Positions 1-44,170 of a DNA stretch of 44,170 nt are shown in pieces. Made by a program: the position numbers and the translations under genes. The stretch spans positions 1 through 44,170 of the forward strand of contig JAUSJM010000011.1 in assembly GCA_030647265.1 (NCBI GenBank). Direction: 5' to 3'. The notes under the pieces are model-generated. The model saw only the letters and a program-made list of their open reading frames with translations, made no database searches and was not told where the DNA came from. Every line of letters starts with the position of its first letter. The stretch's first letter is position 1. Origin of the DNA: a bacterium. Its GTDB lineage: Bacteria; Patescibacteriota; Microgenomatia; Daviesbacterales; UBA10151.

Positions 1-1464
1 GAGACGGAATTGCCAAAATTGAAGGACTCTCCCAAGTTCGGATGTCAGAAATGATCGAGTTTCCCGGAGGAATCTATGGTTTAGCTTTAAACTTGGAGCA
101 ATACAGTGTGGGAGCCATTATCTTGGGAGATTTTACTAAAATCAAGGAAGGTGATGAGGTCAAGGCTACAGGAAAGTTGTTACAGGTGGTGGTGGGAGAT
201 GAGTTAGTCGGGAGAGTGGTTGATGCCCTAGGTAATCCCATAGACGGTAAGGGTCCGATTAAATCAAAGACCTTTTACCCCGTGGAGAAAGTGGCTCCCG
301 GTGTGATCACCAGAAAACATGTTTCGGTACCCCTTCAGACCGGTATTAAGGCTATTGACGCTTTAATTCCCATCGGTCGGGGGCAAAGGGAATTAATTAT
401 CGGTGACAGAAACACCGGTAAGACCACTATTGCTCTGGACACTATTATCAATCAAAATAATGTTATTTGTATTTATGTGGCGATCGGTCAAAAATCCTCC
501 AAGGTTGCCCAATTAGTAGCCCAACTGGAAGAAAACGAGGCTTTAGAACACACTGTGGTGGTGGTGGCCTCTGCCTCGGATCCTGCTCCTATGCAGTACC
601 TTGCCCCCTACTCCGGAACTGCTATTGGTGAATACTTTATGGATCAAGGTAAGGACGCTTTGATCATTTATGATGATCTTTCCAAACATGCTTGGGCTTA
701 TCGCCAGGTTTCCCTGCTACTTCGCCGGCCCTCCGGGCGCGAGGCTTACCCGGGTGATGTCTTTTACCTCCATTCCCGGCTTTTAGAGAGAGCTGCCAGG
801 TTAAATGAAGATTACGGTGGAGGTTCTCTTACCGCTCTGCCCATTATTGAGACTCAGGCTGGTGATGTTTCTGCCTACATTCCTACTAATGTTATCTCTA
901 TCACTGATGGCCAGATCTTTTTAGAATCCGATCTTTTTTATTCAGGTATCAGACCGGCTGTTAATGTGGGATTATCCGTCTCCCGGGTTGGTGGTGACGC
1001 CCAGCTAAAAGCTATGAAGTCAGTGGCCGGAAAATTAAAGCTGGATTTGGCTCAATTCAGGGAGTTGGCAGCCTTTGCCCAGTTTTCTTCTGATTTAGAT
1101 GCTGCCACTAAGGCTCAAATAGAAAGAGGGAGAAGGATCACAGAGATTTTAAAACAACCTCCCTTCAACCCGGTACCGATAGCAGAGCAGGTGGCTGTTT
1201 TGTATGCTGCTACTCAGGGTTTTTTGGATGAATTGGAGCTAGAAAAAATAAAGGAGTTTGAAAGTAAGTTTTTGTCTTACCTCAGGCTTTCGGAAAAGAA
1301 ATTATTAGATGAGATTTCTGAGAAGAAAGAGTTAAACGATGATCTTAAAGCCAGATTAGAAAAAGTCACCAAAAAGATATTGGGAAGTGTTACTGGTAAG
1401 GTTGCTGAGGAAGAGGTAGAGGAGGTTGGTAAGGAAGGAACCAAGGGAAGAAAGGGAGGAAATA

Positions 1465-1472
<8 letters not shown>
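1..1472 (+). CDS. atpA: ATP synthase F1 subunit alpha (5' end cut by window)
   Basis: Non-catalytic nucleotide-binding subunit of the F1 head of F-type ATP synthase. The reading frame is open from base 3, before the first ATG at 42, and reads [14 protein letters not shown], a normal early alpha-subunit segment, so the gene starts upstream of the window and only a short N-terminal piece is missing. Visible motifs are the P-loop GDRNTGKT, the segment [21 protein letters not shown], and the signature [14 protein letters not shown]. The C-terminal tail is charged and Lys/Glu-rich ([18 protein letters not shown]), longer and more repetitive than I expect for the family. The stop overlaps the start of atpG by 8 nt, indicating translational coupling. 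Family assignment is secure. Confidence 0.97.
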
Positions 1473-3805
<2,333 letters not shown>

Positions 3806-3828
3806 ATAAGATTAAGTAGTCCTATAGT

Positions 3829-3857
3829 TTGACATTTTAGCTGTAAAGAGTTATAAT
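3829..3857 (+). promoter_or_regulatory. Consensus sigma70 promoter, leaderless gene 3865
   Basis: TTGACA (3829-3834), 17-bp spacer, TATAAT (3852-3857): a perfect match. The ATG lies 7 nt beyond the -10 box, so the expected transcription start coincides with the start codon and there is no room for an SD. Confidence 0.85.
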
Positions 3858-3864
3858 ATACTCC

Positions 3865-4623
3865 ATGATTTGTGAAGCTGAACAAAAGCTATCTGTTCCA
3901 GTTCTTCGACTTTCGAGGGAAATGTATGATCCTGGCCTCCCTTATGAAGTAAGGGTGAATCCTCAAGTAATTGGGGACTTATTTCGAGACAACGGCTTAT
4001 CAGAAGAATTAATTGCAAAAAGAAAAATTACCTTTAGAAAGAGTATTTTAGGGGGATTTTTAGGTGGGGTGTGTTTTGGAGGGAACGGTGCTATAAATCT
4101 TGCCACCGACCATGCTTGGAAAAGTTATAGAGATGGAGTGAAGCTGGCAGAACAATTGTTAGAACATCGGAAGAAACCAAAGGATGAGCAATTTAAAAAT
4201 ATCTTGACTACTAAAAGGTTATCTCGCTACCTTGCGAACGTTTCTAGCGAGCATAAAGAACGGGCTTTGTGTTTTGCCCGTGAACTTATACGAAGAGGAG
4301 TAGAAAGAAATTTAAACACGAACCTTTTCCATGAAGCGAAACATTCTATTGATAGAGAAAGCCGACGCAACAGATTATTCTCTTCTCTGGTAGGCTTGGC
4401 TATGGTTCCTCCTGCAACGGCTGCTATTTATGCTATTGATGCCACCTCGCACCCTGCTCTACCTGTTTTGATCTTTGAGATTGTGGATATGGTATTTTTA
4501 GCAAGTATGATTGAATACAACTTTGATCCAAATGAAAGAAGTGCCAGAAAGTTTGCTCGACAGCTGAAGTATAATCCTAGATGGAATAATGCGATTACCT
4601 TTTTACCAAGGGATATTTCCTAA
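3865..4623 (+). CDS. Membrane protein with HExxH motif, possible zinc peptidase
   Basis: 252 residues, not recognised as a named family. There are weak hydrophobic stretches near residues 62-82 (Gly-rich) and two clearer ones near 175-215. Between them lies FHEAKHSID, an HExxH motif typical of zinc metallopeptidases, and after the membrane segments comes DPNERSARKFARQL, which resembles the downstream Glu-containing helix seen in ImmA- and M48-like peptidases. The motif pairing is what I see; peptidase activity is inference. It has its own consensus promoter and sits between atpD and atpC, so it is an inserted transcription unit rather than an ATP synthase part. The start is fixed by the promoter position. 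Confidence 0.6.
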   Translation: MICEAEQKLSVPVLRLSREMYDPGLPYEVRVNPQVIGDLFRDNGLSEELIAKRKITFRKSILGGFLGGVCFGGNGAINLATDHAWKSYRDGVKLAEQLLEHRKKPKDEQFKNILTTKRLSRYLANVSSEHKERALCFARELIRRGVERNLNTNLFHEAKHSIDRESRRNRLFSSLVGLAMVPPATAAIYAIDATSHPALPVLIFEIVDMVFLASMIEYNFDPNERSARKFARQLKYNPRWNNAITFLPRDIS

Positions 4624-4676
4624 GTAGGTTAATTCCTAGAATTTTGTGATATTTATTCTACACTTTAGCTTTTAGC

Positions 4677-4697
4677 TTCCCACATGGAGTGTGGGAA
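4677..4697. repeat. Inverted repeat hairpin
   Basis: TTCCCACA (4677-4684), 5-nt loop, TGTGGGAA (4690-4697): 8-bp perfect stem in the gap after the HExxH gene. No T-run follows on the plus strand, so it is not a standard terminator. Confidence 0.5.
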
Positions 4698-4730
4698 CAC
4701 GAAGTCATTTGTTGTCCTAGTTTGCCTGAA

Positions 4731-4759
4731 TTGACGGGAAGGTTGGAGTGATCTAGAAT
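4731..4759 (+). promoter_or_regulatory. Sigma70-like promoter, leaderless gene 4767
   Basis: TTGACG (4731-4736), 17 bp, TAGAAT (4754-4759). ATG at 4767 is 7 nt after the -10 box, the same geometry as the promoter at 3829. Confidence 0.75.
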
Positions 4760-4766
4760 AAATTCT

Positions 4767-5060
4767 ATGTTAGATGATAATGATTTAAAGAGAATTGGCC
4801 AGCTCATTTCTGAGAGCGAAGGAAGGTTGAGGAAAGATTTAGGCCAAGAAATTATTGATTCAGAAAGAAGAGTAATCAAAGAAGTAGGTAATTTTGTTAC
4901 CAATAATTTATTACCTCAACTTAATGATAAAGCTGAAAAACATGTTACAGATAGGCTAGATAACCGTCTAGATAAAATGGCAGATCAGGTGAATGATTAT
5001 GAAAGTAGGCTTAAGAAACTAGAAAAGAGATCTTCTGCTTCCCTTATCCCAGCTGTTTAA
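4767..5060 (+). CDS. Small coiled-coil protein, function unknown
   Basis: 97 residues, almost wholly charged and helical, with heptad-like spacing of Leu/Ile/Val through residues 5-90; no membrane segment and no cysteine. Probably a soluble coiled coil. Start chosen because a promoter places the transcript start at this ATG. It converges on the carbonic-anhydrase-like gene, whose stop lies 2 nt further on. No recognisable domain. Confidence 0.6.
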   Translation: MLDDNDLKRIGQLISESEGRLRKDLGQEIIDSERRVIKEVGNFVTNNLLPQLNDKAEKHVTDRLDNRLDKMADQVNDYESRLKKLEKRSSASLIPAV

Positions 5061-5062
5061 AA

Positions 5063-5428
5063 TTAGGTAATCTCTTCAAAAGTACCACCTAGGTGAAGGT
5101 AGTAGGTTTCTACTTCTAGATCTGGAAACTTTTCTTTTACTTTTTGAGCAGCATTTTTGAGGTCTTCATGATGTCTTTTATCAGTTCCCTCTTTTCCATA
5201 AGCCCCACAATCCTCATGGTTTATAAAAACCACTTTCTTAATATGATGGAGTTTTTGGGAAACCTCAATTTGTTTTAAGATAGCTTCTAAATCATGAACC
5301 CCCTCGGCAAAGGCCACCCTATCATAACTTTTAGGATGGAAATTTTGGGAGATCCAGGAGTTAATATATTCCTGAAACCTGAAATCGATACATGTAACTA
5401 TCACTGCTTCACAAAAATGGTCTGACAT
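5063..5428 (-). CDS. Short beta-carbonic-anhydrase-like zinc protein
   Basis: 121 residues. CIDFR near the N-terminus and NHEDCGAYG in the middle match the C-x-D-x-R and H-x2-C zinc-site motifs of beta-class carbonic anhydrases. The protein is far shorter than classical enzymes (about 200 residues) and lacks their N-terminal helices, so it belongs to a minimal carbonic-anhydrase-like group whose activity I cannot assert. Upstream on the minus strand is TTGAGG with TATAAA/TAAAAT about 7-9 nt before the ATG, again suggesting a leaderless mRNA. No signal peptide. Confidence 0.7.
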   Translation of the reverse strand: MSDHFCEAVIVTCIDFRFQEYINSWISQNFHPKSYDRVAFAEGVHDLEAILKQIEVSQKLHHIKKVVFINHEDCGAYGKEGTDKRHHEDLKNAAQKVKEKFPDLEVETYYLHLGGTFEEIT

Positions 5429-5480
5429 GGAATAGATTTTATACTAAAGAAGGTAATTTCCTCAAGAGGCTAAAGAAGAG

Positions 5481-5876
5481 TTACTCACTTTTTGCAAGAA
5501 AGAGGGAGGTTAGGCCAACTCCAAAAGCTATTGCCGGTAGTAATAAATTTTCTTTTGGATTTTGTTGAATTATAGGAACAGTTATCATGATGTCTCCAAC
5601 TAAAATGGCTGCTCCTGTAACAGCTAGAACTAACTTTCTTCTAAGATGAGGAAGGTAAGGGTGATTTAGCCTGCTAACTCCCCGATTAGCCATAACTTGC
5701 CTATACTCAATTGAGCTGCCATGTAGTTTGACTTTATCTAAATCAGCTTGAGCTTCTGCTTCATTAGGAGTGACCATAGCCCGCTTTATAAGTGCAGATC
5801 GATCAGCAGGAGAAAGTGGATCATGCCTGACCACTGATTCACGTGGACTGATTTGGTTTGAAGGGACTTCTGACAT
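5481..5876 (-). CDS. Small membrane protein, unknown function
   Basis: 131 residues from ATG 5876: a soluble, charged N-terminal part of about 80 residues, then two hydrophobic helices near the C-terminus (LVLAVTGAAILVGDIMITV and LLLPAIAFGVGLTSLFLA). The frame extends 13 codons further to a TTG, but that TTG lies inside the -35 box of a consensus promoter, so the downstream ATG is chosen. Family not recognised. It is divergent from atpC. Confidence 0.6.
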   Translation of the reverse strand: MSEVPSNQISPRESVVRHDPLSPADRSALIKRAMVTPNEAEAQADLDKVKLHGSSIEYRQVMANRGVSRLNHPYLPHLRRKLVLAVTGAAILVGDIMITVPIIQQNPKENLLLPAIAFGVGLTSLFLAKSE

Positions 5877-5886
5877 ATTGGTAGCT

Positions 5887-5915
5887 ATTATATAATATTC
5901 GAATCCTTTTGTCAA
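5887..5915 (-). promoter_or_regulatory. Consensus sigma70 promoter for gene 5876
   Basis: On the minus strand TTGACA (5915-5910), 17 bp, TATAAT (5892-5887): perfect match. The ATG is 10 nt after the -10 box, leaving a leader of only a few nucleotides. Confidence 0.85.
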
Positions 5916-5939
5916 ATATTATAGGTCTTAAGTCCGGTC

Positions 5940-5968
5940 TTGAAGCTGGTACTTAAAACGTTTAAAAT
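5940..5968 (+). promoter_or_regulatory. Promoter for atpC
   Basis: TTGAAG (5940-5945), 17 bp, TAAAAT (5963-5968), ATG 8 nt later. It gives atpC its own, probably leaderless, transcript separate from atpAGD. Confidence 0.7.
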
Positions 5969-5976
5969 TATCCAGT

Positions 5977-6387
5977 ATGAGTAAGCTTCAGTTAAAAATA
6001 GTTACCCCGGAGAAAGAAATTTATGATGGTGAGGTGGAGATGGTGACAGTTACTACTCCTGATGGGGAGATTGGGATTTTACCCTACCATGCTAACTTAA
6101 TGGCTCAAGTGATTCCCGGAGAGTTAAGAATTAAAGTGGGAGACAAGGTGGTTCCTATGGCGATAGGTTCAGGACTGCTGCAGATGAGTGACAATACCCT
6201 TATTCTAGCCACAGATATGGCAGAAAAAGCCGAGGATATTGATGAAAGAGCTGTAGAAGAAGCCAAAGAAAGAGCTAAGGCAGCTTTGGAACAAACTCTT
6301 ACTGATGAGGAATATGCTGTCTCCTTGGCTACCCTGGAAAAAGCTTTGGCCCAGTTGAAGGTAAAAAGAAGACACCACCATCCCTAG
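5977..6387 (+). CDS. atpC: ATP synthase F1 subunit epsilon
   Basis: 136 residues, full length. The N-terminal beta-sandwich shows LKIVTPEKEIYDGEVEMV and GEIGILPYHANLM; the C-terminal helical hairpin (from about residue 85) is charged and Ala-rich, ending in Lys/His-rich residues. Epsilon couples rotation to F0 and restrains ATP hydrolysis. Unusually it is separated from atpD by about 2.2 kb holding four unrelated genes and has its own promoter. The DUF1361 gene follows after 9 nt, probably in the same transcript. Confidence 0.95.
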   Translation: MSKLQLKIVTPEKEIYDGEVEMVTVTTPDGEIGILPYHANLMAQVIPGELRIKVGDKVVPMAIGSGLLQMSDNTLILATDMAEKAEDIDERAVEEAKERAKAALEQTLTDEEYAVSLATLEKALAQLKVKRRHHHP

Positions 6388-6396
6388 AGGATACTG

Positions 6397-6972
6397 ATGG
6401 AAATTTTATTAGATAATACTGCCTGGATGGGATATAACATCTTCCTCTCAGTTTTGGGGGTTACTTTTGGTTACCTTTTTCTCTATAGCAAAACTTCTGT
6501 CTACAAGACCTTATTTTTTATTCTCTGGCTGCTTTTTTTGCCTAACACCATCTATTTAGTGACAGACCTGCAGCATTTTTATGAGCAATTTTTAACATTA
6601 GAACTATTTAGTCAGCTTATCCTGGTGGTCCAATATGTGATTGTTTTTACCTTAGGAGTTATCACCTATCTTTTAGGGTTCTATCCCCTGGAGAGGGCTT
6701 TATCCAAAAGTAGATTTAAAAAGATTGTTTCTAAAAACTTTATCTTAGTTTTGGCTAATTACCTCATGGCTTTTGGAGTGGCTTTGGGAAGAATTGAAAG
6801 AAATAACTCCTGGGACATTTTTACTGATCCTCTAAAAGTGGTATCCTCCAGCCTGAATTTACTTTTTTCTCCCTCAGCTTTAATCTATATCCTCTTATTT
6901 GGAACTTTCAGCACTCTCCTCTATTTTTCCTGTAGAGATATTTTTAAAAGAAAAGTCCACTTATTGAGGTAG
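6397..6972 (+). CDS. DUF1361-family membrane protein
   Basis: 191 residues with about six transmembrane helices. LLFLPNTIYLVTDLQHF and GRIERNNSWD match the conserved LPN-x2-Y-x2-TD and GR-x-x-R-NSWD motifs of the DUF1361 family, whose function is unknown. Start at ATG 6397 with a weak SD (AGAGG, 6386-6390) overlapping the end of atpC, so it is likely co-transcribed with atpC. Confidence 0.8.
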   Translation: MEILLDNTAWMGYNIFLSVLGVTFGYLFLYSKTSVYKTLFFILWLLFLPNTIYLVTDLQHFYEQFLTLELFSQLILVVQYVIVFTLGVITYLLGFYPLERALSKSRFKKIVSKNFILVLANYLMAFGVALGRIERNNSWDIFTDPLKVVSSSLNLLFSPSALIYILLFGTFSTLLYFSCRDIFKRKVHLLR

Positions 6973-6996
6973 CTTTTTCAAACCATTGTTCTTGTG

Positions 6997-7079
6997 TCCG
7001 GAGGGAAGGATTCGAACCTTCGTAGGGAAATCCCGTCAGATTTACAGTCTGATGCAATTGGCCACTCTGCCACCTCCGG
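6997..7079 (-). tRNA. tRNA-Tyr(GTA)
   Basis: Class II tRNA on the minus strand: acceptor stem CCGGAGG/CCTCCGG, anticodon loop CTGTAAA between TCAGA and TCTGA, long variable arm, T-arm with TTCGAAT. A73 discriminator; CCA is not encoded. Confidence 0.95.
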
Positions 7080-7099
7080 GCAGACTATATTTTACCAAG

Positions 7100-7128
7100 T
7101 TGAGCCCTTTTAGTCTACCTGATATACT
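7100..7128 (+). promoter_or_regulatory. Promoter for the penicillin-binding protein
   Basis: TTGAGC (7100-7105), 17 bp, TATACT (7123-7128). ATG at 7137 is 8 nt after the -10 box, again leaderless geometry. Confidence 0.75.
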
Positions 7129-7136
7129 AACGCTAT

Positions 7137-9698
7137 ATGGCCTTCAAACGCCTTAACCATAAACACTCCGAGTATCCAAGCCAATTAAACTTTCTTTCCC
7201 GTTTATCCACCGGAGTTTTAGCCATGGTTTTAGGGGGTATGCTGCTGATGGTTTTAGTAGTAATCTTTTTTATCACTCAGGTTCCCTCCCCGGACCAACT
7301 GACTAACCGCAGTGTGGCCCAGGCCACCAAGATTTATGACCGTAATGGAGAGCTTTTATATGACATCTTTAAAAACGAAAACCGCACCCCAGTGAAACTT
7401 ACCGATATTCCTCCGGTGGTTAAAGAAGCTACCATCTCCATTGAAGACAAGGATTTTTATAAACACCAGGGGTTTTCCGTGGTGGGCATCGTTCGTTCCT
7501 TTATTGATTTGATACTCCACCACCAAGTGGAAGGAGGAGGTTCAACCTTAACTCAGCAGTTGGTTAAAAATGCCCTACTTTCCGGAGAGAGAACCGTCAC
7601 CAGAAAACTTAAGGAGTTTATCCTGGCTGTCCAGGTGGAACGGGTCTATTCTAAAGACCAGATTTTAGAGATGTACCTTAACGAGATCCCCTATGGAGGG
7701 ACAGCCTACGGAATTGAAGCTGCCTCCAATTTGTATTTTGGAAAACATGCCAAGGATTTGGATTTAGCGGAGAGCTCTCTTTTAGCCGGTCTTCCCCAGA
7801 TGCCTTCTGTCTACTCCCCTTATGGGACACACCCGGAGTTGGCCAAGGTCCGTCAGGCAGAAGTGTTAAGAAGAATGACGGAAGACGGTTATATCACCAA
7901 AGCTCAAGCTGAGGCAGCCAAAAATGAACCCCTTACTTACCGTACCTCCCAAAGCGAGATCGGTTTTAAGGCTCCCCACTTTGTGTTATATGTCAAGCAA
8001 AAACTGATCGAACAGTTCGGAGACAAATTAGTGGAACAAGGTGGTCTAAAGGTGACAACTACTTTGGATTATAAACTGCAGGAGAAAGCAGAAAAGATTG
8101 TTCAAGATGAGGTAGAAAAACTCAAAGACTTCAAAGTTGGTAACGGAGCGGCGGTGGTGATGAATCCTAAAAATGGTCAAATCCTCTCTTTGGTAGGCAG
8201 TAAGAATTATTTTGGGGATTCTGAGCCTGCCGGTTGTGTTGAGGGGAGAACCTGTGTTTTTGAGCCCAATGTGGATGCTGCTTTAAGCATCAGACAGCCC
8301 GGTTCTGCCACCAAGCCCATTACCTACTCTGCAGGTTTACAGAAAGGTTATACCGCTGCTACTACCTTGATTGATGTAAAAACTGATTTTCCCGGGGGTG
8401 ACCAGCCTACTTATACTCCAGTCAACTATGATGGCCAGTTTAGGGGCCCGGTCCAGGTAAGGTATGCCCTGGGGAATTCTTATAACATCCCGGCAGTAAA
8501 GATGCTGGCTTTGGTGGGGGTAAAAAATGTCATGGACTTGGGTTACAGGATGGGGCTTTCTACCTGGGAACCAACAGAAGAAAATGTTAACAGTGTGGGG
8601 CTATCACTAACCTTGGGAGGCAGAGAGGTAAGACTGCTGGATCTGACTTCTGCTTTTGGGGTACTGGCTGCCGGAGGAATAAAACATGACCCTGTATCAA
8701 TCTTAAAAGTGGAAGATGCCAAAGGTAAAACTTTATATGAATACCAAGATTCTGAGGGGACAAAGGTTCTGGAGCCGGGAATTGCCTTTATTATTTCCAA
8801 CATCCTGGCTGACAATGGAGCCAGATCAGCTGCTTTTGGCTCTAACTCAATACTAAATATTCCTGGGAAGACAGTGGCTGTTAAAACCGGAACTACCGAT
8901 CAGAAAAGAGACAACTGGACGGTAGGTTTTACTCCTTCTTTTGTGGCAGGAGTGTGGGTGGGAAATAATAACAATGAGATTATGAACCCAGCCATTGCCT
9001 CCGGTGTGACAGGTGCTTCCCCCATCTGGCAAAAGGTGATGATGGCAGCTTTACAGGGTAAGGATGATGAGAAGATAAATCAACCGGATGGTATTTCCTA
9101 TGTTGATATAAATGGGCTGATGGGTGGACAGCCGAAGGACGGTTCTCCTACCAGAAAAGAGTACTTTGTGAGGGGTACTGAACCTAATTCTGTCTCTCCT
9201 GCTTATCAAAACCAAAAGGTTTGTAAAAATAACCCCCATAGGCTTTCCGGTGACGGTGAAGATGGAGATCAAAAAGATGTCATTGTTTTAAAGGAGGATG
9301 ATCCCACTGGGGCTGATAAGTGGCAGATTGGGATAGACACCTGGGTGCTAACCTCTGCTGATGCCAGGTTGGTGGGAGCTACCAGGGGCTGTTCTGGTAT
9401 CCCTGGTTTTTCCGGGGGTGGAGGTACTGGTGGGGTGATCAGTATTGTTAATGTCAGCAATGGAGCTAATGTTCCCCGGGTTTTTGATGTCTTAGCTAAA
9501 GCTAACTCTCCTCTAGGGGTCAAAAGGATTACCTGGCTCATTGATGGAGCCCAAAAGAATGTTCAAACTAGTGAACCCTTTGCCCAGCATGTAGAGTTTC
9601 CCTCTGGAGATAAAGGTTCTCATACCATTACAGTAACTTTAGAAGATAATAATGGAGGGATTTTTTCTTCTTCAATCGGCGTTACAGTGTCTTTGTAA
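7137..9698 (+). CDS. Class A penicillin-binding protein (glycosyltransferase/transpeptidase)
   Basis: Bifunctional peptidoglycan synthase at the outer face of the membrane, 853 residues. One N-terminal transmembrane helix (about 27-48) is followed by a GT51 domain with IEDKDFYKHQG and GGGSTLTQQLVKN, then a transpeptidase domain with SxxK (GSATKPITY, about residue 388), SxN (NSYNIPAV, about 446) and KTG (VKTGTTDQ, about 582). The last 85 residues form an Ig-like/Big domain (NGANVPRVFDV...GSHTITVTLEDN). Start set by the promoter. Its 3' end overlaps the convergent pheT by 17 nt. Organisation is like PBP1A/PBP1b; I leave the symbol open. Confidence 0.93.
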   Translation: MAFKRLNHKHSEYPSQLNFLSRLSTGVLAMVLGGMLLMVLVVIFFITQVPSPDQLTNRSVAQATKIYDRNGELLYDIFKNENRTPVKLTDIPPVVKEATISIEDKDFYKHQGFSVVGIVRSFIDLILHHQVEGGGSTLTQQLVKNALLSGERTVTRKLKEFILAVQVERVYSKDQILEMYLNEIPYGGTAYGIEAASNLYFGKHAKDLDLAESSLLAGLPQMPSVYSPYGTHPELAKVRQAEVLRRMTEDGYITKAQAEAAKNEPLTYRTSQSEIGFKAPHFVLYVKQKLIEQFGDKLVEQGGLKVTTTLDYKLQEKAEKIVQDEVEKLKDFKVGNGAAVVMNPKNGQILSLVGSKNYFGDSEPAGCVEGRTCVFEPNVDAALSIRQPGSATKPITYSAGLQKGYTAATTLIDVKTDFPGGDQPTYTPVNYDGQFRGPVQVRYALGNSYNIPAVKMLALVGVKNVMDLGYRMGLSTWEPTEENVNSVGLSLTLGGREVRLLDLTSAFGVLAAGGIKHDPVSILKVEDAKGKTLYEYQDSEGTKVLEPGIAFIISNILADNGARSAAFGSNSILNIPGKTVAVKTGTTDQKRDNWTVGFTPSFVAGVWVGNNNNEIMNPAIASGVTGASPIWQKVMMAALQGKDDEKINQPDGISYVDINGLMGGQPKDGSPTRKEYFVRGTEPNSVSPAYQNQKVCKNNPHRLSGDGEDGDQKDVIVLKEDDPTGADKWQIGIDTWVLTSADARLVGATRGCSGIPGFSGGGGTGGVISIVNVSNGANVPRVFDVLAKANSPLGVKRITWLIDGAQKNVQTSEPFAQHVEFPSGDKGSHTITVTLEDNNGGIFSSSIGVTVSL

Positions 9699-11385
9699 GA
9701 GGATCTAGATCAATTTCTAAGACAACTATTCTTTTTTCTGTTCCAAATCGGTTAACAATTCTGGGATGAATTTCTCCTAGAACTCCTAAATTCTGACCGT
9801 TAGAGAAGACTCTTAAAAACCTGGTGGGATGGAAAACAATTTTTTCCCTCTCATCATGTTCCCCTGGTTCTAGAGAAACTTTAAGCCTTAAATCAGTAAC
9901 TACTTTCTGCCAGAGGGTATGGAGTTTTTGTACTGGGTTATCAGTCTTATCAACTAAAGCAATAGATAAGACATATTTTTCCAGAGGACCGCTTTCTGTT
10001 GGCAGATAAACTTTCCCTACCTCAAAGATAGCCACTTCCTTAAATGATTTTAGGTTCTCAGCCACCTTTTCTACTAAATTAGGAGCAATTCTGACCCTTA
10101 AGTATTCTGTTTCTTTAGACATAGGGTTAGCTATTTTGAGAAGCTTTTGGGGAGGGACCTCAAAGTTTTTTAAAACTTGAGTGGAAAAGAAAGAATAGGT
10201 TTGGATCTCGTCAAGACCTACATCAACTAGAGCATGCTTAAGTTTGGAAATAAATTCAAAAAGGCTTTGGTCTATCTTTTCAGGCAGCTCTCCTTCAAGC
10301 TTCTTAGAGGGAATATTCTCATAGCCATACATTCTGGCAACTTCCTCTATCACATCAGCTTCAATTTCTACATCCATCCTCCAATAAGGTGGAACAACTC
10401 TCCAGCCCTCCCCTGCCTTGTTAACTTGAAAGTGGAGTTTTTCTAAGGAATCTTTAACAAATTCAGGTTTGATATCAATTCCAATAAGGGAATTAAACCT
10501 TTCCTGGGATACCTCAATTTCTTTTGGTTTTTCCTTAAAGTGATCAATAATAGAAATAGCAGTAAGTTTCCCTCCTAGTTCTTCATACATCTGAACTACT
10601 GCTGCTACAGCCTGAAGAAGCCTTACTTTTATTAGACCATGCTGGAATCTTTTACTGGCCTCAGAAGGGAGGTTTAACCTGCCAGCTGTTTTTCTGATAG
10701 TACTGGGATTAAAAATAGCTGCTTCCAGTAAAATGGTAGTGGTAGATTCAGAAACTTCAGAATCTTTTCCTCCCATTACCCCAGCTAACCCCACAGATTT
10801 TTCCGGATCAGCAATAACCATATCAATGGGTTCTAAAACCCTCTTTTTGTTGTCTAAAGTGACTAACTTTTCCCCGGTGTGAGCCATTCTGACGATTAAA
10901 GTTTGATCTTTAACCCTATGAGCATCAAAAGCATGGGTAGGCTGGCCATATTCCAGCATTACTAAGTTAGTGACGTCAGCCGCATTGTTTACTGATCTCA
11001 TCCCTGAGTCAGTTAATTTTTTGATCCACTCCGGAGAGGATGCTCCAACTTTTAACCCTTCAATCTTAGCAATACAATAAAGGGGGCAGTTTTCTGTAGA
11101 TTCAATTTTTACGGGTGTCTGAGGGAGTTTCTGTTTATTCCATGGATATTCAGATTCCCTAGGTTCCTTAAAGGTAACTTCAGAATCAGTAACAGCTGCT
11201 ACTTCATAGGCTACACCTCTCATAGATAGTAAATCTGCCCTGTTGTATCCCTTCATGTCCAGTTCAAAGAAGTTATCTGTCACCTCTCGAACACCAACAG
11301 TCCTAAGGTCCACCAAACTGATGGTTTTTTCCAAAGAAGTTTTTAATTTAACCAGCTCCTGAAGCCAAGAAGTGGAGACTTTCAT
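9682..11385 (-). CDS. pheT: Phenylalanyl-tRNA synthetase beta subunit, minimal form
   Basis: 567 residues against about 800 in typical bacteria. Present: the N-terminal start (MKVSTSWLQELV), the B3/B4 core with editing region (GMRSVNNAADVTNLVMLEYGQP, AGVMGG), the B5 domain (VPPYWRMDVEIEADVIEEVARMYGYE) and the catalytic-like fold ending GEIHPRIVNRFG. Absent: the EMAP/OB tRNA-binding domain that normally follows the first 40 residues, and the C-terminal FDX-ACB anticodon-binding domain; the protein stops about where FDX-ACB would begin. Start overlaps the pheS stop (ATGA) with SD AGGAGGAG inside pheS. Assignment sure; the missing domains are seen directly in the length and order. Confidence 0.95.
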   Translation of the reverse strand: MKVSTSWLQELVKLKTSLEKTISLVDLRTVGVREVTDNFFELDMKGYNRADLLSMRGVAYEVAAVTDSEVTFKEPRESEYPWNKQKLPQTPVKIESTENCPLYCIAKIEGLKVGASSPEWIKKLTDSGMRSVNNAADVTNLVMLEYGQPTHAFDAHRVKDQTLIVRMAHTGEKLVTLDNKKRVLEPIDMVIADPEKSVGLAGVMGGKDSEVSESTTTILLEAAIFNPSTIRKTAGRLNLPSEASKRFQHGLIKVRLLQAVAAVVQMYEELGGKLTAISIIDHFKEKPKEIEVSQERFNSLIGIDIKPEFVKDSLEKLHFQVNKAGEGWRVVPPYWRMDVEIEADVIEEVARMYGYENIPSKKLEGELPEKIDQSLFEFISKLKHALVDVGLDEIQTYSFFSTQVLKNFEVPPQKLLKIANPMSKETEYLRVRIAPNLVEKVAENLKSFKEVAIFEVGKVYLPTESGPLEKYVLSIALVDKTDNPVQKLHTLWQKVVTDLRLKVSLEPGEHDEREKIVFHPTRFLRVFSNGQNLGVLGEIHPRIVNRFGTEKRIVVLEIDLDPLTKTL

Positions 11386-12434
11386 TTCTCCTCCTCATAC
11401 TTTAGAAGTTCTTTTAAGTTACCGCTTAGGAAGGTTCTGATATCGTTGATACCATATTTAAGCATCAGCATTCTAAAAGGTCCAAATCCCCAAGCTATAC
11501 CGGAATAAATTTTGGGATCAATACCACCGTTTTTTAAAACTGTGGGATGGATCATACCTGCTCCTGCCAGTTCCAACCAGCCTACCCCACCACAAACCTT
11601 ACACCCCTTGCCCTTACAAAAAATACATAGTCCATCTACTCCTGCTCCCGGCTCGACGAAGGGATAATATCCTGGGGTCATCCGGACCTTCATCTCCTCT
11701 CCAAAGATACCTTTCAAAAGATGTTCAGAAAGATACTGAAGATTGGCCATACTAAGGCCTTTATCTACATAAACAATCTCAAATTGTTCAAAGGTGTGCT
11801 CGTGTCTGGCATCAAGGTTTTCATACCTAAAACATCTGCCTAAAACCATCATTCTAAAAGGAATTTTGTGTTCCCTCATGATCCTTACCTGGGAATTAGA
11901 GGTGTGGGTTCTTAGCAGTAATTTCCCTGGTTCAATCCCAAACTTCTCACTATCTAAATAAAGGGTATCCCAGAGGTCCCTGGCCGGGTGGTCTTCAGGA
12001 ATGTTTAGTAATCCAAAGTTAAAATCATCAGAATCAATATGGGGGGCATCGTATCTTTGGAAGCCCAAGTTTTGAAACAAACTCACAGTTTTTTCTTCAA
12101 AGGTAGTGATAACATGTAAGTGGCCTTTATCCTTGGGTAACTCTGCAGAACCCAAATCCAGCTTTTCTCCGGTTAACTTTTGGTAACCTCCTTCCCTAAT
12201 CTCTTCCCTTCTTTTGGTAACAGCTTCTTCCAGCCCTGCTTTTACTCTGGCCAAAAGTGGAGCTACAACTCTGAGCTCTTCCTTGGCTAATTTTGGGAAT
12301 TCCTTAGTAGCTTGGGTTATCTCCCCATTTTTCCCGAAAAGGGCCAAAAAAAGGCTATCCAGCCCCTTTAAAGTGCTGGCTGAGGTAATCTTCTGCTGAT
12401 AATCTTTTAAGATTAAAATAAGCTTCTCTTCCAT
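11382..12434 (-). CDS. pheS: Phenylalanyl-tRNA synthetase alpha subunit
   Basis: 350 residues, forms the alpha2-beta2 enzyme charging tRNA-Phe. Motif 2 region (RTHTSNSQVRIM...GRCFRYENLDARHEHTFEQFE) and motif 3 (SGIAWGFGPFRMLMLKYGINDIR) are intact. A four-Cys insertion, CIFCKGKGCKVCGGVGWLE, precedes the GAGMIHP motif and looks like a small zinc ribbon, a variant I recall from other bacterial PheS proteins. Upstream is an extended -10 (TGC-TAAAAT) ending 9 nt before the ATG and no SD. First gene of pheS-pheT. Confidence 0.95.
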   Translation of the reverse strand: MEEKLILILKDYQQKITSASTLKGLDSLFLALFGKNGEITQATKEFPKLAKEELRVVAPLLARVKAGLEEAVTKRREEIREGGYQKLTGEKLDLGSAELPKDKGHLHVITTFEEKTVSLFQNLGFQRYDAPHIDSDDFNFGLLNIPEDHPARDLWDTLYLDSEKFGIEPGKLLLRTHTSNSQVRIMREHKIPFRMMVLGRCFRYENLDARHEHTFEQFEIVYVDKGLSMANLQYLSEHLLKGIFGEEMKVRMTPGYYPFVEPGAGVDGLCIFCKGKGCKVCGGVGWLELAGAGMIHPTVLKNGGIDPKIYSGIAWGFGPFRMLMLKYGINDIRTFLSGNLKELLKYEEEK

Positions 12435-12463
12435 CTTGCCTAGATTTTAGCATATTTAGTCCT

Positions 12464-12898
12464 TTATGGCCTAAAGTTAGAGTTTCTTTTTACCAGCTTA
12501 GCTGTATAGACAATTTCCCTTACTTCCCCATCTTCTCCCTCTATCTCATTTACCCCGGACATTCTTTGGTATTCCTTCAGGTAATCTGATAAAGCCCCTT
12601 GCATCTCTTTAACCTCCTGCCTCATGTTTTTAACCTTTTCAGATAATTCTGTTACCTGGGGCTGCTTCATAATTTGGGCCTTGGTAGCAGCTTTGATTTT
12701 AGCAGCTTCTCTGGCCTGTTCAGAATGTTGTTTATAGGTAGAATCATTGGCAAAGATATCATCCAACATCCCTTTTTGCTTTTTCAGCTCTTCCGAGGTT
12801 TTGTCAATAGAAGAGATATGGTTTTTAATAAGCTGTTCTAAATTCAGCAGGACAGATGCCTGACTGTCATTATTTTTATTTTCTATTTGGTCATCCAT
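12464..12898 (-). CDS. Coiled-coil protein of unknown function
   Basis: 144 residues, highly charged, helical from about residue 15 to 110, with no membrane segment or cysteine, and a short non-helical C-terminal tail (GEDGEVREIVYTAKLVKRN). A -10-like TATATT lies 8 nt before the ATG with TTGTTT 18 bp further upstream, so it is probably leaderless. It ends 29 nt upstream of pheS and may read into it. No family recognised. Confidence 0.6.
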   Translation of the reverse strand: MDDQIENKNNDSQASVLLNLEQLIKNHISSIDKTSEELKKQKGMLDDIFANDSTYKQHSEQAREAAKIKAATKAQIMKQPQVTELSEKVKNMRQEVKEMQGALSDYLKEYQRMSGVNEIEGEDGEVREIVYTAKLVKRNSNFRP

Positions 12899-12944
12899 GA
12901 CTATCTAATATAAAAGAATTTTTCCTAAAAAAACAAGGGGTCAC

Positions 12945-13020
12945 TTGACATAAGGTTTTAATGATGAAACACTAAAAAAGGTCGCCTTCATTAAAAATTC
13001 GGCGAACCAAGGGAGGTGTA
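12945..13020 (+). promoter_or_regulatory. Promoter and structured leader of gene 13023
   Basis: TTGACA (12945-12950) with a weak -10 (AACACT, 12968-12973). The leader folds as GGTCGCC (12980-12986) against GGCGAACC (13001-13008) with one bulge, followed directly by a strong SD GGGAGGTG (13011-13018). A leader with a hairpin next to the SD is unusual here, where most genes are leaderless. Confidence 0.5.
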
Positions 13021-13022
13021 AT

Positions 13023-13217
13023 ATGTGTAAATCAGTAGTGAAATACTTAAGCTCCCACCCCTATTACAATGCTACTATTCATACCATTATCGGTATGGGT
13101 CTGGGGGCTTTGTTTGTCATGTCGGTTTTTAACGGCCATACTTTAAGATGGGGTGTAGGATTAATAGCCTTGGGCCTTCTTGGCCATCTCTATCCTCTTA
13201 CTTTAAAGAAAAAATAA
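13023..13217 (+). CDS. Small two-helix membrane protein
   Basis: 64 residues. Two hydrophobic helices (about 18-36 and 43-58) separated by a short NGHTLRWG turn, with a basic C-terminus (TLKKK). Start supported by a strong SD GGGAGGTG 4 nt upstream. The hydrophobic pattern and SD make it a credible gene, but no family is recognised. It converges on the 262-residue gene on the minus strand. Confidence 0.6.
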   Translation: MCKSVVKYLSSHPYYNATIHTIIGMGLGALFVMSVFNGHTLRWGVGLIALGLLGHLYPLTLKKK

Positions 13218-13218
13218 C

Positions 13219-14007
13219 TTAGTCTTCTTGTGTTAATTGTGCTAGGAGTTTATTTGGGTGGTGATACTGTACCCCTAATTCATCGAACCATCTTGTCCAA
13301 GGAAGTTTAGGGTCAACCATAACATCTTCGGCTTGATCCACCAACCTTGGCACCCAGGTTTCAAAATCAAATTTTGAGGGGAGGGTTATCTGCTCTATCT
13401 CCATTTTTTGGCACCGTATTACGACCTCTGTAAGACTAGGTCTTGTGCCTCTGGTACGAAGTAATAGAAGATTAGCTGGAGGTGATTTTGGCTTTTCTGT
13501 TAATAAGACATGGGGCCAAAGGTTTACAGGAGGACCCACGAGCAAACCAGATTTAGATTTATAATGACCTCCTCTGACTGATTCAGGATGTGTATAAGGG
13601 GCATAACCAACCGTAAGGGTAGTATTAGGGCCGTTGCCGTTGTTTAAAGAATCATAGTGGATTGATTGAAGTGGGCCCTCTGATGTCAAAAGCCACTGCA
13701 CTCGAGTATCGCTTACCGGAGGCATCGTACCGTTGACGAGTCTCAGCTTGGACATATGTAATTGAAAAACAACCTGTTCTCCTGTTAATCCGAATGCTTC
13801 AACTGCTTCCATCGAAGCTACAGCAAAAGCCTTTGGATCATCAATCGTTCTTCGACGGGATATGAAGGTAGTTAAGGCAGAGGTACTTATTCTATCAATA
13901 TCACTGCATTCCCAATCTCGGGGTTTTTGCCCTCCCCAAACATCAAGGAAGCTTTGAAACCGGGTTTCAAGATTACCTTTATCAGGAGGTGGAAGCTCTA
14001 ATTGCAT
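13219..14007 (-). CDS. Hypothetical protein, 262 residues
   Basis: Soluble-looking protein without signal peptide or transmembrane segments; Trp- and Pro-rich with a mixed alpha/beta composition. No motif I can name. It has a very good promoter whose -35 box sits inside the end of rplT, and the ATG is 6 nt after the -10 box. It is therefore an independent, leaderless gene, not part of the ribosomal operon. Confidence 0.6.
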   Translation of the reverse strand: MQLELPPPDKGNLETRFQSFLDVWGGQKPRDWECSDIDRISTSALTTFISRRRTIDDPKAFAVASMEAVEAFGLTGEQVVFQLHMSKLRLVNGTMPPVSDTRVQWLLTSEGPLQSIHYDSLNNGNGPNTTLTVGYAPYTHPESVRGGHYKSKSGLLVGPPVNLWPHVLLTEKPKSPPANLLLLRTRGTRPSLTEVVIRCQKMEIEQITLPSKFDFETWVPRLVDQAEDVMVDPKLPWTRWFDELGVQYHHPNKLLAQLTQED

Positions 14008-14013
14008 AGTGAA

Positions 14014-14042
14014 ATTCTATCACTACAGACTAGTTTGGTCAA
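14014..14042 (-). promoter_or_regulatory. Promoter for gene 14007 inside rplT tail
   Basis: Minus strand TTGACC (14042-14037), 17 bp, TAGAAT (14019-14014), then 6 nt to the ATG. The -35 box and most of the spacer overlap the last codons of rplT. Confidence 0.75.
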
Positions 14043-14397
14043 CTATAGGATAATTTTTGACTTCGGAGATGATCTTTTGGAAGGTTGGAAGATCTTTGAC
14101 AGCTAGTTCAGCCAGGATCTTTCTGTCCAAGGTGATGTTTTTAGTTTTTAAAGCAGCGATAAATTTAGAGTAGGAAACCCCTTCGTTTCGGAGGGCAATT
14201 CCCATCTGGGTAATCCACAGTTTTCTCATATCCCTTCTTCTTTGTCTTCTGCCGGCTAAAGCATACTGCCCGGCATGTAAAGAAGCTTCCTTGGCTTGTC
14301 TCACTAACTTACTTCTTCCACCCTGGAAACCTTTGGTAAGCTTTTTTAGTTTTAGATGTTTTTGATGTGAGGTCACCCCTCGTTTAACCCTAGCCAT
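14023..14397 (-). CDS. rplT: 50S ribosomal protein L20
   Basis: 124 residues, basic N-terminal extension (ARVKRGVTSHQKHLKLKKLTKG) and helical C-terminal half (LWITQMGIALRNEGVSYSKF), typical bL20. It binds 23S rRNA early in 50S assembly. SD AAGGAGG lies 5 nt before the ATG. The SD is contained within a newly noted 51-codon ORF whose stop overlaps this start by 8 nt. Confidence 0.96.
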   Translation of the reverse strand: MARVKRGVTSHQKHLKLKKLTKGFQGGRSKLVRQAKEASLHAGQYALAGRRQRRRDMRKLWITQMGIALRNEGVSYSKFIAALKTKNITLDRKILAELAVKDLPTFQKIISEVKNYPIVDQTSL

Positions 14398-14545
14398 TTA
14401 AACCTCCTTTTCCTCTGACTTTAAAATAGTTAATGAACTTTTGATGCCAGGGAGCAGACCTTTGAATTTGGCCATAGTTTTGCGCTCCTTGGCTGCCGGA
14501 CCGGGAATTTGCCGATTGTCTAAAATTCTTCACTTGTTTTCCCAT
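14390..14545 (-). CDS. Small basic ORF between rpmI and rplT
   Basis: An uninterrupted 51-codon ORF fills the whole gap between rpmI and rplT. Its ATG (14545) is 1 nt after the rpmI stop, and its TAG overlaps the rplT start by 8 nt. The product begins MGKQVKNFRQSANSRSGSQG and ends FKVRGKGGLNG: basic, Gly/Ser/Gln-rich, no acidic residues. A weak SD (GGGAAGAG) is in the end of rpmI. The exact fit favours a real gene or coupling peptide; chance cannot be excluded because it is short. Not a recognised ribosomal protein. Confidence 0.5.
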   Translation of the reverse strand: MGKQVKNFRQSANSRSGSQGAQNYGQIQRSAPWHQKFINYFKVRGKGGLNG

Positions 14546-14546
14546 A

Positions 14547-14747
14547 TTAAGCTCTTCCCAACATTCTTCTGATACTCCTACTAATGGTTTTGCTGACCTC
14601 GGATGTCTTTTTTTGGCGCCTTCGGGCTGACCCGGATTTATGACGCTTTAAATGTCCCACTCTTAATTGATGAGATCTTAAAAGCTTTCCGGTTTTAGTA
14701 ACCTTGATTTTTTTAGCTAGTACCCGTTTGGTTTTCTGTTTTGGCAT
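14547..14747 (-). CDS. rpmI: 50S ribosomal protein L35
   Basis: 66 residues from ATG 14747 (MPKQKTKRVLAKKIKVTKTG), very basic, with the conserved HLKRHKS-x-S-x-RRR segment, typical bL35. The frame is open 10 codons further upstream but the downstream ATG gives the family N-terminus. It overlaps the end of infC by 35 nt, giving the classic infC-rpmI-rplT order. Confidence 0.93.
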   Translation of the reverse strand: MPKQKTKRVLAKKIKVTKTGKLLRSHQLRVGHLKRHKSGSARRRQKKTSEVSKTISRSIRRMLGRA

Positions 14748-15270
14748 CGTTTTCCTTTTTCTGCTTTTCTGGTCCAATTATGGTTGTTAAATTTCTTCCT
14801 TCAAATTTTGTTTCTCTCTCTATAACCGCTTTCCCGCCAATTATCCCTAAAGCCTGGTCAACGACGTGTTTGCCGTTTTCCGGATGAGCCATTTCCCTGC
14901 CCTTAAATCTAACTGTTAGCTTTACTTTATGCCCTTCCTCTAAAAACTCGTTGACCTTCCTCAGTCTTGTTTCCAGATCGTGCTGAGCAATCCTTGGAGA
15001 GAGCCAAATCTCTTTCAGCTCTACTTCCTTTGTGTGCTTTTTGGCAGCCTGTTCTCTTTTCTCCTCCTTATATCTAAACTTTTCAAAATCAGTAATCCTG
15101 GCGACAGGAGGCTCAACTTGAGGAGCCACTTCTACTAAATCCAAGCCTTCTTGCTGTGCTTTCTCCAAGGCTTCTTCCCGGCTGATGACTCCTAATTGAG
15201 TACCATCCGCACCTATTACCCGAAGCTTAGGCGCTTGGATTCTTTCGTTTATTTTATAGTATCTAACTAT
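14713..15270 (-). CDS. infC: Translation initiation factor IF-3, apparent AUA start
   Basis: IF3 checks start codons on the 30S subunit. The recognisable protein begins RYYKINERIQAPKLRVIGADG, continues EALEKAQQEGLDLVEVAPQ and FEKFRYK in the N-domain, and has the C-domain with KVKLTVRFKGREMAHPE. Between the upstream in-frame TAA and the conserved region there is no ATG, GTG or TTG. A perfect SD AGGAGG (15282-15277) stands 6 nt before ATA at 15270-15268, giving 185 residues. E. coli infC starts at AUU and is autoregulated by IF3, so a rare AUA start fits known logic. The next possible start (TTG, 15168) would delete half the N-domain. Confidence 0.9.
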   Translation of the reverse strand: MVRYYKINERIQAPKLRVIGADGTQLGVISREEALEKAQQEGLDLVEVAPQVEPPVARITDFEKFRYKEEKREQAAKKHTKEVELKEIWLSPRIAQHDLETRLRKVNEFLEEGHKVKLTVRFKGREMAHPENGKHVVDQALGIIGGKAVIERETKFEGRNLTTIIGPEKQKKENDAKTENQTGTS

Positions 15271-15324
15271 CTCTTTCCTCCTATAACCGACAGGTTACAT
15301 CTTTTGTCCCTTTGGACAGCCTAG

Positions 15325-15353
15325 ATCTTAACATAATCAAGATCCAAGTTCAA
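15325..15353 (-). promoter_or_regulatory. Promoter for infC-rpmI-rplT in the thrS tail
   Basis: Minus strand TTGAAC (15353-15348), 17 bp, TAAGAT (15330-15325), preceded by TG one base upstream. It lies over the end of thrS. The resulting leader of about 50 nt contains a TGTCC/GGACA hairpin (plus-strand 15305-15318) before the infC SD, a plausible regulatory leader. Confidence 0.6.
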
Positions 15354-17103
15354 TCCTTTTGGTTTCGATATCTTTCTTTATTCTATCAATAAATTCCTCG
15401 AGTTTCATAGCTCCCAAATCTTTTCCTTCCCTTGTTCTGACAGCAACTTTACCCTCTTTTTCTTCTCTATCTCCAATAATTAGCATGTAGGGAATCTTTT
15501 GTATTTGGGCATCTCTGATTTTAGACTGCATCGTTTCTGACCTGTCATCAAGTTCTACTCTGATACCTGAGTTCTTTAATTGTTCGAGTACTTTTTGTCC
15601 ATACTTTATATTCCTATCCGTAATGGGTATAATTTGTACCTGCACTGGAGAAAGCCACACCGGAAAAGCCCCAGCATATTTTTCGATCATAAAAGCCATA
15701 GTTCTCTCAATTGCTCCAATAGAAGATCTATGAATAACTACTGGCTGCTTTCCTTTGCTGTCTTTATCGATATACTTTAAATCAAACCTTTTTGGCAGGA
15801 CAAAATCATACTGGACAGTAAAGGCTGTTTCTTCGCTTCCCCTGACTGTTTTCATCTGCACATCAATCTTTGGACCGTAGAAAGCGGCTTCGTTCTTAGC
15901 TTCATAGAAAGATTCATTGGCCTCAGTGAGAACTTCTCGTAAGATTTTTTCAGCTTCATCCCAGGAATCTTCGTCCTTATAGTATTTCTTTTCGTCTGTC
16001 CTGTCTCCCAAGGAAAGGCGGTAGGTATAATCTTTTCCCTTAACAAAGCCTAAAACTCCATTTGCATAATTGATGAGTTCCAGTACCTCCAAAACTACCT
16101 GTTTGGCCTGATCAGGGGTACAGAAGATGTGGGAATCAGCTAAGCAAAAAGTCCTGACCCGAGTTAAACCAGAAAGTTCCCCACTTTTTTCATAGCGGTA
16201 TAAATCAACAAGTTCTGCGATCTTGATTGGAAGTTCTTTATAGCTTCGAGATTTTGAGGCATAAAGCATGAAATGATGAGGGCAGGACATAGGTCTTAAG
16301 ATTAGTTCATCCTCTTCTATCTTCATTGGGGGGTACATAGTTTCCTTATAATATGGGTAATGTCCGGAAACACGGTAAAGGTCAGTTTTAGCTAAGGGTG
16401 GAGTTACCACATGCTCGTACCCTCTTTTAAGTTCCTCATCAACCACAAATCTTTCGAGTTCTCTTCTGATTGTTGCCCCTTTGGCAGTAAACAAAGGCAG
16501 CCCTTTACCTACCAGATCTGAAAATATATAGAGGCCTAAATCTTGTCCAATCTTTCGGTGGTCCCTTTTTTTGGCTTCTTCCAGCATATTCAGGTAATCA
16601 TCCAGTTCTTTTTGGCTTGGGAAAGCAGTTCCGTAGATTCTGGTGAGCATCTTGTTTTTTTCATCACCTCTCCAGTAAGCTCCAGCCACTGATAAAAGCT
16701 TGAAAGCTCTAATCTCTTCTCGGGGGTTTTGAGCATGTCCTCCCCGGCACAAATCTTCAAAATCACCAGTTTTAACCACAGTGATTGGTTCCTTAACCTT
16801 GATGAGTTCCTCAATCAGCTCCAGTTTATAAGGATTGTCTGAAAACATCATAGCTTCCTCAGGAGAGACTTCTCTTTGTTCAACATTATTCCAGTATTTG
16901 AGCAGGGTTTTCATCTCAGCCTCGATCTTTGGTAAATCTTCTTCAGAGATAGGTTTAGGGAGGTCAAAATCATAGTAAAAACCGTTCTCGATGGTGGGGC
17001 CAATAGTAGGTTTAGCTCCAGGGTGAAGTTTAACCATAGCAGCTGCCAGCAGATGAGCTGTAGTGTGTCTTAGGTTTTCCAGATATTTCTGATCTTGGGC
17101 CAT
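15337..17103 (-). CDS. thrS: Threonyl-tRNA synthetase without TGS domain
   Basis: 588 residues. It starts directly in the editing domain (HTTAHLLAAAMVKLHPGA; later CRGGH), followed by the class II catalytic core with the zinc ligand segment MSCPHHFMLY, motif 2 (SGLTRVRTFCLADSHIFC) and motif 3 (VIHRSSIGAIERTMAFMIE), and an anticodon-binding domain from about residue 490. The usual N-terminal TGS domain of about 60 residues is missing. The start is secure because a consensus promoter ends 6 nt before the ATG, leaving no room for more. It is followed by the infC operon. Confidence 0.96.
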   Translation of the reverse strand: MAQDQKYLENLRHTTAHLLAAAMVKLHPGAKPTIGPTIENGFYYDFDLPKPISEEDLPKIEAEMKTLLKYWNNVEQREVSPEEAMMFSDNPYKLELIEELIKVKEPITVVKTGDFEDLCRGGHAQNPREEIRAFKLLSVAGAYWRGDEKNKMLTRIYGTAFPSQKELDDYLNMLEEAKKRDHRKIGQDLGLYIFSDLVGKGLPLFTAKGATIRRELERFVVDEELKRGYEHVVTPPLAKTDLYRVSGHYPYYKETMYPPMKIEEDELILRPMSCPHHFMLYASKSRSYKELPIKIAELVDLYRYEKSGELSGLTRVRTFCLADSHIFCTPDQAKQVVLEVLELINYANGVLGFVKGKDYTYRLSLGDRTDEKKYYKDEDSWDEAEKILREVLTEANESFYEAKNEAAFYGPKIDVQMKTVRGSEETAFTVQYDFVLPKRFDLKYIDKDSKGKQPVVIHRSSIGAIERTMAFMIEKYAGAFPVWLSPVQVQIIPITDRNIKYGQKVLEQLKNSGIRVELDDRSETMQSKIRDAQIQKIPYMLIIGDREEKEGKVAVRTREGKDLGAMKLEEFIDRIKKDIETKRIELGS

Positions 17104-17109
17104 GGGTTA

Positions 17110-17138
17110 AATTTAGGCATTTAAGCAGTATTTGTCAA
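17110..17138 (-). promoter_or_regulatory. Promoter for thrS
   Basis: Minus strand TTGACA (17138-17133), 17 bp, TAAATT (17115-17110), 6 nt to ATG. Overlaps the end of the upstream DUF5665-like gene. Confidence 0.8.
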
Positions 17139-17359
17139 ATGGTAAAGGGACCACTGATCTGGTTAAAAAAGTCACCAATGGTAGAAAAAACTCCTAAACC
17201 CTTAAGGATATAACCTAGAATAGCTACTACTGCCGTGGCTCCTACTACAGAGCCAAAGCCCCAAGCCAGTCCTCCCAGAAAATTGGAGATGATGAGATTT
17301 TTTTTACTGATATTCATGTTAGCTGAAAGGTGCCCTTCTATTTGAGGTGTAACTTGCAT
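17135..17359 (-). CDS. DUF5665-like small membrane protein
   Basis: 74 residues. The N-terminal third is polar; residues 25-58 form one long or two short hydrophobic helices (LGGLAWGFGSVVGATAVVAILGY in pieces), and the C-terminus is amphipathic (IGDFFNQI). The Gly-rich LAWGFGSVVGA pattern matches the short membrane family known as DUF5665. A -10-like TAAAAT lies 5 nt before the ATG. Function unknown. Confidence 0.65.
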   Translation of the reverse strand: MQVTPQIEGHLSANMNISKKNLIISNFLGGLAWGFGSVVGATAVVAILGYILKGLGVFSTIGDFFNQISGPFTI

Positions 17360-17421
17360 ACTTTATTTTAAACATACAGTCCTTGGCAATGAATGTAAAG
17401 AGGTTTGTCGGAAGATAAGAG

Positions 17422-17496
17422 TGGGCGGTATAGGGATCGAACCTATGAAACCTTTCGCACGTCAAGCGAACGCTCTACCAGCTGAGCTAACCGCCC
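17422..17496 (-). tRNA. tRNA-Val(GAC)
   Basis: Acceptor GGGCGGT/ACCGCCC, D-arm with GCTCAGCTGGTAGAGC, anticodon loop TTGACGT between TTCGC and GCGAA, T-arm ATAGG-TTCGATC-CCTAT, A73, CCA not encoded. The last 35 nt of the neighbouring endonuclease-like ORF run into its 5' half. Confidence 0.95.
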
Positions 17497-18181
17497 CTTT
17501 ACTAATAATTTTTTCGCAAAACTTTCTAGCTAAATACACAAGCTTCCGCTGCACTGCAATATTACCACAATATAGTACACATACGCCATGGTATGTAGGA
17601 TAAGTAGGGCGTCCTGCTGTTCTATTATCGATACTAACTTTTCCGAAGTTGTCGATTGGTATATTAAGATCTTTTGACCAAATATCTTTTAAAAGCTCCG
17701 GATTTTGGTCGTTTCGAAGGTGTAGATAACACTTTATCTTGTTTCTCTCTATACAAAAATCTTCTATTAAAATACGGATATAGAAATTTAAAATTAATGG
17801 GTCACAACTACCAATACTTAGCCCACTATCCCCTTTGGAACCTTCTCCTAAATACAGCATTGCTAAGGCTAATTCTCTAATAAATTTATTTTGAGTATCT
17901 ATATTTTTTAAACTAATAACTGATTGTCTCTTCGCTTCTATTAAGTGTTGTTTTTTTTGATTATTGTGCCACTTAACAGCTTTATGTCTAGCTTTTTGGA
18001 GTTGGTTTATGCGATTTTGTTCTAATAAAGTTACCTGTTCCTCGCTAAGTTTGACACCACGAAACCATCCGCTTAGGGTTGAACGAGGGATGTTAAGAGT
18101 TTTTTCGATTGCTCTTATCGACTTACCTTCACTTCTCATTCTTAAGGCATCGGGTTTTACATCGAACCACCGAGAGATCAT
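17462..18181 (-). CDS. HTH plus LAGLIDADG-like protein embedded at tRNA-Val
   Basis: 239 residues. The N-terminus is an HTH (ALRMRSEGKSIRAIEKTL then IPRSTLSGWFRGVKLS), followed by a charged helix and a domain beginning LALAMLYLGEGSK...IGSCDP, which matches the LAGLIDADG-type family common in CPR and archaea (usual form YWGEG.K...NSDP). The last 12 residues (KGAVSSAGRAFA) are translated from the 5' half of tRNA-Val, the stop being the TGA in the anticodon loop. The promoter (TTGACT-17-TATTGT, 6 nt before ATG) lies in a tRNA-like relic on the other side. Likely a selfish or regulatory endonuclease relative; catalysis is inferred. Confidence 0.7.
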   Translation of the reverse strand: MISRWFDVKPDALRMRSEGKSIRAIEKTLNIPRSTLSGWFRGVKLSEEQVTLLEQNRINQLQKARHKAVKWHNNQKKQHLIEAKRQSVISLKNIDTQNKFIRELALAMLYLGEGSKGDSGLSIGSCDPLILNFYIRILIEDFCIERNKIKCYLHLRNDQNPELLKDIWSKDLNIPIDNFGKVSIDNRTAGRPTYPTYHGVCVLYCGNIAVQRKLVYLARKFCEKIISKGAVSSAGRAFA

Positions 18182-18238
18182 TATTGTACAATAATCCCCG
18201 TGGTCTAATAAGTCAAGATGAATCCAAGAAACATGATG

Positions 18239-18270
18239 AAGGTCAGAGGTTCGAATCTTGTATTGCCCAC
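18239..18270 (+). pseudogene. tRNA 3'-end relic
   Basis: AAGGTCAGAGGTTCGA followed by a degraded T-stem and GCCCAC closely resembles the 3' end of the intact tRNA-Val(TAC) at 23226-23258. No convincing anticodon arm or 5' acceptor lies upstream, so it is a remnant. Confidence 0.55.
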
Positions 18271-18273
18271 AGA

Positions 18274-19062
18274 CTAGCCAGTAAGCTTGGTGACTCCAAA
18301 CGTTTCTCCTTGTTTGTCCAAGTCTCCTTGTGTTCTCGGTCCAACTGCTCCCTGTCTAGAAGCACCCATAGCTCGGCCAAGTGCTTGTTGTTTTGTAGCA
18401 GCTACCTCAGCTTCTCTGGCTTGCTCTGCCTGCTTCTCTTCAAATTCTGTTTGGTGGCGAACAGAAATTTTTCCTTGCTGATCAATAATGACGACACCTC
18501 TTGAGAGTCCTAGAGCTACAACAAATTTGTCATTCTGCTCGTCTAGGGCAGGTTTTGCAGCGCGTACCTGGGCATTTACAAGAATTTCCTCAGCTGTTTT
18601 GCTCACCTGCTGCCTCTGATGCTGCTGCAGTATTACTTCTCTTTGTTTATCCTCTCGCCCTTCTTTAACATCCGGTTCTTTTTTATTCTCTTCTTTAAAA
18701 AAGATGTCATTAACAGCTAAATCTTTTAAAGAGCCTCCCATAAGACCTAGGGTATCTTTTGCTGCTGTAAACACTTTAGATGTATCGGGAGCCTCAAGGA
18801 TCATCTTAGCCCATAAACTCTCTGATTCTGGTTTTACCTTTGTAGAGCTTGCTCTGAAGACTATTTCTCCTTTAGCTGGCATGGATTGCTGAGAAGAAAT
18901 GGATTCTACTTGATTTGAGATGTAATTAGTAGAGAGAGACTCTTCTTGATCATAAAAAGGATTATTTAACCAGACAGGCTGCTTTGGCTGGGAGGGGTGT
19001 GTATTTTTGACCGCTTCGTGAGTGGCTAGAGAGGATCCCGAGCTTTTAGTATCGTTAGCCAT
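18274..19062 (-). CDS. Disordered/coiled-coil hypothetical protein
   Basis: 262 residues, rich in Gln, Ser, Glu and Lys. The first 60 residues look disordered, residues 120-160 and 205-235 are charged helices (Gln/Glu-rich), and one short ordered strand pair (KFVVALGLSRGVVIIDQQGKI) stands between them. No transmembrane segment or signal peptide. TATAAT lies 13 nt before the ATG. No family recognised; the composition suggests a structural or adaptor role only at the level of guess. Confidence 0.55.
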   Translation of the reverse strand: MANDTKSSGSSLATHEAVKNTHPSQPKQPVWLNNPFYDQEESLSTNYISNQVESISSQQSMPAKGEIVFRASSTKVKPESESLWAKMILEAPDTSKVFTAAKDTLGLMGGSLKDLAVNDIFFKEENKKEPDVKEGREDKQREVILQQHQRQQVSKTAEEILVNAQVRAAKPALDEQNDKFVVALGLSRGVVIIDQQGKISVRHQTEFEEKQAEQAREAEVAATKQQALGRAMGASRQGAVGPRTQGDLDKQGETFGVTKLTG

Positions 19063-19202
19063 ATCTTGTCCTATAATTATAAAAGGCAGAAAACTAACTG
19101 GTTGTATTTTAGCAGGATTTTTGAGGTTGTCAATTAATCTGTCTTACAGAGATGGTACTTTAAGATTAAAAACTCATAGTGAGGGATTTTTGATGCCCAA
19201 TC

Positions 19203-19231
19203 TTGCTCAGGAAGGAGGTAAAGGGTAAAAT
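19203..19231 (+). promoter_or_regulatory. Promoter for tRNA-Leu(TAG)
   Basis: TTGCTC (19203-19208), 17 bp, TAAAAT (19226-19231), tRNA 5' end 10 nt later. Confidence 0.6.
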
Positions 19232-19240
19232 AGACAGTAA

Positions 19241-19324
19241 GCGGACGTGGCGGAACTGGTAGACGCGATAGGTTTAGGACCTATTACTTGCAAAAGTGTG
19301 AAGGTTCGAGTCCTTTCGTCCGCA
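19241..19324 (+). tRNA. tRNA-Leu(TAG)
   Basis: Acceptor GCGGACG/CGTCCGC, anticodon loop TTTAGGA between ATAGG and CCTAT, variable arm, T-arm with TTCGAGT, A73, CCA not encoded. Confidence 0.95.
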
Positions 19325-19341
19325 CTAAAACCCCATCGGGA

Positions 19342-19459
19342 TGCCGCAAGGCGTGGAGGTTCGACGCTTCGACGAAGTCGAAAGGCAAAGTTCTTCGTAG
19401 TGAGCGATAAAATATTCTATATCGCGAACAAGAAGGTCTTTACTCCTCTCATCCGCACT
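19342..19459 (+). pseudogene. Split 3' half of a leucine tRNA with palindromic insert
   Basis: 19342-19365 matches the variable arm and T-arm of tRNA-Leu(GAG) (compare 23141-23166). The expected continuation of the T-stem and acceptor reappears at 19444-19459, 14 of 16 bases identical to the 3' end of the intact tRNA-Leu(TAG) at 19311-19326. The 78 bp between hold two hairpins, TTCGAC-gaa-GTCGAA and GCGATA/TATCGC. Confidence 0.55.
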
Positions 19460-20223
19460 TAACTAAACTTGTCCATAGCTGCTTGGTGGGCTAGGAGTTC
19501 CAATGTGTCATCCAGGGGCTTAAGATTTACTGTTTCTCCATATTTTACCTCTAAAGCTTTTTCCAGCAGCCAATCTGCCAGCTGGGGGTTTTTAGGAAGC
19601 AGTGATCCGTGTATGTAACAACCAACAGCATTCTTATAAATGCAGCCCTCTGTTTTGTCTTCACCGTTGTTCCCAAAGCCCTTAATTACTTTACCCAGAG
19701 GTTTAGCGCCCTCTTTTAGATAAGTTTTTCCTGAATGGTTCTCAAACCCAACGATAAAGTCGTCAGCTGTCCCGATTTTATCGGGACAGCTGAGAGCTGA
19801 TAGCCTAACTACTATGTTCCCGATCATCCTCTTGTCACCTGCCACTGTGTATACTGGAAAAAGTCCAACTCCTGGTAATTTTGGACCCTCATGGGGCTGG
19901 TAATATTCACCTAGGAGCTGATAACCTCCACAGATGGAAAGTAATGGCACTCCCCTCTCGATCTCCTTTTTAATAACTTTACCCTTTCCTGTTGATTTTA
20001 AATCTTGGGCCACTAAATTTTGGGCCTGGTCCTGTCCGCCTCCAAAGAAGAAAAGGTCAACTTTTCCAGGCTCTAACTTATCATTTAGGGTTATGTTTTG
20101 AATAGTGACTTTTATTCCTCTCCACGCCGCTCTTTTTTGGAGGGCAATGATATTGCCTGTGTCTCCATAGATGTTCATGCATTCTCCATAAAGATAACCG
20201 ATGGTAATTTTAAATTTATTCAT
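19459..20223 (-). CDS. gatD: Lipid II isoglutaminyl synthase, glutaminase subunit
   Basis: 254 residues, class I glutamine amidotransferase of the CobB/CobQ type. GYLYGECMNIYGDTGNI at the N-terminus, nucleophile Cys98 in LLSICGGYQLLG, and the catalytic His in GCYIHGSLLPKNPQLADWL. Partner of MurT: GatD frees ammonia from glutamine for amidation of D-Glu in the lipid II stem peptide. Its start overlaps the murT stop by 8 nt. Residues about 144-154 (ALSCPDKIGTA) are encoded by a long palindrome and have no counterpart I expect in the family, where the strand VRL should lead directly to the VGFENHSG segment. Confidence 0.9.
   Translation of the reverse strand: MNKFKITIGYLYGECMNIYGDTGNIIALQKRAAWRGIKVTIQNITLNDKLEPGKVDLFFFGGGQDQAQNLVAQDLKSTGKGKVIKKEIERGVPLLSICGGYQLLGEYYQPHEGPKLPGVGLFPVYTVAGDKRMIGNIVVRLSALSCPDKIGTADDFIVGFENHSGKTYLKEGAKPLGKVIKGFGNNGEDKTEGCIYKNAVGCYIHGSLLPKNPQLADWLLEKALEVKYGETVNLKPLDDTLELLAHQAAMDKFS
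19763..19793. repeat. 14-bp-arm palindrome inside gatD
   Basis: TCAGCTGTCCCGAT (19763-19776), loop TTT, ATCGGGACAGCTGA (19780-19793): a perfect inverted repeat within coding sequence, in frame. The core CCCGAT-ATCGGG is shared with the hairpin CCCCGA-ttta-TCGGGG in the tRNA-like remains near 23506. Confidence 0.75.
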
Positions 20224-21574
20224 GTTTCCAGTAGTGTTCTTTTATACCAGCTTCAGCTAGGATGGCCTGTAATTTTAGGAGAGCCGTATAGGTGGGTAAG
20301 ATAAAAAGACGGCCTTTTAGGCCATCTGTAGCCTGTTTTAAAGCCTTTTTCAGGTTGTTTTCCACTTCTATGTCTTGGGGACTTATCCCGGCATACTTTA
20401 GTCTTAAGGCTAAGTCTTCAGCTCTTGACCCAGAAACAATTATGTCATTTCGATGGGCCATTGGCCCAGAAGCAATCTCTGTTTTGAGATCGCCACGCTT
20501 CGCTCGGGATGGATTTTGAAGGAGTTCAAAATCCACATCCCAGATCCAGGAAACATCCGTTCCATCAGCTAAATTATCATTTAAAGCCAGAAGTAATTTA
20601 TCGTCTTCTCTTAATTCCCCGCTCAAAACTTCCAGAACCTGACTTGCTCCGGTAGGATTTTTAATAAGCTGGATAAAGGCAGTCTTTTCCCCGGGAAGGG
20701 TGATTTTTTCCGTTCGGCCGAAAGCGGGAGAAAAGCTTTGCATCGCCCCAATCATAGATTGACGCTCTATTCCCAACCTGGTGGCGGTGATATAAGCTGC
20801 CAGGAAATCATAAATATGATAAATTCCCGGCAGAGGTAGGGAGAAAAACCATCTTCCGTCCCCCTCTTCCAGCTCAAACCTGACTCCTTCAAAGCCCAAA
20901 AGGTTCAAGTTTTTAGCTTCCAGATTAAGTATTTCCTTTCCCACTCTCTTAAAGCTTTTTTCACCCCTGATCTTGTAGTTTTCCACCCCGAAGGTGAGTG
21001 CTTTCCCCGGAAAAGAAGAAATCAGACTGAGTAAATTTTGATCGTCACCGTTTAAGAGTAGGGTTGTCTCGGGACTCAGTTGCCTTAAGGTGGTGTGCCA
21101 GTTTTTAAGCACCGAATCCACCTCTCCATACCTGTCAAGCTGGTCCCGGAAAACGTTCAAAATGACTACTTGCTGAGGCTTGAGCCTTAAAACTACTTGG
21201 TTAAAAGCTGCTTCATCAAGTTCCCAGATAGCCAGGTCATATTTTGTGCCTCCACCTCCGAGGTGGAAGCTTGAATGTTGAATCAGAGCGGAAGCAATAC
21301 CTCTTTCTAGATTGGAACCAGTGGCATTTCTCAGAACCTTTAATCCTGAGTTTTGAGCAAAGTGGGCTAACATCCTGGCGGTAGTTGTTTTGCCGTTGGT
21401 GCCGGTGATGACTATGGAATGAGGGATTTTTGAAGCCAAATCGGAAACTAATTGAGGGTAAATTTTAAGGGCATAAAGCCCGGGAGCAGCCGATCCCCCG
21501 CCAACTTTGAAAAACCTGGAGAGGGAGATTATTAATTTACCCAGCAAAATAGCTGCTATTAACCTTGGATTCAC
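20216..21574 (-). CDS. murT: Lipid II isoglutaminyl synthase, Mur-ligase subunit
   Basis: Mur-ligase-like amidating subunit: ITGTNGKTTTARML P-loop, ELDEAAFNQVV, and the DUF1727 C-terminal domain with LNDNLADGTDVSWIWDVDFELL. The start is GTG 21574, 6 nt after a -10 TACAAT with TCGACA 17 bp upstream; a TTG two codons earlier would fall in the untranscribed gap. 452 residues. No cysteine exists in the whole protein, so the Cys4 zinc ribbon usual in MurT's central domain is missing. About 22 residues after DVDFELL (PSRAKRGDLKTEIASGPMAH) are encoded by an inserted REP-like element. Operon with gatD. Confidence 0.9.
   Translation of the reverse strand: MNPRLIAAILLGKLIISLSRFFKVGGGSAAPGLYALKIYPQLVSDLASKIPHSIVITGTNGKTTTARMLAHFAQNSGLKVLRNATGSNLERGIASALIQHSSFHLGGGGTKYDLAIWELDEAAFNQVVLRLKPQQVVILNVFRDQLDRYGEVDSVLKNWHTTLRQLSPETTLLLNGDDQNLLSLISSFPGKALTFGVENYKIRGEKSFKRVGKEILNLEAKNLNLLGFEGVRFELEEGDGRWFFSLPLPGIYHIYDFLAAYITATRLGIERQSMIGAMQSFSPAFGRTEKITLPGEKTAFIQLIKNPTGASQVLEVLSGELREDDKLLLALNDNLADGTDVSWIWDVDFELLQNPSRAKRGDLKTEIASGPMAHRNDIIVSGSRAEDLALRLKYAGISPQDIEVENNLKKALKQATDGLKGRLFILPTYTALLKLQAILAEAGIKEHYWKHE
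20444..20535. repeat. REP-like palindromic element inside murT
   Basis: Begins GTCATTTCGATGGGCC and holds TGGGCCA-t-TGGCCCA (20454-20468), AATCTC/GAGAT and a CGCCACGCTTCGCTCGGGA half, ending in GGATTTTGAA-ggag-TTCAAAATCC (20511-20534). The pattern GTCATT..AGCAATCTC...GAGATCGC..CTTCGCTCG is that of widespread bacterial intergenic palindromes (GTCATTGCGAG type); here it is in frame in a conserved gene. Confidence 0.65.
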
Positions 21575-21580
21575 CCTCAA

Positions 21581-21609
21581 ATTGTATCAACTTACCGGCC
21601 GGATGTCGA
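21581..21609 (-). promoter_or_regulatory. Promoter for murT-gatD
   Basis: Minus strand TCGACA (21609-21604), 17 bp, TACAAT (21586-21581), then 6 nt to GTG 21574. Confidence 0.65.
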
Positions 21610-22212
21610 ACTTATTGGCTTGAAGGCCAGCTCTGCTGAGTTGCCTGCTACACGTGCGGTGAGGTTAGATAAGGAAGCTGTGTCCTGGTATTCAAAGTTT
21701 TGGAACTTTTTCATATCCGCCAGAAAATAGTTAACATGCCCTCCCCAGGCAGGAGAAGCAGCATAGACTCTGTTCATGGCTAAAGGATCAGTTAACCCCT
21801 TATTTAAATAGTTAATTCGAAGTCCTGCTGAAACGGTAAAGATTCCTTCTCTCCAGGACTTGAAGTAAATGGCTTGCGTTCCGTAAACACCCCACCCCCA
21901 CCCGTTGTAGGATGAATAGGGTGTTCCTGAACCTCCGGGCACAAATTTACCAAAGGTAGACTCCACTCCGGAAATAGCTGCTACCAGTCTCCAGTCCAGG
22001 TTATAAGTATTGGCAGCATCAATAAAGTCTTGGGCATGATACTGCAGGGGAGAGTTATATTTAGTAAGATAGGCTTGTAAAATCTGGGCCCTTCTGTCTA
22101 AGGTCTTGGCCTCGATTTGCTCTTCCAAAACATATGGAGTTGAAGCCCAGGCCCTTAAGGGTAAGACAAACTGAATTAAAATTGTTATAACTAAAAAAGT
22201 TTTTTTAAACAT
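21592..22212 (-). CDS. Secreted lysozyme-like glycosidase, copy 1
   Basis: 206 residues. Signal peptide MFKKTFLVITILIQFVLPLRAWA, then a lysozyme-fold segment: DWRLVAAISGVESTFGKF carries the likely catalytic Glu, followed by YNGWGWGVYG and FKSWREGIFTVSAGLRINY, as in SLT/GH73-like proteins acting on peptidoglycan. It is paralogous to the next gene (same order: LDWRL/LDYRL, E-S, YNGWGWG/YNPFGYG, Y..Q/KG). Likely a cell-wall hydrolase; substrate inferred. Confidence 0.75.
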   Translation of the reverse strand: MFKKTFLVITILIQFVLPLRAWASTPYVLEEQIEAKTLDRRAQILQAYLTKYNSPLQYHAQDFIDAANTYNLDWRLVAAISGVESTFGKFVPGGSGTPYSSYNGWGWGVYGTQAIYFKSWREGIFTVSAGLRINYLNKGLTDPLAMNRVYAASPAWGGHVNYFLADMKKFQNFEYQDTASLSNLTARVAGNSAELAFKPISSTSGR

Positions 22213-22239
22213 AGCGTTAGGTTTTGTCCAACAAAAAAT

Positions 22240-22303
22240 CCTGAAGTTTTGGGAACTACAGGATAATGATGTGCATTATATACTATGGGGCAATAAAAGT
22301 CAA
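22240..22303 (-). promoter_or_regulatory. Promoter followed at once by terminator-like hairpin
   Basis: Minus strand TTGACT (22303-22298), 17 bp, TATAAT (22280-22275), predicted start near 22268. Only about 6 nt later lies CCTG-t-AGTT-cccaa-AACT-t-CAGG (22262-22240), followed by a U6 run (22238-22233), then about 20 nt to the ATG at 22212. It looks like an attenuator or a very short RNA gene. Confidence 0.65.
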
Positions 22304-22327
22304 ATTATAGAGCTTAAAATTGAGAGC

Positions 22328-22909
22328 TTAGCGGAGTTCGGACATAAAGGTGGAAACGCCGTTGGCCCAGGCGCCGCCTTTTTGTAGTGAGGGTGGGGTG
22401 TATTTGGCCATAATCTCCTCCGGTGTGGCCAGACCCTGATCAATATAGTTTTCTTTTAGTCCTTTTCCCACGGTGCTAATTGCCTCGGGAAAAGAGTTGA
22501 ATCTCAAAACCTGCTTGCCAAAAACTCCGTATCCGAAGGGGTTGTAGGAGTTGGCAGGAAGAATTTTCCCGCCGTTTGACTCCTGCATGGCGATGGCGGG
22601 CATAAGCCGGTAATCTAAATGGTAAAGGTCGGCGGTTGTGACAAATTCTCTGGCAAAACTGCTTAAGGGGGTGTAATAACCCTTAAAGAAGTTGGCTACG
22701 ATAAGTTCCCGGGCGTCTCCTTTGCCGATGTTAATTTCCAGACTATTTGAAGTGAGGTTAAGGGGTAAAGCTTTATAGCTTTGATAGGTGGATCCGGTAA
22801 GCGTGGAGATTTGGTGAGGAAGAGAGGTATAGATAAAGAGAGCGAGGGCAAAGACCATGGTGAAGATGGTGGCTAAATACCAGGTTAGACAAAGGCTCAG
22901 ATTTTTCAC
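22328..22909 (-). CDS. Membrane-anchored lysozyme-like protein, copy 2
   Basis: 193 residues from GTG 22909. One N-terminal transmembrane helix (LCLTWYLATIFTMVFALALFI in pieces), then the lysozyme-like core: LDYRLMPAIAMQESNGGK (likely catalytic Glu), YNPFGYGVFG, and FNSFPEAISTVGKGLKENY. The frame is open to a TTG at 22945, but that TTG is inside the -35 box; GTG is 7 nt after the -10 box. Tandem paralogue of the preceding gene, sharing core order but little sequence. Confidence 0.72.
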   Translation of the reverse strand: MKNLSLCLTWYLATIFTMVFALALFIYTSLPHQISTLTGSTYQSYKALPLNLTSNSLEINIGKGDARELIVANFFKGYYTPLSSFAREFVTTADLYHLDYRLMPAIAMQESNGGKILPANSYNPFGYGVFGKQVLRFNSFPEAISTVGKGLKENYIDQGLATPEEIMAKYTPPSLQKGGAWANGVSTFMSELR

Positions 22910-22916
22910 TAAGGAT

Positions 22917-22945
22917 AAATTAAAGAGAACAGCTCCATTTGTCAA
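22917..22945 (-). promoter_or_regulatory. Promoter for gene 22909
   Basis: Minus strand TTGACA (22945-22940), 17 bp, TAATTT (22922-22917), 7 nt to GTG. It decides the start codon. Confidence 0.75.
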
Positions 22946-23009
22946 TTATTGTTTAATATATCAGAAGAAATCAGGGTTAAAATTTGATAGAATATCAGTT
23001 ACCATTAAC

Positions 23010-23092
23010 GGGCGAGTGATGGAATGGTAGACATGCAGCGTTCAGAACGCTGTGAGCTTATGCTCGTGGAGGTTCGACTCCTCTCTCGCCCA
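23010..23092 (+). tRNA. tRNA-Leu(CAG)
   Basis: GGGCGAG/CTCGCCC acceptor, anticodon loop TTCAGAA between CAGCG and CGCTG, variable arm GAGC/GCTC, T-loop TTCGACT, CCA not encoded. First of a tight cluster. Confidence 0.95.
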
Positions 23093-23097
23093 CTTGT

Positions 23098-23183
23098 GCC
23101 GGGATGGTGAAATGGTATACACGCTACCTTGAGGTGGTAGTGCCCGCAAGGGCGTGGAGGTTCAACTCCTCTTCCCGGCACCA
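23098..23183 (+). tRNA. tRNA-Leu(GAG), CCA encoded
   Basis: GCCGGGA/TCCCGGC acceptor, anticodon loop TTGAGGT between CTACC and GGTAG, variable arm GCCC/GGGC, T-loop TTCAACT. CCA follows A73 directly and the next tRNA begins at once. Confidence 0.95.
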
Positions 23184-23257
23184 GGGCTCCTAGCTCAGTT
23201 GGTTAGAGCGTCTCATTTACACTGAGAAGGTCAGAGGTTCGAGTCCTCTGGAGCCCA
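23184..23257 (+). tRNA. tRNA-Val(TAC)
   Basis: GGGCTCC/GGAGCCC acceptor, anticodon loop TTTACAC between TCTCA and TGAGA, T-loop TTCGAGT, CCA not encoded. Starts immediately after the CCA of tRNA-Leu(GAG). Confidence 0.95.
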
Positions 23258-23335
23258 CACCCTTCACAACGCTTGGGGTAAACACTATGGTAAAATAATG
23301 AAGTTTACTTCGAGTCCGCCGAAGGTGGACGAAAT

Positions 23336-23408
23336 GCCTCAGTTGCCAACGTGGTCAAGGCGGGCGCCTGAAGAGCGTCTTATGTGGGTCCGATTCCTAC
23401 CTGAGGCA
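23336..23408 (+). tRNA. tRNA-Phe(GAA) with unusual T-loop
   Basis: GCCTCAG/CTGAGGC acceptor, 3-bp D-stem GCC/GGC, anticodon loop CTGAAGA between GGCGC and GCGTC, T-stem GTGGG/CCTAC. The T-loop reads TCCGATT, so the near-universal T55 is C. Length 73 and all stems pair, so I call it intact. The only tRNA-Phe seen here; CCA not encoded. Confidence 0.8.
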
Positions 23409-23571
23409 CATATTTTCCGTACTCGCTTTAGCGAGCAAAGGAAAATATTATGGCGTGGTATTAAGAATCTGATCTGCGCTCTACGCAGTAGGAAGCAGGT
23501 TCGACCCCGATTTATCGGGGTAAGGTTAAGAGCAAAGCGAATAACCTTATTCCTTCAGGGGTAACTAAGAA
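23409..23571 (+). other. Hairpin-rich spacer with tRNA-like T-arm
   Basis: Holds nested palindromes: ATATTTTCC ... GGAAAATAT (around 23411-23450) enclosing CTCGC-ttta-GCGAG; CTGCG/CGCAG; CCCCGA-ttta-TCGGGG; and TAAGGTTA/TAACCTTA. The phrase GCAGGTTCGACCCC looks like a tRNA T-arm interrupted by the CCCCGA palindrome. I cannot assemble a complete tRNA; probably a ruined one. Confidence 0.45.
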
Positions 23572-23646
23572 GCGGGAGTAACTCAGTGGTAGAGTGCCTC
23601 GTTGCCAACGAGGATGTCGCGGGTTCGAGCCCCGTCTCCCGCTCCA
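23572..23646 (+). tRNA. tRNA-Gly(GCC), CCA encoded
   Basis: GCGGGAG/CTCCCGC acceptor, anticodon loop TTGCCAA between CCTCG and CGAGG, T-loop TTCGAGC, T73 followed by encoded CCA. Confidence 0.95.
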
Positions 23647-23651
23647 AAAGT

Positions 23652-24539
23652 TTAGAACTTGAGGTTTTTGAGGAAATCTTTAAATTCTTCTCCAAATTCT
23701 TCGTGTTTTAAGCCATATTCCACCACTGTTTTTAAATATTCCAACTTGTTTCCTGTATCACGGTAGATAGCATTTTTAAGTTCAATAGCATGGACTGAAA
23801 CCCCATCATTTATTGCTCCCTGGATGCCTGAGAGGTAAACCAACTCTTCTCCTTCTTGAAGCTTATCCCTTGCTTCCTCAAGGTACTGGTAAATATCTGG
23901 TGTAATTACAAAACCACTGATGGAAGCTAGATCAGAAGGAGAAGCTTCCCTGTTCCCTGGTTTTTCTATAACTTTATTTACCTTGATCACTCCTGGTTCG
24001 ATCTCCTCTCCTCCAGCAAACCCATATTTCTTAAAACCATCCTCCGAAGTTATCCTTAAGGCTCCAATAATCATGGAGTTATATTTTTCATAAGCATGAA
24101 TAAGCTGTCTGGCCCTGCTGGGTTCAGCATCAATAAAATCATCTCCCCAAAACAATAGGAAGGGATCCTCTCCCATGATATGTCTGGCATTCAAAATAGG
24201 GGTGGCGTTGCCAACAGGTCCTTTTTGCCTGAGGTAGATAAACTCTGCCAAATCTGAGATTTTCCTCACCTCCTCCAGTTCTTTTTCTTTACCTGCTTTT
24301 AGGAGTTTGTCTTCCAGCTCGTACTGATTATCAAAGTGATCTTCAATAGCTCTCTTGTATAAACCTGTAACTATAACAATAGTTTCAATACCGGCTTCTA
24401 CTAACTCTTCTACTACCCTTTGAATGATAGGCTTGTCTACCAAAGGCATCATCTCCTTGGGCATGGCCTTGGTTTGGGGAAGGAACCTGGTTCCAAAACC
24501 AGCTGCAGGTATTAAAGCTTTGGTGATCTTTTTTGACAT
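23652..24539 (-). CDS. galU: UTP-glucose-1-phosphate uridylyltransferase
   Basis: 295 residues, normal length. ALIPAAGFGTRFLPQTKAMPKEMMPLVDKPIIQ (in pieces) is the nucleotidyltransferase signature, with FLLFWGDDFID for the metal-binding Asp and VIEKPG further on. It makes UDP-glucose for surface polysaccharide and glycolipid synthesis, fitting the envelope genes around. No clear promoter: the space upstream is occupied by an 11-bp-arm palindrome, and TACTGT 5 nt before the ATG is the best -10 guess. Confidence 0.95.
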   Translation of the reverse strand: MSKKITKALIPAAGFGTRFLPQTKAMPKEMMPLVDKPIIQRVVEELVEAGIETIVIVTGLYKRAIEDHFDNQYELEDKLLKAGKEKELEEVRKISDLAEFIYLRQKGPVGNATPILNARHIMGEDPFLLFWGDDFIDAEPSRARQLIHAYEKYNSMIIGALRITSEDGFKKYGFAGGEEIEPGVIKVNKVIEKPGNREASPSDLASISGFVITPDIYQYLEEARDKLQEGEELVYLSGIQGAINDGVSVHAIELKNAIYRDTGNKLEYLKTVVEYGLKHEEFGEEFKDFLKNLKF

Positions 24540-24550
24540 AATTTACAGTA

Positions 24551-24576
24551 AAATCCCCCGATGCTTCGGGGGATTT
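24551..24576. terminator. Palindromic terminator-like hairpin between DUF378 gene and galU
   Basis: AAATCCCCCGA (24551-24561), loop TGCT, TCGGGGGATTT (24566-24576). On the minus strand it is followed by TTTTAC, so it may end the upstream DUF378 transcript; arms rich in A and T on both sides could work in both directions. It could alternatively be one of the palindromic mini-elements of this genome. Confidence 0.55.
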
Positions 24577-24604
24577 AGATAATACCATTATTTTTTACCC
24601 TGGT

Positions 24605-24802
24605 CTACTTCTTCGAGCTGCCCCACTTGTCCCAAGCCATCATTAGTCCGGCCAATCCCACTAACAGGTAAACCAGCTTCTCTAACATCGAACCGGCTCC
24701 AAGGATAGAGCTCACTAAGTTTAAGCCGATTAAGCCTACCAGTCCCCAGTTTAGAGCTCCAATAACCACCAACGGTAAAGTTATAGATTTAAAAGTTTTC
24801 AC
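24605..24802 (-). CDS. DUF378 membrane protein
   Basis: 65 residues from GTG 24802, which has a strong SD (AAGGAGGTGA, 24817-24808). The frame extends 32 codons further upstream to an ATG, but that would place the SD and a TTGACA promoter inside coding sequence. Two hydrophobic helices with IGALNWGLVGLIGLNL and LVYLLVGLAGLMM, the DUF378 signature. Function unknown; one of few genes here with a real leader and SD. Confidence 0.8.
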   Translation of the reverse strand: MKTFKSITLPLVVIGALNWGLVGLIGLNLVSSILGAGSMLEKLVYLLVGLAGLMMAWDKWGSSKK

Positions 24803-24910
24803 TACCTCACCTCCTTTACCCTCTACCCTAGTATGGGCAGATTTTAGAAAGCTTGTCAACAGATTGATCCTCCCTCTCAAATTAGATATAATTCTCATTA
24901 TTACAAATGT

Positions 24911-24972
24911 TATTGTCGGGTCGCCCGCCTCGCGTCGACGAGCGACTGCGAGTCGAGGCGGGTCTAATGGTA
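24911..24972 (+). repeat. Partial tRNA-Gln copy split by a palindrome
   Basis: TATTGTCGGGTCG (24911-24923) and TCTAATGGTA (24963-24972) match the 5' flank and first 19 bases of tRNA-Gln (25245-25267) with one mismatch, but are separated by 39 bp bounded by CCCGCCTCG and CGAGGCGGG (9-bp arms). Confidence 0.7.
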
Positions 24973-24982
24973 AAGTTATAAT

Positions 24983-25231
24983 GTGAAATACATAGTTTAT
25001 GTATTATCAAGTACTTTATTAAGTAGAAGCTATGTTGGTTTTACAAATGATTTAGAGCGAAGATTAGAGGAGCATAACAAGGGTAAGAGTTATTATGCGA
25101 GTCGGTATGCTCCCTGGAAGATTATTTATACTGAGGAAGTTAGTGATTACAAAGAAGCTAGGAAGAGAGAAAAATATTTAAAATCAGCTAGTGGTAGGAA
25201 GCGGGTTTTGAAGAAATTATTCAACAACTGA
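24983..25231 (+). CDS. GIY-YIG nuclease domain protein
   Basis: 82 residues, a stand-alone GIY-YIG domain (YIVYVLSS...SYVGFTNDLERRLEEHNKG, then WKIIYTEE and EKYLKSASGRKRVLKKL), the UPF0213 type. The second motif element reads SYVG, and the catalytic Arg is in the ERRLEEHN helix. Start is GTG 24983, 6 nt after TAAAGT with TGG upstream, an extended -10 formed by the D-arm part of the partial tRNA-Gln copy. The gene lies exactly between the broken copy and the intact tRNA-Gln, suggesting it travelled into the tRNA locus. Confidence 0.8.
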   Translation: MKYIVYVLSSTLLSRSYVGFTNDLERRLEEHNKGKSYYASRYAPWKIIYTEEVSDYKEARKREKYLKSASGRKRVLKKLFNN

Positions 25232-25248
25232 TAAATTAATACAATATT

Positions 25249-25319
25249 GCCGGGTCGTCTAATGGTAGGACCTCTGTCTTTGGAACAGATGATTTCTAGG
25301 TTCGAATCCTAGCCCGGCA
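25249..25319 (+). tRNA. tRNA-Gln(TTG)
   Basis: GCCGGGT/GCCCGGC acceptor, anticodon loop CTTTGGA between TCTGT and ACAGA, T-arm CTAGG-TTCGAAT-CCTAG, A73, CCA not encoded. Anchor of an accessory island. Confidence 0.94.
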
Positions 25320-25324
25320 GCCAA

Positions 25325-25338
25325 GTAGGGCACCCTAC
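25325..25338. repeat. GTAGGG palindrome
   Basis: GTAGGG-ca-CCCTAC directly after tRNA-Gln; shares its arms with the larger palindrome at 34303-34341. Confidence 0.5.
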
Positions 25339-25364
25339 GGTGACCGTGGTCTCTTAGAAACTGT

Positions 25365-25943
25365 ATGACTAAAACTCCATTTAAGTTAATTCACGACAGT
25401 ACATTGCAATTTTTATTCTTGTTTACAAATGCTGATGGATTCTATATAACTTCAAGATATGCTTTGCAACACGGATGGATTGCTGCAGGATGCTCTAATA
25501 TGCATCAAGCGATAGAACTTTATATTAAAGCAATTTTAAAATTGAACTATGAACAAGAGATTGGACACGATTTAGTAAAAATACTAAGAAAATACAAGAA
25601 TAGAGATAGTTACTTCACGGAAATACTTCAAAATCCTGAATTTGTTGAACTTTTAGAACAACTTTCCACAGCTTACCTTACATATAGATATGGAGAAGCA
25701 GGAGCGAGCTCAAATTCTAAAGAGATTATCGAAATGCTTGATGAAATTGCATTTAATCTTCGTAATATATATCTAAAAAATATAAAATCACCTTCGAACA
25801 AGATATATATTCCCATGGAAGTGCGAACGAATTTTTTGAAAGACAATCAGTTTTTTACCGAAGCAAATTTGACCAACAATCCACTTGCTCAAATGGGTTT
25901 ACCTATTGGGGATGAGCTATTTGATGACAAGAAAATGTTATAG
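25365..25943 (+). CDS. HEPN-like domain protein
   Basis: 192 residues. GCSNMHQAIELYIKAILKL then GHDLVKILRKYK, followed by STAYLTYRYGE, is the helical pattern of HEPN-domain proteins, many of which are RNases or nucleotidyltransferase partners in toxin-antitoxin and defence systems. An R-x4-H (RYALQH) occurs near residue 31, but not in the position usual for the catalytic motif, so activity is doubtful. No MNT-type partner is next to it. Weak -10 (TAGAAA) 4 nt before the ATG. AT-rich and downstream of tRNA-Gln: accessory in character. Confidence 0.6.
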   Translation: MTKTPFKLIHDSTLQFLFLFTNADGFYITSRYALQHGWIAAGCSNMHQAIELYIKAILKLNYEQEIGHDLVKILRKYKNRDSYFTEILQNPEFVELLEQLSTAYLTYRYGEAGASSNSKEIIEMLDEIAFNLRNIYLKNIKSPSNKIYIPMEVRTNFLKDNQFFTEANLTNNPLAQMGLPIGDELFDDKKML

Positions 25944-25956
25944 TGACGAAACGGTC

Positions 25957-26229
25957 CTAGACCGGTCTGCTCAGCACAGATTGACGAAGCTGCTCAAGAT
26001 AAGCACTTTGTCGCGCCAAATCGGGCTTTTCTGCAGGTTCGAACATTTTGGATAGTTCTTCAACCCGTTTCTTTCCTTCGACTATGGCCAAGAACGGGTT
26101 TAGACCGTCAACTCGCAACATTCGGTCTTTTAATGTTAGGTTCGATCCTAATGCAGCAAGTATCTCAGTTTTCTCCTTTAAATTTCCGCGAGCAAACCAA
26201 TAGCGTGCGTAACGGGCAAGGTTGAAGGT
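25957..26229 (-). pseudogene. C-terminal remnant of a serine recombinase
   Basis: An open frame of 90 codons without a start reads FNLARYARYWFARGNLKEKT, then ILAALGSNLTLKDRMLRVDG and KMFEPAEKP. The pattern F-x-LA-x-YA-x-x-WF...K-x-x-IL-x-x-LGSNL-x-L-x-D is that of the C-terminal tail of CPR resolvase-type recombinases with a zinc-ribbon domain. The catalytic and DNA-binding parts are gone and an in-frame stop precedes it. Confidence 0.65.
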
Positions 26230-26242
26230 CTATTTAAGGGAT

Positions 26243-27454
26243 CTAAATTTTCTCAGTAAACTTATCAGAGATCATCTGCCAGAGGTCCGGATAATTTTTA
26301 TCATAACCCAAAGTCCAGATAGCTATCCCCCCTAAATTTTGAGCTTTAGCAAAGTCAAACTTTGTCCCGATAGACCTGTTGTCTTCAATCCAAGCCTGAT
26401 GGGGAACCTGACTCTCTGAATCCAGGTAGGAACACCAGGTAGCTGCTGCCAGTTCGTCCCACCGGCAGTTATCCTGGTTGATATCGGTATCATCTCTCAT
26501 CCTACCGTAGGACATCACCGCCGGATAACCGTTGGTATCATTTTTAGGAAGAACCTGGCTTAAAGGTTGATCTTTATCCTCTACCGGGAAATCCCAGCCA
26601 TAGTAAGGGATTCCCATAACTATCTTCTCCCGAGGTACAATTTTTAAGTAATCCTCATAAGTAGTTTGAATATCAAAGAAATATTTTCCCTCCTTATAAC
26701 CCCCCATAGGAGCCACCGGTCCTGCCACCTTTGAGGAAGTTGAGTAATAGTCATAGGACATAACAATAACCCTGTCAAAAAGCGGAGCCAGCTTGGCTAC
26801 ATCATAAAGCCTCGGTTTTTCCACAGACAAAGGGAAAAAGTCGATGCTTAAAATTGTTTTGGGAGAGTTGGTACGAAAGCTGGAAGTTAAATTTTGAGCA
26901 AAGGCGGTAAACTTCCCTCGGTACCCGGCATCCGGCTCGCCTCCGTATTCAAAATCTACATTGAGCCCGTTTAAGCGCTCCTCTTTGACGATCTTTAACA
27001 AGTTTTGAATGAGTTTTTGCTGGGAGGAAGGGTTATCTAGAAAAGCTTCCAAGGTTTTATTCCTCTGCATAGCTATGGTGAGGGAAAATCTCCCTCCTCC
27101 CACCTGGGTTTTGGTGATGAGGTCTTTGACAATAGAACTGTTCCACCACCTCCATCCGGGATCGGTTTGACCGTCATCAACTTTAATAATCTGACCGTTT
27201 TCATCTGCCGAGAGGGAAAAGAAGATGACCTCGGACATTAAATCCGTGCGTAGGTATTTACTGTCATCCAGCCTCCAATAAGGCAGGAAACCGATGAGCT
27301 GCCGATTTGTTTTAGCGTGCTTGTGGCCGATATTTTCTGCCATGTAAGTGACGGTAACAAGAGGTGAGGTAGCCGGGTAATTCAGCTGTAAATAAATAGT
27401 TAAAGTTGAAGCTGAAATGAGCAGCAGAAGCAAAATAATTAGAAAATACTTCAT
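26243..27454 (-). CDS. GH18-like glycosidase, membrane anchored
   Basis: 403 residues. N-terminal hydrophobic anchor (YFLIILLLLLISASTLTIYL), then a GH18 TIM barrel: IGFLPYWRLDD, LNGLNVDFEYGG (catalytic region; the Glu after DF is the expected acid), RVIVMSYDYYST, IVMGIPYYGWD and the closing GGIAIWTLGYD. Related to spore-coat or chitinase-like proteins acting on GlcNAc polymers such as peptidoglycan; the substrate is unknown. Extended -10 TGT-TAAGAT ends 5 nt before the ATG. Confidence 0.85.
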   Translation of the reverse strand: MKYFLIILLLLLISASTLTIYLQLNYPATSPLVTVTYMAENIGHKHAKTNRQLIGFLPYWRLDDSKYLRTDLMSEVIFFSLSADENGQIIKVDDGQTDPGWRWWNSSIVKDLITKTQVGGGRFSLTIAMQRNKTLEAFLDNPSSQQKLIQNLLKIVKEERLNGLNVDFEYGGEPDAGYRGKFTAFAQNLTSSFRTNSPKTILSIDFFPLSVEKPRLYDVAKLAPLFDRVIVMSYDYYSTSSKVAGPVAPMGGYKEGKYFFDIQTTYEDYLKIVPREKIVMGIPYYGWDFPVEDKDQPLSQVLPKNDTNGYPAVMSYGRMRDDTDINQDNCRWDELAAATWCSYLDSESQVPHQAWIEDNRSIGTKFDFAKAQNLGGIAIWTLGYDKNYPDLWQMISDKFTEKI

Positions 27455-27550
27455 ATCTTATCTTAACAACTTCAGGGTGAAAGGAAAACCACAAGGAATT
27501 TTAGTTTAGCTCTGGAAATTAGAAGATCTTTGTGATAACATACGCTTGCT

Positions 27551-27796
27551 TTGAATAATAATTCCCAAACCTCACCTACTTGTAATCAGTGTGGATCGAA
27601 GCTGATACTGCTGGAAACTAAGGTCCAGAAATTGGAGAAGAGTTTTTCCGCCATGACTACCACCATCTTCCGTTGTTCCAATAAGATTTGCCAGGACGAG
27701 ATTGATAAAAGAACTGCCAAAAGGATAGAACTGAGAAACGAACAAGAGATAGCCCGGCAAAACCGCCTCAACAGGATGCATCTAGGTAATAAGTAA
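27551..27796 (+). CDS. Small zinc-ribbon protein
   Basis: 81 residues. CNQCGSKLILLE and, after about 25 residues, FRCSNKICQDE provide two Cys pairs for a zinc ribbon, followed by a charged helix rich in Arg. TTG start. The cysteine pattern supports a real gene; the role is unknown. It converges on the acyltransferase gene, overlapping its end by 15 nt. Confidence 0.6.
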   Translation: MNNNSQTSPTCNQCGSKLILLETKVQKLEKSFSAMTTTIFRCSNKICQDEIDKRTAKRIELRNEQEIARQNRLNRMHLGNK

Positions 27797-28888
27797 CTTT
27801 TTAGTTCCCCTGAAGATTAAATCACTGCTTCTATGCAGTAACATCCCCAAGAGGATAAAAAATCCTAAATATAAAGCAGTAGCCAAAAAAGGAGGCAAGT
27901 TTTTATATAAAACATCGAAACGGTACATTAAAGGCCAATGGAGAAGATAAATTTCATAGGAATACTTGCCAAAAAGATTTAACAATCTAAATTTAATATT
28001 TTTAAGCATAAAAAGAAGAACTAAGACTGAAGTGGTGAGTAAACTGATCAGCTGTTCCTCTCTCAAGCCTTTACCTACTTCGGAATGGTAGGCAGTATAA
28101 GCAGCTATTATGCTCAAAAAGAGGATGGTTAAGGCTCTGACAAAATTAACCAAAGGTAATTTTTGCAAATATCCCCTGAGGTTATCTAAATACCCTAAAT
28201 GAATGATTATTCCTAAAACCATCCCTAAAGGAAAGGCAAGGGTGTGAAGTAGATAAAGTTTAAGAATGTCCGGGGTAACAGGCAAGGGTAGTTTTAAATA
28301 AAAATAGGAAAATAGAAGTATTATCAAGGGAGGAAGAAGGTTCTTTTTCAGCAGAAAAGCCCAAGGGAAAACCAGGTAATAAAAAAGTAAGAAACTGAAA
28401 TACCATAAAGGAGAATCAAGATTGATATATAAATTAGCCTCAGGATACCAACCCAGGTAGGCAGAAAGCATAGTTTGCCAGGAATAACTCTGATGGGTAA
28501 AAAAGTAATCTAAGATGATCAGTAAAGTGATCACAATCCACAAAGGTAGGAAAAGCTTTAAAGCTCTTTTTTTATAGAAGCTGAGGATGGAAGTCGGTCT
28601 GTGAAGCTGAGAAAGAGTTAGTCCTAAACCGGAAAGGAAAAGAAAAAGGTTGACTCCTACCCCGGAGAGAATGGATAAGGGAAAAAGAAATTGGGAACCT
28701 GAGGATAAAAAATAACCGATGTGCCCAAAGATGATGGTTAAGATAGCAAACCCCTTCAGCTCTTCTGTTAAGGAATTGGAAAAGATAGAGGGGGAAGAAA
28801 ACCTGCGGGAGGTTAAGATGAGTCCTAAAATTAGGATCGCGGCAAAGAGTTGGGTTTGAAAGACGGGGTTAAGGACATTAATTTGCAT
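27782..28888 (-). CDS. Acyltransferase-3 family membrane O-acyltransferase
   Basis: 368 residues, about ten transmembrane helices. ELKGFAILTIIFGHIGYFL carries the conserved His of the acyltransferase-3 family and FLFLSGLGLTLSQLHR with FYKKRALKLFLPLW follows as usual. Such proteins move acyl groups onto surface polysaccharides. Its start overlaps the SGNH hydrolase end by 11 nt; this pairing (AT3 plus SGNH, often fused) is typical of polysaccharide O-acetylation. Confidence 0.85.
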   Translation of the reverse strand: MQINVLNPVFQTQLFAAILILGLILTSRRFSSPSIFSNSLTEELKGFAILTIIFGHIGYFLSSGSQFLFPLSILSGVGVNLFLFLSGLGLTLSQLHRPTSILSFYKKRALKLFLPLWIVITLLIILDYFFTHQSYSWQTMLSAYLGWYPEANLYINLDSPLWYFSFLLFYYLVFPWAFLLKKNLLPPLIILLFSYFYLKLPLPVTPDILKLYLLHTLAFPLGMVLGIIIHLGYLDNLRGYLQKLPLVNFVRALTILFLSIIAAYTAYHSEVGKGLREEQLISLLTTSVLVLLFMLKNIKFRLLNLFGKYSYEIYLLHWPLMYRFDVLYKNLPPFLATALYLGFFILLGMLLHRSSDLIFRGTKKLLIT

Positions 28889-29600
28889 CTATTGTCTGCT
28901 CCCAAAGTTTGTAGCCTGAAGCTGAGGGGTGAAACTCGTCAACGGAGTAAAAGTCGGCATTTTTAGAAACAATCTCCTTTGTAAAATCATAAAGATCTAT
29001 GACCTTCAGGTTTTCCTCTTGGCCAATTTCAGTAATAACTTTGTTAAACTGCCTGGTTCGAAAGTCGAATAAGAAATTATAAGGAGGATATAGTAGCATA
29101 TCGGACCCCAGGTTTGGTAGGTTGATTAAAGTTATCTGGGCAGAAGTTTTATTTTTGAGCTCCAGAATAATCTGGCGGTACGTTTTACCAAAATCCTCCG
29201 GAGATTGGAGGTTGTGCAGGTCGTTTATCCCCACAAATAAGGTTATCTCCTGAGGGTCTTCCAGGATGGCCAAAGAAACCTGGTTTCTTAAAACATCGGC
29301 GCTCTGAACTCCGGGAAGTGCCAAATTAACCAAAGTCACGGAATTTTTCCGGGCCAGTTTTTCTGCTCTAAGGTAAGGGAAAGAATCCTTAAATGAACTA
29401 CTTCCTACCCCGGCAGACAAACTATCCCCCAAGGCAACATATTTAAGGGTGGGAGTTGAACTTTTATGGGGAAAAGTTATGTTTTTTTGAGTGGTGGGGT
29501 TGGGTAGGTTATGATCTCCCATCATGGCATAAATATGAGCATAAGCCCGGTTTAAGTAGACAGAAAGGATAATGAATAAAACGAGCAGGATTTTCTTCAC
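28878..29600 (-). CDS. SGNH/GDSL hydrolase, exported
   Basis: 240 residues. N-terminal hydrophobic signal/anchor (ILLVLFIILSVYL), block I YVALGDSLSAGVG with the nucleophile Ser, block III VGINDLHN, and block V DEFHPSASGYKLW with catalytic Asp and His. GTG start 6 nt after an extended -10 (TGC-TATACT). Likely works with the overlapping acyltransferase on O-acyl groups of surface glycans. Confidence 0.88.
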   Translation of the reverse strand: MKKILLVLFIILSVYLNRAYAHIYAMMGDHNLPNPTTQKNITFPHKSSTPTLKYVALGDSLSAGVGSSSFKDSFPYLRAEKLARKNSVTLVNLALPGVQSADVLRNQVSLAILEDPQEITLFVGINDLHNLQSPEDFGKTYRQIILELKNKTSAQITLINLPNLGSDMLLYPPYNFLFDFRTRQFNKVITEIGQEENLKVIDLYDFTKEIVSKNADFYSVDEFHPSASGYKLWEQTIDAN

Positions 29601-29643
29601 TTTTCCAGTATAGCATCAAAATTTGACAGAAAAGAATGTTTTG

Positions 29644-29672
29644 TTGTTTACTTTTCATAGAAAAGCTATACT
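29644..29672 (+). promoter_or_regulatory. Promoter for SIMPL gene
   Basis: TTGTTT (29644-29649), 17 bp, TATACT (29667-29672), then 6 nt to GTG 29679. Back to back with the SGNH promoter. Confidence 0.65.
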
Positions 29673-29678
29673 AAGGAA

Positions 29679-30413
29679 GTGAGATCTCTGGTAAATATTA
29701 TTCTTGCTCCCCTGGTCTTTTTTATCTTACTTTTTGCCTATATCCGTTTAGCAGGGCCGATCCCCTTTTCTATAAGCAGTACCACTACTACCAAAGTTGA
29801 TACCTTTAATGTCACAGGTGAAGGAAAAAGCTTTGTCAAACCCGATACAGCTTATGTTACGGTGGGAATTTCTGCCTCTGGAAGTACCGTCCAGCAAACT
29901 CAGGATGAGATCAACTCGGTTATTAACCAAGTCTCAGCTAGTGTCAAAAAGTTGGGTATTGAAGCTGCTGATATTCAAACTACCAACTACAATATAAACC
30001 CCAGCTATGATTACCAGACAGGCAGACAAAAGATTAACGGTTATCAGGCCAGCACTAATTTAAGAATTAAGATTAAAGATTTGGAGAAAGCTAGTCATGT
30101 AATTGATGCTGCTACTGAAGCCGGAGCCAATGAGGTGAGTGGAGTGACTTTTGATGTGGCTGATAAAACCAAGGCAGAAAACGAAGCCAGACAGCAGGCT
30201 GTTACTGAGGCCAAAAAGAAAGCAGAAGAGGCTGCCAAAATTGTCGGTTTTACCTTGGGAAGAATTATCAATTACAGTGAAAACTTTGGGGGTTCACTCC
30301 GTCTCATACCCATGCTGCAAGCAGCTGGAGGAAAAGAAAGTACCGATACTCAAGTAGAACCAGGATCTTCCGAGATCAATCTGACAGTCACCTTAAGCTA
30401 CGAAATCCGCTAA
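29679..30413 (+). CDS. SIMPL-domain (DUF541) exported protein
   Basis: 244 residues. N-terminal hydrophobic helix (VNIILAPLVFFILLFAYI), then the SIMPL domain: FNVTGEGKSFVKPDTAYVTVGI, the long amphipathic stretch with DIQTTNYNINPSYDY, and ARQQAVTEAKKKAEEAAK. These periplasmic or surface proteins form ring-like oligomers in known cases; function varies. GTG start fixed by the promoter. Its end overlaps the convergent sortase gene by 4 nt. Confidence 0.85.
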   Translation: MRSLVNIILAPLVFFILLFAYIRLAGPIPFSISSTTTTKVDTFNVTGEGKSFVKPDTAYVTVGISASGSTVQQTQDEINSVINQVSASVKKLGIEAADIQTTNYNINPSYDYQTGRQKINGYQASTNLRIKIKDLEKASHVIDAATEAGANEVSGVTFDVADKTKAENEARQQAVTEAKKKAEEAAKIVGFTLGRIINYSENFGGSLRLIPMLQAAGGKESTDTQVEPGSSEINLTVTLSYEIR

Positions 30414-30994
30414 CTTACTCTTTGGGCAAAAACCAAAAGCCTTTTTAAAGAAGTTCCTATGGGGGTGCAGGTTTGAAGGATGAGAGTTTGGGTATCAGAG
30501 CTGGTGGATTGATTTATCTCTTGCAAGTACTTTACTTCATTTGGCCAAACTTCCTTTTTATCTTTAACTTCATATATAAATCTTTTCCCATCTTTGTTTA
30601 AGATAATCTGATCACCAAAATTTAGTTCCCCTAACCTTAAAAAAGAAGTGTTTAATCTGGTTAGCTTCCAGGGGGGTTGGGAGGAGTGGGCAAAAAGAAA
30701 GATGTTTCCTCTTTCCCCCGGTAAAGCTGATCCTGAAGCTTCAGCTACTCCCCTCTCTAAGGAAGGTTGATAATCTGAAGGAGCCCAGGGGTTAACATTC
30801 TCTATGACAGGGGCTTGAGCCCGAATCTTGGGAATAGTGATAGAAAATTGACTATTTGATAGAACTTGAGGATCTGGAGTTGAAAAGTAAAGAGAAAAAT
30901 ATGGGTAATAAATAAAACCTAGGATTAAAAGTGAAATCAATATCAGACTGTTTCCCAGATAATATCTAAAAGTTTTCATTTGTATTTTGTTCAT
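30410..30994 (-). CDS. Sortase
   Basis: Membrane transpeptidase that cleaves a C-terminal sorting motif and links the protein to an acceptor. 194 residues (189 if the in-frame ATG 30979 is used). N-terminal helix (NSLILISLLILGFIYYPYF), then SITIPKIRAQAPV, His103 in NIFLFAHSS, and TLILQTC176TP with Arg185: the His-Cys-Arg triad with a TLxTC motif. It follows the three repeat proteins on the same strand, after a terminator hairpin, and the nearest one ends in LPISG plus a hydrophobic helix and basic tail, its probable substrate. Confidence 0.9.
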   Translation of the reverse strand: MNKIQMKTFRYYLGNSLILISLLILGFIYYPYFSLYFSTPDPQVLSNSQFSITIPKIRAQAPVIENVNPWAPSDYQPSLERGVAEASGSALPGERGNIFLFAHSSQPPWKLTRLNTSFLRLGELNFGDQIILNKDGKRFIYEVKDKKEVWPNEVKYLQEINQSTSSDTQTLILQTCTPIGTSLKRLLVFAQRVS

Positions 30995-31004
30995 ATATTT
31001 TTCA

Positions 31005-31029
31005 TAAAAAAGCCTGCAATGCAGGCTTT
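31005..31029 (-). terminator. Intrinsic terminator after the repeat-protein genes
   Basis: Minus strand hairpin AAAGCCTGCA/TGCAGGCTTT followed by U6 (plus-strand A run 31005-31010). It begins right at the stop codon of the LPISG protein and separates it from the sortase. Confidence 0.8.
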
Positions 31030-32167
31030 AAAGTACGAATTGAGCTTTTTTTAGATTTGGATCTCTCCCTGGATGGAGACGTAGGAATAATCCCAGGAAG
31101 AATAAGAATGAAGAAATTAAAGTAATAATGAGAGTCCAAAGATCACCGCTGATAGGAAGTACCTCACCTGCTTCTGCTAGCACCTCACCTGCTACTCCCC
31201 CTGCTGCTGCAGCTTGGGTAACGGAGGTTTGTGAACTTGTGGGAGCAGTGGGGCTTGAAGGTGGCTCCTCCCCTCCTTGGGGAGGGTTTACCGGAGGGGT
31301 GGGAGGAGTAATAATTGCTTCCTCACAGCAACGAAGTATTACCTCGCTGCTATTTATTCCCTCGTTTTCAATAACAATCTCTAATCCAACATCTCCGGTT
31401 CTGATAAAGACATCGCCTAAATTCCCGTTGGCAAAATTATTACCGGAGTTTGCATCCCAATTAATATCATTGTAGATATCAGCAGAATTTAAGACCCAAA
31501 TATCTCGGTTGTTGTCTCGGGTCAGATGAATAGAATTTACTGAATCAGCGCCATTGCCAGTAATTTTAGCGCTGCTATTTCCTGAACCGATAGCTCCCTC
31601 AACATGGCTTTGGTTGATATTCTTATTGCTTGTCTCTTGGCTGGCATCAACATCTCCCGTCTCGATAGAAATGTCACCATTATTATCCTCAGCACCGTTT
31701 CCACCGCTGTTAGCAGTTCCTGATGAGTAATTAGTAATATTAGACTCTTGGTCAACTCGGACAGTGGTGGTATCAGTCTGATTTAAGGCGATGTTATTTT
31801 GGGAATCTGCCCCATTGCCTAAGATTGTGGCAGTAGTAGAGGTTGAACAACAAGAGCTGTCAGCTACCGACTGATTTGCCTCATTGTTAATAGTTTCAGA
31901 AGCTAAAACATCTCCTGTTTGGATAGAAGTATCTCCGGAGTTTCCCGATGCGGTATTATCTCCGGAATTTGCCGTAGTTTGTGTTTCATTGCTAATGTCA
32001 GCATTGTTGGTTTGACTAACATCAGTCGAAGTGCTTTGGGTGATGTTAACTTCACTTGAAGATCCTGTCCCATTACCGACAATGGATAGATCCTCAGCCT
32101 GAGCTTGATTGCTGACAATAACGTAACCTAAAGTTAGTAATGATAAGATAAGAATTTTTCTAGGCAT
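31028..32167 (-). CDS. Repeat surface protein C with LPISG sorting signal
   Basis: 379 residues from ATG 32167 (SD GGAG 8 nt upstream; GTG 32176 is possible). Signal peptide ending NQAQA, three units of the locus repeat (GNG-x-x-S...Q-x-N-x-A-x-I...A-NSG-x-N...TGD), each followed by a variable linker with Cys pairs (SSCCST, LRCCEE), then a Pro-rich spacer (PPTPPVNPPQGG), and a C-terminal sorting signal: EVLPISGDLW, a hydrophobic helix, and the basic tail RLHPGRDPNLKK. LPISG is a close variant of LPxTG. It overlaps the end of protein B by 8 nt. Probably anchored by the downstream sortase. Confidence 0.75.
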   Translation of the reverse strand: MPRKILILSLLTLGYVIVSNQAQAEDLSIVGNGTGSSSEVNITQSTSTDVSQTNNADISNETQTTANSGDNTASGNSGDTSIQTGDVLASETINNEANQSVADSSCCSTSTTATILGNGADSQNNIALNQTDTTTVRVDQESNITNYSSGTANSGGNGAEDNNGDISIETGDVDASQETSNKNINQSHVEGAIGSGNSSAKITGNGADSVNSIHLTRDNNRDIWVLNSADIYNDINWDANSGNNFANGNLGDVFIRTGDVGLEIVIENEGINSSEVILRCCEEAIITPPTPPVNPPQGGEEPPSSPTAPTSSQTSVTQAAAAGGVAGEVLAEAGEVLPISGDLWTLIITLISSFLFFLGLFLRLHPGRDPNLKKAQFVL

Positions 32168-34283
32168 GATATTCACTCCATTTCTTTTTAAAGATGTAGC
32201 CTGTTAAGAGGAGAGGCAGAAGAAGCAGTCCCCAAGCCAGATTCACAGCCACTTTCTTTTTACCTAATGTAGCATTTTGAGAATTATTGGTACTTTGATC
32301 GGCAAAGATTTTCACTCCTGCTACCTGCGTTTGTACCGGTTCAAACGGTTGATTGGTGCTTTGAAAAACAGTATTCAAAGCCAAGATGGGTAAAGTTGCT
32401 TGAATATCAGTATTTTCGGCAGTTGTATTCGTGGCGGATGTTTGGCTGGCCATGGCAGCAGTTGAGTCTATAGAGCTGCCTTGAGGGTTTGCTGCCGTTT
32501 CCTGGCTCATCTTTTTCTGCCCGGGGCCGACAAAGTCCCCGATCCACTTGCCAAAGACGTTGATAGTCACCACCGTGAGTTTGCCGCTACCCACAATGTT
32601 ATTGTTGATAAAGTTAACTAAGTTTGCTACCACGTTGGCATCTCCGGTGTTAATGGTGGAATTACCTCCGGTGTTAGAGGAAGCGCTGTTTCCTCCGCTG
32701 TTGGCAAAAAGATTGATGTTATTTAAAATTTTGGCAACATTATTTTGTATGGTGGTGTTGCTGCTTGATTGATCAATGGTGGCTGAGTTTTGGGAATCTG
32801 TTCCATTGCCGATATTTTGGGCGGTGATGTCACCGTTTGCATTGACAGTAAACTCCGTGCCTTCTGATCCAGCCATATTGCTTCCATCCGGAGCACCTAA
32901 TATTTTTCCCGTCCACTCCCCTGCTTCATTTACTAAAACCAGCCACCAATAACCGCTGTCTATGTTGGAGTTAACAACATTTAAAACCTGAGCGGTAATA
33001 TTAGCATCGCCTGTCGTGATAGTGCTGTCCCCACCGGTATTTTTACTTGCTAGGTTGTCCCCGGTTGTAGCCTGCAAGTTCAAGTTATTGACGATTTGGG
33101 CATCGTTTGTCTGGTAAGTAGTGTCGGTCAGAGTTTGATCCAGTGAAGCACTGTTGGTGGAGTCAGAACCGTTTCCTGTATTGGAGGCTGTCAAACTGCT
33201 GGTTCCGTAGATATCCGGCAAGATGATATCTCCTATGAGGTCTCCAAAGATATTGACTACCCCGATTAAAACATCCCCGCTTAAGTTGTTGTTGAGAAAA
33301 CTCATCACGTTGGCTGAGGTGTTGGCATCTCCGGTTTGAATAGTAGTATCCCCCACGTTTTTGAGAGCGGTGTTATCTCCCGAGTTTGAGCCAAGCAAGA
33401 GATTGTTTTCTAAGGTGGCATCATTATTTTGGAAGGTGGTGCTGGCAGTGTCTTGTGTTAAATCAGTACTGTTGGTTGAGTCAGAACCGTTTCCCGAGTT
33501 TTCCACCAAAGCGTTGGAAAAGATATCACATCCGGAAATGCAGTTACCGGCAAAGTCTAATAATAAATCACCGTTTTGGTCGTCAACGACGTTAAATTCG
33601 GAGACTGCTACTCCTGCCAAGTTGGAGTTTAGATCAGTGACAACTGTTCCCGAAGTGTCAGAATCACCGGTGGAAATAATAGTGTCCCCCACATTTTCAG
33701 AGGCGGTAGAGCTGCCGCTGTCGCTTTGTAATTCAAGGTTGTTAGTAACTGTCGCACTATTTTCCTGAATAGTATTAAGGCTGGAATCACTACTCACGCT
33801 GGCTGAGTTGTCTGAATCCATACCATTTCCAGAATTGGTGACGTTTGTTCCTTCTGAGGTTTCGGAAGGAGAGGTTTCTGCTAAGTTGGTGTTGGCAAAG
33901 GTAGAGATATTGCCGTCAGTCAAAGCATCTCCGGTGTTCAAAGTAGTATCTCCCACATTACCGCTGGCCTGTGGACCGGTGAGAGAGCTGTTATCAGTGG
34001 TAGAATTTTCCTCTGGTGATTGAGTAGTACTTGGGGAAGGGTCATCAGAGGTTTGGTTGTTGGTTGATTCTTCAGGTTTAGGTGTAGGAGTGGGAGTAGT
34101 AGTTTCTTCCAGGGTGGGGGTAGTGGGTTCCGGAGGTGGTGTGGGAGATTGAACTGTCTCGGTAGTAGGCTCGGGTGGAGGTGTAGGAGCGGTAGGTGCA
34201 TCCAGAGCCCAAACCCTTCCCGGCACCACCATCATTAATAATATGGTTATAATGCTTATTATTCTTTTAAATTTTGTTATCAT
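32160..34283 (-). CDS. Repeat surface protein B with Pro/Thr stalk and membrane anchor
   Basis: 707 residues. Signal peptide (ISIITILLMMVVPGRVWA), a stalk of about 90 residues rich in Pro, Thr, Glu and Ser, one partial and four full repeat units (each with GNG-x-DS-x-NS, Q-x-N-x-A, TG-x-N-x-AS-x-N-x-G, INTGDAN), hydrophobic linkers between units (for example VLIGVVNIFGDLIGDIILP), a Ser/Thr/Ala-rich spacer, then a C-terminal helix (VNLAWGLLLLPLLLTGYIF) and basic end. No LPxTG-like motif is visible before the helix, so it is probably a plain membrane anchor. No clear SD. Middle gene of the three. Confidence 0.72.
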   Translation of the reverse strand: MITKFKRIISIITILLMMVVPGRVWALDAPTAPTPPPEPTTETVQSPTPPPEPTTPTLEETTTPTPTPKPEESTNNQTSDDPSPSTTQSPEENSTTDNSSLTGPQASGNVGDTTLNTGDALTDGNISTFANTNLAETSPSETSEGTNVTNSGNGMDSDNSASVSSDSSLNTIQENSATVTNNLELQSDSGSSTASENVGDTIISTGDSDTSGTVVTDLNSNLAGVAVSEFNVVDDQNGDLLLDFAGNCISGCDIFSNALVENSGNGSDSTNSTDLTQDTASTTFQNNDATLENNLLLGSNSGDNTALKNVGDTTIQTGDANTSANVMSFLNNNLSGDVLIGVVNIFGDLIGDIILPDIYGTSSLTASNTGNGSDSTNSASLDQTLTDTTYQTNDAQIVNNLNLQATTGDNLASKNTGGDSTITTGDANITAQVLNVVNSNIDSGYWWLVLVNEAGEWTGKILGAPDGSNMAGSEGTEFTVNANGDITAQNIGNGTDSQNSATIDQSSSNTTIQNNVAKILNNINLFANSGGNSASSNTGGNSTINTGDANVVANLVNFINNNIVGSGKLTVVTINVFGKWIGDFVGPGQKKMSQETAANPQGSSIDSTAAMASQTSATNTTAENTDIQATLPILALNTVFQSTNQPFEPVQTQVAGVKIFADQSTNNSQNATLGKKKVAVNLAWGLLLLPLLLTGYIFKKKWSEYHA

Positions 34284-34302
34284 TTCTTTTCTTTCGGGGT
34301 TT

Positions 34303-34341
34303 GTAGGGTGCTCTTTTGAAGTGCTTATAAGCGCACCCTAC
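34303..34341. repeat. GTAGGGTGC palindrome between repeat-protein genes
   Basis: GTAGGGTGC (34303-34311) and GCACCCTAC (34333-34341), perfect 9-bp arms around a spacer containing GCTTATAAGC. MITE- or REP-like; short relative at 25325. Confidence 0.65.
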
Positions 34342-34361
34342 TCTCCCTAAATTACTTTTCC

Positions 34362-35660
34362 CTAGACCGTCAGGTTAGAAAGCATGCCTAAAAGATCGTT
34401 AAGATCAAAGCTGAAATCGAAACTAAAGTCGATTCCCTCAGGCAGCTCTAATGATTGGTCTTGTCCAAGGATATTAAGGTTGGCAGAATTACTGACATCC
34501 GTATTGGACTCAGCGTCTCCTGTTTTAACCTCTGTTGGATCACCGCCGCTGACCGGTCCGGTGTTATCCTCAGCCTCGTTGTCTCCGCTATCGGCTTTGG
34601 CATAGAGATCGTTATCAATGCCGCATTTTCCGTGTCCGTCAATGACAGAAAGGATTGTTTCGTGTCCGTGTTCGGCACAGTTATTCTGGAAAACTTCCAG
34701 ATTGTTATCGATCTCGGCCTTAATACTGTTATCTGAATCCGAACCGTTACCGAGGATTTTGGCGACAACATCAAATAAACAACAGTCGACATTGGCCCAA
34801 TTAAAATTGGCCGCGTTGTCAACAGTTACATCGGTTGAGGCATCTCCGGTGTCAATTAAGACATCTCCTCCGGTGTTATCCTCAGCTTCATTTTTCCCGG
34901 TATTAGCCTTAGCATAGACATCATTATTGATATCAGCGTTGTTGTTCTGAACCAAAGTTATTGATTTATCCAAATCTAGATCAATACTGTTATCAGAATC
35001 AGATCCGTTTCCGGAAATTCTTAAGCTCACTCCACCGTTGTTATTGCCTCCATTACCAATACTGGCCACGTTAGCGTTAGCTTTGTTGGTAATATCTACT
35101 GTTGTGTCAGCATCGCCTGTGCGGATGGTTACATCTCCTCCGGTGTCATCCTCAGCTTCATTTTTCCCGGTATTAGCCTTTGCATAGACATCATTATTGA
35201 TATCAGCGTTGTTGTTCTGGAAAAGTTCGGTCTCGTGATTTAAATCCAGGTCAACATCGTTATCAGAATCAGATCCGTTACCAGAAATGGTCACGGAGGT
35301 GTCTCCGACGCAGGTGCCGCAGTTTTGTAAATCAGCGACATTGGCGTTAGCCTGATTGCTGATATCAACATTGGTTGTTGCGTCCCCAGTATCTACAGTT
35401 ACGTCTCCTCCTGTATTATCGTTGGCGTCATTTCCTCCCGTGTTAGCCTTTGCATAGACATCATTGGTGATGTCAGCATTATTTTCCTGAACCACAGTCG
35501 TCGTTTGGCTGGTGGTCACATTCAGAGTGTTGTCTGAATCAGAACCGTTACCACTTATATCCAAAGTTGTCGTCTGGGCAAAGGCAGAGGTAGCAAAGGC
35601 GTAGAAAAGAAGTGAAGCGGTGGCAAATGCTGAAGTTACTGCTCTTTTCGTTATTCTCAT
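34362..35660 (-). CDS. Repeat surface protein A, four units of about 90 residues
   Basis: 432 residues. Signal peptide ending FATSAFA, then four tandem units starting near residues 36, 126, 216 and 303; the first two are each exactly 90 residues. Consensus: SGNGSDSDN, alternating polar/hydrophobic strand, Q-x-NNADI-x-NDVYAKANTG-x-N-x-A-x-DNTGGDV-x-I-x-TGDA, then a strand and N-x-AN-x-N-x-A. Linkers carry Cys pairs (NCGTC, DCCLF). Very acidic, Asn/Asp/Gly-rich, no membrane anchor; the end is FSFDFSFDLNDLLGML. Strong SD (GGGGAGGTGA). I infer a secreted beta-solenoid or fibre subunit. Confidence 0.72.
   Translation of the reverse strand: MRITKRAVTSAFATASLLFYAFATSAFAQTTTLDISGNGSDSDNTLNVTTSQTTTVVQENNADITNDVYAKANTGGNDANDNTGGDVTVDTGDATTNVDISNQANANVADLQNCGTCVGDTSVTISGNGSDSDNDVDLDLNHETELFQNNNADINNDVYAKANTGKNEAEDDTGGDVTIRTGDADTTVDITNKANANVASIGNGGNNNGGVSLRISGNGSDSDNSIDLDLDKSITLVQNNNADINNDVYAKANTGKNEAEDNTGGDVLIDTGDASTDVTVDNAANFNWANVDCCLFDVVAKILGNGSDSDNSIKAEIDNNLEVFQNNCAEHGHETILSVIDGHGKCGIDNDLYAKADSGDNEAEDNTGPVSGGDPTEVKTGDAESNTDVSNSANLNILGQDQSLELPEGIDFSFDFSFDLNDLLGMLSNLTV
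34861..35219. repeat. Tandem 270-bp repeat within protein A gene
   Basis: An 89-bp block at 34861-34949 recurs at 35131-35219 with two mismatches, exactly 270 bp (90 codons) apart. The rest of the unit has diverged more, so this block was copied or converted recently. Confidence 0.8.
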
Positions 35661-35901
35661 TTATCTTTCACCTCCCCTCTTCTGAAGTTTCAGACCTCTT
35701 TTTATCGAGGGCACTTCTAAAAGCTATCTTATAGATAACTAATTAAAAACCTATAAAGAAAAAGTAAGAGATTAGTAATAGTTCACCCTATAGAAGATAA
35801 TATGTGTCATGTATTTACTGTAAGGAAGTGAAATATCAGGTTTAAGTTAATCTTAAAGTGGACTATTTACAAATCTGAGGAGGCTTGTAATACGTAAGTT
35901 T

Positions 35902-36507
35902 TTAGAAATTTAAGTCAAATACCTGTTTTTCCCCGTTAATTTCACCTACCTGAACCTTTAGATTTGTGTCACTATCATTGATAGGGAATCCCAGTCGGGT
36001 ATATTTGGTGGAGATGGCTTGTACTTCAACCGGATCGTTGTGGATGTCCGGAGCCAGCCATTCAGAGCCGTTATTAATAGAAAGCCTGACAAAATCCCGG
36101 GTCTTTAGTTCTACTCCACTATTAGAATTGTTGCTCAGTTTTAAGTTAAGAATAAGAAAAGTTCTTTCTCCGACAGAAGTTGCCTTCTGTCCTTTCACAA
36201 TGATCTCATCCCTTTTTTCAGCGCTTTCCATTAAATACTTAATCTCTCCTATCTGTTTACCACTATCGTCTTTCACCGGAAAACTGAACTCTTTACTTAG
36301 GGAAAGGGTTGCCTTGGCAGGCTGGATTTGCACTTTTTGGCTGCTATCAGAGGTAACAGATGCTGTTCTGGTTTTTGATAAAACTGTTAAAACTACTCCG
36401 GCAAATAGCAGAATTACTATAACCGCGAGTAATTTTTTCTCACTAACCCTATTTCCTAAAGAAAGCCTATTTAAAAAATTTAAGTTTACAGGTCTGCTAA
36501 TTAACAT
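35902..36507 (-). CDS. Anchored beta-sandwich protein, unknown function
   Basis: 201 residues: a basic N-terminus, one transmembrane helix (LLAVIVILLFAGVVLTVL), a short linker, then a beta-rich extracellular domain with GERTFLILNLKLSNNSNSG, DFVRLSINNGSEW and TRLGFPINDSD. The arrangement resembles DUF4352-type immunoglobulin-like secreted domains. The start overlaps the end of the upstream gene by 11 nt, so the two form an operon upstream of the repeat-protein cluster. Confidence 0.6.
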   Translation of the reverse strand: MLISRPVNLNFLNRLSLGNRVSEKKLLAVIVILLFAGVVLTVLSKTRTASVTSDSSQKVQIQPAKATLSLSKEFSFPVKDDSGKQIGEIKYLMESAEKRDEIIVKGQKATSVGERTFLILNLKLSNNSNSGVELKTRDFVRLSINNGSEWLAPDIHNDPVEVQAISTKYTRLGFPINDSDTNLKVQVGEINGEKQVFDLNF

Positions 36508-36931
36508 TTAAAACTATCTTTGCCTCCTTCGAGCTGCTTTTTTTACTGATTTCCACCTCGATCTCTTTTTGACCGTCGCTCCCTACTAATTTATTTAATA
36601 CGTTGCCATTAGTGTTAGTTTGCACGAATGAGGTGGTGCTCATGCCAAGACTTTTAATCTTTTCTCTATACCAGTTAGTGATAGCAGTAGTATCGTCTGA
36701 ACTTTTAAAGGAGCTAAAATCTGGGGTCGGAGTAGCATGGGGATAGACAAAATCAGAGGAATAATTCCCCTGGGGCGGGGAAAACTTCCGGTTATTAGAA
36801 GAAGTTGGTGTGGGAGTAGGGGTATTTTGGGAATCAGTATTTTTCAGTTGATTGGAGGCCTGAAGGGCATAGAAAGTTGAGAGTAAAACCAGGGTGATGG
36901 TAAACACTAAAATCAAATTAAGGTGTGGCAT
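36497..36931 (-). CDS. Anchored exported protein, unknown function
   Basis: 144 residues from ATG 36931: a hydrophobic N-terminal helix (NLILVFTITLVLLSTFYAL), a Thr/Pro/Ser-rich linker with TPTPTPTSS, then a small domain with DDTTAITNWYREKIKSLGMSTTSF, a pattern seen in proteins annotated only as hypothetical. A TTG 11 codons earlier is possible but lies in the promoter-like stretch TTGTTT-16-TACTAT. Translationally coupled to the next gene. Confidence 0.55.
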   Translation of the reverse strand: MPHLNLILVFTITLVLLSTFYALQASNQLKNTDSQNTPTPTPTSSNNRKFSPPQGNYSSDFVYPHATPTPDFSSFKSSDDTTAITNWYREKIKSLGMSTTSFVQTNTNGNVLNKLVGSDGQKEIEVEISKKSSSKEAKIVLNVN

Positions 36932-37005
36932 ACAAGATAAGACATCCCTATAGTAGATACTCAAGGTAAGGAAACAATTATTAAAAAGGTAAGAACTTTG
37001 TGAGA

Positions 37006-37581
37006 TTAGTGGGAAATATAGCTGTTACCTTTAATATAGAAACGTAAGGGTAGGTCTTGGGCCTGGGAGATACCAATTCTGGGAGCAGTAATAATTTCTA
37101 TTTTCTCATTATCTATGCCCGCAGTAAATATTTGCAGAGGACCGGAAGTCAGATCTGATCCATTTAAATCCGGAGTAATTCCCATGGCTTGGACCAGTTT
37201 AGCAGGACCTGAACAAAGCTGGTAGACATTCACTGTTTTTCTTCTTTGCTTTATCAGTTCTAAACCTTCGAGAGGTTCCAGAGCCCTGATAAGTGCTGCC
37301 TCTCCTACCCCATTCTTACCTGTTACCACATTAAAGCAATAATGCATGCCATAGGTAAAATAGATGTAAGCATGACCGGGCGGCCCGAACATCACGGCAT
37401 TTCTCCTGGTTTTCCCCCGGTAAGCATGGGAAGCCGGATCATCTTTCCCTAAATAGGCTTCGGTTTCCACAATTCTTCCGACGGTCTTCCCTTCAGGAGA
37501 TTGGTGGACCAGATATGATCCTAACAATTTCCGAGCTACTATCACCGCGTTTTGTCGGTAAAAATCTCTTTTGAAAATCAT
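37006..37581 (-). CDS. 3-methyladenine DNA glycosylase (AAG/MPG family)
   Basis: 191 residues, family-typical length. Removes alkylated bases in base-excision repair. Signature segments: [38 protein letters not shown] (in pieces; carries the catalytic Glu), [33 protein letters not shown] and [14 protein letters not shown]. Cytoplasmic. TATAAT lies 17 nt before the ATG. Divergent from the Crp/Fnr-type regulator, with a repeat-rich region between. Confidence 0.93.
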
Positions 37582-37652
37582 CTTTAGTTGTAATCCAGAT
37601 TATATCTCGATTCTTACTATATCTTTATGTATTTTTTATGGGTGGACTTTAT

Positions 37653-37724
37653 AATTTTTTTAATTCTTATAAATTAAGAAACATGTTTTTTAAGAAAATT
37701 ACACCAAATTTTTTTAATTCTTAT
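37653..37724 (+). promoter_or_regulatory. Repeated operator-like region before Crp/Fnr gene
   Basis: AATTTTTTTAATTCTTAT occurs identically at 37653-37670 and 37707-37724, the second copy reaching the start codon. Next to the first copy TTCTTA-taaat-TAAGAA (37665-37681) forms an inverted repeat of the size expected for a dimeric regulator. Autoregulation is an inference. Confidence 0.5.
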
Positions 37725-38400
37725 GACTGCTTTACAAACATTAGATAATTTTTTCATGCAATATAAGCCTCTCTGTTTCCGTAAAAGGGATATTGTCCTG
37801 CATGCAGACGACGGCATAAGCGACATATTTTATATTAAAAACGGCTATGTCCGGGTCTACCGTATTTCGGAACTTGGGGAAGAACTAACCTTGAGTATCT
37901 TAAAACCCGGTGATCTTTTTCCCATGCTTTGGGAAGTCAAGGATGCCCCTAATCCTTATTATATGGAAGCTATCACCGACCTGGAAGTTTGGCGTTTCCC
38001 CCGCGATCAATTTTTAAGCTTCGTTAAGGACCGCCCAGATCTTTTTTACGATTTAACCAGCAATCTGATGGTACGTTTTGGGGGAATGTTAAACCGCATG
38101 GAATATTTAATAACCAGCAGGGCTTACAACAAAGTGGCAGCTACCCTTTTTACTTGTGCTAAAAGGTTTGGCGTCAAGCAAAAGGACGAAGTAATAGTTG
38201 ATGTACCATTAACCCACAAAGATATTGCTACTTTGGTGGGCATTACCAGGGAAACAACCTGTTTGGAAATGAAAAAACTAGAACGTAAGGGCTTAATTTC
38301 TCATCTCGGACGTTTACTGGTAATTAAGGATATGAAAAGACTGGAGGCAGAGTCGCAGTTAAATAACGAATTCGAAGAGCCACTATATTATTCCTTATAA
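37723..38400 (+). CDS. Crp/Fnr-family transcription regulator
   Basis: 225 residues. N-terminal cyclic-nucleotide-binding-type beta-barrel (ISDIFYIKNGYVRVYRI, LSILKPGDLFPM), dimerisation helix (around 110-140) and C-terminal winged helix with VPLTHKDIATLVGITRETTCLEMKKLERKGLI. The Arg of the cAMP pocket is not evident and no Fnr-type N-terminal Cys cluster is present, so the ligand is unknown. ATG lies at the end of an A/T-rich direct repeat and there is no SD. Confidence 0.88.
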   Translation: MTALQTLDNFFMQYKPLCFRKRDIVLHADDGISDIFYIKNGYVRVYRISELGEELTLSILKPGDLFPMLWEVKDAPNPYYMEAITDLEVWRFPRDQFLSFVKDRPDLFYDLTSNLMVRFGGMLNRMEYLITSRAYNKVAATLFTCAKRFGVKQKDEVIVDVPLTHKDIATLVGITRETTCLEMKKLERKGLISHLGRLLVIKDMKRLEAESQLNNEFEEPLYYSL

Positions 38401-38485
38401 CCGCTTCCCCTTAAGTTCTCAATTTTATCCCGCTTTTTACTAAAAGCTTTACTTTTTGTAAAAGTTTGGATAAGATTTATTTAGA

Positions 38486-38537
38486 AAGGAGGTGAAAGAG
38501 TACAGATTGGTACCCACGTTCATGTAACTGAACGTGG
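38486..38537 (+). promoter_or_regulatory. SD and start-codon hairpin of the RRM gene
   Basis: SD AAGGAGG (38486-38492) stands about 41 nt upstream of the first usable in-frame start. Between them CCACGTTCA (38514-38522) and TGAACGTGG (38529-38537) form a perfect 9-bp hairpin whose 3' arm contains the GTG start 38534-38536. The loop contains ATG-TAA, a start directly followed by a stop. Confidence 0.65.
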
Positions 38538-38803
38538 TTAATAAATTGAAGAAGTTATACATTGGTAATCTTCCCTGGTCAGTAGATAATACAAAGCTTG
38601 CTGAACTTTTCCAGAAATATCCTTCCGTAACCTCAGCTAATGTCATTATGGACCGTCAAACAAACCGCAGTCGCGGTTTCGGATTTGTCGAGTTTTCTGA
38701 TGACGCTGAAGCGATGAAAGCGGTAGAAGAGATGAACGAAACCGATATTGAAGGACGAAAGTTAGTGGTTAACGAAGCAAGGCCTTTACAAGATAACCGT
38801 TAA
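38534..38803 (+). CDS. RRM-type RNA-binding protein
   Basis: 89 residues, a single RNA recognition motif: RNP2 KLYIGNLPW and RNP1 RGFGFVEF, with the aromatic residues for RNA stacking. This is the bacterial glycine-tail-less Rbp type, in other bacteria often cold-inducible. GTG 38534 is the first in-frame start after a TAA at 38525; TTG 38546 is an alternative giving LKKLYIGN. Both lie beyond the SD-start hairpin, suggesting translation control. Confidence 0.9.
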   Translation: MVNKLKKLYIGNLPWSVDNTKLAELFQKYPSVTSANVIMDRQTNRSRGFGFVEFSDDAEAMKAVEEMNETDIEGRKLVVNEARPLQDNR

Positions 38804-38822
38804 ACCCTTTTCCCAGCTGATT

Positions 38823-39740
38823 TTAAAGAAGCTCGGTAAATGTTTTCATATCTATTAAACCGTTAATACGGAGACGGGGCATGTTGTAAATTATACCTTC
38901 CGACTGAATGTTTCCTCTCCAAGTTCCGGCAGAACCTAAGTATCCTGCTTCTCCGGCCAAATTAATAACTTCCTGATTAACCGAGCCGTAAGGATAAGCC
39001 ATGAAATTTATGGGAACACCAAGTTTCTCCTGAAGAATTTTTTTACTTTCCGTCATCTCATACAAAGCTTCCTGCCGGGAAAGGGCAGTCAGCTGGTAAT
39101 GATGGACGGAATGAGCTGCAAAGTGAATTAAACCTGATTCCTGCATCTGTTTTATCTGGTCCCAGTGCAGATAATAACCTTGATCCATCAGTCCGGTGGG
39201 GATAAAAACTGTTGCCTGGAAGTGGTATTTTTGCAGTATAGGATAGGCGTTAATGAAAAAATCAATGTAACCGTCGTCAAAGGTTAGGATGATCGGTTTT
39301 GAGGGCAGCGTGACCTGTTTTTTTAAGGCAGCATACAAAGTGTCCAAGGTAATAGTGACATATCCGTTTTGGGAAAGGTATTGCAGCTGCTCCTCAAATT
39401 TATCAGGGGGAGTAGCCAGGCTATCACGCTGACGGTCCTCAGGATTGGGGTTGTTACTGATGTAATGGTACATTAGGATGGGTACCTTCAGCTGGTTTCC
39501 CATGGTTTGGGGAACATAAATTGAAGAGCTAACTTTAGGAGTGGGTGTAAGAATTTTTTGGGGCTTTGGTTTTAGAAGTTGAGGAATAATTTCTGCCTTT
39601 GAGATGGAAGTGGATGAGGGAGAAAAATAGATGGAATGGACAGTTACACTAAGTATGATAACAGCCAGGCCTATTAAAGCTCCGGAAATTAAAGAGGCAG
39701 GCAGCAGGCGAAAATCTTTATATTTTCTTTTTTTCTTCAC
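38823..39740 (-). CDS. Polysaccharide deacetylase, membrane anchored
   Basis: 305 residues. Basic N-terminus and one transmembrane helix (LISGALIGLAVIILSVTV), a Pro/Thr linker, then a CE4 NodB-type domain: ILMYHYIS, ILTFDDGYIDFF (metal-binding Asp pair), FAAHSVHHYQLT (His ligands) and MAYPYGSVN. Removes N-acetyl groups from surface glycan or peptidoglycan outside the cell. GTG start lies 6 nt after an extended -10 (TGT-TAAAAT). Confidence 0.9.
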   Translation of the reverse strand: MKKKRKYKDFRLLPASLISGALIGLAVIILSVTVHSIYFSPSSTSISKAEIIPQLLKPKPQKILTPTPKVSSSIYVPQTMGNQLKVPILMYHYISNNPNPEDRQRDSLATPPDKFEEQLQYLSQNGYVTITLDTLYAALKKQVTLPSKPIILTFDDGYIDFFINAYPILQKYHFQATVFIPTGLMDQGYYLHWDQIKQMQESGLIHFAAHSVHHYQLTALSRQEALYEMTESKKILQEKLGVPINFMAYPYGSVNQEVINLAGEAGYLGSAGTWRGNIQSEGIIYNMPRLRINGLIDMKTFTELL

Positions 39741-39802
39741 TTTGATATTTTAACAGCACCGATAAATTTGGTACAATACTTGAGTCTTAGATAAGCTTGT
39801 TT

Positions 39803-39883
39803 GCCGCGGTGGTGGAATGGTATACACGTTGGACTTAAAATCCAATGGCGCAAGCTTTGTGGGTTCGACTCCCACCCGCGGCA
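39803..39883 (+). tRNA. tRNA-Leu(TAA)
   Basis: GCCGCGG/CCGCGGC acceptor, anticodon loop CTTAAAA between TTGGA and TCCAA, variable arm, T-loop TTCGACT, A73, CCA not encoded. Confidence 0.95.
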
Positions 39884-39888
39884 CATTT

Positions 39889-39960
39889 CGGGGACTAGTT
39901 CACCGGTAGAACGCCTGTTTTGGGAACAGGAGGCACAGGGTTCAACTCCCTGGTCCCCGA
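39889..39960 (+). tRNA. tRNA-Pro(TGG), integration site
   Basis: CGGGGAC/GTCCCCG acceptor, anticodon loop TTTGGGA between CCTGT and ACAGG, T-loop TTCAACT, A73. The convergent recombinase gene ends inside its 3' part, the usual position of an attachment site. Confidence 0.94.
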
Positions 39961-41486
39961 CTAGTAGTACTTTGGTGGTGTTTTATCATTTCCTCAAAGT
40001 GTGGTTTAAGCTGGTATGACAATACTTTCTCTTCGTTAACAGTGAAGTTCAAGAATATTTCCCTGCAAATTTTATCTTTTATAATTGCATCAGCCGATTG
40101 GATTATTGCACCAGCATTTTTAGATAGGTTCAAGAATTGTTCGATAGATAGCTTATCTTTCTCCGGATCGGTTAATTGATCTTTTAATCCAGTAATCTGA
40201 TTATTTAACTCCTCTTTTTGTTGCTCAAGTTCCAACACCCTATCTTCATTAACTTTCTTGACCGTGGGTTGAATATTGAGCTGTAGAAGTCCTAAAGAGC
40301 GTTCTTTTATCTCCTGGTCAATAACTTTTAATCTGCCTTGTTTACTGTGGATCTCAATGCCTATTTTCTGCCTTTTATCATCTGTGAGTTTGGTAAGATC
40401 ATGATAATATCTCTTATAATCAGCTTCAGTTAAATTAAGTCCATCTTTTAAGAAGTTATAAATCCAGTTAAATATTTCTTTGGCTCTTATGGATCTCTTT
40501 TTTCTTGTGCAGAGTTTATTATCACATCTGTAATTTAAGTATCTTTTCCCCTTACTGCCAGTTGAGGGACCAACTACCATATTATGCCCACAAAAGGAAC
40601 ATCTAACCATAGCTTTCAAGGGATAAAATGCTAATCTGCGTTTAGTATTAAAAGGCTTTAGTCTTCTCACGGATAGTTCCTGAACTTGATTGTAAATACC
40701 CTCAGTTGTAGCAGCCTGGAAGGTGTAAATTTCTCTTAAATCTACTGTCTGTTTAGCCTGAACTAAAATTCCATAGTAAAAAGGATCATGGAAAATATCA
40801 GTTAAAATCTTTATATCCATATCAACTTTTCTGCCCGTTCGTTTAATAACTTTTGAATAATTGTTATCATTCATAAATTTAGTTATATCCTCTAAGGATT
40901 CACCTTTTGATCTTAGCTCCCAAGCTGTACAAATTAACTCAAAGCTTTTACCATCTGGTTTGTAATAACCTTCCTCAGTTCTTATATAGCCATGCTTAGG
41001 AATTGCTGATTTACCTTCAGCAAAGTTTCTTCTGACACCTCTTGTTACCTTTTGAGATAGATCATCACTATATTGTTTACTCAAAACAAAACTCATTCCT
41101 AAAAGCATTTTGCCATTAGCGTCTTTTGAAAAGTGGTGAGTAACAAACTTGAGATCCTTTATTTCCTCCTCATCAATCATATCTATAATCTCTCCACCTT
41201 CTTTCATATTCCGAGCTAATCTATCTGGATTCCAGGCTAATATGCCATCATAGATACCCTTTTTCAGGTCATTAAGCATTTGTCTGAATAGTGGTCGTTT
41301 ATTTGGCTTCTTGGCTGATTTTGTTTCTTCTAAGACCTTAACCACATTTATTCCTAGCCTAGCAGCCAGTTGTTTACACTCGAATATCTGGTCGCCTATG
41401 GATCGAACCTGCCTTTGCGGATCATCTGTGGATTTACGAGCATAGAGGACATACTTAAATTTTGAATAATCCAATTCCTCATCCAT
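39942..41486 (-). CDS. Large serine recombinase (integrase)
   Basis: 514 residues. N-terminal resolvase domain YVLYARKSTDDPQRQ with nucleophile Ser19, and AWNPDRLARNMKEGG; then a recombinase domain (PKHGYIRTEEGYYKP...ITKFMNDN), a zinc ribbon (CSFCGHNMV ... CDNKLCTRKK), and a long coiled coil (about 385-445). This is the enzyme type that integrates phages and elements. The last six or so codons (SRGPGS) are read from the antisense of tRNA-Pro, so the gene borders the junction. Extended -10 TGG-TATAAT lies 6 nt before the ATG. Confidence 0.9.
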   Translation of the reverse strand: MDEELDYSKFKYVLYARKSTDDPQRQVRSIGDQIFECKQLAARLGINVVKVLEETKSAKKPNKRPLFRQMLNDLKKGIYDGILAWNPDRLARNMKEGGEIIDMIDEEEIKDLKFVTHHFSKDANGKMLLGMSFVLSKQYSDDLSQKVTRGVRRNFAEGKSAIPKHGYIRTEEGYYKPDGKSFELICTAWELRSKGESLEDITKFMNDNNYSKVIKRTGRKVDMDIKILTDIFHDPFYYGILVQAKQTVDLREIYTFQAATTEGIYNQVQELSVRRLKPFNTKRRLAFYPLKAMVRCSFCGHNMVVGPSTGSKGKRYLNYRCDNKLCTRKKRSIRAKEIFNWIYNFLKDGLNLTEADYKRYYHDLTKLTDDKRQKIGIEIHSKQGRLKVIDQEIKERSLGLLQLNIQPTVKKVNEDRVLELEQQKEELNNQITGLKDQLTDPEKDKLSIEQFLNLSKNAGAIIQSADAIIKDKICREIFLNFTVNEEKVLSYQLKPHFEEMIKHHQSTTSRGPGS

Positions 41487-41577
41487 GAAAGGATTATACC
41501 AAAGCTACCTTGTTAGAATTTATACAAAAACTTTGAGGTTGATTTTCAGACCTCTGATATGGATATAATTTAATTAC

Positions 41578-42696
41578 ATGGAGTTGTTTAAATCAAGAAT
41601 AATGTTTAAAAAATACATTTCCATAATTTCCTATCCTATGACAGTTTATCTGGTCTGGCGTTTAGTTGTTATGTTGTATCAAATTTTTCTACAACCTCAT
41701 TACAAAATGACTGAGGCATCTGTAAGTCTATACCAGAGAATTTATTTATCCTGGACAACTTATTGGGATGTAGGACATTATATTGGCATTGCATTAAAAG
41801 GTTATGAATACCCTCAACAGGCATTCTTCCCTCTATGGTCACTACTTATAAAAGTAATCTCTCTATCTGGTATTCCTATTTATGCTGCAGTATATTTTCT
41901 GACCTTCATTTTGGGACTAACTACTTTTATTTTATTCTATGTTTTAGCTTCTAGGTTAATAGGACAAACTAAAGCAAAGTATGCACTAATATTTTTTGCT
42001 ACATTTCCATCTACGATGTTTCTACTTGCAGGATACACAGAGGGTCTTTTTCTCACTTTAACCTTGCTTTCATTTCTGCTACTAGAGAAACGATTATATT
42101 TCCTTGGAAGCCTAGTAGGAGGATTAACAAGTGTGACACGCTTAGCAGGAGTTGGTACAGCAATTGCTTACTTAACTATTAAACAGTCTTTAGATAAGAA
42201 ATTAATATATTTTATGTTTTGTTTGCTTGGACTAGGTTTTTATATGCTTTATTTACAGATTGCATTTGGGGATGCTCTCTATTTTGCCAAAGCTCAACAG
42301 GCTTGGTGTCAAGTTAGTAATCGTTGTAATCTAACTTTCCCTTTAACTCCGCTCATAAACTATGGAGGATTGTTAATAATGGGTTGGGTAAGACCAAGCC
42401 TTTCTTTTGTCTTTTATGATTGGGCTGCCTCGGTTGCATTTCTTTTATTGTTGATTGCAGTCTTTCGGAAATTAAATATAACTTACTTCCTTTATTCCTT
42501 AATTGTCATTATATTACCTCTTTTTTCTGGTTCTTCTGTTGGAATGATACGCTATGTGCTAGTAGCTTTTCCTGTATTTTTCGTAGTGCCTTTGATAATC
42601 CGCTGGAAAATTTTGTTTTTTATCTTATGTTTTTTTCTTTTTCTACTGCAGCTTAGGTTTATTGCTTTTTTTAGTAGCAAAATTTGGGTGGCTTAG
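41578..42696 (+). CDS. PIG-V/Gpi18-like mannosyltransferase
   Basis: 372 residues, about ten transmembrane helices. WTTYWDVGHYIGIALKGYEY then AFFPLWSLL fits the pattern WD-x-x-HY-x-x-IA-x-x-GY ... FFPL of lipid-phosphate-sugar-dependent mannosyltransferases (GT76-like); the luminal Asp of WD is the expected base. Such enzymes glycosylate surface lipids or proteins. -10 TATAAT ends 8 nt before the ATG. More AT-rich than the core genes and placed inside the element at tRNA-Pro, so probably cargo. Confidence 0.7.
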   Translation: MELFKSRIMFKKYISIISYPMTVYLVWRLVVMLYQIFLQPHYKMTEASVSLYQRIYLSWTTYWDVGHYIGIALKGYEYPQQAFFPLWSLLIKVISLSGIPIYAAVYFLTFILGLTTFILFYVLASRLIGQTKAKYALIFFATFPSTMFLLAGYTEGLFLTLTLLSFLLLEKRLYFLGSLVGGLTSVTRLAGVGTAIAYLTIKQSLDKKLIYFMFCLLGLGFYMLYLQIAFGDALYFAKAQQAWCQVSNRCNLTFPLTPLINYGGLLIMGWVRPSLSFVFYDWAASVAFLLLLIAVFRKLNITYFLYSLIVIILPLFSGSSVGMIRYVLVAFPVFFVVPLIIRWKILFFILCFFLFLLQLRFIAFFSSKIWVA

Positions 42697-42700
42697 TTAG

Positions 42701-43090
42701 TTAAAACCCTAATAATTTACCTAGAATTCGATGAAACTCTAGTCTAGTTCTATAATCTGGTACTTTTTCTCCTGTTTGTTCATTGAGTTTAGTCGCAGCT
42801 AAGCCTTCTTTAAGACCCAGGATATAATCGCTATAGCCAATATCATATCCCGCTAAAATAGCCGAAATGTTAATCTTTGCTAACTTTTTTGAGCCTAGCA
42901 CTCTGGCTGAAGCATCACTGACTTTTGGGTGCAGGGCTTTGTAAGCTGCACTAGCATTAAGTCCATTTTTTAACCATTCAGCTAAAAATATTGGTACTTC
43001 TCTGTCACCAACAATTTCCTCCATCATCGAGAGGTTGTTTGTACTAAATTCGCTTTCAAATAATTTCTGTTCTGTTTGATTAGTATCCAT
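42701..43090 (-). CDS. Terminase-small-subunit-like protein
   Basis: 129 residues. FLAEWLKNGLNASAAYKALHPKVSDASARVLGSKKL resembles the N-terminal HTH of phage terminase small subunits (residues in two stretches), and the C-terminal DYRTRLEFHRILGKLLG fits the following helix. No large subunit or other packaging gene is seen, so this is either a phage relic or a DNA-binding protein of the element. It follows a small acidic gene by 12 nt; AGGA upstream is a weak SD. Confidence 0.5.
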   Translation of the reverse strand: MDTNQTEQKLFESEFSTNNLSMMEEIVGDREVPIFLAEWLKNGLNASAAYKALHPKVSDASARVLGSKKLAKINISAILAGYDIGYSDYILGLKEGLAATKLNEQTGEKVPDYRTRLEFHRILGKLLGF

Positions 43091-43102
43091 AAGTTCAAGG
43101 TC

Positions 43103-43351
43103 CTACTTCTTAATAAGCGGAGCTTGATTTCTCGATGACTCGAAATTAGGTGGATCCTCATTTAGCTCTATCCGATCACCATTATTATCCTCAATACTGG
43201 TGGCATTTAGATTCGCTTCTGGGGATTCAGTATCAACTGATTGTAGTACATCAACTAAATCTGCCATTGGTTGACCAGAATCACTACTAGAATCTGTTAC
43301 CTGTTGCTGATTATCACTCATTGGTATTGGGTTTGGATCATCAGTATTCAT
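43103..43351 (-). CDS. Small acidic disordered protein
   Basis: 82 residues, rich in Asp, Asn, Ser, Gln and Pro, with one weak helix (MADLVDVLQSV); otherwise predicted disordered. TATAAT lies 6 nt before the ATG, supporting leaderless transcription together with the terminase-like gene. Unknown function. Confidence 0.5.
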   Translation of the reverse strand: MNTDDPNPIPMSDNQQQVTDSSSDSGQPMADLVDVLQSVDTESPEANLNATSIEDNNGDRIELNEDPPNFESSRNQAPLIKK

Positions 43352-43388
43352 AGATCTATTATACTGGATTTGTTGAATTTTTTTGAGG

Positions 43389-43613
43389 TTACTTTAATGT
43401 TTCGAATTCATCACGAGAAATATTTGTATCTCTGAGGATCTTTCTTAATAAGCCCACTCCTACATTTTCGCCAGAGTGCATTGGAACAGTAGTCCTCCTG
43501 CCGTCCGAATGTTTTAATCTAACATGACTACCTTTTTGATGAACTACTTGAAAGCCTTGCTTTTCGAGGATCTTCATTAACTCCTTTGCACTAATTGGAG
43601 ATAACTTAGGCAT
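43389..43613 (-). CDS. hicA: HicA-type mRNA interferase toxin
   Basis: 74 residues, the small double-stranded-RNA-binding-like fold: SAKELMKILEKQGFQVVHQKGSHVRLKH, where the His of GSH is the catalytic residue, then TTVPMHSGENVGVGLLRKILRD. Cleaves mRNA when free of antitoxin. It overlaps the 3' end of hicB by 8 nt, so the antitoxin is made first. Confidence 0.88.
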   Translation of the reverse strand: MPKLSPISAKELMKILEKQGFQVVHQKGSHVRLKHSDGRRTTVPMHSGENVGVGLLRKILRDTNISRDEFETLK

Positions 43614-43854
43614 AACTTCTAATAGTTATCTCCTCAATACCAAAAAAGTGAGAAGATGCTTTCGGAGAAGAGAGTTTTTCCTTTTTAAGCTCAGGTTCTT
43701 CTTCTAAGACTAGTTCAACTGCCTCTTTAATTCTTTCTCTAACTTCTTCTAATGTTTTACCCTGGGTATAGCAGCCAGGAAGTTCTGGCACTGAGGCTAC
43801 GTATACATCATTTTCATCTTGTTCAATTAATACTTTAAACTGTAAGTCTTTCAT
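43606..43854 (-). CDS. hicB: HicB-type antitoxin
   Basis: 82 residues: FKVLIEQDENDVYVASVPELPGCYTQGKTLEEVRERIKEAVELVLEE (in stretches) is the degenerate RNase-H-like HicB fold. No C-terminal DNA-binding domain follows in this short form, so autorepression, if any, uses another route. Extended -10 TGG-TATAAT lies 6 nt before the ATG. Stabilises the integrated element by addiction (family knowledge). Confidence 0.88.
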   Translation of the reverse strand: MKDLQFKVLIEQDENDVYVASVPELPGCYTQGKTLEEVRERIKEAVELVLEEEPELKKEKLSSPKASSHFFGIEEITIRSYA

Positions 43855-44058
43855 GGGTTTATTATACCACTAAAAAATATAGTTTGGGCAACTATCATTA
43901 ACCTTAGGAATTAATATTTCAGGTTCAAACATTCCTATTTTCCAGTTTTCTATGATAGAATTTGCAAGTGGCAGGAGCAGTTCAATATTCATCGCTCCTG
44001 TTCGACTAATATTTAACCTTGATCTGCTCCTGTCAGTCCAAAGTAGAAATGTCCTCCC
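43855..44058. other. Non-coding stretch with inverted repeat
   Basis: CAGGAGCAG (43972-43980) and CTGCTCCTG (44024-44032) form 9-bp arms, with a further partial copy CGCTCCTG (43993-44000) between. A GACATTTCTAC-type phrase (minus strand, about 44053-44040) next to the ORF end resembles terminal repeats of insertion sequences. No gene is seen. Confidence 0.45.
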
Positions 44059-44169
44059 CTAATGGGATTTAAATGATTTTCTCCAAGGATGATTAGCTGG
44101 AGGTTTCCAGTTCAAAGGATGGGTAGTGAGAATTGCTGGTTGTCTGGAAGTTTTCTGAGGTTTTTCTGG
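44059..44169 (-). CDS. 3' end of an ORF running off the window, possible transposase tail
   Basis: The last 36 codons of a minus-strand frame, open to the window edge, ending in WKPPANHPWRKSFKSH and TAG. A C-terminal NHPWRK motif directly followed by a GGACATTT-type repeat reminds me of IS481-like transposase genes, but this is from memory and only a fragment is visible. Confidence 0.35.
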   Translation of the reverse strand, partial: PEKPQKTSRQPAILTTHPLNWKPPANHPWRKSFKSH

Positions 44170-44170
44170 T

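Follow-up and report, generated by a model that had tools for sequence, protein, structure and literature searches.

Introduction

In Streptomyces, the chaplins include short members that are secreted and long members that are anchored by a sortase, all with one common domain, and it has been proposed that their co-assembly ties an amyloid layer to the cell (PMC5618241). In the Fap and curli systems, the nucleator and the subunit have repeats in common (PMC12392863, PMC12822426). Within the CPR bacteria, the sortase family fam000526 was reported to be near ubiquitous in Microgenomates, the passages on the sortase naming no substrate for it (PMC6744442). Here, we analyse a locus of an uncultured, ultra-small Daviesbacterales bacterium (Patescibacteriota, Microgenomatia) contained in a stretch of 44,170 nucleotides, called the window in the following (GenBank assembly GCA_030647265.1, contig JAUSJM010000011.1). 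It encodes three exported repeat proteins, here termed A, B and C, and a sortase, thereby providing a conserved candidate substrate and an operon for a sortase of Microgenomates.

The locus resembles the chaplin system (ChpA-H with their sortase) in combining secreted and putatively sortase-anchored proteins with a common domain. However, chaplins carry the PF03777 domain in proteins of ~55 residues, whereas the proteins of the locus are composed of ~90-residue units in near-fixed numbers, and a search of the locus proteins and their homologues for PF03777 gave no match. The locus furthermore adds the membrane-held protein B and the proteins D201 and E155, which have no counterpart in the chaplin system, and an amyloid nature of the locus proteins is hypothetical. 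With Fap (FapB/FapC of Pseudomonas; PMC12392863) the locus has in common imperfect repeats rich in Asn, Gln and Gly and the presence of two or more proteins with a common repeat. Fap proteins have one repeat per layer, facing strands and a fixed repeat number, and the unit of the locus shows an arch pattern; FapC is also the nearest fold to A in the PDB, albeit not at a significant level. In contrast, FapC layers comprise ~52 residues with a repeat motif of 38-39 residues compared to ~90 residues per unit in the locus, and fap operons (fapA-F) contain no sortase. Curli (CsgA/CsgB) and the locus are alike in having a secreted subunit and a surface-bound partner with common Asn/Gln/Gly-rich repeats, whereas curli repeats are ~22 residues long and there is no sortase. 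No curlin match was obtained for A and 56 homologues at an E-value of 0.1, at which scattered noise families were the only matches, and CsgG (PF03783) was not found in the source genome, which is about 92% complete. Judged by its sequences, the locus is a member of neither the chaplins, curli nor Fap.

We propose, with a probability of roughly one half, that the locus encodes a cell-anchored, layered beta-solenoid surface assembly in which A would be secreted as the subunit, B would be a partner held in the membrane and C would be fixed by the sortase.

Organization of the gene cluster

An earlier note on this DNA had described three adjacent genes for exported repeat proteins together with a sortase gene, and both the open reading frames and a profile of the repeat unit confirm this arrangement. 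The genes are located on the minus strand in the order E155, D201, A, B, C and sortase, and they are mostly separated by short gaps or overlap (Table 1), with 240 bp between D201 and A, 78 bp between A and B, an overlap of 17 bp between B and C and 33 bp between C and the sortase gene. The latter shares 4 bp with a convergent gene encoding a SIMPL-domain protein (29679-30413). D201 and E155, conserved upstream of A, are further members of the A-B-C-sortase cluster. The source genome (785 kb, 35 contigs) contains a single copy of A-B-C and two more sortases elsewhere.

Table 1. Features of the locus in the window and their assignment.
Feature	Coordinates	Strand	Characteristics
Protein A, 432 aa	34362..35660	-	signal peptide, 4 units, no anchor; proposed secreted subunit
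Protein B, 707 aa	32160..34283	-	signal peptide, stalk, units, C-terminal membrane helix; proposed membrane-held partner
Protein C, 382 aa	31028..32176	-	signal peptide, 3 units, LPISG; proposed sortase-anchored tether
Sortase, 194 aa	30410..30994	-	PF04203 match; catalytic H103/C176/R185
D201	35902..36507	-	membrane-anchored; weak DUF4352 match; 5' of A in 48/48 loci with room
E155	36497..36964	-	small, membrane-anchored; conserved upstream gene; within 6.5 kb in 33/48 loci
A unit 1 (residues 33-122)	35295..35564	-	unit profile 104 bits
A unit 2 (residues 123-212)	35025..35294	-	unit profile 102 bits
A unit 3 (residues 213-300)	34761..35024	-	unit profile 120 bits
A unit 4 (residues 301-399), split by insertion	34464..34760	-	fragments of 24 and 45 bits
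B C-terminal signal: conserved (V/I)NLAW where the membrane helix begins, then basic tail	32190..32246	-	homologues; TM prediction
C sorting motif LPISG (residues 340-344)	31145..31159	-	sequence; LPxTG/LAxTG aligned in relatives

The only genes of the cluster that can be named by family are the sortase (PF04203) and, weakly, D201, for which six of nine members match DUF4352 with a best E-value of 5.5e-4. A, B and C gave no credible match to Pfam or NCBIfam families, which also holds for 57 A and 52 B sequences each scanned individually. A profile of A searched against all PDB sequences returned nothing at E-values up to 1, homology to FapB or FapC included, and the corresponding search with B gave nothing convincing. 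In the open-access literature searched, we found no earlier description of such a repeat family or operon in CPR bacteria. The gene cluster is widely conserved and apparently undescribed so far.

Distribution and conserved gene order in Patescibacteria

Scanning one genome for each GTDB species with a sequence pattern resulted in a set of 61 loci, across which the order E155-D201-A-B-C-sortase is conserved. Nearly all of these belong to Microgenomates, including Daviesbacteria, Levybacteria, Woesebacteria, Gottesmanbacteria, Amesbacteria, Chisholmbacteria, Shapirobacteria and Roizmanbacteria, the exceptions being one locus in Nealsonbacteria and one divergent locus in Wirthbacteria. Among the relatives found, the closest is a genome of Candidatus Daviesbacteria belonging to the same family, with an A protein that is 64% identical. 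A is encoded directly 5' of B in 47 of the 48 loci with upstream room. A sortase gene follows within 4 kb downstream in 38 of the 50 loci with downstream room, compared to about 1.5% expected by chance from three sortases per ~785 kb. In the remaining 12 loci there is neither a sortase downstream nor an intact C after B, locus L081 being a partial exception with C-like pieces only and a sortase upstream; across the loci, the sortase comes and goes together with C. A fourth repeat protein, termed F, which is secreted and consists of two units in about 200 aa, is encoded on the opposite strand past the sortase gene in 18 of the 43 loci that extend far enough, and it was not found in the genome to which the window belongs.

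In other classes of the Patescibacteria a secreted protein resembling A is still paired with a membrane protein resembling B, often together with a small C-like protein carrying a terminal LPxxG-type motif, and most of the A-B loci sampled there have no adjoining sortase. As the A-B pair is found without a sortase and also in other Patescibacteria, we regard the sortase as a module of the system. The co-occurrence with sortases expected in the earlier note is therefore systematic in Microgenomates but not universal. Homologues scattered without a sortase neighbour, which had been set down beforehand as evidence against a sortase-linked system, are not what is seen, given the 38 of 50 loci adjoining a sortase.

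The distribution also bears on a reading of the locus as a two-dimensional coat, S-layer-like or a sheath, rather than a fibre, in which A in high copy would tile the cell and B and C would anchor it. Ultra-small cells from groundwater, probably CPR or DPANN, have envelopes with periodicities of 10 and 3.8 nm (PMC7906910), a soluble subunit combined with anchors fits a coat, and D201, in view of its DUF4352 signal, could form an extra part of it. However, B matches were found in just 93 of 280 genomes sampled from the class (47 of 380 sampled from the phylum), many of them partial or weak, which is low for an essential coat; a search for S-layer family matches gave none, and the edges of a solenoid would favour one-dimensional stacking. 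We consider a coat of this kind unlikely.

A common unit of about 90 residues builds A, B and C

Searching with a profile made from 171 units of the A family shows that A, B and C are all built from one unit of ~90 residues with the consensus GNGxxSxN...QxNxAxxxN.....AxTGxNxAxxNTGGxxxIxTGxA.......NxxNxN. The profile detects four units in A (E 3e-117), of which the last is broken by an insertion and the starts are spaced by 90, 90 and 87 residues, four full units and a partial one in B (E 2e-65) and three units in C (E 1e-44), with zero matches in 600 composition-preserving shuffles. Across the loci the copy number is near-constant, with four units in A (five if one is split), mostly four to five in B, three in C and two in F, resembling defined assembly modules and not length-variable adhesins.

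Coevolution suggests that each unit folds into a beta-arch

We modelled A with AlphaFold2 using 57 sequences. The resulting model is all-beta except for both ends (pLDDT 76.5, pTM 0.66), with values mostly between 80 and 95 within the units, whereas the model of B is weaker (pLDDT 64.4). Foldseek searches against the PDB yielded no significant match for A (best E 0.019, probability 0.14) and no match for B, and a viral structure library gave no significant match. The non-significant PDB matches listed for A are mostly parallel beta-solenoids with FapC in first (E 0.019) and CsgA in sixth position. Single-chain structure prediction, which had been named beforehand as a check, thus gives an all-beta protein with matches mostly to beta-solenoids, none of them significant, and a repeat of beta-solenoid type, as proposed earlier, is supported by the model, by these look-alikes and by coevolution.

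The coevolution analysis comprised 816 units (Meff 721). The top couplings within the unit connect positions 6 and 26 (z 11.9) and 34 and 70 (z 7.1), and a series of couplings runs through 30-72, 32-70, 36-66, 38-64, 40-62 and 42-60, partners displaced by two positions being coupled as well. These couplings lie on the antidiagonals i+j=102 and 104 and concern even i only, with a mean z of 2.0-2.1 compared to about 0.4 for odd positions. Since column-shuffled controls produce single pairs of up to z 4-6, it is the antidiagonal pattern that counts and not any one of the weaker pairs; the same antidiagonals are seen separately in the units of A, C and F and, more weakly, in those of B. The restriction to even positions shows the strands 26-42 and 60-76 facing each other via one side-chain face. 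Each unit therefore looks like a beta-arch folding on itself with these two long strands facing, a hydrogen-bonded hairpin formed by them being less likely.

Nothing comparable was found at a constant offset within the unit, an offset of ~22 residues included, and this rules out a unit made of four curlin-like turns in series. Of the comparisons with beta-solenoids and curlin-like stacking made in the earlier note, the solenoid type is supported. A series of four turns of ~22 residues is not, and the complete unit resembles a single arch lying in one plane, which is closer to a layer of FapC than it is to curlin. Coupling between the same columns of different units is strong, but it is as strong between units n and n+2 as between n and n+1. 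It thus reflects common ancestry, and we dropped it as proof of stacking. The units may stack in register.

Protein C is a candidate substrate of the adjacent sortase

The earlier note had C ending in LPISG, a helix and a basic tail, all of which are found in the protein: the motif is preceded by a Pro/Ser/Thr linker and followed by a transmembrane helix at about residues 349-367 and then by LRLHPGRDPNLKK, resulting in the layout of an LPxTG-type substrate with the short basic tail LRLHPGRDPNLKKAQFVL. LPxTG or LAxTG motifs of relatives align with LPISG. The sortase matches PF04203 above the cut-off (E 9.6e-22), and H103, C176 and R185 are invariant among six aligned sequences.

Two sortase lineages occur across the loci, type-1 enzymes being close to the sortase of the window and type-2 enzymes being divergent although clearly belonging to PF04203. 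In 24 loci, a type-1 sortase goes together with a C protein carrying LPxTG, LPISG, LAATG or LAAAG, whereas 15 loci with a type-2 sortase have a GLSxT-type motif in C and one type-2 locus, a mixed case, has GLAPTGG. The covariation of sortase lineage and C motif has a Fisher p of 4e-10, uncorrected for kinship among the loci, and it is based on few independent switches: the best tree of B requires about five, of which only one connects branches that are both independent and well supported. That the C motif and the sortase lineage switch together supports C as a sortase substrate, as suggested before, and it is good, if not final, evidence for the co-encoded sortase acting on C. GLSxT corresponds to LPxTG with Pro and Gly substituted and may represent a new sorting signal.

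The presence of a sortase gene next to several genes for secreted proteins could also point to a pilus like those of Gram-positive bacteria, polymerised covalently by the sortase and with A as its shaft pilin, and class C, the class of pilus sortases, is indeed the best-scoring subclass model for the enzyme. However, its 57 bits are far under the cut-off of 160, which rules out an identity as class C sortase, and none of the listed class A-F subclass models reached its cut-off for the locus sortase. The enzyme moreover has a single transmembrane helix, which is N-terminal. A DP[WF] motif in the sortase was considered as a class C lid motif and discounted: in the class C layout the lid motif precedes the first core strands, while here it sits after them. 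As A contains neither an LPxTG-like sorting motif nor a YPK pilin motif nor an E-box, such a pilus is highly improbable and largely refuted.

Features of A and B and their relation

A, B and C each begin with a hydrophobic export signal. The C-terminus of A is formed by an amphipathic FxFDLxxLL segment, and A is without an anchor. The Pro/Thr stalk and the C-terminal helix previously ascribed to B are both present; the stalk, however, is located in the N-terminal part (about residues 27-105), and another linker of low complexity, rich in Ser and Thr, precedes the transmembrane helix, which is followed by KKKW. Hydrophobic beta segments occur in the units of B (VNIFGxLxG, WWLVLVNEAGxW, VNVFGxWxG). 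A motif of the [IV]NLA[WY] type combined with a transmembrane helix and basic residues is found at the C-terminus of 52 of 56 B proteins, supporting the earlier view of B as a membrane base in so far as it is predicted to be membrane-held. That NLA is near-invariant while the rest of the membrane helix is free to vary suggests that a partner or a protease recognises it.

These features allow for a reading in which A, B and C are paralogous stand-alone adhesins or coat proteins with a common solenoid domain that do not co-assemble, the sortase anchoring C, B residing in the membrane and A being released or attached non-covalently. Adhesins often contain solenoid repeats, several of the structures resembling A in the PDB belong to this group (tapirin, SRRP, PfbA), B and C have separate anchors, and C and the sortase are absent from some loci. 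Yet the anchorless A is still the most constant partner of B, the almost fixed copy numbers differ from those of typical variable adhesins, and in locus L069 a single ORF spans B and C. We regard independent adhesins as a possible but somewhat doubtful explanation.

Discussion

Starting from the computed gene content, conserved order, pairing of sortase and C and facing-strand arrangement within the unit, we favour a model according to which A, B and C form a layered surface assembly. Each ~90-residue unit would be one flat layer of facing beta-strands, and successive units would stack resulting in short solenoids of four layers in A, five in B and three in C. A, exported without an anchor, would act as a soluble subunit, while B would be kept in the membrane through its C-terminal helix. 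The adjacent sortase would cleave C at the LPxTG-type motif, here LPISG, thereby linking C covalently to the envelope. The exposed layer edges of C and B would then serve as seeds or binding sites for A and, where other strains encode it, for the two-unit protein F, so that a cell-tethered fibre or coat would result. Within this model, the co-assembly of A with B and C, its polymerisation into a fibre and a role of the assembly in attachment are hypothetical.

Tentatively, the locus may represent a new class of bacterial surface fibres found widely among Patescibacteria. In these fibres, single-layer beta-arch units of ~90 residues from the separate proteins A, B, C and F would stack end to end, and in Microgenomates a co-encoded, lineage-matched sortase using either LPxTG or the putatively new GLSxT signal would fix them to the envelope, perhaps for host attachment.

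For the sortase of Microgenomates, the locus provides a concrete and conserved candidate substrate, partner proteins and an anchor signal, and with GLSxT it adds a putative second type of signal, which goes together with a distinct sortase lineage. Should A stack into fibres or a coat, the system would be a molecular candidate for what forms the ordered envelopes or pilus-like appendages observed on ultra-small cells and for the way in which CPR bacteria hold on to their hosts, and its large-layer design would join the short list of functional-amyloid-like solenoids.

Additional repeat protein and linker cysteines

A fourth repeat protein, F, exists beyond A, B and C; its gene lies downstream of the sortase on the opposite strand (L052; also L041, L045, L074, L087 and other related loci), and it was not found in the window's genome. 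The linkers between the repeat units of A, C and F carry paired cysteines (CC, CGC, CxxC) well conserved across homologues, with CGC or CxC often placed between the two units of F. These pairs could form vicinal or inter-subunit disulphides.

Neighbouring genes

The acyltransferase-3 membrane protein and the GDSL hydrolase, which L040 and L066 likewise carry close to the locus, are possibly a surface-modification pair. Each of the large proteins encoded one after another beside the A-B locus of L030 has a C-terminal dockerin-like segment, GDLNGDGKVDINDLRxVLxxF.

C-terminal signals and further sortases

Of the 56 B proteins compared (C-termini from the window and L038-L098), 52 carry the motif (I/V)NLA(W/Y), followed by a membrane helix and basic residues; to our knowledge it matches no recognised sorting or anchoring signal. 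In L069 the NFAW membrane helix of B continues directly into the signal-like segment of C, reflecting either a gene fusion that arose naturally or the loss of a stop codon. Substrates paired with a divergent sortase lineage have GLSxT[SA] as their C-terminal motif instead of LPxTG, possibly a new sorting signal. Within the window's genome, the sortase on contig C26 adjoins a protein, 1440 aa or longer, with LPSSG and a TM helix at its C-terminus, both together being a predicted second sortase-substrate system.

Features of the window, its genome and related loci
Feature	Location	Strand	Remarks
Further sortase gene 1, adjoining protein	L102:8119-13979		window's genome (G000), contig C26
Further sortase gene 2	L103:7407-8132		G000, contig C10
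A	window 34362-35660		cysteines C114, C117, C293, C294
B C-terminal signal	window 32190-32246		strongly conserved among homologues
B and C as one ORF	L069:9788-12928		1046 aa
Acyltransferase-3 protein, GDSL hydrolase	window 27782-29600		adjoin A-B-C locus
Consecutive large proteins	L030:12093-16965		near A-B locus
Divergent sortase, paired substrate	L042:12218-13970		also L054, L058, L060, L065, others
F	L052:14512-15111	(-)	~200 aa, secreted, two repeat units
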